53,841 nucleotides of DNA, from contig JAOAGY010000018.1 in NCBI GenBank assembly GCA_026415505.1, positions 1 to 53,841 of the forward strand. Reading direction: 5' to 3'. A program made the translations under genes and the position numbers. Every line of letters begins with the position of its first letter. The stretch's first letter is position 1. This document shows positions 1 to 53,841 of this stretch, piece by piece. Origin of the DNA: Chlorobiota bacterium. GTDB lineage: Bacteria > Bacteroidota > Ignavibacteria > Kapaibacteriales > NICIL-2. The notes beneath the pieces were generated by a model. The model saw only the letters and a program-made list of their open reading frames with translations. It was not told where the DNA came from and did no database searches.

Positions 1-717
1 GTCGGCGATGCGACCAGCGTCACCAACATCGCTCAAGACGGCTTGGACAACATCAGCAACCTCGTCCAGCAGATCAAGGACGCTGCCTCGACGGCATCGA
101 GCGGCGCACTCGGCACCGACGAAAAAGTCGCGCTCGCAAAAAGTGCCTATCGTCTGGCGCAGCAAATCCAAACCGTCGTCGATTCGACGGTCTTCGGCGG
201 TCGCCAGTTGCTCAGCGGCACATTCTCGGCAGAGTTCGTCATCGGTACCGGCGCGACCAACAACCTGCTGACGCTGGCAGTTGACCTGACCACGGGCAAT
301 GCCGACTTCGACATCAGCGGCTCGTCAGGGTTCAATCTGAACGCCACGAGCACAACCAGTTTTGCTGGTGTGGCGGGGCTGAACTTGCAGTCGCTCAACT
401 CCGTCTCGTCGAGCGATCTTGGAATTTTCAGCAACACGAACATCCAGACGACGCTGACGAGCTTGGCAACGGCGCTCAACAACATCAGCAAGGTGGCGTC
501 GTACTTGGGCGGTTTGACCAATCGGCTCAGTTCGCAGGAAGACGCACTCAAGTCGCAGGTGACCAACTACAACGCAGCGATTTCGCGGATCGAGGACGCC
601 GACGTGGCACAAGAGCAGCTCAAGCTCATCCGTGCGCAGTTCTTGCAACAAGCCTCGATCGTCTCGCTGGCGCAAGCGAACCAGAATCCGTCGACGTTCC
701 TGTCACTGTTCCGCTAA
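1..717 (+). CDS. Flagellin, C-terminal part (5' end outside window)
   Basis: The frame is open from the first base, so the gene begins upstream; 238 codons are visible. The protein is the structural subunit of the flagellar filament, exported through the flagellar type III channel. The start of the visible part (IAQDGLDNISNLVQQIKD) matches the N-terminal-side D1 helix, the middle is a Ser/Thr/Gly-rich variable segment, and the end (ISRIEDADVAQEQ...ANQNPSTFLSLFR) is the conserved C-terminal D1/D0 helix that packs in the filament core. No Cys is visible, as is usual for flagellins. A strong hairpin terminator follows. The TTG at 43 is internal and not a start. The family call is very secure; which flagellin paralogue it is cannot be told. 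Confidence 0.95.
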   Translation, partial: VGDATSVTNIAQDGLDNISNLVQQIKDAASTASSGALGTDEKVALAKSAYRLAQQIQTVVDSTVFGGRQLLSGTFSAEFVIGTGATNNLLTLAVDLTTGNADFDISGSSGFNLNATSTTSFAGVAGLNLQSLNSVSSSDLGIFSNTNIQTTLTSLATALNNISKVASYLGGLTNRLSSQEDALKSQVTNYNAAISRIEDADVAQEQLKLIRAQFLQQASIVSLAQANQNPSTFLSLFR

Positions 718-804
718 GCAAGCAGCAGACGGTACGCGTGAGCATCGGCAACCCAGCGTAGCGTTCAAAGCCCCCACAACGTTGCAGGCGTACCGTCAGC
801 GTTC

Positions 805-837
805 GAAGCCGCACATTCGGGATGAATGTGCGGCTTC
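805..837. terminator. Strong bidirectional hairpin terminator
   Basis: A perfect 14-bp inverted repeat, GAAGCCGCACATTC and its complement, encloses a 5-nt loop (GGGAT). It lies between the convergent ends of the flagellin gene and the response regulator/kinase gene, 8 nt from the latter's stop codon. On the plus strand a short T-run (ATTTTC) follows. It probably ends transcription from both sides; the T-tract is weak on the minus side. Confidence 0.75.
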
Positions 838-844
838 ACCATTT

Positions 845-1933
845 TCAGCAACGAGGAAGCCGGATAGTGACAGTCGTTCCGCTGTCGGGCAATGATTCAA
901 TGTGCAGTTCGCCCCCGTGCAATTCCACAAGACGCTTGGCGATCGTCAGCCCAAGACCGATACCCTGCTGCTCCCGAACGACACGATCGAACTGCCTATA
1001 GGCTCCAATACTGGCAATGTGCGCAGCGGTCATCCCTGCACCCTTATCGGCAATGCTGAATTCGACGACATTCCCTTCCAGAGAAAAGTCGAGATGCACC
1101 GGTGTTCCGGCTGCGGAAAACTTGAATGCGTTGTCGAGCAGCTCGTCGAGGACCTTGTGAAAGTTTTCTCCAGACATTGCCACGCCGACTCCTTCTGTGA
1201 TTTCGCCGATGAGAAGATCGCTTTGGCGACCGTAGCTCTGCGCTTTAGTCATCGCGATATCTGCGGCGACAGCAGTTGCTTCGTCGGTACGATGCTGACG
1301 CAATTGTTCGACAGCTCGACGATCGGCAGCGAGCGTCTCCAATTGAGCATAGACCAAAAAGTTTTCCGCGATGCGAAGCAAGCGTTGTGCACTGCTGCGA
1401 ATGTCGTCAGCGAGTTCGACGACGTCGGGATGATCGCCACCAATTGTCTTGATCGCTTGAGCTGCACCAAGAATCTGATTGAGCGGGGTACGGAATTCGT
1501 GCGGCAGTGCATACGTAACGTTGAGCTTGATCTCTTCGACACTGCGCTGCTGCACCTCGGATTTTTTCCACTGTGCCTCGATCGCCGAGAGCAGCTCTTC
1601 GATCGAGAACGGCTTGACCAAATAGTCATCGGCGCCGATGTCCATACCGGTTCGCATGTCGTTTTTCTCTGCGCGGGCTGTCAAAAACATGAACCGCAGC
1701 CCTGCTGTTTGTGGATCGTCGCGAAGGTGTTTGAGCACAGTGTAGCCATCCATCTCCGGCATGGACACGTCGCAAATGATCAGATCGGGATGATGTTGCC
1801 GCGCCAGTGCAAGTCCGTCTTTCCCGTTGTTGGCGGTCAACACGGTATAGCCTTCGAAGCGAAGGAGCGACGCAGTTCCCTCGATGATGTAATCGGAATC
1901 GTCAATGAGGAGAATTGTCCGAGCGTGACTCAT
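845..1933 (-). CDS. Hybrid protein: receiver domain followed by histidine kinase
   Basis: A 362-residue two-component protein in the order REC, HisKA, HATPase. The receiver (about 1-120) has the acidic pocket DDSD, phospho-acceptor D55 in CDVSMPEMDG and K107 in LVKPF. The H-box LPHEFRTPLN puts the phosphorylated His at 145. The ATPase part shows the N-box (DELLDNAFKF), G1 (DKGAGM) and G2 (GIGLGL). No membrane segment or DNA-binding domain is present, so it is a cytoplasmic relay. Its start overlaps the 3' end of the upstream PAS kinase gene by 32 nt, so the two are surely co-expressed and probably form one phosphorelay. The signal and the output are not visible. Confidence 0.9.
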   Translation of the reverse strand: MSHARTILLIDDSDYIIEGTASLLRFEGYTVLTANNGKDGLALARQHHPDLIICDVSMPEMDGYTVLKHLRDDPQTAGLRFMFLTARAEKNDMRTGMDIGADDYLVKPFSIEELLSAIEAQWKKSEVQQRSVEEIKLNVTYALPHEFRTPLNQILGAAQAIKTIGGDHPDVVELADDIRSSAQRLLRIAENFLVYAQLETLAADRRAVEQLRQHRTDEATAVAADIAMTKAQSYGRQSDLLIGEITEGVGVAMSGENFHKVLDELLDNAFKFSAAGTPVHLDFSLEGNVVEFSIADKGAGMTAAHIASIGAYRQFDRVVREQQGIGLGLTIAKRLVELHGGELHIESLPDSGTTVTIRLPRC

Positions 1934-3878
1934 CGGGAGAGCATTCGGTATGTTCGACGTCAGATGCCTCGACAGTACACGGCAGAGTCAAAACGGCGAG
2001 CATACCGCCCTCCGGCTGATTGCGGAGGGTCAGTGTGCCACCGGCTGCTTCGATCAGCGGTTTGAGCGTTGCCAAGCTCAAACCACTGCCGGGAATATTG
2101 CCACTGCGCGAACTGCGGAAGTACGGTGTAAACAGGCGATCCATTTCATCGGATGGAATGCCGATGCCGTGGTCGCGAACGGCGATACGGAGCAGCCCGC
2201 CATCGCACTCGGCAGTGACGTGGATATTTCCACCTTCGGGTCCGTATCGCGCTGCATTGTCCAGCAGCGCCTCCAGCGCGACGGTGAGCAATTCCGCATC
2301 CGTCACGATGCGCGGTGGTGTGTCGCACGTGACGACGACGTTGGCTTTTCGGCGCACGACGATCTCTAAGCGGCTGGTAAGCTCGCCAATGAGTGCTTCG
2401 ACATCCACCTCCGACGGACGAGCATCGGCACGTCCCAGCACTGCCGCACGCCGAGTGAACGAATGGACGATATGCTCCAGATCGCGCACACGAGCGACGA
2501 TCGAGGCGATGGTATCCTTGCGTTGCTCTTCGCTCATGACGGCGCCATAGCGATCGAGCAATTGTGCCGACGTCAAGATGCCCGCAAGCGGCGTGCGAAA
2601 TTCGTGCGACAATGTCGAGATAAATTGCGAACGAAGAGCGTTCATCACCTGCTCGTGCTCCAATGCACGGCGGACGGCGTTCTCGGCTTCGATCAGCGGG
2701 GTCACGTCATGACAAAACAACCGCCAGCCCGTATCGGTACGTGCAACCAGCCTCGTGTACGATCGTTCCCCCGCGTGGATCAGCGAGGTTTGTTGACTTG
2801 TTTGCCGCTGCTCGCACAAAGCAGGTAAATCGGTACCAATCGGATGTGCCGACAGATCGGCTCCTACGCGAAGCTGAGGGAATGCCGAGGCTGCCGCACG
2901 GTTGTAGAACGTGACCATGTACCGCTCGTCGCACTCGATGATCGGCTCGATGCTCTGTTCCAAGTACGACGCTGCATGGCGAAGCCGCTGTTCTGCAAGA
3001 GCGCGTTCGGTAATGTCGAGCACGACTTGCAGCACACCGTCCGTTCCATCCTCGTGAAAAATCCGCACGACATAATTGTCGAGCCATCGCGCGATACCGT
3101 GCCGATCGAAAAAGCGGTACTGCAGGTGAAGTGGCTCTGTCGTATTGCTTTCGAGCCATCGGCGATACAAACTCCGAACATGGTCACGGTCGTCAGGGTG
3201 AGTTCGCCCGTTCCACTCTTCGACCGGCGCCGCAATGTATTGCTCGGTGGTGTAACCTGTCACGCGCGTGAACTCGCTGTTGGCAATGACCCGACTGAGC
3301 GTACCGTCGGCGTAAGTCTCTTCGTACAAAATCCCGCACGGCATGTTTTCGATGAGGGTTCGGAATAGCCGTTCGCTGTGCTCCAGTTCAGCCGCGTAGC
3401 GTCGCTCGTTGGTAACGTCCACCATCGAGCCAAGCACTTCGACGACGCTTCCCCGCTCATCGCGGCGAAAGGGATGGAGCAAGGTCAAAAACGTTCTACT
3501 TCCGAGCGTATAGGTGAATTCGACATCCTCGCCTTCGAACGCCCGCGCCACCATCGGCATTGTCACTGCGTTGACTTCCTCCGGAAACAGCTCGCGTGGA
3601 CTTTTGCCGCGCACGTGTTCGGTCTTCAGTTCCCCTGCAAGACGCCCTTCGCGCAGGATGTACACCGGTTCGCCGTCTTCTTCGCGGCGGCGCAACAGAA
3701 TCGTCATCGTTTGGAGATTGGCGATAACGTCAATTGCTTCCTGGAGGGAAACCGGGTCGGCATCTTTTATCGAGGATTCCAACTGGCGCACGAACAGCTC
3801 CAGCCGCGAGCGCGTCACACCACGGCTGCCGAAATACGTGTACACTAAGTGGGCAATCCGGTTGCGCCAGTCGTCCAT
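1902..3878 (-). CDS. Cytoplasmic multi-PAS sensor histidine kinase
   Basis: A 658-residue kinase with no signal peptide or membrane segment. At least three PAS-like units fill residues 50-400: NSEFTRVTGYTTEQY with a PAC-type end DITERALAEQ marks the best one, and VTNERRYAAELEHSERLFRTLIENMP joins it to the one before. HisKA follows with H-box TLSHEFRTPLAG. The ATPase has N-box EALLDNAARYG, G1 DHGIGIP and G2 GSGLSLA. It presumably senses a cytoplasmic or redox/ligand signal and passes phosphate to a receiver, most simply the one in the overlapping downstream gene. The divergent leuS promoter lies upstream; a TATTTTC element at about 3,905-3,911 on the minus strand could be its own -7 box, but this is weak. 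Confidence 0.9.
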   Translation of the reverse strand: MDDWRNRIAHLVYTYFGSRGVTRSRLELFVRQLESSIKDADPVSLQEAIDVIANLQTMTILLRRREEDGEPVYILREGRLAGELKTEHVRGKSPRELFPEEVNAVTMPMVARAFEGEDVEFTYTLGSRTFLTLLHPFRRDERGSVVEVLGSMVDVTNERRYAAELEHSERLFRTLIENMPCGILYEETYADGTLSRVIANSEFTRVTGYTTEQYIAAPVEEWNGRTHPDDRDHVRSLYRRWLESNTTEPLHLQYRFFDRHGIARWLDNYVVRIFHEDGTDGVLQVVLDITERALAEQRLRHAASYLEQSIEPIIECDERYMVTFYNRAAASAFPQLRVGADLSAHPIGTDLPALCEQRQTSQQTSLIHAGERSYTRLVARTDTGWRLFCHDVTPLIEAENAVRRALEHEQVMNALRSQFISTLSHEFRTPLAGILTSAQLLDRYGAVMSEEQRKDTIASIVARVRDLEHIVHSFTRRAAVLGRADARPSEVDVEALIGELTSRLEIVVRRKANVVVTCDTPPRIVTDAELLTVALEALLDNAARYGPEGGNIHVTAECDGGLLRIAVRDHGIGIPSDEMDRLFTPYFRSSRSGNIPGSGLSLATLKPLIEAAGGTLTLRNQPEGGMLAVLTLPCTVEASDVEHTECSPDESRSDNSPH

Positions 3879-3963
3879 GAAGCTACGATACGGTTCGACT
3901 CGATGAAAATATCGGCAAACCCAGTGCCAACTTGCAAATTAGCGATGCCCTAAGCCCCTTCCG

Positions 3964-3971
3964 TACATTTG
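3964..3971 (+). promoter_or_regulatory. Bacteroidota-type -7 element for leuS
   Basis: TACATTTG matches TAnnTTTG exactly and ends 36 nt before the leuS ATG. No clear -33 TTG box is seen at the usual distance. It lies in the 129-nt divergent gap between the PAS kinase gene and leuS. Confidence 0.55.
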
Positions 3972-4007
3972 CACCCTTGAATTTTGCCAGCTAACTCAAT
4001 CGCGCCC

Positions 4008-6563
4008 ATGACGTTTTATCCCTTCGATCGCATCGAGCCGAAGTGGCAACAGTATTGGGACGAGCACGGCACATTTACGACCGTCGAAGATACCGCGAAA
4101 CCGAAGTTCTACGTGCTCGACATGTTCCCGTATCCGAGCGGTGCCGGTTTGCACATCGGTCACCCCGAAGGATACACCGCCACCGACATCGTCGCGCGTT
4201 ACATGCGTATGCGCGGATACAACGTGCTGCACCCGATGGGATGGGACGCGTTCGGATTGCCGACCGAGCGCTACTCGATGACGACCGGCATTCATCCCCG
4301 CATCGCGACCGCCGAGAATATCGCCACGTTCAAGCGTCAGCTCAAAATGCTCGGCTTCAGCTACGATTGGTCACGTGAGATCAACACCACCGAGCCGCGA
4401 TACTATCGCTGGACGCAGTGGATGTTTCGGCTCATCTACAATTCGTGGTACGACCACCAGCAGCAGCGTGCGCGACCGATCGAAGAGCTGCCGATCCCGC
4501 CCGATGTCACCGACGTCGAAGCCTACCGCGACGAGCATCGCTTGGCATACATGGCACTCGTGCCGGTCAATTGGTGCGAAGAGCTGGGCACCGTGCTCGC
4601 CAACGAAGAAGTTGACGAGTGGCGCGAAAAAGGCTACACCGTCGAACGCCGCCCTATGCGCCAGTGGATGGTACGCATCACTGCGTACGCCGAACGCTTG
4701 CTCGCCGACTTGGACTCGGTGGATTGGCCCGCCAGCACCAAAGAGATGCAGCGGAACTGGATCGGCAAGAGCGAAGGCGCCGAGATCGCATTCCCCATCA
4801 TCGGCACCGACGAATCGGTGACGGTGTTCACCACACGACCCGACACGCTCTTCGGCGCGACGTATCTGGTGCTCGCGCCCGAGCATCCCTTGGTCGAACG
4901 CATTACCGAACCGGACTGCAGCGAAGCAGTCGCACGGTACATCGCCGAATCGCAACAAAAGACCGAGCTGGAACGGACCGAGCTGGCGCGGGAAAAAACG
5001 GGCGTCTTCACCGGCGCGTATGCTCTCAATCCTGCCACCCGACGCGAGATTCCCGTTTGGATCGCCGATTACGTTCTGCTCCACTACGGCACCGGCGCGA
5101 TCATGGCGGTGCCGGCGCACGACCAGCGCGACTTCGAATTCGCCACGGTGTACGGACTGCCCATCGAGGTCGTCGTCCGACCGACCGACGGCGACGCAGA
5201 ACAACCGCTGACGGCTGCATTCACTGCCGATGGCATCGGTTGCAATTCGACCAACGATGAAGTTTCGCTCGACGGACTGCCGACACCGCAGGCGAAAGAG
5301 CGCATCATCGAATGGCTCGAAGCACGCGGCATCGGACGGCGCACCGTTCGCTACAAGCTGCGCGACTGGCTTTTCTCGCGTCAACGCTACTGGGGCGAGC
5401 CGATCCCGATCATCCACTTCGAAGACGGCTCGCGGCGTGTCCTCGACGAAGACGAACTCCCCTTGGAACTGCCACCGGTCAGCGAATTCAAACCGACCGG
5501 CACCGGCGAAAGCGTCTTGGCGACCGTTCCCGAGTGGATGAACGTGCTCGATCCGAAAACCGGCAAACGCGGACACTACGAAACGAACACGATGCCGCAG
5601 TGGGCTGGCTCGTGCTGGTACTACCTGCGCTTTTGTGATCCGCACAACGACGAGCGCTTTGCCGATCCCGACAAACTCTGCTACTGGCTGGGAAGCGATC
5701 CCGATCGCGGCGGCGTGGACCTTTACGTCGGCGGTGCCGAACATGCCGTGTTGCACTTGCTCTACGCACGCTTCTGGCACAAGCTGCTCTACGACTACGG
5801 CTATGTACCCACGAAAGAACCGTTCGCCAAACTCTTTCACCAAGGCTTGATTCTCGGCGAGGACGGGCGCAAGATGTCCAAGTCGCTCGGCAACGTCGTC
5901 AATCCCGACGACATCGTGCGTCAGTACGGCGCCGATGCGCTGCGCTTGTTCGAAATGTTCCTCGGACCGCTGGAAGCGACCAAACCGTGGTCGAGCAAAG
6001 GCATCGAAGGCGTCAAGCGTTTTCTCGACCGCGTCTGGCGTATGTACACCGAGCCCGACGGCTCTCTCAGCCGTGCGATCGCCGACGTGCCGATGACGCG
6101 CGATCAGCAGCGGCTGCTCCATCGCACGATCAAAAAGGTGCGCCAGGACATCGAATCGCTGTCGCTGAACACAGCAATCGCGCAGCTGATGATTTTCGCC
6201 AACGAATTCTCACGACTGGAAAAGCGTCCGCGCCAGGCAATGGAGACGTTCGTTCTGCTGCTGGCGCCCTTTGCTCCGCACATCGCCGAAGAACTCTGGA
6301 GTCTGCTCGGTCACGATCAATCGCTGGCGTACCATCGGTTCCCCGACTGGGACGAATCGCTCGTTGCCGACGAGTCGGTCGAGATCGTCGTGCAAGTCAA
6401 CAGCAAGGTTCGCGCCAAGCTCGTCGTACCCAACACCATTGAACAAGACGACCTCGAACGTCGTGCTCTCGAATGCGACGAGATTCGGCGTCACATCGGC
6501 AGTCGCCCGATCAAGAAAATCATCGTCGTGCCAGGGAAGCTGGTGAACATCCTGGTCGAATGA
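4008..6563 (+). CDS. leuS: Leucyl-tRNA synthetase
   Basis: Charges tRNA-Leu with leucine in the cytoplasm. The protein is 851 residues, close to the usual bacterial length. The class I signature HIGH is at 49-52 ([14 protein letters not shown]), the KMSKS loop is at 622-626 ([10 protein letters not shown]), and the CP1 editing domain lies between with [12 protein letters not shown] and [15 protein letters not shown], which includes the editing Asp region. The C-terminal anticodon-binding domain ends with the small LeuRS tail ([13 protein letters not shown]). An in-frame TTG exists 24 nt upstream, but ATG at 4008 fits both the family N-terminus ([12 protein letters not shown]) and the position of the TACATTTG element. 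It is monocistronic and convergent with the oxidoreductase gene. Confidence 0.98.
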
Positions 6564-6592
6564 TCCGAAGCACTGCCCGAACGGTGGCTCTG

Positions 6593-7594
6593 TCACTCGG
6601 TCGAAATTCGCAAAACGATTTTCCCGAACTGCTCGCGATTGCGCAATCGTTCGAACGCCCTGTCGAATTGATCGAATGGGATGACCGAATCAACTATCGG
6701 CGCAATGCGATGACGCTCGACAAATTCCAGCATGGAACGGAAGTCGTCGTCGCTTCCCATCGTGCTACCGATGATGCGTAGCTGTTTCCAAAACAGACGG
6801 TGAACATCCAGATTGGGGACTTTGCCGAGCGTCGCACCATAGACGACAATGCGTGCTGCTGGCCGAGCAAGTGCGAGCAGGTGGTTGAATGGCTCGCCAC
6901 AGGTACCCTCGATACACATGTCGAAACCGCCGATCGAACGGCGTAGCTCTTCCCACCACGATTCAGCGGTATAGAGTACGCCGCATGTTGCTCCCAGCTC
7001 CAGCGATCGGCGGAGTTTCCATTCTGCTCCGCTTGTGACCGCTACCGTCGCATTCGTTGCTGCGCGCACAAACTGAAGCGCCATCAGCGCTACACCACCG
7101 CCGATTCCGGTGATGAGAACTGTATCGCTCGGATCGAGTTGACCTTGTACGAACACGGCACGATAGGCGGTCAAACCCGTTACCGGTAATGAGGCAGCTT
7201 CTTCGTCGCTCAGATGCGCCGGAGCTGGATGCAAACGATCGAGCGGGACGTCGAGATATTCGGCGAAAGTCCCTGGCGATGGCATGCCCAATATCGTGTA
7301 CTCGGCGCTCTGAGCACGGGGATCGCTTCCCCAGTGCTGATTCGGATTGATGACGACTCGCGTGCCGAGCAAGCGGCGATCGTCGGCGTTGACTTCGACG
7401 ACAATACCGCAGCCATCCGAACCGAGCACCGATGGATAGCGAATCTTTGCATACTTTCCTTCGACGATCCACTTGTCCCGATGATTCAATGCTGCAGTGA
7501 GCATCCGCACTCGTGCCCAGCCGCTCGGCAATTGTCCTGCGTCGAGCGACTCGAGCACGAGCCGATGCGGTGCGTCGAGTACAATCGCTTTCAT
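6593..7594 (-). CDS. Zinc-free MDR-superfamily oxidoreductase
   Basis: A 333-residue medium-chain dehydrogenase/reductase of the quinone-oxidoreductase/enoyl-reductase type. The N-terminal GroES-like fold includes ALNHRDKW and YPSVLGSDGCGIVVEV; the Rossmann part has GIGGGVALMALQF for NAD(P)H. The Cys/His ligands of catalytic-zinc alcohol dehydrogenases and the four-Cys structural zinc lobe are missing, so a hydride transfer to a quinone or activated double bond is likelier than alcohol oxidation. The start at 7594 is chosen because its ATG overlaps the TGA of the upstream response regulator (ATGA); the longer upstream frame is only read-through of that gene. The substrate cannot be deduced. 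Confidence 0.85.
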   Translation of the reverse strand: MKAIVLDAPHRLVLESLDAGQLPSGWARVRMLTAALNHRDKWIVEGKYAKIRYPSVLGSDGCGIVVEVNADDRRLLGTRVVINPNQHWGSDPRAQSAEYTILGMPSPGTFAEYLDVPLDRLHPAPAHLSDEEAASLPVTGLTAYRAVFVQGQLDPSDTVLITGIGGGVALMALQFVRAATNATVAVTSGAEWKLRRSLELGATCGVLYTAESWWEELRRSIGGFDMCIEGTCGEPFNHLLALARPAARIVVYGATLGKVPNLDVHRLFWKQLRIIGSTMGSDDDFRSMLEFVERHRIAPIVDSVIPFDQFDRAFERLRNREQFGKIVLRISTE

Positions 7595-7965
7595 TGACGT
7601 TGCGATGTGCGATAGTATTCTTCGATACTCTCGATGACGATGTCCGGGTCGATCGGTTTGGTAAAGAAATCGTTGGCACCGCACGCCAGGCAATACTGCC
7701 TCGCTGCGTCTGAATCAACCACCGTCACGATAGCGACATATGGCTGCACCTGGTGAGATTGCTGGCGGATGGCTTGCAAGACATCTATGCCGTCGTAACG
7801 AGGCAGTATCCAATCCACAAGTACCGCATCGAAGCGTTCGCGCTCGATGAGTTCCAATGCCCGGGCACCGTCGAGTGCAACTTCGACCGACCATCCATAT
7901 CGCTCGAAAACCGCACGAATATAGGCGGCAGTAACCGGGTTATCCTCTGCCACAAGGATTCGCAT
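7591..7965 (-). CDS. Single-domain response regulator (CheY/DivK-like)
   Basis: A 124-residue stand-alone receiver with no output domain. Conserved residues: AEDN acidic pocket near 7-9, phospho-acceptor D51 (LVDWILPRYDG), Thr at about 81 and K103 (FTKPID). The start at 7965 is supported by a good Shine-Dalgarno AAAGGAG 4-5 nt upstream, better than the ATG 24 nt before it. It acts by protein-protein contact when phosphorylated. Its stop overlaps the start of the MDR oxidoreductase gene by 4 nt, an unusual pairing that suggests the enzyme is co-expressed with, but not necessarily controlled by, the regulator. No cognate kinase is adjacent. Confidence 0.9.
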   Translation of the reverse strand: MRILVAEDNPVTAAYIRAVFERYGWSVEVALDGARALELIERERFDAVLVDWILPRYDGIDVLQAIRQQSHQVQPYVAIVTVVDSDAARQYCLACGANDFFTKPIDPDIVIESIEEYYRTSQRQ

Positions 7966-8022
7966 AGCACTCCTTTGCGTGCGTTGCATCGGCTGTGGAC
8001 GCAGCCGCTCGACATAGCTGCG

Positions 8023-9363
8023 TCAGGGTGCGTAAGACCTGCGACCGATGGCATAGTACTCGAAACCGCGCGCTGCAAGTTCATCGGGGTTCCACAGGTT
8101 ACGCCCATCAAAAATAACGTGTCCGCGTAAAGCCGTTTTCATCCGTTGCCAGTCGGGCGAACGGAATTCCCCCCATTCTGTTGCGATGATGAGTGCATCG
8201 GCACCGACGAGTGCGTGGTACATATCGCGTGCGTACTCGATGCGCTCGCCGACGACACGACGCGCCGTTTCGATCGCCTCCGGGTCGTATGCGCAGATCG
8301 TTGCTCCATCGCCGAGCAGCGCCGCGATCACTTTGAGCGACGGTGCTTCACGAACGTCGTCGGAGTTCGGCTTGAACGCAAGTCCCCAGACAGCAAATCG
8401 CCGTCCGGCAATGCTACCACCGAAGCGCTCTCGAATGCGGTTGACGAAGCGTTCCAACTGTTCGCGGTTGATGCGATCTGTCCACTCGACCAATCGCAGC
8501 GGCGCACCAGCTTCTTGCGCAGACCGACTCAACGCGCGAATATCTTTCGGCAGACAGCTACCCCCGAACCCGATTCCTGGATGCAAGTATCGCCGCCCGA
8601 TGCGCGGATCGAAACTCATCCCGAGCCGGACGAACTCGACATCGGCACCGACCGCCTCGCAGTAGCGACTCAATTCGTTCATGAACGAAATCCGCAGCGC
8701 CAAAAACGCATTCGAGGCGTATTTGGTCACCTCGGCGCTCTTTTCATCCATCACGATCAACGGGCGATCGTAATCGTTGACGAACGGACGGTACAGCTCT
8801 CGGAGAACCGCAACCACCTCAGGATCGCTGCTACCGATCACGACACGGTCCGGCGCAAGTGTTTCCTGGACCGCATTGCCCTCGCTCATGAATTCAGGGT
8901 TGCTGGCAACACGCAGATCGGCATCCGGCGCGACGCGACGAAAAATTTCACGGACTTTGTCCGATGTACCGACGGGCACCGTGCTACGTGTCACGATGAT
9001 TCGCCTGCCGCCGAGATTTTCCTCTCTGACAATGGCGGCGATGTCCTCTGCGGTCTGCAGAACGTATCGTACATCTGCCGAACCATCCTCATCGGGCGGC
9101 GTCGGTAGGCACAGAAAAATCACGGTCGCATTGCGTACCGCCATACGGAGATCGTCGGTGAAATGTAACCTCCCTTCGTGAACGTTGCGCTGCAACATCG
9201 GTTCCAAGCCAGGCTCGTAGATCGTGCTCTTCCCCTGTCGCAGATGTGTCACTTTCTCTGTATCCACATCCATACACCAAACAGTGTTGCCCTGCTCGGC
9301 AAAGCAGACACCCGAGACCAATCCGACGTAACCCGTACCTATGACACCAATCGAGAGCGACAC
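8023..9363 (-). CDS. ugd: UDP-glucose 6-dehydrogenase
   Basis: Oxidises UDP-glucose to UDP-glucuronate with two NAD+, supplying uronic acids for surface polysaccharide. 446 residues, normal for the family. The Rossmann motif GVIGTGYVGL is at 6-15, the sugar-nucleotide region includes RSTVPVGTSD and NPEFMSEG, and the catalytic Cys is C270 in GFGGSCLPKD. The C-terminal NAD-binding half includes WGLAFKPNSDDVREAPS. The start is GTG at 9363, the only one fitting the Rossmann strand. It is 29 nt downstream of the TldE-like gene and 57 nt upstream of the response regulator, so it may belong to the same minus-strand transcript as rpsF-rplI. Confidence 0.97.
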   Translation of the reverse strand: MSLSIGVIGTGYVGLVSGVCFAEQGNTVWCMDVDTEKVTHLRQGKSTIYEPGLEPMLQRNVHEGRLHFTDDLRMAVRNATVIFLCLPTPPDEDGSADVRYVLQTAEDIAAIVREENLGGRRIIVTRSTVPVGTSDKVREIFRRVAPDADLRVASNPEFMSEGNAVQETLAPDRVVIGSSDPEVVAVLRELYRPFVNDYDRPLIVMDEKSAEVTKYASNAFLALRISFMNELSRYCEAVGADVEFVRLGMSFDPRIGRRYLHPGIGFGGSCLPKDIRALSRSAQEAGAPLRLVEWTDRINREQLERFVNRIRERFGGSIAGRRFAVWGLAFKPNSDDVREAPSLKVIAALLGDGATICAYDPEAIETARRVVGERIEYARDMYHALVGADALIIATEWGEFRSPDWQRMKTALRGHVIFDGRNLWNPDELAARGFEYYAIGRRSYAP

Positions 9364-9392
9364 GGAATGTACTCCACGATGAGATTACTCCA

Positions 9393-11162
9393 TCATTTGC
9401 CAGCGGTCTGTTCGATCGGACTGACAATAAACGGTGGCTTGGGAAAGCCATCGTCGATCGGACGAACTTCGATATCCTCGACGAGCAAATCCGGAACAGC
9501 AACCGTTGCGACAACATACTGCGAGCCACCCGTCCGATACGGCGACACTACCGCCGGTGCCAACAAGTTGTGAACATAGCTCGACTCTCCGACAGCAACG
9601 ATGTCGCGAAACACCTGATAGCTACCGGCAGCGATGAGCATCCCGCGGACACGCTCGCGGTGTCCATCGCGCCAGATTCGCTCGACTGCAAGCGCCGGTA
9701 TCTGTCCCTCCGACCCAGTCGGGAAGGTACCGGCTGTCTGTTGATAGACCGCTGTGTAAAGCAGGTTCTGATCGAGCAATTCGCTGACGATGTAGCCATA
9801 CGGCAAGTCGCGCCGACGAAGTATCTCCAGCATTTGTGCAATGAGCTGTCTGTCGTTGGCGATGCGTCGGCGGTCATCGCTACGGAGCGACAGCACATCG
9901 TACATTGCACCACCGCCACGGCATCGCCCATTCGATTTCCGCACGCGCCGAGTCGGCAGGCGCGAACTGAGCAAGTTTTCCAGGTACCCGCGGCGAACGA
10001 GAACGAGCGGTTGAGCCGCGATACCTTCGTCGTCGAAGCGGTACGCAGCAGCGACAGGTGTCGAGCCGATCGCGGTGCGATTGGGAGTGCTTTCGACAGT
10101 GAGAAATTCTGCCATCACTCGCGCTCCGATCTTGTTCTGGAACGCGCCGAAGCGTTCTTGCTCCTGAACGCCTTGTTCGGCAAGTTGTGCACGCTGCGCA
10201 ACCAGATTCGGTGCAAAGACCTGGGCGAACAACTCCGCCGCAGCCTGCCCACGAAAGAGCACAGGTCCGGAATACGGTTCAGCGACAACGGGTGCTGCTG
10301 CTTGATCGGAAAGGCGCTGCGCAACACGACGCATCGCACGAGCGAGTGAATCCCAGGTCGGTAATTCCTCGATTGTCTTGGCATAGGCGGCATAGGTTTG
10401 CGCAATCGGCATTCCGTCGGGTGCTTGCGCAGTGGCGACGATCTCGATTCCCACCTGGCACGAAAGCTTGACGAGCGAGCGACCTTCGCTGTTGACATAC
10501 ACGAGCAGTTCAGGAAGATGCTCAAGCGTCACCGTCGCGTTGTGGATCGCTGCATACTCGCGCGCAATCGCAGATATTCGGCGCAGTTGTTCGACAATGC
10601 GGCGAAGGTCGATGTGTGGAATCGGTGCGAGAGTATCGGCGAGATGTTCCGGCGGCAACAGTACAAAATCCGGTGTCGTGTCGCGTTGAACGCGGTTTTT
10701 GAGTACTGCCGATTTTTTCGCGTATTGTTCGACTGCAGCTTTGTAGGCTGCATCTGTCGCTAGCCACAGCTCACGCCGCAGGAGCGCGTAGTTCATCTCG
10801 CGTGGCACGATCCGATTTCGATAGCTTTCGTCATCATCCCCACCGAAAAACAACGCTGCAGCATCGAAGAAATTCGTATTGTCTCGCTCGGGCGAACCGA
10901 CCCTCACACCGACGGTAATTCGGGCTGTCCGTGTTTGACCGCTGTCGAGCGTTCCACCCAAGGCGAGCTTGGCGCGTGCGAGCCAGCGATACCGCAACGT
11001 GTATTCGATGTAGTACGGCTTTTCCAGCGAGGCGATCGAAAGACTATCCATCGAGCGTCGCAGCTCGTCTCGAAGCGCTCGCTGCGCATCGGCGACCCAT
11101 GGCGGCAACGCGGCAAGCGTCGCACCCGTCAGAAGCATCCACCAGCCCAGTATTGCTTTCAT
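9393..11162 (-). CDS. Exported TldD/PmbA-family protein lacking the metal motif (TldE-like)
   Basis: A 589-residue protein beginning with a signal-like hydrophobic stretch (MKAILGWWMLLTGATLAAL). It aligns along its length with the product of the gene upstream: PYYIEYTLRYRW with PAYFIAYWVYDI, and AYRFDDEGIAAQPL with SYRYDDEGVPARRL. At the place of the partner's HEIFGH it reads AQVFAP (313-318), so both His and the Glu of HExxxH are lost. In the known TldD/TldE heterodimer, TldE likewise lacks the motif and supports the active subunit; a similar role here is inferred. Its ATG overlaps the partner's TGA (ATGA), ideal for equimolar synthesis. The substrate is unknown. Confidence 0.85.
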   Translation of the reverse strand: MKAILGWWMLLTGATLAALPPWVADAQRALRDELRRSMDSLSIASLEKPYYIEYTLRYRWLARAKLALGGTLDSGQTRTARITVGVRVGSPERDNTNFFDAAALFFGGDDDESYRNRIVPREMNYALLRRELWLATDAAYKAAVEQYAKKSAVLKNRVQRDTTPDFVLLPPEHLADTLAPIPHIDLRRIVEQLRRISAIAREYAAIHNATVTLEHLPELLVYVNSEGRSLVKLSCQVGIEIVATAQAPDGMPIAQTYAAYAKTIEELPTWDSLARAMRRVAQRLSDQAAAPVVAEPYSGPVLFRGQAAAELFAQVFAPNLVAQRAQLAEQGVQEQERFGAFQNKIGARVMAEFLTVESTPNRTAIGSTPVAAAYRFDDEGIAAQPLVLVRRGYLENLLSSRLPTRRVRKSNGRCRGGGAMYDVLSLRSDDRRRIANDRQLIAQMLEILRRRDLPYGYIVSELLDQNLLYTAVYQQTAGTFPTGSEGQIPALAVERIWRDGHRERVRGMLIAAGSYQVFRDIVAVGESSYVHNLLAPAVVSPYRTGGSQYVVATVAVPDLLVEDIEVRPIDDGFPKPPFIVSPIEQTAGK

Positions 11163-12898
11163 GGCGCTGCCTTTTCGACTGTGCTCACAGGCGGCGGCAA
11201 TAGTGGCGGCTTCGATTGCGATTTGGCTTTCTTTTGCACCTCGATCTTGGACACAAGAAGCGCAGGCGAACACGCCGACACCGGCACACTTCCAGATTCT
11301 GCACCGCAGATACCGTTGAAAACACCGACTTGACGCGACGCAGCAGCGATTGTGGCGAACGTCGCCAGTGGTGTTCCGATGAAGTCCACACCACGGATCA
11401 ATTCGTCCGGTGAACCATCGGCAAAAACTTTGTACACGACGAGCGGTTGCACCGTGAACGCGTTCGGAATTGTGCGCGAGGTGAACGTAAAGCCACCGGC
11501 GATGTCTTCGAAATAGAGTCCGAACGGTTTTCCTTGCTTGCGGCATTCGGCGCGCAGTATCGCTTTGAGCGAATCGAATGGAACGCTCTCGCGAGCCTGC
11601 ACGATCAGATTCGATTGCCGAGCGACCGGCGCAAAACCTGCTTGTTTGCGTCCGTGCCCATTCGACTGCGGGAATCCTTCGACCGGCGAGCGACACATGA
11701 GGAAATTCTTGAATACGCCCCCCTCGACGCTGACAAGACGTCGAGCAGGGACGCCTTCGTCATCGTAGCGATAGCTCCCGGCAAGCTCGACACCAGCATA
11801 GCGATCGAGCGTCGGATCGAAAATCACATCGAGGAACGCCGGCAGCAATTGTTTACCGACAAGCGGTTTGAGTGTCTGGCTCGAATTGGGGTCCTTGTTG
11901 CGATGTCCTTCAGCCCGGTGCCCAAAAATTTCGTGGAAGAAGACGCCGGCTGCACGTCCGGACAGTATCGCCGGACCGGCATACGATTCGAGCACGGGCG
12001 CGGTTTTCAGTCGAGAGAGCACTTCGATGACCTCGCCAATATCCCGCTGAAGCGAATCCTGCGAGGGCAGCCCGTTCTCGCTGCGCGCAAGATACGTCCG
12101 GTACAGCGGCAGCGTCATGCCGTCGTCGGCTTTCGTGCGCGCGACGATTGTCAGACGCCAAAGTGGCTCGTTGGTGACGATCGCCGTGCCTTCGCTCGTG
12201 ACGAGGTATTTGCGGATCAGCTCGACCTGCAAATGGACACGGCTGGCGAGCACATCGGCTGAGCGCAGAAACAACGCCGACAATTGCCGAAGACGTGCCG
12301 ACCATACCGACGTATCGCATACGAGCGCAATCGGAGCCTCGTAGTAGTGCTGCGGCGGGTATGAAGTGAAATCGGCGGATGTATCTTCTTCGCGGACCTT
12401 GACGGCACGATCGGTGAGGACTTTTTCGTATCGTTCGATCGCGGCTTTGTAGGTGCGGTCGGTTGCTTGCCAGATCGTTTGGCGTAGTGCAAGCTCGTCG
12501 CCGTCGAGCGGTAAATCGACCGACCCCTGCCCACGACCGAATTGAATACCGCTGCTACCGCGCAGAATGTGTGTATTGTCGAGCTGATAACTCCCCACTC
12601 GGACGCTGACATCGAGCAGGCGTTGCCGTCCGACCGATGCTGTTTCGATTGCTCCACACTCGGCGGTTAGCACAACCGACTGAATGTCGTACACCCAGTA
12701 TGCAATAAAGTACGCCGGTCGCTCAGCCGAGCGCATCGCCGCTTGCCACCGTTGCAGCTCCGATCGCAATGCATCGAGCACAGTATCGGTAGAATCGGAG
12801 GCATACGTGGCGACACTCGACAGCGCAAACGCCGCAACTGCACCGACGGCCGCGACGACGTTGCGCGACCACCTGGATCGGACGGCTGTCGGGATCAT
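11159..12898 (-). CDS. Exported TldD-family metalloprotease, active subunit
   Basis: A 579-residue TldD/PmbA-family protein. Residues 10-33 form a basic-plus-hydrophobic signal peptide (SRNVVAAVGAVAAFALSS), so it probably works in the periplasm, unlike the cytoplasmic TldD of E. coli. The zinc motif HExxxH is intact at H322-H327 (FFHEIFGHRAEGH). TldD enzymes cleave peptides such as microcin precursors as part of a pair. The ATG overlaps the rplI stop (ATGA) and the TGA overlaps the start of the metal-less paralogue, so the three genes are translationally coupled. The C-terminus is Lys/Ser/Pro-rich and may be disordered. The family call is firm; the physiological substrate is unknown. Confidence 0.88.
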   Translation of the reverse strand: MIPTAVRSRWSRNVVAAVGAVAAFALSSVATYASDSTDTVLDALRSELQRWQAAMRSAERPAYFIAYWVYDIQSVVLTAECGAIETASVGRQRLLDVSVRVGSYQLDNTHILRGSSGIQFGRGQGSVDLPLDGDELALRQTIWQATDRTYKAAIERYEKVLTDRAVKVREEDTSADFTSYPPQHYYEAPIALVCDTSVWSARLRQLSALFLRSADVLASRVHLQVELIRKYLVTSEGTAIVTNEPLWRLTIVARTKADDGMTLPLYRTYLARSENGLPSQDSLQRDIGEVIEVLSRLKTAPVLESYAGPAILSGRAAGVFFHEIFGHRAEGHRNKDPNSSQTLKPLVGKQLLPAFLDVIFDPTLDRYAGVELAGSYRYDDEGVPARRLVSVEGGVFKNFLMCRSPVEGFPQSNGHGRKQAGFAPVARQSNLIVQARESVPFDSLKAILRAECRKQGKPFGLYFEDIAGGFTFTSRTIPNAFTVQPLVVYKVFADGSPDELIRGVDFIGTPLATFATIAAASRQVGVFNGICGAESGSVPVSACSPALLVSKIEVQKKAKSQSKPPLLPPPVSTVEKAAP

Positions 12899-13341
12899 TC
12901 CTGGCTGACGACCCAGATTTTGAGCGTGCCGATGATGTCCTGGAACAAGCGTACCTTGACTTCGTAGATGCCAAGCGTTTTGATCGGCTCTTCGATGATG
13001 ATCGAGCGGCGATCTATTTGGAAGCCGCGCAGAGCCAGTTCATCGGCTATCATCTGCGGCGTAACCGAACCGAAGAGCTTGCCTTCGTCGCCGACTCTCA
13101 TTGGTATCGAAATCTGGAGTTCGGCAAGCTGTGCCGCCGTAAGTTCAGCCTGGTCGCGCAGGCGTTGCTGCTTGCGCTCGTAATGTTTCCGCTCGATCTC
13201 GATTCGCTTGAGCGCCGACGGCGAAGCATAGTATGCCAGTTGGCGCGGAATGAGGTAATTGCGAGCATACCCATCGCGCACTTCGACGATGTCGCCGACG
13301 GTACCCAGTTGCGGAAGGTTTTCGCGAAGGATGACTTTCAT
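12895..13341 (-). CDS. rplI: Large-subunit ribosomal protein bL9
   Basis: 148 residues. The N-terminal rRNA-binding domain has the signature MKVILRENLPQLGTVGDIVEVRDGYARNYL-type sequence, followed by the long connecting helix (ALKRIEIERKHYERKQQRLRDQ) and the C-terminal domain with GKLFGSVTPQMIADEL. It belongs to the rpsF operon, 36 nt downstream of bS6. The usual rpsR (bS18) gene is missing between them. Its stop overlaps the TldD-like start by 4 nt. Confidence 0.98.
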   Translation of the reverse strand: MKVILRENLPQLGTVGDIVEVRDGYARNYLIPRQLAYYASPSALKRIEIERKHYERKQQRLRDQAELTAAQLAELQISIPMRVGDEGKLFGSVTPQMIADELALRGFQIDRRSIIIEEPIKTLGIYEVKVRLFQDIIGTLKIWVVSQE

Positions 13342-13377
13342 AGCCAGTATCCTGATGGAAATGACGTGTTAGCGGCT

Positions 13378-13803
13378 TTATTCTGTCTGGTTGTTCTCTC
13401 CACCGAGCGATTCGGACGCTGTCGCCGGCGATGGCTCGACACTGCTCGGCACTGGGATCGGTTGCTCGGCGGATTGCGGGGCACGTTGTTTACGATACTC
13501 GATCAGTCGCTCCGACAGTTGCAGCGTCAAGTGGCGCAACACACTGTCGTCCAAAATCAAGTAGCGCTCTATCACCGGCACCGAGCTCGGCGGCGCCTCG
13601 AAAATGCAGTGCACGTAGTACCCGTTGTACTTTTTTCGAATCGGATACGCCATGCGCCGACGTCCCCAGCGATTGACTTCACGAATCGTGCCGCCATGTT
13701 GGACAATGTATTCGTTGATACGCCCGACCGCCTCCTCGATTTCGGCGTCCTCGAGCGCAGCATTGAGTATGTACGTGGTTTCGTACAACCGACGGTTGCT
13801 CAT
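13378..13803 (-). CDS. rpsF: Small-subunit ribosomal protein bS6
   Basis: 141 residues. The bS6 fold is clear from RLYETTYILNAALEDAEIEEAV, the segment GGTIREVNRWGRRRMAYPIRKKYNGYY and the IERYLILDDSVLRHL strand/helix. A Pro/Ser/Glu-rich tail of about 35 residues follows the folded part, as in many bS6 proteins. ATG at 13803 is supported by AGGAG about nine bases upstream; the long upstream extension of the frame has no family resemblance. First gene of the operon rpsF-rplI-TldD-TldE. Confidence 0.97.
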   Translation of the reverse strand: MSNRRLYETTYILNAALEDAEIEEAVGRINEYIVQHGGTIREVNRWGRRRMAYPIRKKYNGYYVHCIFEAPPSSVPVIERYLILDDSVLRHLTLQLSERLIEYRKQRAPQSAEQPIPVPSSVEPSPATASESLGGENNQTE

Positions 13804-13877
13804 ATCGGTTTTGCTCCTATGGTTTGTTGAGAGACTCAACGAGCCGGCGCTGCATAGAGCGTCGGCAGGACGGGACG

Positions 13878-13885
13878 CGAAAATA
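13878..13885 (-). promoter_or_regulatory. Possible -7 element for rpsF (one mismatch)
   Basis: On the minus strand this reads TATTTTCG, one base off TAnnTTTG, about 74 nt before the rpsF start. It sits in the 164-nt divergent gap shared with queF. Weak on its own; the exact matches elsewhere make it plausible. Confidence 0.3.
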
Positions 13886-13930
13886 CGGCACCGCCGGCGA
13901 CTCCGCACCCACATCGCTGCCGATGCGCCG

Positions 13931-13938
13931 TAGTTTTG
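13931..13938 (+). promoter_or_regulatory. Bacteroidota-type -7 element for queF
   Basis: TAGTTTTG matches TAnnTTTG exactly, ending 29 nt before the queF ATG. The same octamer precedes dusB at 41,040. There is no -33 TTG at the expected distance. The resulting leader, about 20-25 nt, is too short for a preQ1 riboswitch. Confidence 0.55.
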
Positions 13939-13967
13939 CAGTGCGAAATGTCGAAATGCCAGTGCAT

Positions 13968-14324
13968 ATGAGCCGCCCAACGATCGAAACTTTTCCCAAT
14001 CCAGAACCGAATCGCCGCTACGTCATTACACACGTCAATGCGGAATTCACTTCCGTTTGCCCGAAAACGGGATTGCCCGATTTCGGGACGGTCACCGTCC
14101 GCTACGTTCCTCGGCAACTATGCATCGAGTTGAAGTCTCTCAAGTACTACTTCCTCAGCTACCGAAACGAAGGCATTTTCTACGAAGCGGTCACCAACCG
14201 AATACTCGACGATCTGGTCGCTGCATGCGATCCAGAGGAAATGACCGTCACAACCGAATGGCGAACCCGCGGCGGCATTTACTCGACGATCGAAGCCAGA
14301 TACGAACGCGCCGACAGACGATGA
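13968..14324 (+). CDS. queF: NADPH-dependent preQ0 reductase (7-cyano-7-deazaguanine reductase)
   Basis: Reduces preQ0 to preQ1 in queuosine synthesis. At 118 residues it is the short single-domain form of the Bacillus type. The thioimide-forming Cys is C31 with nearby D38 in SVCPKTGLPDFG, and the family stretch ELKSLKYYFLSYRNEGIFYE follows. ATG at 13968 was chosen from its position behind the TAGTTTTG element and from homologue N-termini; an in-frame ATG 12 nt upstream is also possible. Its TGA overlaps the queD start (ATGA), so two queuosine-pathway genes are coupled here. Confidence 0.95.
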   Translation: MSRPTIETFPNPEPNRRYVITHVNAEFTSVCPKTGLPDFGTVTVRYVPRQLCIELKSLKYYFLSYRNEGIFYEAVTNRILDDLVAACDPEEMTVTTEWRTRGGIYSTIEARYERADRR

Positions 14325-14773
14325 GCACAATCCGCATCGCAAAAGAATTCCGCTGGGAGATGGGACATCGTCTCCCCTTTCACAGCAGCCAGTGCCGCAA
14401 CATTCACGGACACTCGTACCGTCTTCGGGTGACAATCGAAGGAACCCCGGACGCTAACGGTATGGTGATGGATTTCTACGAGCTGTCAGCATTGGTCGAA
14501 CCGATCATTGCCATGCTCGACCACGCATTTATCTGCGACAGTGGCGACGAAACGATGCAACGGTTCTTCCGCGACAACCCGGACTTCAAGGTCGTTCACG
14601 TTCCGTTTACGACAACTGTCGAAAATCTCTGCACGTGGATCGCCGCACATATTGCCGAACGTCTGCGCACGCGAGGCGGCATCGAGCGTTTGCACGTTCG
14701 CCTGTACGAAACGGCGACGGCATTTGCTGACTATTCGATCGTACTGACACCACCCGCACAGCCGGCATCATGA
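14321..14773 (+). CDS. queD: 6-carboxytetrahydropterin synthase (QueD/PTPS family)
   Basis: Converts dihydroneopterin triphosphate to 6-carboxy-tetrahydropterin, an early step to preQ0 and queuosine. 150 residues. The zinc ligands are H16 (GHRLPF) and H29/H31 (NIHGHSY), with catalytic C25 in SSQCRNIHGH. Other family marks are GMVMDFYELS, LDHAFIC and TTVENLCTW. Its ATG overlaps the queF stop and its TGA overlaps the gltX start, forming a strictly coupled trio. A true eukaryote-type PTPS is less likely given the queF neighbour. Confidence 0.94.
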   Translation: MSTIRIAKEFRWEMGHRLPFHSSQCRNIHGHSYRLRVTIEGTPDANGMVMDFYELSALVEPIIAMLDHAFICDSGDETMQRFFRDNPDFKVVHVPFTTTVENLCTWIAAHIAERLRTRGGIERLHVRLYETATAFADYSIVLTPPAQPAS

Positions 14774-16275
14774 GTGTTCGTGTTCGTTTCGCACCCTCAC
14801 CGACAGGATATCTCCACATCGGTGGACTTCGCACTGCGCTGTACAACTTTCTCTTCGCTCGCCATCATGGGGGGCGATTCGTCCTTCGGATCGAAGATAC
14901 CGACCGCACACGATACGTCCCGGGTTCGGTCGAAGACATTCTCGCCTCGCTTAGATGGGCTGGTCTTGAACCGGACGAATCGCCGGTTCACGGCGGTCAA
15001 TACGGTCCGTATGTTCAGAGCGAACGCACCGAGATTTACCGGCACCATGCCGCGATGCTCGTCGAGCGTGGTATGGCATACTACGCATTCGACACGCCGG
15101 ACGAGCTCGAACGCATGCGACAACGGCAACAGGCAGCCGGCATTGCCCCTCGGTACGATCGGAGCGCGATGCGCAATCAGTTCACACTCGGCGAGGACGA
15201 AACTGCTCGTTTGCTCGCTGCAGGTCAACCAGCGACAATCCGCCTGAAAGTACCGCTCCACGGCGACGTCAAATTCCACGATGCAATCCGTGGTGCCATC
15301 GTCGTGCCGTACAAGGATATTGACGATCAGGTACTGCTCAAAAGCGACGGCTTTCCGACCTACCACTTAGCCAATGTGGTTGACGATCACCTGATGGCAA
15401 TCACGCACGTTATTCGTGGCGAGGAATGGCTGCCCTCGACACCGAAGCACGTGCTTCTCTACGAGGCGTTCGGGTGGACTCCTCCCCAGTTCGCGCATTT
15501 GCCCCTGTTGCTCAATCCCGATCGGAGCAAGCTCAGTAAACGACACGGCGACGTTGCCGTCCGTGACTACATCGCCAAAGGGTACTTCCCCGAAGCTCTC
15601 GTCAATTTCATCGCACTGCTCGGGTGGAATCCGAGCGGGGACCGGGAACTGTACACACTCGACGAGTTGATCGAAGCCTTTTCGCTCGAAGACGTCAACA
15701 AAGCCGGGGCGGTCTTCGACCTGGCGAAACTCGATTGGATGAACGCTCAATATCTTCACAGGCGAGTCCAGACCGATCTCGGCAGTTTGATCCAGCAACT
15801 CCGACCTCTGTTGAGCGAACGCGGGTGGAATGCCAGCGACGATTATATCGGGCGCGTCATCGTGCTCGTTCACGAGCGCATCCACCGTTTGCCGGAAGTC
15901 GTCGAGTTCGCCGACTACATGTTCGTTCCGCCTCGTTACGACGAGGAATTTTTCCGCACCGTGTGGGATGACCAATCGGAGACGTTGTTGCGCAACCTTT
16001 CATCGGTTATCGAAACGACCGATCCATTCACGGCAGAGGAGCTTCATCGGCGACTGAATCAATTCGCAGCCGAGAAGAGCATCCCATTCCGCCGAATCGG
16101 GAATCTGCTTCGATTGGCTGTCACAGGCAAACGAGTCGGTGCGGGCATGATGGACACGATCGCGCTGCTCGGCAAGGATGAAACGCTCCGACGGATCGCG
16201 TCGTTACTGTCGTCAGTTGCCACCCTGCAAGGTTCACCGGCGAGCGACAGCGATGTCGAAGCCCAACCATCGTGA
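14770..16275 (+). CDS. gltX: Glutamyl-tRNA synthetase
   Basis: Attaches glutamate to tRNA-Glu (and possibly tRNA-Gln if a GatCAB route exists). 501 residues. Class I motifs: HIGG at 16-19 (PSPTGYLHIGGLRTALYN) and KLSKR at 254-258 (RSKLSKRHGD). FVLRIEDTDRTR is typical. The C-terminal part is the all-helical anticodon-binding domain of bacterial GluRS. ATG at 14770 overlaps the queD TGA. The last 23 nt overlap the next gene. Placing GluRS behind queuosine genes fits a tRNA theme. Confidence 0.97.
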   Translation: MSVRVRFAPSPTGYLHIGGLRTALYNFLFARHHGGRFVLRIEDTDRTRYVPGSVEDILASLRWAGLEPDESPVHGGQYGPYVQSERTEIYRHHAAMLVERGMAYYAFDTPDELERMRQRQQAAGIAPRYDRSAMRNQFTLGEDETARLLAAGQPATIRLKVPLHGDVKFHDAIRGAIVVPYKDIDDQVLLKSDGFPTYHLANVVDDHLMAITHVIRGEEWLPSTPKHVLLYEAFGWTPPQFAHLPLLLNPDRSKLSKRHGDVAVRDYIAKGYFPEALVNFIALLGWNPSGDRELYTLDELIEAFSLEDVNKAGAVFDLAKLDWMNAQYLHRRVQTDLGSLIQQLRPLLSERGWNASDDYIGRVIVLVHERIHRLPEVVEFADYMFVPPRYDEEFFRTVWDDQSETLLRNLSSVIETTDPFTAEELHRRLNQFAAEKSIPFRRIGNLLRLAVTGKRVGAGMMDTIALLGKDETLRRIASLLSSVATLQGSPASDSDVEAQPS

Positions 16276-16801
16276 CACTTTTCGCGCTCGACCAACATCG
16301 CACCGGACAGTGGTAGCGGAGCCTGTCTGGCGCGTCACGGCTCGACTGATCAGCGGAGCATTCATTATCGCAGCACTACTGACCGCCTGTCGGACCTCGC
16401 CCCCACCGTGCACGATCCCATCCGGACACGTTATCCGTTGGGGAACATGGTACGATTCGCTCGGAGTGTTGCGCGGATACCAACTCGATGAACGTGGTAT
16501 CGTGTCGCGCTACGAGCAATACATCGACTCACCGAACCTACGAATACTCGACACACTTGCGGTGGCAATCGAACCGCAAGTCCACTGTGATGTTCTCACC
16601 TCGCTCCGCACCGCATTTTTGCGCGAGCAAGCGTACGTCGTTATCGGTCCTGTCTCGCACTACGTCGAGTATGCAACGCCATCGGCGACATTGAGAGCAG
16701 TGTGGGATTCTCGATTCGAGACGTACGGAAGCCGACACTTCCGAGCTATTTTTCGTTGGTTGAACCATCTGATCGGTAACGATGGCACCACAGAACACTG
16801 A
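16253..16801 (+). CDS. Putative lipoprotein of unknown function
   Basis: 182 residues. A hydrophobic segment ends in the lipobox LLTAC with lipidated C46, after an unusually long, Arg-rich n-region of about 30 residues. The rest (GTWYDSLGVLRGYQLDERGIVSRYEQY...) has no fold I recognise. It probably sits on the inner leaflet of the outer membrane or in the inner membrane. The start overlaps gltX by 23 nt and the end overlaps the sigma-54 activator by 20 nt, so it is co-transcribed with both. A shorter start nearer the hydrophobic segment cannot be excluded. Confidence 0.6.
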   Translation: MSKPNHRDTFRARPTSHRTVVAEPVWRVTARLISGAFIIAALLTACRTSPPPCTIPSGHVIRWGTWYDSLGVLRGYQLDERGIVSRYEQYIDSPNLRILDTLAVAIEPQVHCDVLTSLRTAFLREQAYVVIGPVSHYVEYATPSATLRAVWDSRFETYGSRHFRAIFRWLNHLIGNDGTTEH

Positions 16802-18209
16802 CACAGTCACGCTGGAATTACTCATCGCTGACGACGATGCAGACTTTTGCGAGTCGCTCCGTTCGATTACTGCCGAGCAAGGTTGGAAAGCTACCGTCGC
16901 CACCACGACCGATGATGCACTGGCGCATATCGAACGCCGCGCAGACCGACTCGATGCCATCTTGCTCGATATCGAGTTCCGCGGTGAGGAGCGCACGGGG
17001 ATGGATGTTCTCGAGCAGACACGCAAGCGTTATCCCTGGATTCCCGTCGTGATGATCAGCGGCAAGGGGACACTCGAAACGGCTGTTCGTGCAACAAAAC
17101 TCGGTGCGGAGAATTTTCTCGACAAAGCGTCGGTAACGACCGAGCGCCTTGTGGAAATCGTCCGCCAAGCGGCTCGACGTCCGCTTGCACAGAACGAACG
17201 CGAGTTGAGCGAATTTCTCCTGTCGCAAGGAATCGTCGCTCGCAGTACCTCGATGCTGAAAGTCGCCGAGCAAATCTTGCGCTACGGGCGGAGCAAGCTG
17301 AATGTGCTCATCACGGGCGAAACCGGAACCGGCAAACAACTGGTCGCACGAGCACTCCACAACGTCAGCCCACGAAATAAAAAGCCGTTCGTCCGCGTGG
17401 ACATTCCGAACATTCCCGACACATTGTTCCAAAGCGAAATGTTCGGATATGTTCGAGGTGCATTCACTGGAGCAGCGCAGGATCGCCCGGGCTATTTCCA
17501 TGCAGCCAATCGAGGAACGCTGTTTCTCGACGAAATCGGCGATCTCCGGCTCGAACTGCAAGCGAGCTTACTTGTGCCGATAGAGGAAGGTCGCTTCCAT
17601 CGCGTCGGCAGCACCGAGGAAGAACATGCCGACATTCGGATCATTTCAGCGACCGACCGCGACCTGGTCGAAGCAGTCAACAACAAGCAATTTCGCGAGC
17701 AGCTCTACTATCGAATTCGCGAAGCCGAAATAAAACTGCCACCCCTTCGCGAACGCCCAGACGACATCCCGCTCATCGCTGCCTATACTTTGCAGCAGCT
17801 CAACGAGACGAGCACGATCCAGAAATCCTTCACACCGCTTGCGCTGGACTACTTGACGAGCTTGTCGTGGAAAGGAAACGTCCGCGAGCTTATCAGCGTG
17901 ATTCGCAGTGCATACACACACACCGACGACAGCGAGCTGATCACCGAACGAACTCTGGCGGAAATTGTCCGAACTGCATATCCGACAACATCTGTGCGCG
18001 AGCGGGCGCCGGACTTCCGCACCACCGGTACGCTCGGAGAAATCACCGCAGCAGCCGAGAAAGAAGCTATCGTCAGAACGCTCGAACAAAGCCACGGGAA
18101 CGTCTCTCGTGCAGCGGCGATGTTGGGCGTATCCCGCGAGACGCTCTATTCGCTCATGCGCGAGTACTCGATCAATCCGAATAGTTTCCGCCCGTCGAAG
18201 CAGAGCTAA
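16782..18209 (+). CDS. NtrC-family sigma-54-dependent response regulator
   Basis: 475 residues: receiver (about 10-130, acidic DDD near 17-19, phospho-acceptor D63 in LLDIEF), AAA+ domain and a C-terminal Fis-type HTH. The AAA+ domain has Walker A GETGTGKQ at 179-186, the sigma-54-contacting loop GAFTGA at 226-231 and Walker B-like GTLFLDEIGD. The HTH region is SHGNVSRAAAMLGVSRETLYSLMREY. It activates RpoN promoters by ATP hydrolysis. The Walker A ends in Q where E is usual in this family. Overlap with the lipoprotein gene suggests a shared role; no histidine kinase is adjacent. Its stop codon overlaps the stop of the convergent adenosyltransferase gene. Confidence 0.95.
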   Translation: MAPQNTDTVTLELLIADDDADFCESLRSITAEQGWKATVATTTDDALAHIERRADRLDAILLDIEFRGEERTGMDVLEQTRKRYPWIPVVMISGKGTLETAVRATKLGAENFLDKASVTTERLVEIVRQAARRPLAQNERELSEFLLSQGIVARSTSMLKVAEQILRYGRSKLNVLITGETGTGKQLVARALHNVSPRNKKPFVRVDIPNIPDTLFQSEMFGYVRGAFTGAAQDRPGYFHAANRGTLFLDEIGDLRLELQASLLVPIEEGRFHRVGSTEEEHADIRIISATDRDLVEAVNNKQFREQLYYRIREAEIKLPPLRERPDDIPLIAAYTLQQLNETSTIQKSFTPLALDYLTSLSWKGNVRELISVIRSAYTHTDDSELITERTLAEIVRTAYPTTSVRERAPDFRTTGTLGEITAAAEKEAIVRTLEQSHGNVSRAAAMLGVSRETLYSLMREYSINPNSFRPSKQS

Positions 18210-18769
18210 CGAACCGGCGGTGACCACACGACATCGTGCTCGCCTGAACGCAGATTCGCAAGCCGTGCGGCGACGAAGAGAAAATCCGAACACCGATTGA
18301 GAAACGGCACGACCATTTCCCCGATCGCTTCTCGTTCGGCGAGCGCAACAGCACATCGTTCGGCACGCCGGCAGATCGTCCGCGCATGATGCAACAACGC
18401 GCTGGGCATGCTACCGGTCGGCAAGATGAACTGCCGCAGCGGTGGCAGCTCTTCCTCCCAGCGATCGATCCACCCTTCGAGCCACTCGATGTCCGCACGC
18501 TCAATCCGCGGCACGTCGTACCGTGGTGGAGGTTCCAGCGGTGTCGCCAAGTCGCTACCGAGCGAAAACAGCATCGAACTGAGTTCCAAAAGCACCTGCC
18601 GTAGATCGGTCGGTGTTTGTTGGTGCGCAATCGCAACGCCGAGAACACTGTTGAGTTCGTCCACAGTGCCGTAGGTTTCGATGCGGAGATCGTATTTGGG
18701 AACACGTTGACCGCCGAAGAGTGCCGTCGTGCCACGATCGCCCGTCTTGGTGTATATCCGCGTTGCCAT
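18206..18769 (-). CDS. Cob(I)alamin adenosyltransferase, PduO type
   Basis: 187 residues. Transfers the adenosyl group of ATP to cob(I)alamin or cobyrinate to give the coenzyme form. The N-terminal ATP site TKTGDRGTT is at 7-15, followed by the family segment YGTVDELNSVLG; RAERC and FLNRCSDFLFVAARL are the conserved helices near the C-terminus. ATG at 18769 gives the canonical MATRIYTKTG start; the upstream extension belongs to the previous gene. It is 4 nt after the MlaF-like gene, the last member of a long minus-strand operon. Confidence 0.95.
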   Translation of the reverse strand: MATRIYTKTGDRGTTALFGGQRVPKYDLRIETYGTVDELNSVLGVAIAHQQTPTDLRQVLLELSSMLFSLGSDLATPLEPPPRYDVPRIERADIEWLEGWIDRWEEELPPLRQFILPTGSMPSALLHHARTICRRAERCAVALAEREAIGEMVVPFLNRCSDFLFVAARLANLRSGEHDVVWSPPVR

Positions 18770-18773
18770 CGCC

Positions 18774-19565
18774 TCATACCTGCTGGTAGGGTGACACAAA
18801 TCGTTCGATGAATTCTTGCACGACAGGATCGAGACTCGATCGAAATGCCTCGACGTTCCCCTCGAAACGAACGACTCCGTCATCGAGCATCGCAACGCGG
18901 TCGGCGATGTTGAACACCGAGAACATGTCGTGTGTGATGACGACGCTGGTGACACCCAGTCGGACCTGGAGGTCCCGAATCAAGTGGTCGATTTGTTCGG
19001 ACGTCACCGGGTCGAGTCCTGTTGTCGGCTCGTCGTAGAAAATGTACTGCGGATTGCCGACCAATGCCCGCGCGACACCGACACGTTTGCGCATGCCTCC
19101 CGATAGGTCGGATGGCTTCTTCGAACACAACAGTGCGTATTCTCTCTCGTAGGCACTCTGTCCCACCTGGTCCGGCGACGGAACCAACCCGACAGCTTCG
19201 AGCACGCGGCGAGCTTCTGCATCGAGGACATCGCGACGACGCTCGCCGTGTTCATATAGCCCGATGACAACGTTTTCCCAGACCGTCAGCGAGTCGAACA
19301 GCGCCGCCCCTTGAAAGACAAAGCCAATCCGCCGACGCATTTCGTAGAGCGCCTCGCGCGACAGCTCGCCGATGGTCGTTCCGTCAATGCGCACCGTGCC
19401 ACGATCGGGAGCGAGCAGTCCGACGACGATTTTGAGAAGGACGCTTTTGCCGCAACCGGACTTGCCGACGATACACATTGTTTGCCCATTGGGTATCGTC
19501 AGCGTCACACCACGCAAGACCTGCTTGGCACCGAACGATTTGTGCACGTGTTCGACTGCGATCAT
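18774..19565 (-). CDS. ABC transporter ATPase, MlaF-like (lipid trafficking)
   Basis: 263 residues. Walker A GKSGCGKS at 34-41, signature LSGGMRKRVGVARAL, Walker B YIFYDEPTTGLDP, switch ITHD. The LSGGMRKR variant and the run DEPTTGLDPVTS are typical of MlaF/Ttg2A/Mkl ATPases that drive phospholipid movement between membranes. The partners MlaE (permease) and MlaD (MCE protein) are not adjacent, so either they lie elsewhere or the assignment is to a relative. It begins 3 nt after the end of the fused Dpp-type ATPase gene. Confidence 0.85.
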   Translation of the reverse strand: MIAVEHVHKSFGAKQVLRGVTLTIPNGQTMCIVGKSGCGKSVLLKIVVGLLAPDRGTVRIDGTTIGELSREALYEMRRRIGFVFQGAALFDSLTVWENVVIGLYEHGERRRDVLDAEARRVLEAVGLVPSPDQVGQSAYEREYALLCSKKPSDLSGGMRKRVGVARALVGNPQYIFYDEPTTGLDPVTSEQIDHLIRDLQVRLGVTSVVITHDMFSVFNIADRVAMLDDGVVRFEGNVEAFRSSLDPVVQEFIERFVSPYQQV

Positions 19566-19568
19566 CGC

Positions 19569-21353
19569 TTATGCTGCATGGAGTCGGTGACGGATGGATT
19601 CGATCGTCGGCGACGGAATCGCACCGATAAGCTGCCGAGTGTATTCCTGCTGGGGCGAGCGATAAAGTTCGTCGGCATCCTGCAGCTCGACAATACGACC
19701 GGCATGCATGACGGCAATGCGATCGCTGATGAATTTGACGACGCTCAAGTCGTGCGAGATGAATATGTACGTCAGCCCCAACTCTTCTCGCAACTGCACC
19801 AGAAGATTGAGTACCTGCGCCTGGACGCTCACATCGAGCGCCGAGACCGATTCGTCGCAAATAAGCAATGCCGGCTCCAACGCGAGTGCGCGGGCGATAC
19901 AGATTCGCTGGCGTTGCCCGCCGCTGAATTCGTGGGGATAATTGTGGTAGTGCTGCGGCTCCAATCCAACCTTGACGAGCAAATCCTCGATGAATTCACG
20001 GCGCTCGGCATCGCTGGAAAAACGCTCATGAACTTTGAGCACCTCCATGATTGCGCTGCCGACCGTCAAACGCGGATTGAGCGACGAATAGGGGTCCTGG
20101 AAAATGATCTGCATGTGGCGTCTCAACGCTTTCAGCTCGGAACGCGACAGCGATGTCACATCGTGGCCGTCGAAGACGATACGACCGCTGGTCGGTTCGA
20201 TCAATCGCAGAATCGCGCGCCCCGTAGTAGTCTTTCCGCACCCAGACTCTCCAACCAGTCCGAGTGTCTCACCACGACGTACTTCGAAACTGACTCCGTC
20301 AACTGCTTTGACCCACCCCGACGCTCGACTGAACAATCCCGTGCGGATGGGAAAGTGCACACGCAAATCCTCGACGCGGAGCAAGATGGGATTCTCCCTG
20401 AGTTGTGCCAGGCGTTCGGCGCGTTCAGCCTCGGGGATTGCACGTTCACGGACGACTATTTCGATATCCGCGTGATCACGCTCGACGATGGTGCCATCGG
20501 TTGATTCGTCCATGAAGTCGCGAACTGTCGGCAGCACACGCATTCGCACATCCAATCGTGGACGGCACGCAAGCAAACCTTTCGTGTACGGATGCTGTGG
20601 ATTTTCGAAGATATCCAGTGCGCTGCCGTGTTCGACGATGCGCCCTTTGTACATAACGACGACCTCATCGGCGATTTCCGCGACAACACCGAGATCGTGT
20701 GTGATGAAGAGCACGCTCATCTGGTGGGAACGCTGGAGCTGTTGGATCAATTCGAGGATCGCGGCTTGGACGGTTACATCGAGTGCTGTCGTCGGTTCGT
20801 CAGCGATGAGCAGGTCGGGATTGCACGCCATCGCCATAGCGATCATTACGCGCTGCTTTTGTCCGCCCGAGAGCTGGTGTGGATATTGGTCGAGCACGAC
20901 TTCCGGTCGTGGAAGTTGCACTTCGCGAAACAGTTGCACTGTACGCTCTCGCGCTTCCTGGCGGCTCATGCCGCGGTGCAACCGAAGCACTTCGACGACC
21001 TGATCGCCACAGCGAAACACCGGATTGAGCGATGTCATCGGCTCTTGGAAAATCATCCCCATCCGATTGCCCCGATAGCGGCGCATGTCTTCTTCGGGAA
21101 GCGATAGCAGCTCGACTCGAGCGCCATCGGCTTCGTAAAACGTGATCGAGCCACCGACGATACGACCCGGCGGCGATGGGATCAGCCGCATGATCGAAAG
21201 TGCTGTCACCGATTTGCCCGATCCGGATTCACCGACAATACCGACTGTCTTGCCGCGCGGAATTACCAGCGACACATCGTCAACAGCACGGACGATGCGC
21301 TCATCTGTGCGGAATTCGACTCCGAGATGTTCGATACGCAGAAGCGGTGCCAT
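19569..21353 (-). CDS. Fused double ABC ATPase of the oligopeptide (Dpp/Opp) type
   Basis: 594 residues carrying two complete nucleotide-binding domains, the DppD and DppF halves in one chain. Domain 1: Walker A GESGSGKS, signature [15 protein letters not shown], Walker [14 protein letters not shown]. Domain 2: [45 protein letters not shown]. Each ends with the peptide-importer extension (e.g. [25 protein letters not shown]). It would power uptake of peptides or related solutes. Permeases and binding protein are not nearby. ATG at 21353 gives the family start ([14 protein letters not shown]). The 43-nt gap upstream holds a near-miss of the -7 motif (GTATTTTG). Confidence 0.93.
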
Positions 21354-21396
21354 ATCGAGACGAGAGTACAACAACCAAGCGCAAAATACAGTACCG

Positions 21397-22491
21397 CTAT
21401 CGGTACATGCGGCGATTGCGAATGTAGTCCACCACGAGCATCTTCCCCAATTGATCGAGGTCGCTGTAAAACGCACGTCCACGATTTGCGCGGGTGAGTT
21501 CCTCGACGAAACTGCGCAGATATGCATCGCGCGCGATCATGAACGTGCTGATCGTGATTCCGTCTCGGCGGCAGGCAACGGCTTCGTCGAGCGTTTTGTT
21601 GACGATGCGGGGGTCGAGTCCGAAGGGATTTTTGTAGAGTCGCCGATTGTCGTCGAATATCGCCGACGGTTTGCCGTCGGTGATCAAAAAAATTTGCTTG
21701 TTCGTACTGCGTGCGCGTCGCAGCAATTGCCGTCCGAGTCGCAGTGCATCGCGTGTGTTCGTATGGAACGGACCGACGGTGATGTAGGGAATCAGTTCAC
21801 GCTCGATGCGTCGCGCTTCGTCCCCGAACACGACGACATCGAGCCGATCTTTGGGGTACTTTGTCGTGATGAGTTCGACCAATGCGAGCGCGACACGCTT
21901 GGCTGGTGTGATACGATCTTCACCGTAGAGCACCATCGAATGGGAGATGTCTATCGCCAGCACGGTCGCGCACGTGGTCGAATGCTCGGTCTCGTGAACA
22001 CGGATGTCGTCTTCATGGAGCGGAAAATTTTCCAGCGAGCTATCACGGAGCAACACATTTTGAAATGTCTCCGTCAGAGCGATGAGCGAAGCGGGATCGC
22101 CGAAAATGTAAGATCGGGTTTCGGGAAGCGGCTCGTGTCCCTCTCCTGCGTGGGGGACGTCGTGATCGCCGACGTCGCCTTTGCCGAGCGCGCGGAAAAT
22201 CTCGCCGAGTGCATCGGTCCGCATCATGCGTTCAGTTTTCGGTGTCGGGCGAAGCTCGCCGTCCTGCTCTTCGATGAAACCTTCGGCGATGAGCAGTCGG
22301 ACGTAGTCGTCCATCGTCATCTCGCCGAGCACCCCGTAGCGTTCGTCGAGCAATTCCATCAGTCGCAAGGCATCGGCGACGTCCATATCGGCTTTTAGCA
22401 GCACCAGCCGAAATAGCTGAAACATTCGCTGTAGCGCCTGTTCGGCGGTTTCGGCATCTTCGTGCCACGCAGTATAGCGAAGGCGATACAT
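21397..22491 (-). CDS. VWA-domain protein
   Basis: 364 residues, no signal peptide. A helical N-terminal part (1-170) precedes a von Willebrand factor A domain with [13 protein letters not shown] (D181, S183, S185) and [10 protein letters not shown]. The C-terminus is very basic (YIRNRRMYR). Proteins of this shape often work with a MoxR-type AAA+ ATPase, but none is adjacent; here it lies 2 nt downstream of hslU, so it is co-expressed with the HslUV protease. What it does is not known. Confidence 0.8.
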
Positions 22492-22493
22492 TG

Positions 22494-23858
22494 TCAGAGC
22501 ATGTATTTGCTCAAATCAACATCGTGGGCGAAGCGATCGAGCTTGCTGCGAACGTATGACGCGTCGAGCCTGAAACGATTGTCAACGATCGCATCCGGTG
22601 CATCGAAGAGCAAATCGTCGAGCACGGTCGTCAAAATGGTGTGCAATCGGCGTGCGCCGATGTTGGACACGGTGTCGTTGACACGGGCGGCAATCGCAGC
22701 AATCTCGGCGATCGCATCGTCGGTGAATTCCAGCTCGATGCCCTCGGTGGCGAGCAATGCGCGGTACTGCTTGATCAGCGCGTTTTCCGGAAGCGTCAGT
22801 ATCTGCACGAAGTCTTGTTCCGATAGGGAATGCAGTTCGACACGAATAGGAAAACGACCCTGCAATTCGGGAATTAGATCCGACGGTTTGCTGACGTGAA
22901 ATGCACCCGATGCAATGAAGAGAACGTGGTCGGTTCGCAGCGGACCGTACTTGGTATTGACCGTCGAACCTTCGACGATCGGGAGCAAATCCCGCTGGAC
23001 GCCTTCTCGCGATACATCCGGTCCGTGCGACTGCCCTCGCGAGGCGACTTTGTCAATTTCGTCAATGAAGACGATGCCCATCGTCTCGGCACGTTCGATT
23101 GCCTCGCGTACCACCGCATCCATATCGATGAGCTTTTCGGCTTCTTCTTGTTCGAAAATCGCCCGTGCTTGAGCGATCGTTACTTTCCGTTTTTTGGTCG
23201 CTTTCGGCATGAATCGTCCGAGAATCTCCTGCATATTGATGCCCAGCTCGTCCAAACCGATAGGACCCATCACCTGCATCATCGGTACTTGGGGAGCGGA
23301 GACCTCGATTTCGATCGGTTGGCTGTCGAGCTGTCCACTGCTGAGTTTGTACCGTAGCTCTGCGCGCCGTTCGGTGTACCGCTCCATATCGGCGGTCGAA
23401 CCGAATTCGAACGACACTCCGCGGGCTGGCGGTGGCACGAGAATATCCAACAAGCGTTCTTCGGCAGCGGCGGCAGCTTCACGACGTTTCTCAGCGGTTT
23501 TCTCTTGGCGGACCATGGCGACAGCGGTTTCGGCTAAATCGCGGATCATGCTCTCGACATCGCGTCCGACATAGCCGACCTCGGTGAATTTGGTTGCTTC
23601 GACCTTGACGAACGGTGCGCCAGCCAAACGCGCCAGTCGCCGCGCCAATTCGGTTTTTCCCACGCCGGTCGGTCCGATCAAAATGATGTTGTTCGGCATG
23701 ATCTCCTCGCGCAGATCGCCCTCGACTCGTTGGCGACGCCAGCGATTCCGGAGCGCAATCGCTAAGGCGCGTTTTGCCTCCTGCTGTCCGATGACGTATT
23801 TGTCCAGCTCAGCGACGATCTGCCGGGGCGATAGTAGCGATTGCTGTGGTGTTGTCAT
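22494..23858 (-). CDS. hslU: HslU, ATPase of the HslUV protease
   Basis: 454 residues, normal size. AAA+ unfoldase that feeds proteins to HslV. N-terminal [23 protein letters not shown], Walker [10 protein letters not shown] at 62-70, Walker [10 protein letters not shown], pore-loop region YVGRDVESM, and a helical I-domain (about 110-240). The C-terminal tail [15 protein letters not shown] is of the type that inserts into HslV pockets. Overlaps hslV by 4 nt (ATGA). Confidence 0.98.
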
Positions 23859-24403
23859 GCGAGTTCTTCGATGGTGAAGGTATCGTTCGTGTAAATGCAG
23901 ATGTCGGCAGCGACAGAGAGCGCCTCCTCGACGATGCGTCGTGCATCCAGCGACGTGTGACGCACCAATGCTCGTGCTGCAGCGAGCGCAAAATTCCCGC
24001 CCGAGCCGATCGCTGCGATACCGTCGTCGGGGACGATGACATCACCGTTCCCGCTGATGAGCACAAGCTCAGTACGACTGGCAGCAACGAGCATCGCTTC
24101 GAGCCGGCGTAAGTAGCGATCGGTCCGCCACGCTTTCGCCAGCTCGACGGCGCTGCGAGCCAAATTGCCGCGATGTGCACCGAGTTGCTCCTCGAACCGT
24201 TCCAGCAACGTAAAAGCATCGGCAGTCGCACCGGCGAACCCAGCGAGAACCGAATCGTTGTAGAGCCTGCGAACTTTTCGTGCAGTGCTCTTGAGAATCG
24301 TTGTATCCAGCGAAACCTGACCGTCGCTACCTATGCATGCTTTGCCATCGCGAAGGACGGCGATGACGGTCGTTCCATGCGCTTGCAATTCGGATCGTTT
24401 CAT
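23855..24403 (-). CDS. hslV: HslV, proteolytic subunit of HslUV
   Basis: 182 residues. Threonine peptidase forming the double hexameric ring inside HslUV. The segment [24 protein letters not shown] places the catalytic Thr at residue 11, preceded by a ten-residue propeptide ([10 protein letters not shown]), so it must be processed to free the Thr; proteobacterial HslV usually has only the Met before it, while a B. subtilis-type ClpQ has a short leader. ARKVRRL and [19 protein letters not shown] are family hallmarks. ATG at 24403 overlaps the end of the upstream small membrane protein gene. Confidence 0.97.
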
Positions 24404-24744
24404 TTCTTCAACCGCACCAGGAATACGACAAAAACGAAAAGCGACACTATCGCCAGCGACGCCAGTATAGCGCCTGTGTCGAACGCGCCACCAGCGAAAG
24501 CTTCGACCGAGCGCCACACAAACGACAGCGTGAAAATGCCGAGTGCTGTCGCCAGCGCTGGTTTGCTCCAGAGAACTCGGCGACGCCAGAATATTCCGAG
24601 CAGAACGACGATTGCACCACCACCGATTCCTCCGACGAGTGCAATCGGTGCGTGATGCTCGCCGTACAAATACACGAGCGTCCCCGTTGTAGCCAGAACA
24701 ACGGCATAACCGATCAACAGCCGGAAAACAGCCGAAAGACTCAT
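24400..24744 (-). CDS. Small membrane protein, four predicted TM segments
   Basis: 114 residues with hydrophobic segments at roughly 6-25, 32-49, 58-76 and 88-111 and a basic C-terminus (RLKK). It could be TMEM14-like, judged only from size and Gly-rich helices; I do not firmly recognise it. It is locked between two genes by overlaps: TGATG with the LolD-like gene and 4 nt with hslV. The coupling makes it a real gene. Confidence 0.7.
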
Positions 24745-25442
24745 CACTGCTGGCACTCGGTGATTCGACCGTCCTGCATTGTCACGATACGATCGGCGCA
24801 ACCAGCGACATCGGGACTATGCGTTGCCACCAGCACCGTCAGTCCATATTCGAGCCGTAGTTCGGCGATCAGACGAAGAACGTGGGCAGTGCTCGCGGAA
24901 TCGAGGTTGCCCGTCGGCTCATCGGCAAGCAATACTTTCGGACGGATCACCAGTGCACGCGCCAATGCAACGCGTTGTTGCTCACCGCCGGACATCTCCG
25001 CCGGTTTGTGTTCGAGCCGATGCGATAGTCCGACCGCGTCGAGCACCGCACGCGCTTGTCGTTCAGCAACGGTGCGTCGCTCGCCTCGCAACAGCAGTGG
25101 CATCATGACGTTTTCCAGCGCACTGAATTCCGGCAGCAAATGGTGGAACTGGAAGACGAATCCAATGCCGTACGAACGAAGCCGCACACGATCGGATTCA
25201 TTCAAGCTCGAAAGCGTCTGACGCTCACCGCCATCGAGCCGATAGTACACCTCACCTCGATCGGGTGTATCCAGCCCGCCGAGAATGTGTAGAAACGTAC
25301 TTTTGCCCGCGCCGGACGGACCAACGAGCGCGACGTATTCACCACGCTGAAGCGACAGTGATACACCACGCAAAACGACGGTGTCATTGGTCGAGCGAAG
25401 CGAATACGTCTTGTGAACGTCCTCGGCGGAGAGTATCGTCAC
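24744..25442 (-). CDS. ABC transporter ATPase, LolD-like
   Basis: 232 residues with a GTG start at 25442. Walker A GPSGAGKS at 41-48, signature [15 protein letters not shown], Walker [23 protein letters not shown] and the Q-loop stretch [24 protein letters not shown] are marks of the MacB/LolD/FtsE group; LolD releases lipoproteins from the inner membrane with LolCE. GTG is preferred because a TATTTTTG promoter element ends only 23 nt upstream, which excludes the longer frame that starts near 25505. LolC/E are not in the window. First gene of a long minus-strand operon. Confidence 0.85.
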
Positions 25443-25465
25443 GCTGCGTCGGAGAATGATGCAAG

Positions 25466-25473
25466 CAAAAATA
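25466..25473 (-). promoter_or_regulatory. Bacteroidota-type -7 element for the lolD-hslVU operon
   Basis: Minus-strand TATTTTTG, exact TAnnTTTG, 23 nt before the GTG start of the LolD-like gene and directly beside the divergent rsmB start. It also fixes the start codon choice of the ABC gene. Confidence 0.55.
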
Positions 25474-25489
25474 CCGCATCTCGGAAGCG

Positions 25490-26881
25490 ATGAACCCACA
25501 TTCACTGCTCAACCACTGCATTCAATTGCTCGACGTGATCGAACGAGCTGCTTCTACGCCAGCCGACGAACTGGCAAGTGCGTACATGCGTTCGCGAAAG
25601 TATCTCGGTGCCAAAGAACGTCGCGCAGTGTCGGAGATCGTGTTCTCGACACTACGCATGAAAAACACCGCCGAGTTCATCGTCAACACCATGCTCCGAC
25701 GAAACGCTCGCCCCGAACCACAACCGACACTGGCAGCGCTCGTTGGGACAATGACTGCAGTCGCTCCGCTGTGGGCGGGCTTCGATCCACGCTCGGTGCT
25801 CGACGACGCAGCAAACATGCCCACCGATCCCATCGCCGTAGCCGAGCACCTTTACCGTGAAGTAACTGGCGACACGCTGCCGCCTCGGTGGCACTCCGAG
25901 CTTGTATCGCTCTTGCATGAACTCGACGAAGGTGGGTCCGATGAGTTCGGTTCGCTTGCGCTCGTAGCGTGCCTGCCCGAATGGATCGTCGCGCACCTTC
26001 ACGATGGCGGGATGACTACTGACGAAATCCGACAACTCGGTCGTGCGATGATCGTGGCTGCACCGGTGGTCTTGCGTGTTGCGACTCCGGCTCTGTCCCG
26101 GCAGCAGATTATCGCACTGCTCGAACAGAGCGGCATTCGGTCGCAGCCGTCAACGCTCGTACCAGACGGCATCGTCCTCGACCATCGCGCTCGACTCTAT
26201 CAGCACGAGCTATACCGAAGCGGTGCCGTCGAAGTGCAAGACGCAGGGAGTCAGCTCGTCAGCCTCGCACTTGCACCCGAAGAACACTGGCGCATTCTCG
26301 ATGCGTGCGCTGGCGCTGGAGGAAAAACGCTGCATCTGGCGTACCTTCAGCGCGATCGCGGAGAAATCGTCGCATCCGACGTCGAACCTCGCAGACTTGG
26401 GTTTTTGCAACGCAGACTTCAGCGACATCGTTTTCGCTCCATTCGTACCGAACCGATTCCGTTACTTCCGCTACCACGACAGAAAGCCTACGAAAAAAGG
26501 TTCGATGCCGTGTTGCTCGATGTTCCTTGCAGTGGAACGGGTACGCTGCGACGTTCCCCAGAAATTCGATGGCGCCTCCGTCCCCGTCAAATCGAGCACA
26601 TTGTCGCGACACAAGAGCGTATCCTCGATACGTACTCGCGATACGTGCGACCTGGGGGAATTCTCGTGTATGCGACGTGTTCGATCCTTCACGGCGAGAA
26701 CGAACGTGTCGTCGAGCGTTTCTTGGATCGCTCCACCGATTTCGTACCCGACCCACTGGCACCAGCATTCGAGCGCTACGGTGTTGGGCTGAACATCGGG
26801 GAAGAACAATGGTCGCTGCGACTGGCTCCGCACACGCACGGTACCGATGGATTTTTCATCGCACGATTACGGCGACGATAA
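25490..26881 (+). CDS. rsmB: 16S rRNA m5C methyltransferase, RsmB family
   Basis: 463 residues. An N-terminal NusB-like RNA-binding domain (about 1-140) is followed by the SAM-dependent methyltransferase domain: motif I DACAGAGGKTLHLA, motif IV LLDVPCSGTGTLRR with C347, and motif VI VYATCSI with C397. These two Cys are the release and nucleophile pair of Nop2/Sun enzymes. It likely methylates a cytosine in 16S rRNA (C967 in E. coli). The end overlaps the convergent membrane protein gene by 15 nt. Confidence 0.93.
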   Translation: MNPHSLLNHCIQLLDVIERAASTPADELASAYMRSRKYLGAKERRAVSEIVFSTLRMKNTAEFIVNTMLRRNARPEPQPTLAALVGTMTAVAPLWAGFDPRSVLDDAANMPTDPIAVAEHLYREVTGDTLPPRWHSELVSLLHELDEGGSDEFGSLALVACLPEWIVAHLHDGGMTTDEIRQLGRAMIVAAPVVLRVATPALSRQQIIALLEQSGIRSQPSTLVPDGIVLDHRARLYQHELYRSGAVEVQDAGSQLVSLALAPEEHWRILDACAGAGGKTLHLAYLQRDRGEIVASDVEPRRLGFLQRRLQRHRFRSIRTEPIPLLPLPRQKAYEKRFDAVLLDVPCSGTGTLRRSPEIRWRLRPRQIEHIVATQERILDTYSRYVRPGGILVYATCSILHGENERVVERFLDRSTDFVPDPLAPAFERYGVGLNIGEEQWSLRLAPHTHGTDGFFIARLRRR

Positions 26882-27568
26882 ACCGCTACTCCGTGCTACG
26901 AGAAATACTCCACCTGCAATCAGTGCAAATCGAACCAGAAATGCGACCGCAGCGGATATCGAAACCGTTTTCCAGCTATGACTGGGAAGTAGCACTCGCG
27001 CCATGACGGCTGCATGGACGACCGATCCGATCTCGACTTTTGACGCGAGCGCGAGCAACTGAACATTCGCTGTCGCAGGATCGAGCAACGCGCCGAGCGA
27101 TGGCACAGCACGTACCGACCCAACCAACACTTGCACCACAGCCACCACGACACCGACGACGCTCACCAGCGGCAGCGGTACGATCGCGGCTGTTGCTATG
27201 CTGCCAATTCCGACCGATGCTCTCACAACGCCACGCACCGCAACGATCCCTCCGAGTCCCCACAGTACGAGTGCCGCGATACTCCCACCGAAAAGCGAGG
27301 AAGCGAACACACCGAGCGGCGCAAAGTCCATCGGTATTGCGCTGTAGCCCAACCCGTGCGCGACCGCCGCATTCGCTGCTGCGTACTGCTCGCGCAAGTG
27401 CGGATCGAGCCACCCGATCCACGCCGAGAGGACGTCCAACAGCGCGGCTACCAATGCAGATGCAAATGCCACCTGAACTCGAGCGACTGGACCAATCGCA
27501 TCGAGTGGCAGTGGCGAGCCGGTTATCGCCGTGCGAAACCAGTCAATCCAGCGATGAGCCTCCTTCAT
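26867..27568 (-). CDS. Integral membrane protein, possibly Yip1-like
   Basis: 233 residues with about five hydrophobic segments (near 28-50, 85-115, 118-150, 180-195 and 203-228). The stretch before the last two helices (LLALASKVEIGSVVHAAVMARVL) resembles Yip1-family bacterial proteins, but the match is only by eye. It overlaps the peptidase gene upstream by 26 nt and is the last gene of a minus-strand run from lpxB. Function unknown. Confidence 0.65.
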   Translation of the reverse strand: MKEAHRWIDWFRTAITGSPLPLDAIGPVARVQVAFASALVAALLDVLSAWIGWLDPHLREQYAAANAAVAHGLGYSAIPMDFAPLGVFASSLFGGSIAALVLWGLGGIVAVRGVVRASVGIGSIATAAIVPLPLVSVVGVVVAVVQVLVGSVRAVPSLGALLDPATANVQLLALASKVEIGSVVHAAVMARVLLPSHSWKTVSISAAVAFLVRFALIAGGVFLVARSSGLSSP

Positions 27569-28340
27569 GAGCGGCGTTTTCTGGTGGCGACATGAACCCT
27601 TCGCGGTCGTAGGCGCGCCCGCGTATCAACAGCCAGTAGCTGCGACACTCGAACAGAAATCGTTCACCCAAAGTGCGAGAAAACGGCGAGTCTTGCTGTC
27701 GCATGCGTTCCGGATGCCATTGAACAGCGACCAGGAATCCGCTCGTTTCGGGCGCATCGGCTTCAACGGCTTCGATGATTCCATCGGGCGCAGTTGCCGC
27801 AACCCGGATACCGCTACCGAGCCGTTCGATCGCTTGATGGTGCGCACTGTTGACGGTTCCTTCCCACGCGCGAAGCATCTTGCCGAGCGTCGTGCCAGCT
27901 TCGATTTCGATCGCATGTTCGCTGTCGGCATCGCCGAGCTTTCGATGTTCGAGCGACGATGCCATGTGGCTTGGTATGTCGGCAATCAAACTACCACCGC
28001 TGGCGACATTGACGAGCTGCAAACCACGACAGATACCGAGCACCGGCATCGAATACGAGCGTGCTCGTTCGAGCAACGCAAATTCGAAGTCGTCGCGTGC
28101 ACGGTCAATCGTTCCACAAGGCGGACGCAGTTGCTCGGCGCCATAGAGCGCAGGATCAATATCGGCGCCGCCGGTGAACACGACACCGGCACACTCGACC
28201 AGCTCCTCCAGTGCGCGACGAGTATCGTAACCGTTCCTGGACAGGTCAACGATCTCGATGTCCGATTCGATTCTCTTGAGCCACTCGGCATAGCGTTCGT
28301 ATTTCGGGCTACCGCTTCCCTTCGACAGAGCGATCTTCAT
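27543..28340 (-). CDS. Class I glutamine amidotransferase-like gamma-glutamyl hydrolase (peptidase C26)
   Basis: 265 residues. The nucleophile elbow LGICRGLQLVNVASGG gives catalytic C104; FTGGADIDPALYG forms the oxyanion region and VQWHPER supplies the His/Glu of the triad. This is the gamma-glutamyl-GABA hydrolase/PuuD-like group, which removes glutamate from gamma-glutamyl amines. No putrescine genes are adjacent, so the substrate is open. ATG at 28340 lies 4 nt after the lpxK stop. Confidence 0.85.
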   Translation of the reverse strand: MKIALSKGSGSPKYERYAEWLKRIESDIEIVDLSRNGYDTRRALEELVECAGVVFTGGADIDPALYGAEQLRPPCGTIDRARDDFEFALLERARSYSMPVLGICRGLQLVNVASGGSLIADIPSHMASSLEHRKLGDADSEHAIEIEAGTTLGKMLRAWEGTVNSAHHQAIERLGSGIRVAATAPDGIIEAVEADAPETSGFLVAVQWHPERMRQQDSPFSRTLGERFLFECRSYWLLIRGRAYDREGFMSPPENAAHEGGSSLD

Positions 28341-28344
28341 CGTG

Positions 28345-29349
28345 TCACCGACCGAGAAAGTTCGACAAACGCAAGTGAAGCACTTCTCCATCGTCGCTCC
28401 TGAATTCGAGCTGTGCGACGGCGACTCGAACGACGCACGCTGCATGCGCGAATTGTTCTGCAAATGCGGCGAGTTTGATGGCATCCTTTTCCGTCGTCAC
28501 AATCGAGCAGGTGCCCAATCGGCGTGCAGTCTCGATAATACGCTCGGCGTCACTGCGAGTGTACCAATGATGATCTCGCCAGACGAGCATATCAGCGACG
28601 TTCACTCCTGCATCGGCACGGAGCGAGCGAGCAAATCGCTGTGGATTGGCAATCGCACAAACCGCCACGACATCACCGACTGGTGGAATTGTCGGGACAC
28701 CGTCGAGCGTTCGCCACCGCCTTATGCGGATGTACGCTTCGACCACAGGGACGTCGTCGGCAGCATAGCGAGCGACGGCTTCTCGCTCGACCCCGATTGC
28801 GCAAAGAATGTCGGCTCGGTGAAGATTTGTCAACGGTTCGCGCAGTGTACCGCAAGGTATGAGCGCATTGGACGGATCGAGTGTCGCAGCATCGACGAGC
28901 ACTATATCCACGTCGCGGTGGAGTCGGCGATGCTGGAACCCATCGTCGAGCAGGACGACGTCTGCGCCGTATTGCTCCTGTGCCAAGAGAGCACCTTCGA
29001 ATCGGTTTTCCGCTGCGATAACGACCGCTGTCGGAATTCGCTGAGCGATAAGGGCAAGTTCGTCGCCGCTCGACGTGACCGGCACTTTCGTTCCGCTGCC
29101 GTCGGCAACAACGATCGTTCCTCTCGATTGTCGTCCGTACCCACGACTGACGACAGCAACACGCAAACCTCGCCGACAAAGCCACTCCGTCAATGCGAGC
29201 ACCATCGGCGTTTTTCCCGTACCACCGACGGTGATATTACCGACGCTGACGACAGGTATTCCGACGCTGCGCACTCCGATACCTCGATCGTAGCAGCGAT
29301 TGCGCAGCGACACAACCATTGCGTAGAGAGAGCTAATCAGTCGGCGCAT
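28345..29349 (-). CDS. lpxK: Tetraacyldisaccharide 4'-kinase
   Basis: 334 residues. Phosphorylates the 4' position of the lipid A disaccharide at the inner membrane. The kinase P-loop GNITVGGTGKTP is at 37-48 after a hydrophobic amphipathic N-terminus (LISSLYAMVVSL); VVSRGYGR and VVLLDDGFQHRRLHRD (catalytic Asp region) are diagnostic. ATG at 29349 overlaps the acyltransferase gene by 17 nt. With lpxB it shows a lipid A-bearing outer membrane. Confidence 0.95.
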   Translation of the reverse strand: MRRLISSLYAMVVSLRNRCYDRGIGVRSVGIPVVSVGNITVGGTGKTPMVLALTEWLCRRGLRVAVVSRGYGRQSRGTIVVADGSGTKVPVTSSGDELALIAQRIPTAVVIAAENRFEGALLAQEQYGADVVLLDDGFQHRRLHRDVDIVLVDAATLDPSNALIPCGTLREPLTNLHRADILCAIGVEREAVARYAADDVPVVEAYIRIRRWRTLDGVPTIPPVGDVVAVCAIANPQRFARSLRADAGVNVADMLVWRDHHWYTRSDAERIIETARRLGTCSIVTTEKDAIKLAAFAEQFAHAACVVRVAVAQLEFRSDDGEVLHLRLSNFLGR

Positions 29350-29911
29350 ATCGTTGCTGGAGCGATCTGCAATAATCGAGGACCGCATTGTCTGTCAGCT
29401 CGGCAGGAATGTGCATTGCTGGCGATATTTCGATGGTCACGCGCGCAAGCGGCAATGGCAACAAAAAGCGATCCCACGAGCGCCGAAAGCGCCATGCCCA
29501 ACGACAATGCACCCGGCACCAGTAGAGCGGCACGCCGGCATGTTGCGCACAGACGACCGCACCGCGTTTGACGGTGCCGCGCGGTCCTCGTGGTCCATCG
29601 GGCGTAATCAAGACCAAGCAACCGCCTTTGGCGTGCTCGATCAGATCGTTGAGTGCATGAGCACCGCCGCGCGAGGATGAACCGCGCACGCACCTGTACT
29701 TCCAGCGGTGCAGCACTGCCGCAAGTAGCTCACCATCGCGGCTCGAACTGACGAGCGCAACCGCGCCACGCCCGGCAAACAGCGCCCACACCGGCAGCAT
29801 GTGACCATGCCAAAATGCAACGACACCACGTTCGGGAACAACACCATGAATGTGGAGCCGCCACGTGCGTCTCAAAAGCGAGAGCAAAAACACAGCCACC
29901 TGTGCTTTCAT
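29333..29911 (-). CDS. LPLAT-type acyltransferase (DUF374 family)
   Basis: 192 residues. Motifs FWHGHMLP (33-40), SRDGE (57-61), RGSSSRGG and ITPDGPRGPRG are those of the DUF374 lysophospholipid-acyltransferase-like group; H35 or H37 would be the catalytic His. The N-terminus is hydrophobic with basic residues, a likely membrane contact. Its place between lpxB (4-nt overlap) and lpxK (17-nt overlap) points to acylation of lipid A or its precursor, replacing a classical LpxL/LpxM, but that is an inference. Confidence 0.85.
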   Translation of the reverse strand: MKAQVAVFLLSLLRRTWRLHIHGVVPERGVVAFWHGHMLPVWALFAGRGAVALVSSSRDGELLAAVLHRWKYRCVRGSSSRGGAHALNDLIEHAKGGCLVLITPDGPRGPRGTVKRGAVVCAQHAGVPLYWCRVHCRWAWRFRRSWDRFLLPLPLARVTIEISPAMHIPAELTDNAVLDYCRSLQQRYAPTD

Positions 29912-31005
29912 CGGCGAGCCAGCAGATGAACAATCCGATCAGCGATGCGACCACTGGTACCGCTCCCCCCGAGTTGCGAGCGGATGTGTTCGGCGGCATG
30001 CCGCTGCTGTTCAATGCTGTGTGGATCGTCGAGTAGTCGCATGACTGTTTGCTCGATGCGTTCTGTGCGGGACGTCCACTGCACAATTTCGGGCACGACT
30101 TTCTTGCCGGCAATAATGTTCGGAAGCGCGATGTACGGAATACGCACCACGAGTCGCCCGACGACATACGTGCCGAGCGAGGCTCGATAGACGACAACTT
30201 GGGCAGCACCTGCCAAGAGCGCTTCGAGCGTCGTCGTTCCTGCTTTGACGATCGCAATGGATGCCCGCAGGAGCAACGATTCGACATCGGATTCGAAAGA
30301 GACATCCGGCGGGATGCTACCGTGCGAGGGTCGTTCGACTCCGACAGCAAATTCCAACTCCGGGCGACGCTGGCGGAGTTGCACTGCCGCATGCAGCAGT
30401 GGTTGCAGGTGCAACGCTCGCTCGTGCTGACGCCAACCCGGAAGCAAGGCTATCAGATGAGGCTGTTTGCCGGTGTAGCCGCGTTCGGCGTATCGTGGAT
30501 TGTCGAGCAAGGGATGCCCGTGGAATTCCGCTTCGATACCGTAGCGCTGGAAGAACTCCACTTCGAACGGAAGAATCACAAAAAGGCGATCCACCGCTGC
30601 TGCCAGCCGCGCAGCTCGCCACTGTCCCCATGCCCAGAGTTGCGGCGCGATGTACCAAAACACCGGCACACCGCGACTGCGTAGCTGCCGCGCCAAGGGA
30701 AGATTGAAACCGGGATAATCAACCGGGATGAACACGTCGAACTTCTCGTTCATGCCGAACTGGCGAGCCGCCTCGAACGCCCCGCGCAGCGTGCGATACT
30801 GGCGAACAACTTCCGAAAAGCCGCTGACACTGATCGCTTCGAAAGCCAACGGAACGATCGGCTTCAGTCCCACAGCATGCATCGCCGGTCCGCCAATGCC
30901 GACAAATTCGGTATCCGGGACGCGGTCTCGGAGAGCAGCCATCAAGCGTGCCGCATGAATGTCGCCGCTGCGATCTCCCGCGACGATGAACACTCGGAGT
31001 CCCAT
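29908..31005 (-). CDS. lpxB: Lipid-A-disaccharide synthase
   Basis: 365 residues, GT-B family 19. Joins UDP-diacylglucosamine and lipid X. Diagnostic stretches: VDYPGFNLPLA, FWYIAPQLWAWG, HGHPLLD, LLPGWRQHE (usually LPGSR) and VKAGTTTLEALLAGA. The N-terminal loop reads AGDRSGD where AGExSGD is usual. An ATG at 31005 and a GTG one codon upstream are both possible. Cotranscribed with the DUF374 gene and lpxK. Confidence 0.95.
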   Translation of the reverse strand: MGLRVFIVAGDRSGDIHAARLMAALRDRVPDTEFVGIGGPAMHAVGLKPIVPLAFEAISVSGFSEVVRQYRTLRGAFEAARQFGMNEKFDVFIPVDYPGFNLPLARQLRSRGVPVFWYIAPQLWAWGQWRAARLAAAVDRLFVILPFEVEFFQRYGIEAEFHGHPLLDNPRYAERGYTGKQPHLIALLPGWRQHERALHLQPLLHAAVQLRQRRPELEFAVGVERPSHGSIPPDVSFESDVESLLLRASIAIVKAGTTTLEALLAGAAQVVVYRASLGTYVVGRLVVRIPYIALPNIIAGKKVVPEIVQWTSRTERIEQTVMRLLDDPHSIEQQRHAAEHIRSQLGGSGTSGRIADRIVHLLARR

Positions 31006-31010
31006 CACAA

Positions 31011-31676
31011 CTACAGCAACGGTTGTTGTTCGTCCTCGATCGGCAACAATAGCGACGGGTCGTCGTTAGCGACACTACCGACGCGCTTGGAGACTGCATA
31101 GTATCGCCACGGTATGTCAGGGGCAGCAAGTACCGCATCGAGTGCAACAGTTGCTTCGCATTCGGGTGAAAGCCACAGGTCGAGAACGCCGAGCGGAACA
31201 ACGACAGGCATTCGATCGTGAAGATGTGCTATGGACGAATCGGCGCTGCGCGTCAGAAGAGCACAGCGATAGTAGGCGCGTCCGGTTTCGATGTCATTGT
31301 CTGCTGCAAATACAGCAGCAAAACCGAGCAGTGGCATACCCTCGGCTGTAATGTAGTACGGCTGACGCCGCCGATCGCCCGACCACTCGAAAAAACCGCT
31401 GGCGGGAACGACACATCGCCCAACACGGAGGAATCGGCGAAATGCCGGTTTCTCGGCGATCGTTTCGCTCCGGATATTGATGAGCAAGCCACTATCACGC
31501 CTCCGGAGTCCCCAAATCGGTTCGAGAATGCATCGAGCACTTGCGCCATTCGACGCGACGACGAAAATTTGTTGACCCGGAGCGATGTTGTATCGCGGGC
31601 GGAATCGGTCGAGCCGCACATCGAAGGTGCGCTCGATGTCCTCCTCGGTAGCTGCCAGAACAAAGCGACCGCACAT
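31011..31676 (-). CDS. SOS-response-associated peptidase, YedK/HMCES type
   Basis: 221 residues. The family binds abasic sites in single-stranded DNA through a covalent link to Cys2. Here C2 (MCGRF), RYNIAPGQ, NIRSETI, GFFEW (active Glu) and LHDRMPVV (His) are all present, so it should be active. It sits 5 nt upstream of lpxB and 22 nt downstream of frr. No LexA-like operator is obvious in front. Confidence 0.93.
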   Translation of the reverse strand: MCGRFVLAATEEDIERTFDVRLDRFRPRYNIAPGQQIFVVASNGASARCILEPIWGLRRRDSGLLINIRSETIAEKPAFRRFLRVGRCVVPASGFFEWSGDRRRQPYYITAEGMPLLGFAAVFAADNDIETGRAYYRCALLTRSADSSIAHLHDRMPVVVPLGVLDLWLSPECEATVALDAVLAAPDIPWRYYAVSKRVGSVANDDPSLLLPIEDEQQPLL

Positions 31677-31698
31677 AATGCAGCCCGTGCAAGGGCGC

Positions 31699-32259
31699 TT
31701 AGTCGTTCATGATCTCGTGTTCTTTGCGCTCGACGATTTGATCAATTTCCTTGACGAACCGATCGGTGTAACGCTGAACCTCCTCCTCTGCCCGTTTGCG
31801 TTCGTCTTCGGAGAAACCTTCCTCCTTCTCGGCTTTCTTGAGATGCTCGATCGCATCGCGCCGAACCTGGCGAACAGCAACTTTTGTTTCTTCCGCCATT
31901 TTGCGACAGCTTTTGACGATTTCTTTGCGTCGTTCTTCGGTCAGCGGTGGAATGGGAATGCGGATGACAGCGCCATCATTGGTGGGGTTGAGACCCAAAT
32001 CGCTGGCTTTGATTGCCTTCTCGATTTCGGCGAGCATCGAGCGTTCCCATGGCTGGATGACGATCATCCGTGGTTCGGGGACCGAGATACTGCCGACTTG
32101 TTGCAGTGGCGTCGGTGTGCCATAGTAGTTGACGCGTACTCCGTCGAGCATCGCAACGGACGCGCGTCCTGTTCTCACGCGTGCAAGCTGGTGCTGCAAA
32201 TGCTCGACTGCTTTGCTCATGCGTTGCTGTGCATCGTTCAAGATCGCAGAGATCGGCAT
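31699..32259 (-). CDS. frr: Ribosome recycling factor
   Basis: 186 residues, typical size. Splits post-termination ribosomes together with EF-G. RVRTGRASVAMLDGVRVNYYG and NPTNDGAVIRIPIPPLTEERRKE are the family hallmarks; the rest is the long three-helix bundle. Lies 38 nt downstream of pyrH in the classic order rpsB-tsf-pyrH-frr. Confidence 0.98.
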   Translation of the reverse strand: MPISAILNDAQQRMSKAVEHLQHQLARVRTGRASVAMLDGVRVNYYGTPTPLQQVGSISVPEPRMIVIQPWERSMLAEIEKAIKASDLGLNPTNDGAVIRIPIPPLTEERRKEIVKSCRKMAEETKVAVRQVRRDAIEHLKKAEKEEGFSEDERKRAEEEVQRYTDRFVKEIDQIVERKEHEIMND

Positions 32260-32297
32260 AGGGACTTGTCGAGGTTGGTGACACAGTCAGAGCAAAA

Positions 32298-33029
32298 CTA
32301 CTGCACGATTTCGCCGTTGCTGACGATCGTGGCAATGGGTTCGCCGACAATCAATCGGTACAGGTTGCCCGGCGTCTGTGCATCGAAGACAAGGATCGGA
32401 AGATTGTTTTCTTGGCACAGCGTGATCGCTGTCAGGTCCATGACCTTCAAACCGTAATCGAGCACTTGACGGTATGTCAATTGCTCGAACCGGCGAGCAT
32501 CGGGGTGAATTTCCGGATCGGCATCGTAGATACCGTCCACGCGCGTACCTTTGATGATGCACTCGGCTTCGATTTCGATTGCTCGCAATGCTGCGGCAGT
32601 GTCGGTCGTGAAGTACGGATTGCCCGTACCGGCACCGAAAATGACGACGCGTCCTTTTTCCAAGTGTCGGATGGCACGACGCCGAATGAACGGTTCGGCG
32701 ATTTGCGCCATGTGGATAGCAGTTTGCAAACGAGTTTGCAAACCCAAAGCTTCCAGTGCGTTTTGCAAACCGAGAGCATTGATGACGGTCGCCAGCATCC
32801 CCATATAGTCAGCCGAGACCTTGTCAATTCCTGCAGCAGCAGCCTGAGAACCACGAAAAATGTTTCCTCCTCCGATGACGATGCCGATCTGCACACCGAG
32901 CGCATGAACTTGCGCAATGTCGGTAGCGAACTGCCGAAGCATTGCCGGATCAATGCCGTAGCTCTGCGTGCCCATCAAGGACTCGCCGCTGAGTTTGAGC
33001 AGGATACGGCGATACTTCGGCGTACTCAT
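32298..33029 (-). CDS. pyrH: UMP kinase
   Basis: 243 residues, amino-acid-kinase fold. Converts UMP to [29 protein letters not shown] and [25 protein letters not shown] (catalytic Asp region) are unmistakable. It is 18 nt downstream of tsf, in the conserved translation cluster. Confidence 0.98.
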
Positions 33030-33047
33030 CGGTGAATCGAACGATCG

Positions 33048-33884
33048 TTAGGCAGTCTCGCCGAGCGCATATCGGCGGAATCCGATCACTGCGACACCCT
33101 CACCGAGCTGCGCGACGATGTCGGCGACTGTCTTGCTTGCGTCTTTGACGAACGACTGTTCGAGCAAGCATTGCTCTTGGAAAAACTTTTCCAGCCGATT
33201 GGTTGCGATTCGTTCGGCGATTTCGGGCTTTTTGCCTTCGTTGAGCGCTTGTTCTTTCCCGATTTCGATTTCTTTGGCAACGACATCGGCAGGAACATCG
33301 TTGCGCGAGACGTAGCGAGGACTCATCGCTGCGATCTGCATGGCAATATCGCGGAGCGTCGGATGATCAGGAGGCAGCGACGCATTGACTTCCAGGACAA
33401 CCGCTAACCGATTGCCGGCATGATTGTAGGCAGTCAGGGTGCCGCTCGTTTGGAAGAATTCCGCGCGGCGGAGCTCGATACGTTCTTGGAACTTGGCAAA
33501 AGACTCGTCGCGAAGATTGCCGAGCGTTTTATCGCCGAGGGAATAGTTCCAGAGTGCGTCGCCGCTCGTTGCACCGGTCGCCAAAATCGCATCGGCAATC
33601 GCGTGAACGAATGCGACGAATTGCTCGTTACGCGCGACGAAGTCGGTCTCGCAGTTGACCTCGACAATTGCTGCGCGCTTTCCATCGGGACTGACGACGG
33701 CATAGGCGATCCCTTCTTTGGCAACGCGGTCTGTTCGTTTGGCAGCCGATGCAGCGCCTTTTTTCCGGAGATATTCGATTGCCGCTTGCATATCGCCGCC
33801 TGTTTCTTCGAGGGCTTTCTTGCAGTCGCCCATGCCCGCACCGGTTTTTTCGCGGAGTTGCTTGACGAGTTCAGCACTGATCAT
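33048..33884 (-). CDS. tsf: Elongation factor Ts
   Basis: 278 residues. Nucleotide exchange factor for EF-Tu. The N-terminal UBA-like domain has KQLREKTGAGMGDCKKALEE, and the EF-Tu contact motif reads NCETDFVARNEQF. The C-terminal dimerisation region is full-length, as in E. coli. It follows rpsB with a 39-nt gap. Confidence 0.98.
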   Translation of the reverse strand: MISAELVKQLREKTGAGMGDCKKALEETGGDMQAAIEYLRKKGAASAAKRTDRVAKEGIAYAVVSPDGKRAAIVEVNCETDFVARNEQFVAFVHAIADAILATGATSGDALWNYSLGDKTLGNLRDESFAKFQERIELRRAEFFQTSGTLTAYNHAGNRLAVVLEVNASLPPDHPTLRDIAMQIAAMSPRYVSRNDVPADVVAKEIEIGKEQALNEGKKPEIAERIATNRLEKFFQEQCLLEQSFVKDASKTVADIVAQLGEGVAVIGFRRYALGETA

Positions 33885-33923
33885 AGGTGCATGTCCAAAG
33901 TGTGATGGGAAATATCGGCGTTG

Positions 33924-34778
33924 CTACTGTTCGCTGGACGATTCGGACGGTGGACTTGCTGTCTGACCGGCTTGCGTGCGACCACTGCCGGGACGGCGCC
34001 GTTGACGCAGCCGACGGCGTCCTGCCTGTTCGGGTGCTGCCGGTGCACTTTCCTTCGACTCGCGCTCGCCGAGTGCAGCGACGTCAGCAGCACGCGTTTT
34101 GGCGATCTGTTTGCCTTCCAGCACAGCATCGCTGATGACGTTCGCGATCAATTCGATCGTTTTGATGGAATCGTCGTTGGCGGGAATGGGATAATCCACC
34201 TCACCCGGGTCGCTGTTGGTATCCACGATCGCGATGACGGGGATACCGAGGATGTGCGCCTCCTTGACGGCGATGTCTTCTTTTTTGATGTCCACGATGA
34301 AAAGCGCACCGGGCAGCCGAGTCATATCCTCGATGCCACCGAAAACAAGGCGGAGCCGGTCGCGTTCGCGACTGAGCAAGAGCCGCTCTTTTTTAGTGAG
34401 TTTGTCGAATGTACCATCGGACTCCATTCGATCGATTGTCGCCAGGCGTTTGATGCTTCGGCGGATCGTCGAGAAGTTCGTCAGCATTCCGCCGAGCCAA
34501 CGTTCGACGACATAGGGCATTCCGCACCGTTGAGCCGCCGCTTTGATGGCTTCTTTGGCTTGAGGTTTAGTGCCGACAAAAAGGATAATCTTGCCCTCCG
34601 ACGCGATATCGAGAGCAGCCTGCCGTGCAGCATCGAGCAAGACGACCGTTTTGCGGAGATCGATGATGTGGATGCCTTCCCGCTCTCCATAAATGAAGGG
34701 GCGCATCCTGGGGTTCCATCGGCGGCGTAGGTGCCCGAAGTGCGCACCCGCCTCCAGAAGCTGTTCGATTGTGAGCAT
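33924..34778 (-). CDS. rpsB: Small-subunit ribosomal protein uS2
   Basis: 284 residues, about 40 more than E. coli uS2. The core ([75 protein letters not shown]) is canonical. The last 50 residues form an Ala/Pro/Ser tail with an Arg-rich patch ([12 protein letters not shown]), probably disordered and rRNA-contacting. No Shine-Dalgarno is visible, common for ribosomal genes in Bacteroidota-like bacteria. A hairpin lies in the leader (34,831-34,850). Confidence 0.98.
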
Positions 34779-34830
34779 AAGAACTGAACGTAGTGGTGTT
34801 GAACATCTGCTCTGTTCCGTGCCACGCCGA

Positions 34831-34850
34831 TTCCCTCACAAGAGAGGGAA
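34831..34850. promoter_or_regulatory. Small hairpin in the rpsI-rpsB gap
   Basis: TTCCCTC and GAGGGAA form a 7-bp stem with a 6-nt loop, in the 136-nt gap upstream of rpsB. There is no T-run on the minus strand, so it is not a standard terminator; it may be a leader structure for uS2 feedback control. The rest of the gap shows nothing clear. Confidence 0.3.
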
Positions 34851-34914
34851 CACACCATACGTGGAATTCCAGAGCATGGTAGCAGTGGGCAGCTCCACGG
34901 GAGCCGCCAAAAAA

Positions 34915-35307
34915 TCAGCGCTTGGAAAATTGAAAACGCTTGCGTGCTTTTTTCTGTCCGTACTTTTTCCGCTCGACCATTCGCGGGTCACGCGTGAGCA
35001 AGCCGTGCTGGCGAAGTACTTGGCGAAACGATGCATCGTACTCGAGCAGCGCACGCGCCAGTCCGTGGCTCATCGCGCCTGCCTGACCACTTTTGCCGCC
35101 GCCATCGGCGAGGACGACAATGTCGAACTTGCCCTCTGTTCCCGTCACATGGAGCGGACGGAGCGCTGTCAGCCGTGTCGTCACAACCGGAAAGTACTCC
35201 TCGAACGGACGACCGTTGACGGTAATCTGTCCATTACCGGGGAGAATCCGCACTCGAGCGGTTGCCTCTTTGCGCCGTCCAGTGCCGTAGAAATCTTTTA
35301 TCGCCAT
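34915..35307 (-). CDS. rpsI: Small-subunit ribosomal protein uS9
   Basis: 130 residues. [27 protein letters not shown] at the start, [20 protein letters not shown] in the middle, and the basic tail ending [17 protein letters not shown] whose last Arg/Lys reach the P-site tRNA. It lies 30 nt downstream of rplM, the conserved pair. Confidence 0.98.
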
Positions 35308-35337
35308 TGCGTGATGAATCTGCGAAGTGTAACTGCG

Positions 35338-35784
35338 TTACGAGAGCTGATATGATTGCGGTTGCTGAGCACGGTGCGGATGCTGGGGACCAGCATACAC
35401 TTTCAACTTGAGCCGCATGCGGCGCCCGAGCCGATTTTTCGGGAGCATCCCATAGACAGCGTGTTCGATGACCTTCGCCGGGTCGCGCTGAATCAACTCC
35501 GCAAACGACTCGTACCGCTCACCGCCCGGATAGCCCGTGTGGCGGAAATACGTTTTCTGCTCAGCACGTTTTCCCTTGAGAACGACTTTGTCGGCGTTGA
35601 CAACGATAACGTAGTCGCCACTGTCCACGTGCGGAGTGAAGGACGGTTTATGCTTGCCGCGAATTAGTGCAGCGATACGCGACGCAAGCCGCCCAAGCGT
35701 CTGACCGCTCGCGTCAACGACCCACCAACGACGTTCGATCTCGTCAGCGCGCGCCGAGCGCGTTATTGTATCGGTCGGTTTCAC
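35338..35784 (-). CDS. rplM: Large-subunit ribosomal protein uL13
   Basis: 148 residues with a GTG start at 35784, preceded by AAAGG about nine bases upstream. [44 protein letters not shown] and [13 protein letters not shown] are typical. First gene of the translation run rplM-rpsI-rpsB-tsf-pyrH-frr; a TATTTTTG promoter element lies 44 nt upstream. Confidence 0.98.
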
Positions 35785-35828
35785 TGTCGGTGCCTTTGAA
35801 TAGTAAACTCATTCGTACTTCGAGGGCG

Positions 35829-35836
35829 CAAAAATA
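35829..35836 (-). promoter_or_regulatory. Bacteroidota-type -7 element for rplM operon
   Basis: Minus-strand TATTTTTG, exact TAnnTTTG, same octamer as in front of the LolD-like gene. It lies in the 113-nt gap between the J-domain gene and rplM. Confidence 0.55.
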
Positions 35837-35897
35837 CGGCGGCAAGGCAAATTCTCATCGCAACACCGACCGACGGCGGACGCGACGATGCGGCGGT

Positions 35898-36818
35898 TTA
35901 TGCCCTCATCGGCGAAAAATACGTGTGTTCGAAGAATGTGTCTTGGAAAACTTCGTCGGGAACGTGATCGGCACGCGCCGATCGGAGGTGTTCCTCCCAC
36001 TGTCCCGCACCCGATAACCGGAGATGCTCGATAGCCTGTGCGGCAAGTCGGCGTTGACGCTCGATCTGTTGTTGGAGAGCGGCACGCCGTTGTGCTATCC
36101 ACGTTGGATCATCCAAATGAGGTACGGCTGCGATCGGTTCTTCCTCTGCTATCCGTTCGAGGCGACGCCGCTCGTAATCGAGCCTGTAGAGCAGCCTTCG
36201 ATAGACGCGGGAATATTCTTCGACCGACGCCGATACCACACGATACTGCGCCTCGATACACACGACCGAGTGCACGGCACGAAGTCGCTGCAGGTCGCCA
36301 GTTTGGTAGGCATCTTGAACCACCGACCAAAATCGCGCAAAAAGATCGGCATCGCCATCGCGGTCGGGATGCAGGTATTTGACCAGCTCGCGGTAGAGCT
36401 GAGCACACAACCGTGCACGGTCTGTTTGCTGAGCTCTGCTTTGGTCGCCGGAGGTTTGTTGCGTCGCCGAGGAAGCCTTGTCGGGCTGCACACGATCGCG
36501 ATACATGCGGTGCTCGCGCTCGACCAATTGACATATGCGGCGCAAGAGGTCATCGGTGATCGGCTCGCCGCGGCGCCGGTACAGTTCGACGAGTTCGCAC
36601 AAACGTTGCACTTGTGCAGTGCGGAGCGTCTCCACTTGCAGAGTACGTTCCAGTTCGCCGAACAGCTCGGCATACCGATCGAGAACATACGGGCGGACGT
36701 CCATCACAAGATGCAAGTACTGGCACAGCACTTCTCGCAGTTCGGTTCGCATCTGGACAATTGCCAGCCGATAGAACTGCACTGCAGGATGGACGACGAG
36801 AGCGCCTACATCCGTCAT
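35898..36818 (-). CDS. J-domain-like protein of unknown function
   Basis: 306 residues, mainly charged helices. A J-like segment near 138-180 (LYRELVKYLHPDRDGDADLFARFWSVVQDAY) carries the HPD tripeptide at 150-152 that stimulates DnaK-type chaperones, though it is central and not N-terminal. Flanking regions (20-110 and 195-270) look coiled-coil, with many Arg/Glu/Gln. No membrane segment. Probably a co-chaperone or a structural J-like protein. It stands 36 nt downstream of the T9SS cargo gene. Confidence 0.65.
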   Translation of the reverse strand: MTDVGALVVHPAVQFYRLAIVQMRTELREVLCQYLHLVMDVRPYVLDRYAELFGELERTLQVETLRTAQVQRLCELVELYRRRGEPITDDLLRRICQLVEREHRMYRDRVQPDKASSATQQTSGDQSRAQQTDRARLCAQLYRELVKYLHPDRDGDADLFARFWSVVQDAYQTGDLQRLRAVHSVVCIEAQYRVVSASVEEYSRVYRRLLYRLDYERRRLERIAEEEPIAAVPHLDDPTWIAQRRAALQQQIERQRRLAAQAIEHLRLSGAGQWEEHLRSARADHVPDEVFQDTFFEHTYFSPMRA

Positions 36819-36853
36819 CGGAAAAGCTATCGGAGTCGGATGATTCGAAGCAA

Positions 36854-38797
36854 CTAACGAACGATGAGCAAACTTACTGTACGCTGCTGCGATGGACCAG
36901 CGATGACGATCCGATACGCTCCCACTGAAAATGCTGCCACACTCAGAGGCAAACGGTGAAGTCCTCGCTCGAACCTCTCCTCGAATAGTACTATGGCATC
37001 GCCTCGCGCAAGACTCTCCAGCACGATACGGTACATGCCCGTTTCGATCGCCGAAAAGACGACGGTAACATCGTCGCTGGCGGGGTTCGGCATTGCATAT
37101 CCTTCGATGTCTTCAGTGAACGTGGGTACCCGTTGTCGTTGAACTCGGCAGAGCGTATCAATGACCACCTCGCCATCTTCGACTCGCTCGAGGACGAATG
37201 CGCTGACGGAGCGTTCCCACTCGATCCCATCTGTCGCAAGAATGCGTATTTGATCATTCAGCGACGGTGACGATAGCACTTGCAGCGGGACGATGCCGAC
37301 CGTGTCGCTCGGTCCGCAGTTCAACGTGATCGCTATAGTATCCCAGAGTGTTCTGCGCGGATGATCGGCATATTGCGATCGCTGCCCCACAACAGCAACC
37401 GATGGCGGCAACACGATACGGCACCGTGCTGCGAATACCGAGCGCTCGAACAGCGGAACACGATACTGCCGATCGAGAAGTATCGGTAGCTGGACGGTAT
37501 CTCCAATGGCGCCTCGCACACGACCCAGTTGCAGACCGAAAGGATACCGAACGACAGCACGGACACTATCGCTGGCAATCGGTGTGCGCTCGACCGTCCA
37601 CAAGCTGAGCGTGCCGCCGATCGTCGCAACAAAGAGCGTATCCACCAGTGGGTGCGCTCCGATCGCAACGATTGCATCGCCGACCGACACAGGTGCACAA
37701 ACAGCCTCGCCGGTCGCGACGCTCCAGTGGTACAACTGACCAGCATCGTCACCGGCGAGCAATCGACTTCCGTCCCTGCTGAATGCCAGCGCTCGAGCGA
37801 TCCCCTCCAGTTTGGCGAAGACATGCTCGGCGCGCCAGTTGAGATAATCCCACACTCGAACGACAGAATCTCGACTCGCCGATGCCAAATACTTGCCAGT
37901 CGGCGAAAACTCCAAGGCAACAACACCCGCTGCCGTCGTCGGTGTGCTACTGCTGGCGAGCAAATAAATGCGGTCAGTGCTGCTGCCGAGTTCTTTCCAT
38001 GGTTCGACAATAATGACGCCATCGGCACCACCATGGGCAAGAAGCGTGCCTCCGGGATCGAAAGCAACGGCATGTACGCTACCCAGCGCTTGCGAGAGTA
38101 CCTGCCCGACGAGTCGCCGCTCGACGATATTCCACAGGCGGACGTACCCATCGGTGTACCCCACAGCGACAATTGGGAGCGTCGGGTGAGCTGCAAACGC
38201 CACTATCTGTGCATTCGGCACAGTACCGAACGTATCCCCGACCTGACCAGAGCCGACCGAAACAACCGCTAACCGATACGATTCGGCAACAATTGCCGAA
38301 TCGCTTTGCGACGGATACCAACTCATCCCGACGATCTGCTCGAGACCACCGATACGATGACCTGGAGCCTCGCCGGAGACGACATCGCTATGGTTGACGA
38401 CTCCACTCCGCACCATCGAGACGACCGTCTTTGTTTCTCCCAGCCACCAGGCAGAAACTATCGAATCGGTGAGTCGAATCATCCCGATCGAGCGCGGCGC
38501 TGAAATTGCCGTAAGCTGTGCCCGAACGAGAACCTCGACAGTATCGAGGAATGGAACTCTCCACTCGATGCCATCGGTTGCAAGTGCGGTGGCGATTGTT
38601 TCCCACCGGTTACCGTTATCGGTCGAGTAGAAAACATCGATCGGCAACTGCTGCTCGCGTTCCCATTCGATCCGAACGACACGGTTAGGATACAGCACCT
38701 GGTCGGGACTGGGCGACAGCAATCGGATTTGCGCCATCGCGACAGTTGCTGCACACAGAAGAGCCGATATCAAACGCACGAGCTTGGTTACTCGCAT
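36854..38797 (-). CDS. Secreted WD40-type beta-propeller protein with T9SS C-terminal tail
   Basis: 647 residues. The signal peptide is 1-22 (LISALLCAATVAMA). An Ig-like segment (IRLLSPSPDQVLYPNRVVRIEW) is followed by WD40-like blades between about 150 and 400 (GYTDGYVRLWNI, SASRDSVVRVWDY, GDDAGQLYHWSV). The last 80 residues start with YAMPNPASDDVTVVF and end in YRIVIAGPSQQRTVSLLIVR, the pattern of a type A sorting domain used by the type IX secretion system. So it should be exported to the cell surface or medium. The ligand is unknown. Confidence 0.85.
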   Translation of the reverse strand: MRVTKLVRLISALLCAATVAMAQIRLLSPSPDQVLYPNRVVRIEWEREQQLPIDVFYSTDNGNRWETIATALATDGIEWRVPFLDTVEVLVRAQLTAISAPRSIGMIRLTDSIVSAWWLGETKTVVSMVRSGVVNHSDVVSGEAPGHRIGGLEQIVGMSWYPSQSDSAIVAESYRLAVVSVGSGQVGDTFGTVPNAQIVAFAAHPTLPIVAVGYTDGYVRLWNIVERRLVGQVLSQALGSVHAVAFDPGGTLLAHGGADGVIIVEPWKELGSSTDRIYLLASSSTPTTAAGVVALEFSPTGKYLASASRDSVVRVWDYLNWRAEHVFAKLEGIARALAFSRDGSRLLAGDDAGQLYHWSVATGEAVCAPVSVGDAIVAIGAHPLVDTLFVATIGGTLSLWTVERTPIASDSVRAVVRYPFGLQLGRVRGAIGDTVQLPILLDRQYRVPLFERSVFAARCRIVLPPSVAVVGQRSQYADHPRRTLWDTIAITLNCGPSDTVGIVPLQVLSSPSLNDQIRILATDGIEWERSVSAFVLERVEDGEVVIDTLCRVQRQRVPTFTEDIEGYAMPNPASDDVTVVFSAIETGMYRIVLESLARGDAIVLFEERFERGLHRLPLSVAAFSVGAYRIVIAGPSQQRTVSLLIVR

Positions 38798-38842
38798 AGC
38801 TGGAACCGTCCGGTAGTATTATCGGCATCCGTAGCCGAAAAC

Positions 38843-40936
38843 TTATACTGCTGTTCGGCGCGCTACTCGCGCGGCTATCACCATTTCACCGATCGCACAC
38901 GCGAGCGCTCCGCCGATCAGCCACGGCCACAGCTCTGCCCGTTGACGCTCACGAGCGACGATCGCCGCAAGCGACGGGTTGCCGCTGGCGATTTCGACAT
39001 CGTTTCGTGCTAACCGCTGGCTGATGTACGAGGCGGCTTGCTGCGAACCAGCCAGCTCGAGCACTGCTTCAGCCGACGGTGGATTGATCGCAGCAGATGC
39101 AACCGGTTCACCGGTTCGTTCGGTCTCGATGACAAGTGCCCCGACGTCCTGTGGATGCCCGATATCCACATATGTACCGCCAGCACTCTTGATCGCATGA
39201 ACGAGTGTTTCGGTACCCGTCCGATCGCGCATACGGAAGACATCAGCCATCGAATAACGCGGTGAAACAGGAATGCGGCAGCGCTCACCGACGCTCACCA
39301 TCGTCCCGACTGCATCTCGTGCCGACAGGTACAGTATCGCTCTGGCAACGAGTACTGGGAACAATCCCGACGATGGCATCGCGCTCCAATCGAACGTTGG
39401 CGGTACTGCACAGTAGAGGAGGCGACCCTCACCGATGACGTGCTCACTGAGAAATGCACCGCCGTCCATCCCGATCAAAGCGACACCAGTCGTGGTCGGC
39501 AGCGCAGATTCGATCGCAGGCGATTCGAGCTGACCGACAGTAGCCCGATCCGTTCGGAAGACACCCGCCAAGAGCGGGTGATGCTGCTCGACATCGCGCA
39601 ACTCGTAGTATTGCCCGGGCCGGCGAGGCATCGCCTTCAATGGTCCGAAACCGAGTTCGTTGGCGAATCGTTGTTGTTCAACAACAGGTGATGCAGCATC
39701 GGCAAAAACGACGACATTGCAACGCCCCGCAATCAGTGCAGCGCGCAACTGTTCGACGCCGCTTCGACCAAGCGGACTTGTCACGATGGCGACATCCCAC
39801 TCTTCGAGCGATGTACTGCCGATCTGCGATGCTTCGATATGCTGAACTTGCGGCGACTGCCGCTGTCCGACTGCAGAAAGCGCTGCGTTGAGATACACCG
39901 AACTGCTCTTCGAGCCAATGACGAGAACGCGCGGCATCGGTGGAACGATGAGAGCAAAGTATCGAATGTTGTTACTTTGACTCGCATCTGGTTCAAGCTC
40001 GACGCTGCCCGACACGAAGCCGCTCGGTGGAGCGGGCGCCACCAATTCGATCATGCGGGTTTGTCCAGGCTGGAGATCGAAGCTGCGCTGAGCAACTTGC
40101 TCGCCATTGAACCGCATGCGCACGACGGCACCATTGACGGCGCGGGTCGAATTGTTGCGCACGCGAGCAGCGACTTCCACTGGCTTGCTCGGTTCGACAA
40201 TTCGCGTCAGGACGACGAGCGAGTCAATGGCAAGATCGAGCTGGTCAAGCCGAGTGCTCGTTGCAGCAGGAACGATAACGACACGATCAGCAGGAATAGC
40301 CAGCCGAAGCGAATCCTGCCACCGCAACATGCTCGCTTGGAAATCGCTGATGATGTAGAGTTCTCGGTGAGCGTTGTGCGCATTGGCGAGCACATCAGCA
40401 GCGACTTCCAGCAGCGCGTCGAGCGACGGCGAACCGTATGTCGGACTCACGGCGGCTAGTTCCTCGCGTACCGCACCGATCGCGTTGGTCAGCTCGACGG
40501 ATTTCGACTGCATGACCGTGCTTGGCGTGATGAGCGCGACTTCGTCGCCGCTGGAGAGTACCGAGAGGATCTCATCGGCGCGACGCACTGCCCAACGGAA
40601 TCTGTCGCCTCGCTCATCGCGCACGTCCATGCTCGATGTATTGTCGAGCACAATCACTACGCTACTGCGCACCGATGAGCCGAGCACTGGCAGCGATGTC
40701 GTTACCACAGGGCGCGCAAACGCTAATACGGCGAGAATGACCATCGCGGTCCGAAGCACCAACAAAAGCCACTGCTGGAGCTTCAAGCGCCGAACCTGTG
40801 AGCGTTGTAGCTCGTGCAGAAAGCGCAGCGTACTGAACTCGATATGCCGAAGCTTGCGCAAATTGAGCAGGTGCAGCAAAATCGGAATCGCTGCTGCTAC
40901 CAGCCCTAAAAGCATGAGTGGATTGAAAAACTGCAT
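38843..40936 (-). CDS. BatA-type membrane protein with VWA and glutamine-amidotransferase-like regions
   Basis: 697 residues. The N-terminus is the BatA-type region: [26 protein letters not shown], then a second helix ([20 protein letters not shown]). A VWA domain follows with a variant [13 protein letters not shown]. The middle has CARDB-like beta repeats and a DJ-1/GATase-like part ([18 protein letters not shown]...). A C-terminal TM helix ([19 protein letters not shown]) ends it. Such proteins occur in Bacteroidota aerotolerance-type clusters; here it is alone. ATG at 40936 sits 27 nt after a TAACTTTG element. The neighbouring T9SS cargo gene follows after 45 nt. Confidence 0.85.
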
Positions 40937-40963
40937 TGTGTTTCTTCTGTGGGACGGTCGCCT

Positions 40964-40971
40964 CAAAGTTA
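40964..40971 (-). promoter_or_regulatory. Bacteroidota-type -7 element for the BatA-like gene
   Basis: Minus-strand TAACTTTG, exact TAnnTTTG. It faces the dusB element across a 137-nt divergent gap. A TTTG stands 15 nt upstream, shorter than the usual -33 spacing. Confidence 0.55.
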
Positions 40972-41039
40972 CGCGCGCAGCACGCACAAACGGACGACAC
41001 GAGCCTTTCGTGTGCACTGCTCCCAGGTCGTTTGCATCG

Positions 41040-41047
41040 TAGTTTTG
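41040..41047 (+). promoter_or_regulatory. Bacteroidota-type -7 element for dusB
   Basis: TAGTTTTG, exact TAnnTTTG, ends 26 nt before the dusB start. Confidence 0.55.
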
Positions 41048-41073
41048 CATCGGATGCATTCGCACTGTGGACG

Positions 41074-42105
41074 ATGAATATCGGTTCCCTACGGATCGAA
41101 CAGGGCGTCCTTCTGGCACCGATGGAAGACGTCAGCGACTCGCCGTTTCGTCGTATCTGCCGACGGTTCGGCGCCGACATCGTGTACACCGAATTCATTT
41201 CCAGCGACGGCTTGGTACGAAATGCCCAGCGCTCGTTTCAAAAGCTTCGCATTGAACCGGATGAGCATCCCGTCGCTGTCCAGATTTTCGGTGGAGACAT
41301 CCCGACGATGGTCGAAGCTGCCCATGTCGCAGTGCAGAGCCAGCCGGACTTTCTCGACATCAATTGCGGTTGCTGGGTCAAGAACGTCGTTGCGCGCAAT
41401 GCCGGCGCGGCTCTGCTCAAGGATCCGCCACGGATGGTCGCAATGGCGCGCGCGTTGGTCAATGCTGTGCCGCTGCCGGTGACGGTGAAAACGCGGTTAG
41501 GATGGGACCGCTCCTCTATCGTCATTTGTGATGTCGCACGGATGCTCGAAGATGCCGGCATCGCGGCACTGGCGATTCATTGCCGTACACGCGACATGGG
41601 ACACAGTGGCTCAGCCGACTGGTCGTGGGTGGCGCGCGTCAAAGAAGTCGTCTCGATCCCCGTCATTCTCAATGGCGACATCACCAGTGCTGAAGATGTC
41701 CGCCGTGCCTTTGCTGAAACAGGCTGCGATGCGGTGATGATCGGTCGTGCTGCCATCGGCAATCCGTTTCTCTTCCGACAAGCCAAAACGCTGCTGCGAA
41801 CCGGCGCAGCCGAACCGCCGCCGACCCCCGACGAACGCATCGCCGTTTGTCTGGAGCATTTGCGATTGCTCATCGAACATCGTGGCGACGAGCGGCGTGC
41901 AACGATCGAGTTCCGCAAGTTTTACGGTGGTTACCTCAAGGCATTGCCTCATGCGGCACAGATCCGCCGCGAGCTGATGGCGTTCGAATCGTACATTTCC
42001 GTCGAAGATCGCTTGCTGCGATACGCTGACGAACTCCGTACACAGTTCGGTGACGCAATAACCGCCGACACCATCGAAACAGTGGACGAAGCGTATGCCT
42101 GCTGA
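41074..42105 (+). CDS. dusB: tRNA-dihydrouridine synthase
   Basis: 343 residues. FMN-dependent reduction of uridines in t[26 protein letters not shown] is the family start; [21 protein letters not shown] has the catalytic Cys loop, [23 protein letters not shown] and [10 protein letters not shown] complete the barrel, with [14 protein letters not shown] for the phosphate of FMN. The usual DINxGCP is here DINCGCW. The DusB subgroup is likeliest but not certain. Start at 41074 follows the promoter element. First gene of the operon dusB-GT2-tilS-hpt; 11-nt overlap with the next. Confidence 0.92.
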
Positions 42106-42931
42106 GACGCCCGCAGCTGGTCACAGTACGAGTGTGGAATTATCCGTCGTGATCATCACACACAACGAGCAGGAATGGTTGCCGCGCACGTTGGCTTCGC
42201 TCGACGGCATCGCCGATGAAATTATCGTCGTTGACAGCGGCTCGACCGACAAGACGCGCCAGATCGCGACAGCGCATCCGTTGGTACGGTGGTACGAGCG
42301 TTCATTCGACACCTATGGCAAACAAAAAAACTTCGGCAACGATCGTGCAAGCGGTCGCTACATCCTTTCGCTCGATGCCGACGAGGTCCTCTCTCCACAA
42401 CTGCGTCGATCGCTTCTCGGTGAAAAAGGTCGCTGGAGCGCCGATGCCTATAGCCTACAGCGACTGCCGATCTACATCGGCGTGGAGATTCGCTGTACCG
42501 ACTGGCACCCGGACATTCAGTGGCGACTTTTCCGGCGTGAAGTAGCGCGCTGGAGCGACGACTTGGTACACGAGCATCTGATCATCGAGCCGAACGCTCG
42601 ACGTGGACGACTCGACGGTGAATTGCTTCACTACTCGTACACGTCAGCGACCGATCACATGGTGCGCAACATCCACTACAGCATGCTCGGCGCACAAATG
42701 CGTTTTGCACGTCGGCGACAGCCGTTGTTCGTGCATGCCGTTCTGCGGGCATGTCTGCGCTTTCTCAAGAGTTTTGTGCTCAAACGTGGCTGGCGCGCAG
42801 GTTGGCGCGGCTGGGCAATTTCGCTCCTGGGTGCCAGCGTCTATCTCCAGCGCGAAATTCTTTTGGCTGAACTGTGGGATCGCCATGCTGCGGGAACCGA
42901 CTCGCTCAACCGCGACGATCATAACGAGTGA
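42095..42931 (+). CDS. Family 2 glycosyltransferase (WaaE/KdtX-like)
   Basis: 278 residues. GT-A fold: [31 protein letters not shown], and the DxD-type [31 protein letters not shown] and DDLVHEHLI are the stretches of the lipopolysaccharide core glucosyltransferase group. A C-terminal amphipathic or hydrophobic helix ([17 protein letters not shown]) suggests membrane contact. Substrate probably a lipid-linked core sugar. The ATG overlaps dusB by 11 nt and the TGA overlaps the GTG of tilS. Confidence 0.88.
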
Positions 42932-45102
42932 CTATGCCGAGAACACGAAAACAACAGCAAACTGAATCGAATACTGTTACCGAGCAGGGCACTGCTGCAC
43001 CGGAGCAGCAAAAGCGGCGACGTAGCCGCCGGAAAACCGAACCGACCGTAGCAACAGCTCTGCCGCCGACGGATCAGCCGTCCCCTGCTGTAGCAACGCC
43101 GAGCGATACAGCCGAATCGGCACATCCTCGATCGCAGAAACATGCCACCAATAGCGAGCAAGCCGATGCCAGCGACACAGCAGCATCGCGCAATAGCGCT
43201 CGAACTCCGAGGGCATCGAATGCACCTCCTGAGCGTCGCGCCCGCAACAAACGGCGTCCGCGCCAGACCGACCGACCGGACGATCCGGGTCGAACACGAC
43301 AGGAGAATCCACCGCCGAGCCACATCAGCCAACAGAGCCGGCAACCGCAATCACCGCAGCCTACCGCCGAGCGCGTACAATCGCAGGAAGCGTCGCCTGT
43401 CACGGATCACGCCAACACTACCGCTGCACCGACGAACAATAGCAGTACCCAGTCCTCCTTGCCCCGCTCCCGTCGGCGACGCAAACACCGTGGCCGGCAC
43501 CGTTACGCTGCCGGCGATTCGACATCCACGGCAGCAGACCAGCAGACGACGACGCCATCACAGCAACCACAGCAGAAGGTACGGACCGCAGCGCCACCCG
43601 CTGCACAACCCTCCGCACCGGAACAGCCGAGCATCAAAGAGCAACCGCGGAAGAAACAACACCGCACATTCGTTGTGCGCGATCTGGTGCACATGCCGGA
43701 CATTCCCGACGAGTGCGCTGCGCTTATCGAGCGGGTCGAACGAATGATGCACGACGAATTCGCGGTGGAGCCTGGAGCGACGATACTCGTTGCTGTCAGT
43801 GGTGGCGCCGATTCGGTTGTCCTGCTCGATGTCCTTTTCATTCTTTCCTACGAGCACGGGTACACGCTACACATTGCCCACGTCAATCACGGTTTGCGAG
43901 GAGAAGAATCCAGTCGCGATGAATCCTTCGTGCGGACACTTGCAAAACGGTACGACCTTCCGTGCCACACGACCCACGTCGAGACAGAAGCCTTTGCACG
44001 GCGACATAAACTCAGCATCGAAGAAGCTGCACGTGAATTGCGTTACCGTTTCTTTCGACAAATGTGCAGCACCGTTCATGCACAGTATTGCGCCGTCGCT
44101 CATACAGCCGACGACACAGCCGAAACGCTACTGCTGAATCTCTTTCGCGGCACCGGTTTGACGGGATTGGCAGCGATACCTCCGAAACGACCACTGACAA
44201 AGCGAGCGCTCCTTATCCGTCCATTGCTCGGCATCACTCGCGAGGAAATCACCGGTTACGCTGCTGCACGCAAACTGGAGTGGATCGAGGACAGCACCAA
44301 CATCGAGCGCACATACCGACGCAATCGGCTCCGCTTGGATGTGCTACCGACACTCAAGGAACACTTCAACCCCCGCATCATCGAGACCCTGGCGCGAACG
44401 GCTACGTTGCTTCGACAAGCCGATGGTTTCATCGAGTCGCTTTTGGAAAGCACCTACGAGCAAATCGCGACTGTTCACGATGGCAGAGTCGAACTCGATC
44501 GGGCGCAGCTAGTGCATTTGCATCCGTTCGTACAGGGAGAAATCGTCGAGCGTGCGATCGGTGAATTGACCAATGGTCGTCCTGTTTCTCGCGCAGCTAT
44601 CGAGCGTGTGCTCGGATTGCTCACAGCCGAGGTCGGCACTCGACACAGCGTCGTCGGCTCGATCATCGGAATCGCCGACCGACAGACGATCGTGCTCTGC
44701 GACGACGAAACCGAACAAACGGTTTATCTGCCGATCTTCAAGCTCGGCACGTACACTATCGGACGCTTCACGATTGTGCTCGAAGAAGTCACCCGTAACG
44801 AGGTCAGACTCGGTGCCGATCCGAACGTCGAGTACTTCGACTACGACACATTACCCTATCGCTTGTTTTTACGCACCTGGCGAGCTGGCGACCGCTTCGC
44901 TCCGATAGGCATGAAAGGCGAACGCGTCCTCGTTGCCGATTACCTGACAAATGCCAAGGCAAGCGAACACCATCGCCGCACCGCAGTCGTTCTGGCAACC
45001 GCCGACGACATTGTGTGGCTGTGCGGCTATCGCATGAGCGACAACTTCAAAATCACCAATGAAACCAGGCGAATTATCCGCGCAACATTCCAGCGGACGT
45101 AA
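42928..45102 (+). CDS. tilS: tRNA(Ile)-lysidine synthase with a long disordered N-terminal extension
   Basis: 724 residues where typical TilS has 320-460. The catalytic N-type ATP pyrophosphatase begins only near 275: the PP-loop is SGGADSV at 291-297, followed by HVNHGLRGEESSRDE and AHTADDTAETLLLNLFRGTGL. C-terminal TilS domains end the protein (LRTWRAGDRFAPIGMKGERV...). It makes lysidine at C34 of the AUA tRNA. Residues 1-246 are low-complexity, Gln/Pro/Thr/Ser-rich with three Arg/Lys clusters (KRRRSRRK at 29-36, RRARNKRRPR at 103-112, RSRRRRKHRGRHR at 180-192). The start is GTG at 42928 overlapping the upstream TGA, or ATG at 42934. The last 44 nt overlap hpt. Confidence 0.93.
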   Translation: MTMPRTRKQQQTESNTVTEQGTAAPEQQKRRRSRRKTEPTVATALPPTDQPSPAVATPSDTAESAHPRSQKHATNSEQADASDTAASRNSARTPRASNAPPERRARNKRRPRQTDRPDDPGRTRQENPPPSHISQQSRQPQSPQPTAERVQSQEASPVTDHANTTAAPTNNSSTQSSLPRSRRRRKHRGRHRYAAGDSTSTAADQQTTTPSQQPQQKVRTAAPPAAQPSAPEQPSIKEQPRKKQHRTFVVRDLVHMPDIPDECAALIERVERMMHDEFAVEPGATILVAVSGGADSVVLLDVLFILSYEHGYTLHIAHVNHGLRGEESSRDESFVRTLAKRYDLPCHTTHVETEAFARRHKLSIEEAARELRYRFFRQMCSTVHAQYCAVAHTADDTAETLLLNLFRGTGLTGLAAIPPKRPLTKRALLIRPLLGITREEITGYAAARKLEWIEDSTNIERTYRRNRLRLDVLPTLKEHFNPRIIETLARTATLLRQADGFIESLLESTYEQIATVHDGRVELDRAQLVHLHPFVQGEIVERAIGELTNGRPVSRAAIERVLGLLTAEVGTRHSVVGSIIGIADRQTIVLCDDETEQTVYLPIFKLGTYTIGRFTIVLEEVTRNEVRLGADPNVEYFDYDTLPYRLFLRTWRAGDRFAPIGMKGERVLVADYLTNAKASEHHRRTAVVLATADDIVWLCGYRMSDNFKITNETRRIIRATFQRT

Positions 45103-45640
45103 CCAACCGACTCTCGTCATCCACGATCGCACGTTCGAGCTTTTCATCGAGCGGACCCGCATTGCACAAGCAGTCGAGACGATCGCCTCGGCAATCACGC
45201 ACGATTACGAAGGTCGCGACACAGTTCTTGTCGTTGTGCTCAAAGGTGCGATGCCATTTGCTGCCGACCTCATGCGCGCACTCGGATTGCCGGTGCGGCT
45301 CGAATTCATCCATGCATCGAGCTATGGCGCAGCAATGCAGAGTTCCGGTCGTGTCGTTCTCGATAGCAAGCTGGATTCTCTCCACAATCGAGACGTGATC
45401 ATTGTCGAGGACATCGCCGACAGCGGCACAACCATCGCTGCCATCATCGAACACATGGAGCGCTACTTACCGCGGTCACTTGCGGTAGCGACGCTTCTGT
45501 CGAAGCCGGCAGTGCATGGCGGACGAATCCCCTTGCAATATGTCGGCATTGAGATCGAGCCAGTGTTCGTGGTCGGCTACGGTCTCGATTACAATGAACT
45601 GGGACGCAACCTACCCGACATCTACCGCCTGGTCACATAG
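45059..45640 (+). CDS. hpt: Hypoxanthine phosphoribosyltransferase
   Basis: 193 residues. Salvages hypoxanthine/guanine with PRPP. The PRPP loop VIIVEDIADSGTT is at 113-125, LKGAMPFAADLMRAL in front, and YVGIEIEPVFVVGYGLDYNELGRNLPDIY at the end is the HGPRT-type base-binding tail. The tilS-hpt order is common in bacteria. The ATG overlaps tilS by 44 nt. Confidence 0.96.
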   Translation: MKPGELSAQHSSGRNQPTLVIHDRTFELFIERTRIAQAVETIASAITHDYEGRDTVLVVVLKGAMPFAADLMRALGLPVRLEFIHASSYGAAMQSSGRVVLDSKLDSLHNRDVIIVEDIADSGTTIAAIIEHMERYLPRSLAVATLLSKPAVHGGRIPLQYVGIEIEPVFVVGYGLDYNELGRNLPDIYRLVT

Positions 45641-45679
45641 ATTCCCGTCGCATAAAACTGCCTTTGCTCTTTTCTCCCC

Positions 45680-46154
45680 GTCACCCTGAACTCGTTTCAG
45701 GGTCTCATCGCATTCCTTGTCACCCTGAACTTGTTTCAGGGTCTTTTCCCCGACGCGCAAGAGATGCCGAAACAAGTTCGGCATGACTACAGAGAACACC
45801 GTCACCCTGAACTCGTTTCAGGGTCCCGTCGCATTCCTCGTCACCCTGAACTCGTTTCAGGGTCTTTCCCCCGACGCGCAGGAGATGCCGAAACAAGTTC
45901 GGCATGACTACAGAGAACACCGTCACCCTGAACTTGTTTCAGGGTCTTTCCCCCGACGCGCAAGAGATGCCGAAACAAGTTCGGCATGACTACAGAGAAC
46001 ACCGTCACCCTGAACTCGTTTCAGGGTCTTTCCCCCGACGCGCAAGAGATGCCGAAACAAGTTCGGCATGACTACAGAGAAAACCGTCACCCTGAACTCG
46101 TTTCAGGGTCTTTCCCTCAACGAGCAAGAGATGCCGAAACAAGTTCGGCATGAC
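45680..46154. repeat. Cluster of twelve palindromic elements of two covarying types
   Basis: Seven A elements (25 nt, stem ACCCTGAA/TTCAGGGT) begin at 45680, 45719, 45801, 45840, 45922, 46004 and 46086. Five B elements (26 nt, stem ATGCCGAA/TTCGGCAT) in opposite orientation begin at 45762, 45883, 45965, 46047 and 46129. A-B units repeat mostly every 82 bp; extra A copies sit 39 bp apart. Read in the same direction, A and B differ at three stem positions, each compensated in the other arm, with loops CTYGT. Such palindromes are widespread in bacterial genomes and may act as terminators for the convergent hpt and hmgA genes. ORFs within them are not genes. Confidence 0.9.
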
Positions 46155-46179
46155 CACAGAAGCAGCACACCTATAAAAC

Positions 46180-46213
46180 GTCAGCGGGATGACCTTCCGG
46201 CCACCCCGCTGAC
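46180..46213 (-). terminator. Hairpin terminator of hmgA
   Basis: GTCAGCGGG and CCCGCTGAC make a 9-bp stem with a 16-nt loop, and on the minus strand GTTTTATAG follows. It lies 23 nt beyond the hmgA stop. Confidence 0.6.
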
Positions 46214-46236
46214 AGAAGACAGCACACTCGACTGCA

Positions 46237-47583
46237 TCAATTCTGCGAGCCGTTGACCTGTCGCGTGGAAAAACGTGGTTTGAGCCCTTGCCAGCACTCG
46301 TAGTAGTCGCGCTGCAGCGTCGCCGTTTCCATGGCGAATTTGGTCGTGCGAACGGCAAAGCGCGACTCGAACATGAACGCGAGCGTGTTCTGCTGCTTGA
46401 CGGGCTTGAGTTCTGCCGCGGTCGCTTTTTCGTAGGTCGCAGCATCGGGACCGTGTCCGCTCATGCAGTTGTGCAAGCTGCACCCACCCGGAACGAAACC
46501 TTCTTCTTTCGCATCGTACACACCCCAGATCAAGCCCATGAACTCGCTCATGAAGTTGCGGTGGAACCACGGCGGACGGAACGTGTCCTCGGCGACCATC
46601 CATCGGTCGGGAAAGATCACAAAGTCACAGTTCGCGGTGCCGGGAATTTCACTCGGCGCTGTCAGCACGCAGTAGATGCTCGGGTCGGGATGATCGAACG
46701 TGACGGTGTTGATGCATTGGAATTTGGTCAGGTCGTACTTGTACGGCGCGTAGTTGCCGTGCCATGCGACGACGTTCAACGGCGAATGGTCAATGACCGA
46801 TGCCCACAGATGCCCTTGGAATTTGGCGATCACCTCGAACTCGCCTTCGCGGTCTTCGTACGCAGCCACCGGCGCCAGAAAATGCCGCGGATAAGCAAGT
46901 CCGTTGGCGCCGATCGGTCCCAAGTCGGGCAAACGGAAATACGGTCCGTAGTTCTCGCAGATGTAGCCACGTGCTTTGCCGTCCGGCAGTACGACACGGA
47001 ACTTGATCCCGCGCGGGATGACGACGATCTCGCCCGGCTGCACGTCGAGTATACCCAGCTCGGTGTGAACGCGGAGCGTTCCGAGCTGCGGCACGATGAG
47101 CATCTCGCCATCGGCGTTGTAGAAAAATCGGTCGGTCATGTCGGTGTTGCAGGCGTAGAGGTGAATCGCCAGCCCGCTGTGCATGCCGAGATTGCCGCAG
47201 CCGCCGATCGTCGCGATGCCCTGCACGAAATCGGTCGGCGAATCGGGAATCGGTAGCGGACTCCAGCGCAATTGATTCGGTGTGGCGGGCAGTTCGTCGA
47301 ACGGCGTCGAACGGATCAAGCCGTCGTCGATCTGCCGAAACGGCTTGTGTACGACCGACGGACGAATGCGGTGCATCCACGTACGGCGATTGACCACGCG
47401 GGGCGCGGTGAACGGCGTTCCGCTGATTTGCTCGATGTAGAGTCCGTATGCCGGCTTTTGCGGAGAGTTCATCTTCGGATGTATCGCGCCCGGCAACGCC
47501 TCGCTGATGAACTCGTTGCCGAAGCCTGCCATGTACTGCAAACCACGCTCGGTGACGGTTTCGGCGACCACGTGCTGATCCAT
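46237..47583 (-). CDS. hmgA: Homogentisate 1,2-dioxygenase
   Basis: 448 residues. Opens the ring of homogentisate to maleylacetoacetate in tyrosine breakdown; Fe(II) enzyme needing O2. The iron ligands lie in [13 protein letters not shown] (His and Glu) and [11 protein letters not shown] (His). [17 protein letters not shown] and [14 protein letters not shown] are typical. ATG at 47583 is 37 nt downstream of the tRNA-Arg gene; the longer frame runs into the tRNA and is not used. No promoter element is seen in that 37-nt gap, so it may be transcribed from the tRNA promoter. Other genes of tyrosine degradation are not in the window. Confidence 0.97.
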
Positions 47584-47620
47584 CGGTGTACCCGACAAGT
47601 GGTGGAACAACCAAGGCGTG

Positions 47621-47694
47621 CGCGCCCAGCAGGACTCGAACCTGCGACCCACAGCTTAGAAGGCTGTTGCTCTATCCAGCTGAGCTATGAGCGC
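47621..47694 (-). tRNA. tRNA-Arg, anticodon UCU
   Basis: A full cloverleaf on the minus strand: acceptor GCGCTCA/TGGGCGC (7 bp, with one U-G pair), D arm GCTC/GAGC, anticodon stem ACAGC/GCTGT with loop CTTCTAA (anticodon TCT), variable loop GGGTC, T stem GCAGG/CCTGC with TTCGAGT. The discriminator is G and the CCA end is not encoded. Reads AGA codons. Confidence 0.97.
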
Positions 47695-47703
47695 GGGCGC
47701 CAG

Positions 47704-47711
47704 CAAAATTA
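47704..47711 (-). promoter_or_regulatory. Bacteroidota-type -7 element for tRNA-Arg
   Basis: Minus-strand TAATTTTG, exact TAnnTTTG, with 9 nt between it and the mature tRNA 5' end, a distance that fits transcription starting just ahead of the tRNA. Confidence 0.6.
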
Positions 47712-47803
47712 GGGCACACAGGCTGTTTTTCGTTGCTTTCCCGGACGAAGAGATGCTGCGAGCATGTGGTATCTTGCAATCGGTCTCAACTTTTCGCACA
47801 ACG

Positions 47804-48820
47804 ATGAGCTATCGCGTTGCCATCGTCGGTGCCACCGGCTTGGTCGGTCGCACGATGCTCGACGTCTTGGCGGAACGCCGTTTCCCCATCGGCGAAGTAA
47901 CGCTTCTTGCCTCGCAGCGCTCGGCAGGAACGACGATCGAATGGAACGGGCGCTCGCATCGCGTCGAAGCGCTCACTCCTGCTATCGCCGAAGCTGGATT
48001 CGATTTGGCGCTGTTTTCTGCAGGCTCCGCGGTGAGCAAAGAGTACGCACCGCTATTTGCTCGCCACGGCACAATCGTCGTGGACAATTCCAGCGCATGG
48101 CGAGCCGACCCGAACGTGCCGCTTGTCGTGCCCGAAGTCAACGGTCATCGGGCGTTGGAGCATCGCGGCATCATCGCCAATCCGAATTGCTCGACGATTC
48201 AACTCGCCGTCGCACTGGCGCCGATCGAGCGACTCTTCGGCATCGAGCGCGTCGTCGTGGCGACGTATCAATCGGTCAGCGGTGCCGGCGCAAAAGGTGT
48301 CGCTCAACTCGACGCAGAACTGTCGGGCATCGAGCCGACCGTTCGTATCAGCCAACACCCACTCGCACACAACGCCGTCTTCCACCCGATCGCCGGCGAT
48401 GGCTGGAGCGAAGAAGAACGCAAAGTCATGAGCGAACTGCGGCGCATCATGGAGCGCCCCGACATGGCGGTCGTCGCCACGTGTGTTCGACTGCCGTTCT
48501 ATCGCTCGCACGCTGAAGCAGTGTGGGTCGAGTGTCGTACAACCGTCGAGCTCGACGCGCTCGTCGAAGCATACCGCACTGCACCCGGCATCGAACTGCA
48601 AACGGACGATTATCCCACGCCGCGCACGGTGAGCGGTACCGATGCCGTGTGGATCGGTCGCGTTCGCCGTGACCCGTCAAATCCGTGTGCAGTTGTGCTG
48701 TGGATCGTCGCCGACAACGTCCGCAAAGGAGCGGCGACGAATGCCGTGCAAATCGTCGAACTGCTCGTTCGACACAATGCCCTTTCATCTTCGCAACGAC
48801 TTGCTGGAGCTATCCTGTGA
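47804..48820 (+). CDS. asd: Aspartate-semialdehyde dehydrogenase
   Basis: 338 residues. Reduces aspartyl phosphate to aspartate semialdehyde on the way to lysine, threonine and methionine. Rossmann motif VAIVGATGLVGRTML at 5-19, NSSAWR, and the catalytic Cys C129 in ANPNCSTIQL. SVSGAGAKG and RLPFYRSHAEAVWVE (His) complete the site. ATG at 47804 fits the Rossmann strand. Its TGA shares one base with the manC ATG (TGATG). Confidence 0.97.
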   Translation: MSYRVAIVGATGLVGRTMLDVLAERRFPIGEVTLLASQRSAGTTIEWNGRSHRVEALTPAIAEAGFDLALFSAGSAVSKEYAPLFARHGTIVVDNSSAWRADPNVPLVVPEVNGHRALEHRGIIANPNCSTIQLAVALAPIERLFGIERVVVATYQSVSGAGAKGVAQLDAELSGIEPTVRISQHPLAHNAVFHPIAGDGWSEEERKVMSELRRIMERPDMAVVATCVRLPFYRSHAEAVWVECRTTVELDALVEAYRTAPGIELQTDDYPTPRTVSGTDAVWIGRVRRDPSNPCAVVLWIVADNVRKGAATNAVQIVELLVRHNALSSSQRLAGAIL

Positions 48821-49893
48821 TGCGCTACGCCATCGTCATGGCAGGCGGCAGTGGCGAACGTTTTTTTCCCCTGAGCCGCCAGCGACGTCCGAAACAACTT
48901 CTCCCCTTGCTCGGCGACGGAACGACGCTGCTCGAGCACACCATTCGTCGGTGTATCCGCGTTGTGCCGGCAGAAAACGTTCTCGTGATCACCAGTCCGC
49001 TGCTGCGGGATACGATCGCCGAGATGCTCGCAGCCACGCTACCTGCCGAAAACATCGTCGCCGAGCCAGCCAAGCGCAACACGGCGGGATGCTTGGTTCT
49101 CGGCGCTTCGCTGATCGCGCTGCGGGATCGTGATGCTGTCGTCGCAGCATTGCCTGCCGATCACTACATCGGCGACGACGAGCTTTTTGCCGAACAATTG
49201 GCATCGGCGCTCGATTTCGCCGCTTCTCACGAGCTGATCGTGACGTTCGGGATGAACCCGACGCGACCGGAAACAGGCTACGGTTACATCGAAATCGGCG
49301 AGCCGATTGCCGATGGCTTCTATCGTGTCGTTTCGTTCCGCGAAAAACCCGATAGCGCAACCGCCCAGCGATTCGTCGAAGCAGGCAGGTTTTTGTGGAA
49401 CGGTGGAATGTTTGTCTATCGCGCCGACGTCTTCGCCCGTCAGTTGCAACTCTACGCACCGGAATTCGGCGCAGCATTGGCACCACTGACAGCAGCGCTG
49501 GCTCACGGTGACCGCGCAGAAGTGTCGGGGCTGTTCGGTGCGCTGCCGAACATCTCGATCGACTATGCACTCATGGAACGAACGCCGGCAATCGCCGTAG
49601 CGCGTGCTCGTTTTCCTTGGGACGATCTCGGCGCGTGGGACGCTCTCGAACGCATCGCTCGTCTCGATGAACACGGCAACGTCACCATCGGCACGACGGT
49701 CGCACTCGATTCCACCGATACGACACTTGCCAACTACGCCGAGCGCCCGATGCTGCTCTGCGCACTCGGTGTCGAAGGAATCGTCGCCGTCGTCACCGAC
49801 GACGTCGTGATGCTGTGTCGCCGCGACAATGTGCAGCAGGTGCGACGCATCGTCGAGCACTTACGGTCGAACGGGCAAGAGCAGTGGCTATGA
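48820..49893 (+). CDS. manC: Mannose-1-phosphate guanylyltransferase
   Basis: 357 residues, the short form without a phosphomannose-isomerase domain. Makes GDP-mannose for glycans. MAGGSGERFFPLSRQRRPKQLLPL is the pyrophosphorylase signature (usual GGxGTRLWPLSR), EPAKRNTAGC, FREKPDSATA, FLWNGGMFVY and FPWDDLGAWDAL are family motifs. It is tied to asd by TGATG and to hutI by ATGA, although the three pathways are unrelated. Confidence 0.95.
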   Translation: MRYAIVMAGGSGERFFPLSRQRRPKQLLPLLGDGTTLLEHTIRRCIRVVPAENVLVITSPLLRDTIAEMLAATLPAENIVAEPAKRNTAGCLVLGASLIALRDRDAVVAALPADHYIGDDELFAEQLASALDFAASHELIVTFGMNPTRPETGYGYIEIGEPIADGFYRVVSFREKPDSATAQRFVEAGRFLWNGGMFVYRADVFARQLQLYAPEFGAALAPLTAALAHGDRAEVSGLFGALPNISIDYALMERTPAIAVARARFPWDDLGAWDALERIARLDEHGNVTIGTTVALDSTDTTLANYAERPMLLCALGVEGIVAVVTDDVVMLCRRDNVQQVRRIVEHLRSNGQEQWL

Positions 49894-51155
49894 GCGTGCT
49901 TTTGACGAACATTTCCGAGCTCGTCACCGTTCGAGCGCCGATAGCCGGTCGTAATCCTGGCGAGCGTATGCGTCAGCTCGGCATTGTGCGCGATGCAGCG
50001 ATGCTCGTCGAAGAACACATCGTCTGGATCGGCACACGTAGCCAAGCAGAACGAACATTTGCCCATGCGCCGATCGAGCGCTACGATTGCGGCGGACGCG
50101 CTGTGTTACCCGGTTTTGTGGATTCGCACACGCACATGGTGTTCGCTGGCTCTCGCGCGGACGAATACGCTGAGCGCATCCGCGGTGTGTCGTATCAGGA
50201 AATTGCCGCACGCGGCGGCGGCATCATGGCGACCGTTCGTGCGACCCGCTCGGCAAGCGAGGACGAACTCTACGAACGTGCACGCTCGCTCGTGTTTTCG
50301 GCACTCCGCCATGGGACGACGACGCTCGAAATCAAATCTGGCTACGGTCTATCGGTCGAAAGCGAACTGCGAATTCTCCGAGTCATCCGTCGCTTGGCAG
50401 AAACGGTGCCGGTACGCATCGTTGCGACGTTTCTCGGTGCACATGCAATCCCACCAGAGTACGCCGAGCGTCGGAACGATTACATCGAGCTTCTGTGCTC
50501 GGAACTGATCCCACAGGTTGCGCGCGAAGGACTGGCGACATTTTGCGACGTGTTCGCCGACGTCGGCTACTTCACCACAGACGAAGCCGAGCGCATCCTG
50601 ACTGCTGGAGCCGACTGGGGATTGATACCGAAGCTGCATGCCGACGAATTTGCCGATGTCGGCGCAGCACGTCTGGCGATCGCTGTCGGTGCTGCCAGTG
50701 CCGATCATTTGCTCAACATTTCGCCGGAGACGATACCGGAATTGGCGCGTTGGAGAACCGTTGCGACATTGTTGCCGGGCACGGCGTACACACTGCGTTT
50801 GCCGATGCCGCCGGCGCGGGCGCTCATCGACGCGGGCGCTACTGTTGCGCTCGCTACCGACTGCAATCCCGGATCGTGCTACTGCGAGAACATGCAAACG
50901 GTGCTGTCGCTGGCTGTCCAGCTCTGCGGCATGACGATCGAAGAAGCGCTCACAGCAGCGACGTTGCACGGCGCAGCGGCACTGCTCCGCGAGCACGAGA
51001 TCGGCAGCCTCCAGATCGGCAAGTACGCCGACTTCATCGTGCTCGATTCGCCGTCGTATGCCGACCTTGCCTATCATTTCGGAACCAATCGCGTTGCCGA
51101 AGTGTGGATCGGCGGTCGGCGTGTCGTCACGAATTCAGCGGCTGATTCGTTTTGA
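49890..51155 (+). CDS. hutI: Imidazolonepropionase
   Basis: 421 residues. Hydrolyses imidazolonepropionate in histidine breakdown. Amidohydrolase with metal-binding H80/H82 (VDSHTHMVFAG), FLGAHAIP, KLHADEFAD and ATDCNPGSCYCENM. ATG at 49890 overlaps the manC TGA. hutH, hutU and hutG/F are not in the window, so the pathway must be completed elsewhere. Confidence 0.96.
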   Translation: MSVLLTNISELVTVRAPIAGRNPGERMRQLGIVRDAAMLVEEHIVWIGTRSQAERTFAHAPIERYDCGGRAVLPGFVDSHTHMVFAGSRADEYAERIRGVSYQEIAARGGGIMATVRATRSASEDELYERARSLVFSALRHGTTTLEIKSGYGLSVESELRILRVIRRLAETVPVRIVATFLGAHAIPPEYAERRNDYIELLCSELIPQVAREGLATFCDVFADVGYFTTDEAERILTAGADWGLIPKLHADEFADVGAARLAIAVGAASADHLLNISPETIPELARWRTVATLLPGTAYTLRLPMPPARALIDAGATVALATDCNPGSCYCENMQTVLSLAVQLCGMTIEEALTAATLHGAAALLREHEIGSLQIGKYADFIVLDSPSYADLAYHFGTNRVAEVWIGGRRVVTNSAADSF

Positions 51156-51183
51156 GGAGTCGAACAACATCGCACACAGAGCC

Positions 51184-51438
51184 ATGCCACGTCGCGACAT
51201 TCCGCATTACCACGAATTCGTCTCGAAGGACGAACGCCCTGCTGTGGGGAAATGCTATCGCTGGTACTTGGGCGACGAGTACGTGTACACTGCACGCGTC
51301 GTCGAATTTCGGGGTGGATGCTGGGCTCGCGTCGAGATCGTCGAACCAGCGCCGCAACACGCATCGCTTTACTCGCCCGGCACAGCATTCGAGATCAAGG
51401 TCGCTCATTACACTTTCGAACCGAGCGACGAGTCGTGA
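51184..51438 (+). CDS. Small protein of unknown function
   Basis: 84 residues, from ATG at 51184, 28 nt after hutI. Rich in aromatic residues (HYHEFVSKDE, CYRWYLGDEYVYTARVVEF, WARVEIVEP), suggesting a small all-beta fold. I do not recognise it. Base usage (it still contains a GATC at 51,393) is like the core chromosome, so it probably belongs to the hutI transcript and not to the element beyond it. Confidence 0.5.
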   Translation: MPRRDIPHYHEFVSKDERPAVGKCYRWYLGDEYVYTARVVEFRGGCWARVEIVEPAPQHASLYSPGTAFEIKVAHYTFEPSDES

Positions 51439-51706
51439 ATGCACGTTGCTTCCCCTTTCTGGTGCAGTCGAGATAGCGCTTCGTTTCCGCTGCTACGAGA
51501 GTTTGGCGTTCGGTCAGTGCAGTTGTAGCCCCGAGAGAACTACCACCAAAACGCTAAGTACCAGTAAAAAACGGTACTTGCAAAAAGTTACTGATAATAC
51601 ACTGATGTTTCACCCGAAAAATACCCCAAAAACACGTGCAGCGACGCCCCTCGACCAGCGCCGCTGCACGTTGCCCGATTTTGTCACCAGCACGCTAACT
51701 TTCTTG
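51439..51706. other. Gene-free gap at the core/element boundary
   Basis: 268 nt without a convincing gene. From about 51,540 it is rich in A-runs. It holds one inverted repeat, AAGTACC/GGTACTT at 51,556-51,562 and 51,573-51,579 (10-nt loop). Nearby words CTTGCAAAAAG and GGTTGCAAGAG recall, but do not match, the repeat words further right. The GATC-free stretch starts just before it. An attachment site may lie here, but no integrase or direct repeat is visible to define it. Confidence 0.4.
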
Positions 51707-52483
51707 CTAAAAAGGTTGCAAGAGTAGTTGCAGGCTCCAACCCGAAAAAACGCGCCGAAGCCATCTTTGGCTGGTTAGCGATAACACCCCCACCGTGTCG
51801 CCGCGCGTCGCCTCGACGAATGCACCGTAACCGTCGCGAACGTATTTGCCGATACTTCGCTGGTACGTTTCGATTGCTGCTGTGTGTAGTGTTTCGAGTG
51901 TCTGATGGCGAAGTTTGGCGACGTTGTGTTTGCGTAGGTAATAGCCTATCTCGTCGAGTGTCGGTATTTCGTCGCTGGTAACCGTTGCCCCCTCGAAGGG
52001 CACGCCGACCGATACGACGACGTCGTAGGCACCGCAGAACCGTTCCAGGTCGCACCGCACACCGAAGGGTACCGCAACGATGTCGGCAACGCCAGCCAGC
52101 ATTTCCCAGCCCCGCAGCGCCTCTATTTCGTCACGCACCAGGACAACGCACCAGTTGCTGCTGCACACCCGCGACCCGAACGGTAGCAATTCGCCCCCGC
52201 TGTGGAACAGCCAGCCGCTGTGTCTGTGGTCGCGACCGACGACGTACCGTTTGCGCACGTTCCAGGTACGGTGCGCCTCGATGTCGGTTCCAGCCGGTAG
52301 GGTGTGGTTCCATAGTGCGCCAGCGACCGATTCAGCAATCCAGCGTACCGCACCCAGTTCGCCCGAAGGGGAAAAGTACAGCAACCCCAACGCCATACCG
52401 TTTGCCCCTGCGACCGATACCGTAACCGGTCGGCAACCGAAAACCACCGCTGGCAACAACTCCACCGACAGCCCCGCCGACAC
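51707..52483 (-). CDS. Unrecognised accessory protein, perhaps a degenerate Toprim-like replication protein
   Basis: 258 residues from GTG at 52483, which follows a GGAGGGG Shine-Dalgarno; an in-frame ATG at 52681 would add 66 residues encoded inside the upstream repeat. Nothing is firmly recognised. The middle (NWCVVLVRDEIEALRGWEMLAGVADIVAVPFGV) has the rhythm of a Toprim domain, where EGxxDAL is expected, but the catalytic Glu is Arg and no DxD follows, so any Toprim would be inactive. The C-terminus is helical (LRKHNVAKLRHQTLETLHTAAIETYQRSIGKYV). It lies downstream of the RepA-like gene and the 196-bp repeats, so a role in element replication is a guess. Confidence 0.5.
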   Translation of the reverse strand: MSAGLSVELLPAVVFGCRPVTVSVAGANGMALGLLYFSPSGELGAVRWIAESVAGALWNHTLPAGTDIEAHRTWNVRKRYVVGRDHRHSGWLFHSGGELLPFGSRVCSSNWCVVLVRDEIEALRGWEMLAGVADIVAVPFGVRCDLERFCGAYDVVVSVGVPFEGATVTSDEIPTLDEIGYYLRKHNVAKLRHQTLETLHTAAIETYQRSIGKYVRDGYGAFVEATRGDTVGVLSLTSQRWLRRVFSGWSLQLLLQPF

Positions 52484-52490
52484 CCTCGAA

Positions 52491-52882
52491 AGCCCCTCCA
52501 GGAAGTTGTGCAAAGGTTGTGCAGAAAAGGGGCAAGTTGTGCAAGAGCTATGCACAACTGAAAACCGCGAATTTGGCGCGTTTTCGCAGGTTTTCGGGGT
52601 GTTCGGGGCAAGTTGTGCAGTTGTGCAAACCCTATATGTGCACAATTGCACAACTTCGGTTTTGCCCGCCTCAGAAACCATCGCAAAGCCCCTCCAGGAA
52701 GTTTTGCAAAGGGGTCTGGAAATTGCACGATGTTTTGCAGGGGTCATGCAAAACTGAAACCCGCGATTTTGGCGCGTTTTCGCAGGTTTTTTGGGTGTCG
52801 AGGGGATGTTTTTCAGTTTTGCATACCCTATATGTGAAAAACTGCAAAACTTGATTTTCCGCCCGTTCAGAACCCATCGTTC
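52491..52882. repeat. Two gapless 196-bp tandem repeats with switched self-complementary words
   Basis: Unit 1 is 52,491-52,686 and unit 2 is 52,687-52,882. They align without gaps at about 73% identity (hand count, 52 differences). The best-kept parts are AGCCCCTCCAGGAAG at the left, GGCGCGTTTTCGCAGG in the centre and ACCCTATATGTG at the right. In unit 1 the recurring word is TTGTGCA and its complement TGCACAA; in unit 2 it is TTTTGCA and TGCAAAA at the same places. On the minus strand each unit ends with CCTGGAGGGGCTTT, a Shine-Dalgarno for the next gene. Confidence 0.9.
52671..52877 (-). CDS. Small Cys-rich ORF inside repeat unit 2
   Basis: 68 codons, ATG at 52877. It overlaps the end of the RepA-like gene by 11 nt (ATGGGTTCTGA) and ends with another 11-nt overlap (ATGGTTTCTGA) at the next ATG. 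A run of five or more G precedes the ATG. The reading (TYRVCKTEK...TCENAPKSR...NFLEGLCDGF) resembles that of unit 1, but the DNA constraint seems to be on palindromes, so the frame may be open mainly to carry ribosomes through the repeat. Whether a useful protein is made is unclear. Confidence 0.35.
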   Translation of the reverse strand: MGSERAENQVLQFFTYRVCKTEKHPLDTQKTCENAPKSRVSVLHDPCKTSCNFQTPLQNFLEGLCDGF

Positions 52883-53841
52883 AGCCCCCCTCGAAGATGG
52901 TACTTGTAGCCCGCCTTGCGATTGCCTTCGCGACGAATTCGCCCGTCACGTAACAGGGCATGTAGCGAACGGTGTACGGTCACGTTGTCGAGATTCGGTT
53001 CGTCACCTTTCAGGTATTCGAGAATTTGCTTCGCCGTCGCCCCTTCGTGCGTTCGTAGGTATTCGACAATTCGCCCCAGCCGACCGAACAGAACCTCGTG
53101 TGTCAATTCAAGCCGACCGTCTGTTTCTTTGGCGCACACCAGCCGCGTTTCCCAGCGCTTCGACGGTTCCAGCAGCGACGCCTTCGTCAGTTTCAGTTCG
53201 TAGTACGTTTCGCCGTCGCCAGTTTCTTCGTCCTCGACCGCACGAATCAGAATTTGCGACCGCGAACCGTTCGTCTTGTACACCGAACCGTAGGGCAACG
53301 CCGTTTCGCTATTTGCCCGTGCGTCTGATTTTGGTATGTGGTCAATTACCACAACGCCGCAATTGTACGCCTTGCAAAGGTCGCGAAGCCCCTTCATTGT
53401 CGCCGTGACCGTTTCCGTGTCGTTTGCGTCGCCGTTGTGTGCGTACTGGAACGAATCCACTACCACCAGGGCAGGTTCGAATTCGTACAGCATCGCCCCC
53501 AGCTTGTCGAAGTCTGCAGCCCCGCTTTTGGTGACCGGTAAGCCGTCGCTGATGTAGTAGAACGGGGTGACCGTTTCCGCAGCAGGCAGGGCAAGTTTGC
53601 CGACACGCTGGGCAACGGTCAAGGGTTCGTCTTCGCCCAGTTGTTCGAAGTCCAGGTAAACGACCGAACGCCCTTCGAGTAATTCACGATTGACCGGAAA
53701 ACCCAGCCATTCGGTCGCCCCTTGCGCAATCGAAATACAGCAGTGCAGCGCCAAGAGTGATTTTCCGCTTTCCCCTCGACCGTACAGCCAGGTTAGGTGA
53801 CCGACCGGAACGACACCCTCGATAATCCATTGCGTTCCACC
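52867..53841 (-). CDS. RepA-like AAA/RecA-fold ATPase with C-terminal winged helix (5' end cut off)
   Basis: The frame stays open to the window edge, so the gene starts beyond it; 324 codons are visible. The first visible part reads WIIEGVVPVGHLTWLYGRGESGKSLLALH with Walker A GRGESGKS. VVYLDFEQ, the Walker B ALVVVDSF, VVVIDHIPKS and GSVYKTNGSRSQI are the order seen in RepA/AAA_25 plasmid and phage ATPases. A winged-helix-like tail (GRIVEYLRTHEGATAKQILEYLKGD...VHRSLHALLRDGRIRREG) would bind DNA. It probably acts in replication of the mobile element. The TTG in frame at 53754 is internal. Its stop overlaps the small ORF by 11 nt. Confidence 0.8.
   Translation of the reverse strand, partial: GGTQWIIEGVVPVGHLTWLYGRGESGKSLLALHCCISIAQGATEWLGFPVNRELLEGRSVVYLDFEQLGEDEPLTVAQRVGKLALPAAETVTPFYYISDGLPVTKSGAADFDKLGAMLYEFEPALVVVDSFQYAHNGDANDTETVTATMKGLRDLCKAYNCGVVVIDHIPKSDARANSETALPYGSVYKTNGSRSQILIRAVEDEETGDGETYYELKLTKASLLEPSKRWETRLVCAKETDGRLELTHEVLFGRLGRIVEYLRTHEGATAKQILEYLKGDEPNLDNVTVHRSLHALLRDGRIRREGNRKAGYKYHLRGGLNDGF

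Follow-up and report, generated by a model that had tools for sequence, protein, structure and literature searches.

The GATC-free stretch at the end of the window (the whole 53,841-base stretch of DNA analysed here, from a Chlorobiota bacterium) makes up the right half of an integrated element of 4,427 bases, the rest of which lies on a second contig of the same genome. The element has lost GATC beyond what codon use accounts for, a second element in a congener has lost it as well, and three of five congeners carry an adjacent pair of nuclease and Dam/DpnM-type methylase genes. The best reading, which appears probable though by a modest measure, is that GATC was erased from small elements that shuttle among GATC-restricting hosts.

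In the 42-contig, 2.29-Mb genome of the present host (G000), the window corresponds to contig C41; it contains 360 GATC sites, the last of which lies at 51393. The preliminary description reported no GATC in positions 51397-53841 and 19 in the first 2,400 bases, and both counts are exact; every other full 2,445-base bin contains 11-22 sites. The longest gap between sites in the window, 2,449 bases, is ended by the contig end, and the runner-up is 1,079 bases. The end of contig C25 (L005) and the end of the window share 141 identical overlapping bases, apparently the assembler's word length, from which we infer that C41 joins C25. Over this join the GATC-free gap extends for 4,902 bases (C25:14497 to about window position 51393). 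Host windows of 4,427 bases (n=254) contain 14-55 GATC sites, with a mean of 31.8, versus none in the element of the same size (element 1), for which 16.8 sites are predicted from base composition and 10.3 from its own trinucleotides. The window piece alone is weak evidence, since only 4.0 sites are expected from its trinucleotides. An outcome that had been named as contrary to the original proposal, a continuation of the element with a normal frequency of GATC, did not appear, and the C25 part is also GATC-free.

On C25, outside the window, a run of core genes ends with what we take from its sequence to be ybeY, followed by tRNA-Arg(CCT) (L005:14790-14864). The gene for a tyrosine integrase with Phage_integrase, SAM_5, and Arm-DNA-bind_5 domains (L005:15014-16237) lies 149 bases from this tRNA; an ORF called HTH/excisionase-like by eye comes next, and then an AAA_25 gene that crosses the join into the window. 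Element 1 lies between exact direct repeats of 21 bases that match the tRNA-Arg(CCT) 3' end. The left copy, attL, is on C25 (L005:14852-14872); its partner in the window, attR (51517..51537, minus strand), reproduces without mismatch the last bases of the tRNA gene together with its flank. The small ORF behind hutI (51184..51438, plus strand) is a core gene outside the element, and it adjoins tRNA-Arg in all five congeners (62-76% identity). The hutI-like sequence beyond it is clear in four of these and weak in the fifth (G003). Because the small ORF comes immediately after tRNA-Arg, the insertion site is empty in all five. An integrase of the tyrosine family next to the 3' end of a tRNA, direct repeats at both ends, and an unoccupied site in relatives are the marks of a tRNA-integrated mobile element; the earlier supposition that the stretch belongs to an element is supported.

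The preliminary description also treated the GATC gap as the boundary of this element, marked without any other evidence. As a boundary the gap is accurate to within ~120-140 bases, the true end (51517-51537) lying inside the start first proposed. Up to 51516 the GATC-free interval (51397..53841) still covers the last part of the small ORF and intergenic DNA of the host, so that ordinary host sequence accounts for about 120 of its 2,445 bases, and the element's right half begins at 51517. The tRNA, the integrase, the 21-base repeats, and the empty sites all mark the boundary better than the gap does.

Element 1 has a GC content of 0.553. The 3' part of its AAA_25 gene, which encodes a RepA/helicase-like ATPase, occupies 52867..53841 on the minus strand (324 aa), and the protein is about 362 aa once joined to C25; its PHROGs matches are replication-type, regulator, or unknown only. 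ORF4 (51707..52471, minus strand, 254 aa, start uncertain) has no family, PDB, or PHROGs match, and its AlphaFold model is unusable (mean pLDDT 32.7). Its open frame extends to 52747, through the repeats that lie downstream of the AAA_25 gene, where two tandem copies (52489..52888) are spaced 196 bases apart and are 77% alike. A hairpin at 52610..52656, in which inverted TTGTGCA repeats surround a CATATAGGG loop (z -4.65), is a candidate origin or operator; a second, weaker hairpin at 52808..52850 has TTTTGCA-type arms around the same CATATAGGG loop (z -2.71). ORF lists were rejected as evidence of genes. In general, tRNA-borne integrative mobilizable elements and minimal phage satellites have a tyrosine integrase at a tRNA 3' end, an HTH/excisionase-like ORF, a replication ATPase, and direct repeats. 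Element 1 resembles them in these four features, yet it is only 4.4 kb long, and no relaxase family was found in the integrase, AAA_25, and ORF4 frames (ORF4 being without any match) and no capsid or packaging gene was recognised in the frames scanned.

The absence of GATC exceeds what codon use explains. When synonymous codons were permuted within each frame (four reading frames in element 1), 8.5 GATC sites were expected in element 1, and none of 2,000 shuffles reached the observed 0. In 27 host ORFs, by contrast, 269 sites were found versus 230 by shuffling, which is above expectation, and the observed/expected ratio for the G000 chromosome is 0.86 by trinucleotides. Depletion beyond codon use in the elements and not in host genes is the pattern of restriction-target avoidance. 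Three other palindromes, GGCC, CTAG, and TTAA, are likewise missing or almost missing from the elements (all are at 0 in element 1), and these are also rare in the G000 chromosome (observed/expected 0.06, 0.08, and 0.14, respectively), so these gaps would track chromosome-wide avoidance in the host genus. Among the 16 four-letter palindromes, GATC alone is absent from both elements yet unavoided by the host.

Element 2, the replicate, was found through the AAA_25 protein, which has matches only in its own genome and in congener G003 among 41 genomes searched; when the search covered 123 genomes of the order, only G000 and G003 had relatives with E values of 1e-25 or below. In G003 the element sits behind tRNA-Glu and runs into the contig end, hence it is truncated; the last bases of this contig resemble what we take to be sequencing adapter. 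Its integrase is 54% identical to that of element 1 and its AAA_25 protein 34% identical, and it also has an ORF without a match and an HTH ORF (by eye). Element 2 has 0 GATC in 3,952 bases, the 3.5 kb before tRNA-Glu has 20, and 7.6 were expected by codon shuffling, with none of 2,000 shuffles reaching 0. The two integrases share 58.6% of bases, and their fourfold sites, identical at 45 of 125 (36%), are saturated; the absence of GATC is therefore not just shared descent, and element 2 can be counted as a nearly independent sample. Scans of viral contigs with AAA_25, ORF4, and an integrase alignment gave no confirmed relatives, tblastn searches of phages and plasmids gave distant integrases or ATPases only or nothing, and a scan of genome contigs returned the G003 record alone. 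The known members of this element family number two, one of them truncated.

As for the restriction systems of the present host, neither D12 (Dam-type) nor C5 methylases were found in G000, which has four N6/N4 methylases; three of these adjoin nucleases of the BglII, MjaI, and NotI families, and the fourth adjoins a small ORF read by eye as a PD-(D/E)XK protein. The BglII-family nuclease matches PF09195 (E 3.6e-25), adjoins an N6/N4 methylase, and coincides with chromosomal avoidance of its presumed target, as in BglII/BstYI-type systems. RGATCY occurs 14 times in G000 versus 61 expected. AGATCT (1 of 17.0 expected), AGATCC/GGATCT (8 of 20.2), and GGATCC (5 of 23.9) are avoided, whereas CGATCG (502 of 545) and TGATCA (43 of 43.9) are not. 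This pattern appears to be the footprint of an RGATCY enzyme, and the only GATC-containing target of the host's own systems appears to be RGATCY. The preliminary description had suggested a host with GATC-specific restriction, and that suggestion does not fit the present one. Since the present host does not avoid GATC and has neither methylase type, the pressure would therefore have come from other hosts.

Candidates for such hosts occur within the genus. A D12 methylase is present in three of its six genomes (G001, G002, and G004) and was not found in G000, G003, and G005; a PDDEXK_11 nuclease is present in the same three, adjacent to the methylase. The slot occupied by the pair lies between genes that we take to be ahcY and der. 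Eight of the 41 genomes have PDDEXK_11, and in all eight it adjoins a D12-type motif pair; the nuclease beside the G001 methylase matches PF20472. The best PDB matches of the G001 methylase are DpnM and then E. coli Dam; against TIGR00571 (cut-off 114.85), the methylases of G001 and G004 score 273.5 and 267 bits. DpnM and E. coli Dam are GATC enzymes, and residues with which Dam reads GATC, as given in PMC10073500, include K9, Y119, L122, R124, and P134. The GATC-reading residues are kept in G001 (by alignment) and in G002 and G004 (by eye). To judge from these sequences, the PD-(D/E)XK nuclease and the Dam/DpnM-type methylase likely constitute a GATC restriction system in three of the five congeners. 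The observed/expected ratio of GATC is 0.65-0.76 in genomes that carry the pair, a weak depletion, versus 0.74-0.86 in those that do not. Two nearly independent elements show selection against GATC that codon use does not account for, and congeners have a likely GATC system; the part of the original proposal that attributed the shape of the element to GATC-specific restriction thereby gains support.

Under the preferred reading, a type II restriction system that the elements encounter as they move between cells would target GATC, and the candidate is the PDDEXK_11 nuclease with its Dam/DpnM-type methylase at the presumed ahcY-der slot of three congeners. Because the current hosts lack that methylase, a departing element would be unmethylated and could be cut at every GATC. 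An element of this size would be too small to carry a protective methylase and might instead lose every GATC by point mutation; once GATC-free, it would be immune regardless of its methylation state. That the pair cuts GATC and that the loss of sites is an escape are probable interpretations of the sequences. Neither element resides in a genome carrying the pair, and we infer the shuttling only, since no copy of either element was found in a GATC-restricting host.

Other causes of the loss are less probable. That the BglII/BstYI-like system of the host removed the sites on its own is suggested by the PF09195 nuclease, its adjoining methylase, and the avoidance of RGATCY in G000, and PMC10734518 includes a description of a PF09195 enzyme with RGATCY specificity. 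However, RGATCY makes up only 1.6 of the 8.5 GATC sites expected in element 1 and 1.2 of the 7.6 expected in element 2, and avoidance of RGATCY cannot explain the loss because the other contexts are missing too: non-RGATCY contexts number 0 versus 6.89 expected in element 1 (0 of 4,000 shuffles) and 0 versus 6.35 in element 2 (1 of 4,000 shuffles). The host of element 2, G003, also lacks clear avoidance of RGATCY (AGATCT 2 of 2.0 expected, AGATCC 3 of 3.9, GGATCC 4 of 7.6). Unless the enzyme cuts GATC in general inside the cell, this explanation is contradicted, and it is rejected as very improbable. Mutational bias, codon-pair context, or MutH-like repair in place of restriction is somewhat better placed but still quite unlikely. 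Element 1 is poor in several non-palindromic words, including GAGC (5 versus 27.9 expected), GGAC, and CGGA, a depletion that restriction by a palindrome cutter cannot explain, and MutH toxicity is among the possible causes of GATC avoidance named in PMC4687349; yet in both elements GATC is wholly absent and the effect is specific to that single palindrome, and host genes on the same chromosome exceed the shuffled expectation. Chance, or a word picked after the fact from the 136 four-letter words available, has a negligible probability and is rejected, since the second element, with its saturated silent sites, repeats the absence.

Avoidance of GATC is widespread in the order, which makes a foreign origin a real rival, albeit an unlikely one. 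The family would have evolved in an almost GATC-free genus of the order and entered the present one too recently to gain GATC. In sampled stretches from 51 usable genomes of 52 (G076, read as N, was left out; the samples of G013, G034, and G044 include stretches round an integrase), GATC is at or below 0.30 of expectation in 19 of 51, as counted by eye from the table of samples (e.g., 0 of 97 expected in G013 and 0 of 51 in G042). Two sister genera of the same family are at 0.14 and 0.20 of expectation. GATC-free stretches of core genes, the other outcome named in advance as counting against the proposal, are not seen in this genus but do occur in other genera of the order. Of the other integrases found by tblastn, 8 of 18 are GATC-free, several of them in GATC-poor chromosomes with GATC-free surroundings. 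Against this stands the remaining composition of the elements. With GATC excluded, the tetranucleotide profiles of both fit this genus best: element 1 fits G000 at 0.73, compared with 0.76 +/- 0.07 for host chunks, and elements 1 and 2 fit G000 at 0.73 and 0.72 versus 0.56 and 0.63 for G013. TTAA avoidance, common to both elements, marks this genus alone (below 0.5 in 6 of 6 of its genomes and in 0 of 45 others, again counted by eye), and none of the order's other genomes among the 123 searched yielded an AAA_25 relative with an E value of 1e-25 or below. A foreign origin is also compatible with restriction as the cause, which it merely shifts to another host.

Loss of restriction targets by small elements has precedents. 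Small plasmids are described in PMC10359461 as adapting to restriction by target loss, with targets from the same order explaining most of the effect. Like the broad-host plasmids described there, the element is small, would have lost targets of restriction systems in its order, carries no methylase, and has host genes that avoid the target less. The avoidance reported in that source mainly concerns 6-base targets on plasmids, whereas here the element is integrated at a tRNA and a 4-base palindrome is lost totally. According to PMC4687349, GATC avoidance may make it easier for strains with different GATC methylation to exchange DNA; the avoidance considered there is in chromosomes, whereas here only the element shows it. 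The finding agrees with both accounts and carries them further, to an integrated element of 4.4 kb in which the loss is total. A limited literature search, of titles and abstract openings, found no earlier report of a GATC-free integrative element. This is a clear instance of an integrated element that has most sequence biases in common with its chromosome but departs from it at one restriction target, a contrast that makes the past hosts of an element a question open to study. In GATC-rich genomes, gaps without GATC could be used as an inexpensive marker of such elements, and the range of GATC content in the order, from none to normal, is a natural series for testing the effect of restriction on gene flow.

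The differences among relatives in GATC methylation and restriction also recall the DpnI/DpnII dimorphism of S. pneumoniae, as outlined in PMC4687349 and PMC3573125, although no DpnI-like enzyme is among the nucleases identified here, and the S. pneumoniae case involves DpnII while the nuclease of the congeners is PDDEXK_11, with the PF20472 match in G001. In the present host the slot that holds the pair in congeners is occupied by P0002, which matches HARE-HTH weakly (20.0 bits, cut-off 25.9) and a PADLOC type II nuclease weakly (4.5e-5), and no methylase was recognised beside it; no ahcY match was found in G003 and G005. It is a rather doubtful but conceivable extension of the preferred reading that the slot holds alternative restriction genes, that the lone P0002 HARE-HTH nuclease could cut methylated GATC, and that the genus might be a DpnI/DpnII-like mixed population in which the 4-kb elements, by erasing GATC, would be invisible to both kinds of enzyme.

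Strong hairpins lie 3' of AAA_25, the replication-type ATPase gene, in both GATC-free elements (window 52605-52858 in element 1, the integrative element in tRNA-Arg(CCT); L007:7428-7484 in its relative from congener G003), where paired short repeats flank a ATATAGGG-like loop. The stem is kept between the two elements and the sequence of the repeats is not; the hairpin is possibly a replication origin or an operator. At the end of the G003 contig, L007:7563-7599 resembles Illumina transposase adapter and looks like an assembly artefact. Within element 1 (L005:14852-17094 on the host contig carrying its left half, together with window 51517-53700), strong depletion is also seen for GAGC, GGAC, and CGGA.

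In the host chromosome (L005 and sampled stretches), GGCC, TTAA, and CTAG are nearly absent and GTMKAC is avoided (codon-shuffle, 0.04). The host genome carries nucleases of the MjaI family, whose target is CTAG, and of the NotI family. P0002, a HARE-HTH nuclease-like gene (L056:772-1476), stands alone in the slot that holds a Dam-type system in congeners; its nearest homologue (24%), in genome G060, is adjoined by a D12-like methylase, as judged by eye.

GATC is almost missing from chromosome stretches of other genera in the order, namely L107 and L098 (G013), L142 (G042), L108 and L099 (G034), and L154 (G090), with, for example, 0 sites versus 97 expected. In genome G044 (L106 and L115 compared), a 9.7-kb integrase-bearing stretch has 0 GATC versus 30.6 expected, and another contig has a normal count (61 versus 60.0); the stretch is either another such element or a contaminating contig.

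Follow-up and report, generated by a model that had tools for sequence, protein, structure and literature searches.

A tandem word-switched dyad behind a RepA-like helicase gene, a candidate duplicated replication origin of a small integrative element

Background

Near the right end of a 53,841-nucleotide stretch of Chlorobiota bacterium DNA (contig JAOAGY010000018.1, hereafter the window) stand two tandem repeats in which short words, present in both orientations, have been respelled together from one unit to the other. What kind of site is this, and does the selection act on pairing among the words or on their reading by a protein? The locus turns out to belong to a small integrative element. 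A 2017 review states that no study had yet addressed how excised IMEs replicate (PMC5704250). A layout that recurs phylum-wide after the same helicase gene gives a starting point for learning how elements of this kind are copied.

Two 196-bp units and a coordinated word switch

The two units align without gaps, as the original prediction had reported, and are identical at 146 of 196 positions. TRF likewise returns a period of 196 for the repeat. Both are read on the minus strand, and the start of unit 2 overlaps the last codons and the stop of a helicase gene:

52489-52684, minus strand: unit 1 of the tandem repeat, word GTTGTGCA in 8 copies
52685-52880, minus strand: unit 2 of the tandem repeat, word GTTTTGCA in 5 copies and GTTTTTCA in 2 copies

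Unit 1 carries eight words, five forward and three reverse, one of the copies being spelled ATTGTGCA. On the strand shown, TTGTGCA lies at 52506, 52517, 52537, 52613 and 52621 and TGCACAA at 52551, 52639 and 52647; the positions first listed are right apart from one-base offsets, the last two words lying one base before the 52640 and 52648 given earlier. All eight sites show the identical oriented G-to-T change in unit 2, so that the coordinated switch holds for every word of unit 1. Briefly, GTTGTGCA became GTTTTGCA at five sites and GTTTTTCA at two, one forward (52809) and one reverse (52835). The second word of unit 2, missing from the earlier word list, has decayed to GGGTCTGG and yet keeps the T at the switched position. 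When 50 substitutions were placed at random in 20,001 trials, at most six words shared a common oriented change and no placement reached seven, against the eight observed, which upholds the view that random drift would not produce the switch. Nor can coding constraint account for the differences between the units, since these are spread evenly over codon positions (16/18/16) in all three frames. Coding repeats were ruled out: the substitutions show no period of three bases, and the unit length of 196 is not divisible by 3.

The original prediction had proposed a search for further copies beyond the right edge. None lies there: the end of the window overlaps another contig of the assembly, C25, by 141 bp and runs on into the helicase gene. 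The genome holds only the two copies and one weak 36-bp match on contig C3, and DNA-similarity searches returned no further repeat copies in plasmids and phages and no convincing one in 60 relatives, where two short matches looked chance-like. In Rfam the units had no match above the gathering score, the only hits being tRNAs. The match on contig C3 (L003, 1468-1536, upstream of a lexA-like gene) resembles the conserved central block of the units, with 84% identity across its 36 bases; the gap around it has many TTTTCGCA-type words.

Layout of the dyads

In the sense direction a unit runs word-word, a TATA core (CATATAGGG) and word'-word', then a conserved GC-rich block and a second word cluster. 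Both units lie within dyads capable of forming hairpins:

52610-52656, minus strand: unit 1 dyad, AAGTTGTGCAATTGTGCA-CATATAGGGTT-TGCACAACTGCACAACTT (sense)
52806-52852, minus strand: unit 2 dyad, GTTTTGCAGTTTTTCA-CATATAGGGTA-TGCAAAACTGAAAAAC (sense)
52537-52558, minus strand: second, smaller unit 1 dyad, GTTGTGCA-TAGCTCT-TGCACAAC (sense); unit 2 counterpart at 52733-52754
52568-52596, minus strand: block most conserved between the units, AAAACCTGCGAAAACGCGCCAAA..TCGCGG (sense); unit 2 counterpart at 52764-52792

The words are spaced by 4-9 bp and are neither helically phased nor fixed in their distances. In unit 2 the word variants follow the crossed order 1,2 / 1',2', so that the nested hairpin contains two mismatches. 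A unit corresponds exactly to the interval that runs from the helicase stop codon to the Shine-Dalgarno sequence of the next gene (gene X), and the repeat copy takes in the last helicase codons (xxDGF-stop). Together with these copied codons, the position of the unit junction at a common GAGGGG..CT stretch suggests that the units arose by tandem duplication through microhomology.

An integrative element in a tRNA-Arg(CCT) gene

The last 141 bases of the window (53701-53841) are the end of contig C25 from the same genome, and joining the two contigs appears to restore an open helicase reading frame. That the overlap is exactly 141 bp recalls a branch in the assembly graph; the sample may contain strain variation or a further copy of the element. 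The joined contigs carry, in minus-strand order, tRNA-Arg(CCT), att, a tyrosine integrase, a short HTH protein, an AAA_25 helicase, the two units, gene X and att:

51517-51537, minus strand: att copy CTCTCGGGGCTACAACTGCAC, a 21-bp repeat
14852-14872 of contig C25 (L010): other att copy CTCTCGGGGCTACAACTGCAC, overlapping the 3' end of tRNA-Arg(CCT)
51707-52483, minus strand: gene X, 258 aa, GTG start, GGAGGGG Shine-Dalgarno inside unit 1
52867-53841, minus strand: RepA-like AAA_25 helicase with a C-terminal winged helix, its N-terminus on contig C25 (overlap 141 bp)

The att repeats lie 4406 bp apart, giving an element of about 4.4 kb, and the integrase (PF00589) adjoins the tRNA. Two species of the same genus (G001 and G003) have this tRNA beside the same flanking gene with the element absent, that is, empty sites. 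The att repeats, the tRNA and the empty sites together identify a small tyrosine-integrase integrative element in a tRNA gene. A relaxase, as would mark an IME, found no match among its four genes (integrase, HTH, AAA_25, gene X). Between the integrase and the HTH gene (L010, 16255-16545 of contig C25) lies an apparently structured non-coding stretch with no Rfam match. Its two ends carry CTGCTCTTTGA and TCAAAGAGCAG, its interior CAGCCGATA/TATCGGCTG, and GGTGCGAGCTGCCTT occurs twice.

The helicase and gene X

The helicase matches PF13481 at 1.1e-26. In its predicted model, of mean pLDDT 75, the RecA fold matches RSF1010 RepA best (Z 19.7, 216 residues, 3.5 A), and a winged helix-turn-helix (wHTH) lies at residues 253-316 (pLDDT mostly 76-93). 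Consistent with this model, its matches in PHROGs are replicative helicases, with a MarR-like wHTH at residues 257-311. We therefore class it as an AAA_25 protein of RepA type, with a predicted RecA fold and a predicted role as replicative helicase. It is the one helicase encoded by the element, which lends no support to the "unit-specific" partner first imagined for the words.

Gene X occupies the position that a toprim primase has in relatives. It has no family match and no detectable similarity to primases, its alignment with toprim proteins was unconvincing, and its structure prediction was unusable (pLDDT 32). Among the proteins of the element we found no Rep initiator family and no match to the RepC or RepB' families.

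The same layout with other words in relatives

Wherever the AAA_25 helicase gene stands alone, the dyad layout tends to recur behind it with unrelated words: in the sister species, in other members of the order and class and in integrative elements of Bacteroidales. The sister species G003 (JAOAEV010000032, "Chlorobiota bacterium") has its element in another tRNA, tRNA-Glu; the integrase is 54% identical, and ATTCTCATTCTCATTCCTATATATAGGGGTTGAGAATGAGAAT directly follows an AAA gene that is 34% identical: the layout is kept and the word differs. Four genomes of the same order (G018, G025, G039 and G044) and one of the same class (G648) have dyads of other words 5-60 bases from the AAA stop. Those of G039 and G648 have long arms (21 and 18 bp) without repeated words. 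In G044 (L047, 7239-7294) a dyad of (TCAG)n tandem repeats directly follows the helicase gene, an extreme case of short words.

Integrative elements of Bacteroides and Parabacteroides have the gene order integrase, HTH/DUF3853, AAA, toprim, and between AAA and toprim they carry such dyads, one or two per gap; the Bacteroidales gene after the helicase encodes a DnaG-like/Toprim_2 primase. Of 29 additional AAA loci surveyed in Bacteroidales, most have the dyad. The words among relatives include CACTTCACTT, GTTTAGTTTAC, CTTTACTTTA, GGTCGGTCGG, GTTCGGTTCGG, TACTGTGTTAAC and CGTTCGTTAGTTA, and two-copy arrays are present in several genera.

Because the dyads were found by a search for complementarity, their own complementarity is inflated, and the comparisons with shuffled sequences and with controls are the valid part. 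A dyad score of at least 8 with a TATA-like loop was obtained for 16 of 26 AAA-downstream regions and for 13 of 295 control gene ends, that is, other gene ends in the same sequences, two of the 13 being really AAA-downstream regions. Scores are higher in the AAA-downstream regions than at control ends (Mann-Whitney p = 2.8e-8), and the dyad is stronger than in dinucleotide shuffles in 12 of 17 first-round regions (p <= 0.033). In 11 of 24 gaps the most frequent 6-mer is repeated in excess, most clearly in G000, the genome of the window, and in L099. No comparable dyad follows the gene in primase-helicase fusions (G329, G237, G272, G384), and the relatives L091 and G025b are without a clear one.

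These comparisons bear on another reading of such a site, a duplicated transcription terminator after the helicase gene whose switch came from mutation bias or from conversion in hairpins. Its place just past a stop codon and its hairpin potential suit a terminator. The strong excess over other gene ends speaks against it, as do the two-copy arrays, the words outside the hairpin and the arms themselves, which are not GC-rich, enclose an AT-rich loop of 10-25 nt and in most cases lack the T-tract of an intrinsic terminator. We regard this explanation as highly improbable.

A scan of viral contigs for CTATATATAGGGGTTG gave 16 loci, mostly chance matches. AAA and integrase scans of viral contigs, with one scan of genome contigs, returned nothing closer than distant relatives, apart from G003 itself. 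At the distant viral loci, the palindromes close to AAA genes were set aside as GC-rich or of another type. One phage contig (IMGVR_UViG_3300029893_000022; L032, 1440-2200) has an AAA_25-like gene, many GGTTGCC/GGCAACC words and CTATATATAGGGG; this region may be a site of this kind from a different group of hosts.

Pairing of the words or reading of the words

The check by homologues that the original prediction had proposed came out in its favour, as forward and reverse words do not vary independently: in many related elements the differing words stay complementary across the TATA core. The original prediction had left two causes open, pairing or binding by a partner. The arms of 21 dereplicated elements contain 356 Watson-Crick pairs, 9 sense-strand G-U pairs, 19 A-C and 28 other mismatches. 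A hairpin in sense-strand RNA is less fitting, since the G-U bias that it leads one to expect is not seen. Moreover, an A-C mismatch is conserved in the CTTTA family, in dyad 1 of L076 the left-hand CACTT faces CGCTT, and in G000 the words outside any hairpin switched with the rest. From the missing bias, the conserved mismatches and the switched unpaired words, the identity of the words seems to count for more than flawless pairing. Binding by a partner thus fits better than strict pairing, words without a simultaneous pairing partner having switched too.

The same counts weigh on the idea of a single-stranded or cruciform hairpin origin, like that of pRN1 or ssiA/ssiB of RSF1010, in which selection would act on pairing and any words that match one another would do. 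Nearly all elements have complementary nested arms, some of them long and non-repetitive (G039, G648), and the close relatives L078 and L081 differ by a clean two-sided change, from TTTAGT/ACTAAA to TTTGGT/ACCAAA; the long arms and this change leave room for a role of the hairpin. The stem-loop of the Sulfolobus plasmid pRN1, just downstream of the rep gene and needed for replication, is a precedent, its complementarity being conserved and its sequence not (PMC4234260). Against a hairpin origin stand the mismatches without G-U bias, among them the conserved A-C and that of L076, the switched unpaired words and the crossed words of unit 2, and we judge it unlikely.

Which protein would read the words? 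Word similarity follows the similarity of the AAA helicases (Mantel r 0.57-0.69, p 0.002), much less that of toprim (r 0.27), and hardly that of the HTH protein (0.06-0.18). Physical linkage alone would give some association between AAA and words and may explain part of this signal. The HTH/DUF3853 protein was rejected as reader, as near-identical HTH proteins accompany quite different words. Within the helicase the words follow the ATPase domain and not specifically the wHTH (partial Mantel about 0); a wHTH-word specificity was dropped on this nil partial correlation.

These correlations also affect another possibility, that the site is an operator or RNA element setting the expression of the gene after the helicase, through repressor autoregulation or translational attenuation. 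It lies between two same-strand genes, a word is close to the GGAGGGG Shine-Dalgarno in both units, and alternative word-word pairings exist. Nevertheless, the words do not track the HTH protein, there is neither a sense-strand G-U bias nor an Rfam match, and an operator has no need of a TATA core in a long dyad. This explanation appears to us rather less probable still than a hairpin origin.

A proposed origin and its known counterparts

We suggest, as on balance the probable reading, that the repeat is the duplicated replication origin (oriV) of the 4.4-kb element, word-read by its own helicase. After excision of the element, the RepA-like helicase would bind the short words on both sides of the TATA core, bend or melt this core and load itself; the product of the next gene, a toprim primase in most relatives, would then prime synthesis. 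The words would co-evolve with the helicase and so be element-specific, the layout conserved and the spelling free. In favour of this reading are the recurrence of the dyad after the AAA stop, the many different words among relatives and the way in which they track the helicase, the RepA-like fold with its predicted wHTH, the primase gene next door in Bacteroidales, the primase-helicase fusions that lack a dyad, and the P4 and pRN1 precedents. Against it speak the irregular word spacing, a gene X without similarity to primases, the relatives without a clear dyad, the G039 arms without repeated words, the missing tie to the wHTH in particular and the association to be expected from linkage; moreover, two words in one element with one helicase call for a tolerant reader. 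The differing words of the units may have come from concerted change under such a reader, from a second origin captured from a related element, or from a switch in progress.

The repeats of the P4 origin (ori1/crr) stand in both orientations around AT-rich DNA, and RSF1010 oriV is served by RepA, RepB' and RepC, with ssi hairpins used by RepB'. With the origin of pRN1, these are close precedents for a design that had been thought undescribed; for the dyad design itself we found no description in the open-licence literature. As in P4, a replication helicase with a C-terminal winged helix, here predicted, goes with short origin repeats in a small satellite-like integrative element, the binding of words being here putative. 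Unlike P4, whose alpha is a single primase-helicase polypeptide, the helicase has the RecA/DnaB fold of AAA_25 with a separate toprim primase in relatives, and the words vary by element and are packed in a compact dyad. According to work cited in PMC4234260, the alpha winged helix of P4 binds the origin repeats.

RSF1010 (IncQ) shares the closest fold to the helicase in its RepA, separate helicase and primase, and an origin, here putative, with repeats and hairpins. It differs in that we found here no RepC-like iteron-binding initiator and no 20-bp iterons, the helicase has an extra wHTH and the primase is of another family. pRN1 resembles our element in a site directly downstream of the replication protein gene and a protein with a C-terminal wHTH (PMC4234260), and differs in its stem-loop of about 100 nt, in its archaeal prim/pol-SF3 protein (here a RecA fold, not SF3) and in the lack of repeated words. 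Iteron theta origins have direct repeats of about 17-22 bp and a Rep initiator, unlike the words of about 5-8 bp in both orientations seen here.

Further counterparts are the NBU-type elements of Bacteroides, with tyrosine integrase, HTH protein, AAA ATPase, toprim and the same dyads in the gap; unlike them, our element has 4.4 kb without a relaxase gene, and its gene X is no recognisable primase. For the replication origin of NBU-type elements we found no description in the open-licence literature. The AAA-toprim dyad, visible by eye in gut Bacteroides elements that carry cargo between species, is a precise site to test, and the natural word/helicase pairs form a set for studying the joint change of initiator and origin. 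More tentatively, the dyads might represent a phylum-wide origin class of Bacteroidota with a fixed layout and words that drift with the helicase, forming a replicon-specific address (an incompatibility barcode); an element with two tandem addresses would then have been caught mid-switch.

Elsewhere in the window, at 45678-46160, inverted pairs (CACCCTGAACTCGTTTCAGGGT; ATGCCGAAACAAGTTCGGCAT) make up tandem arrays of 121 and 82 bp.
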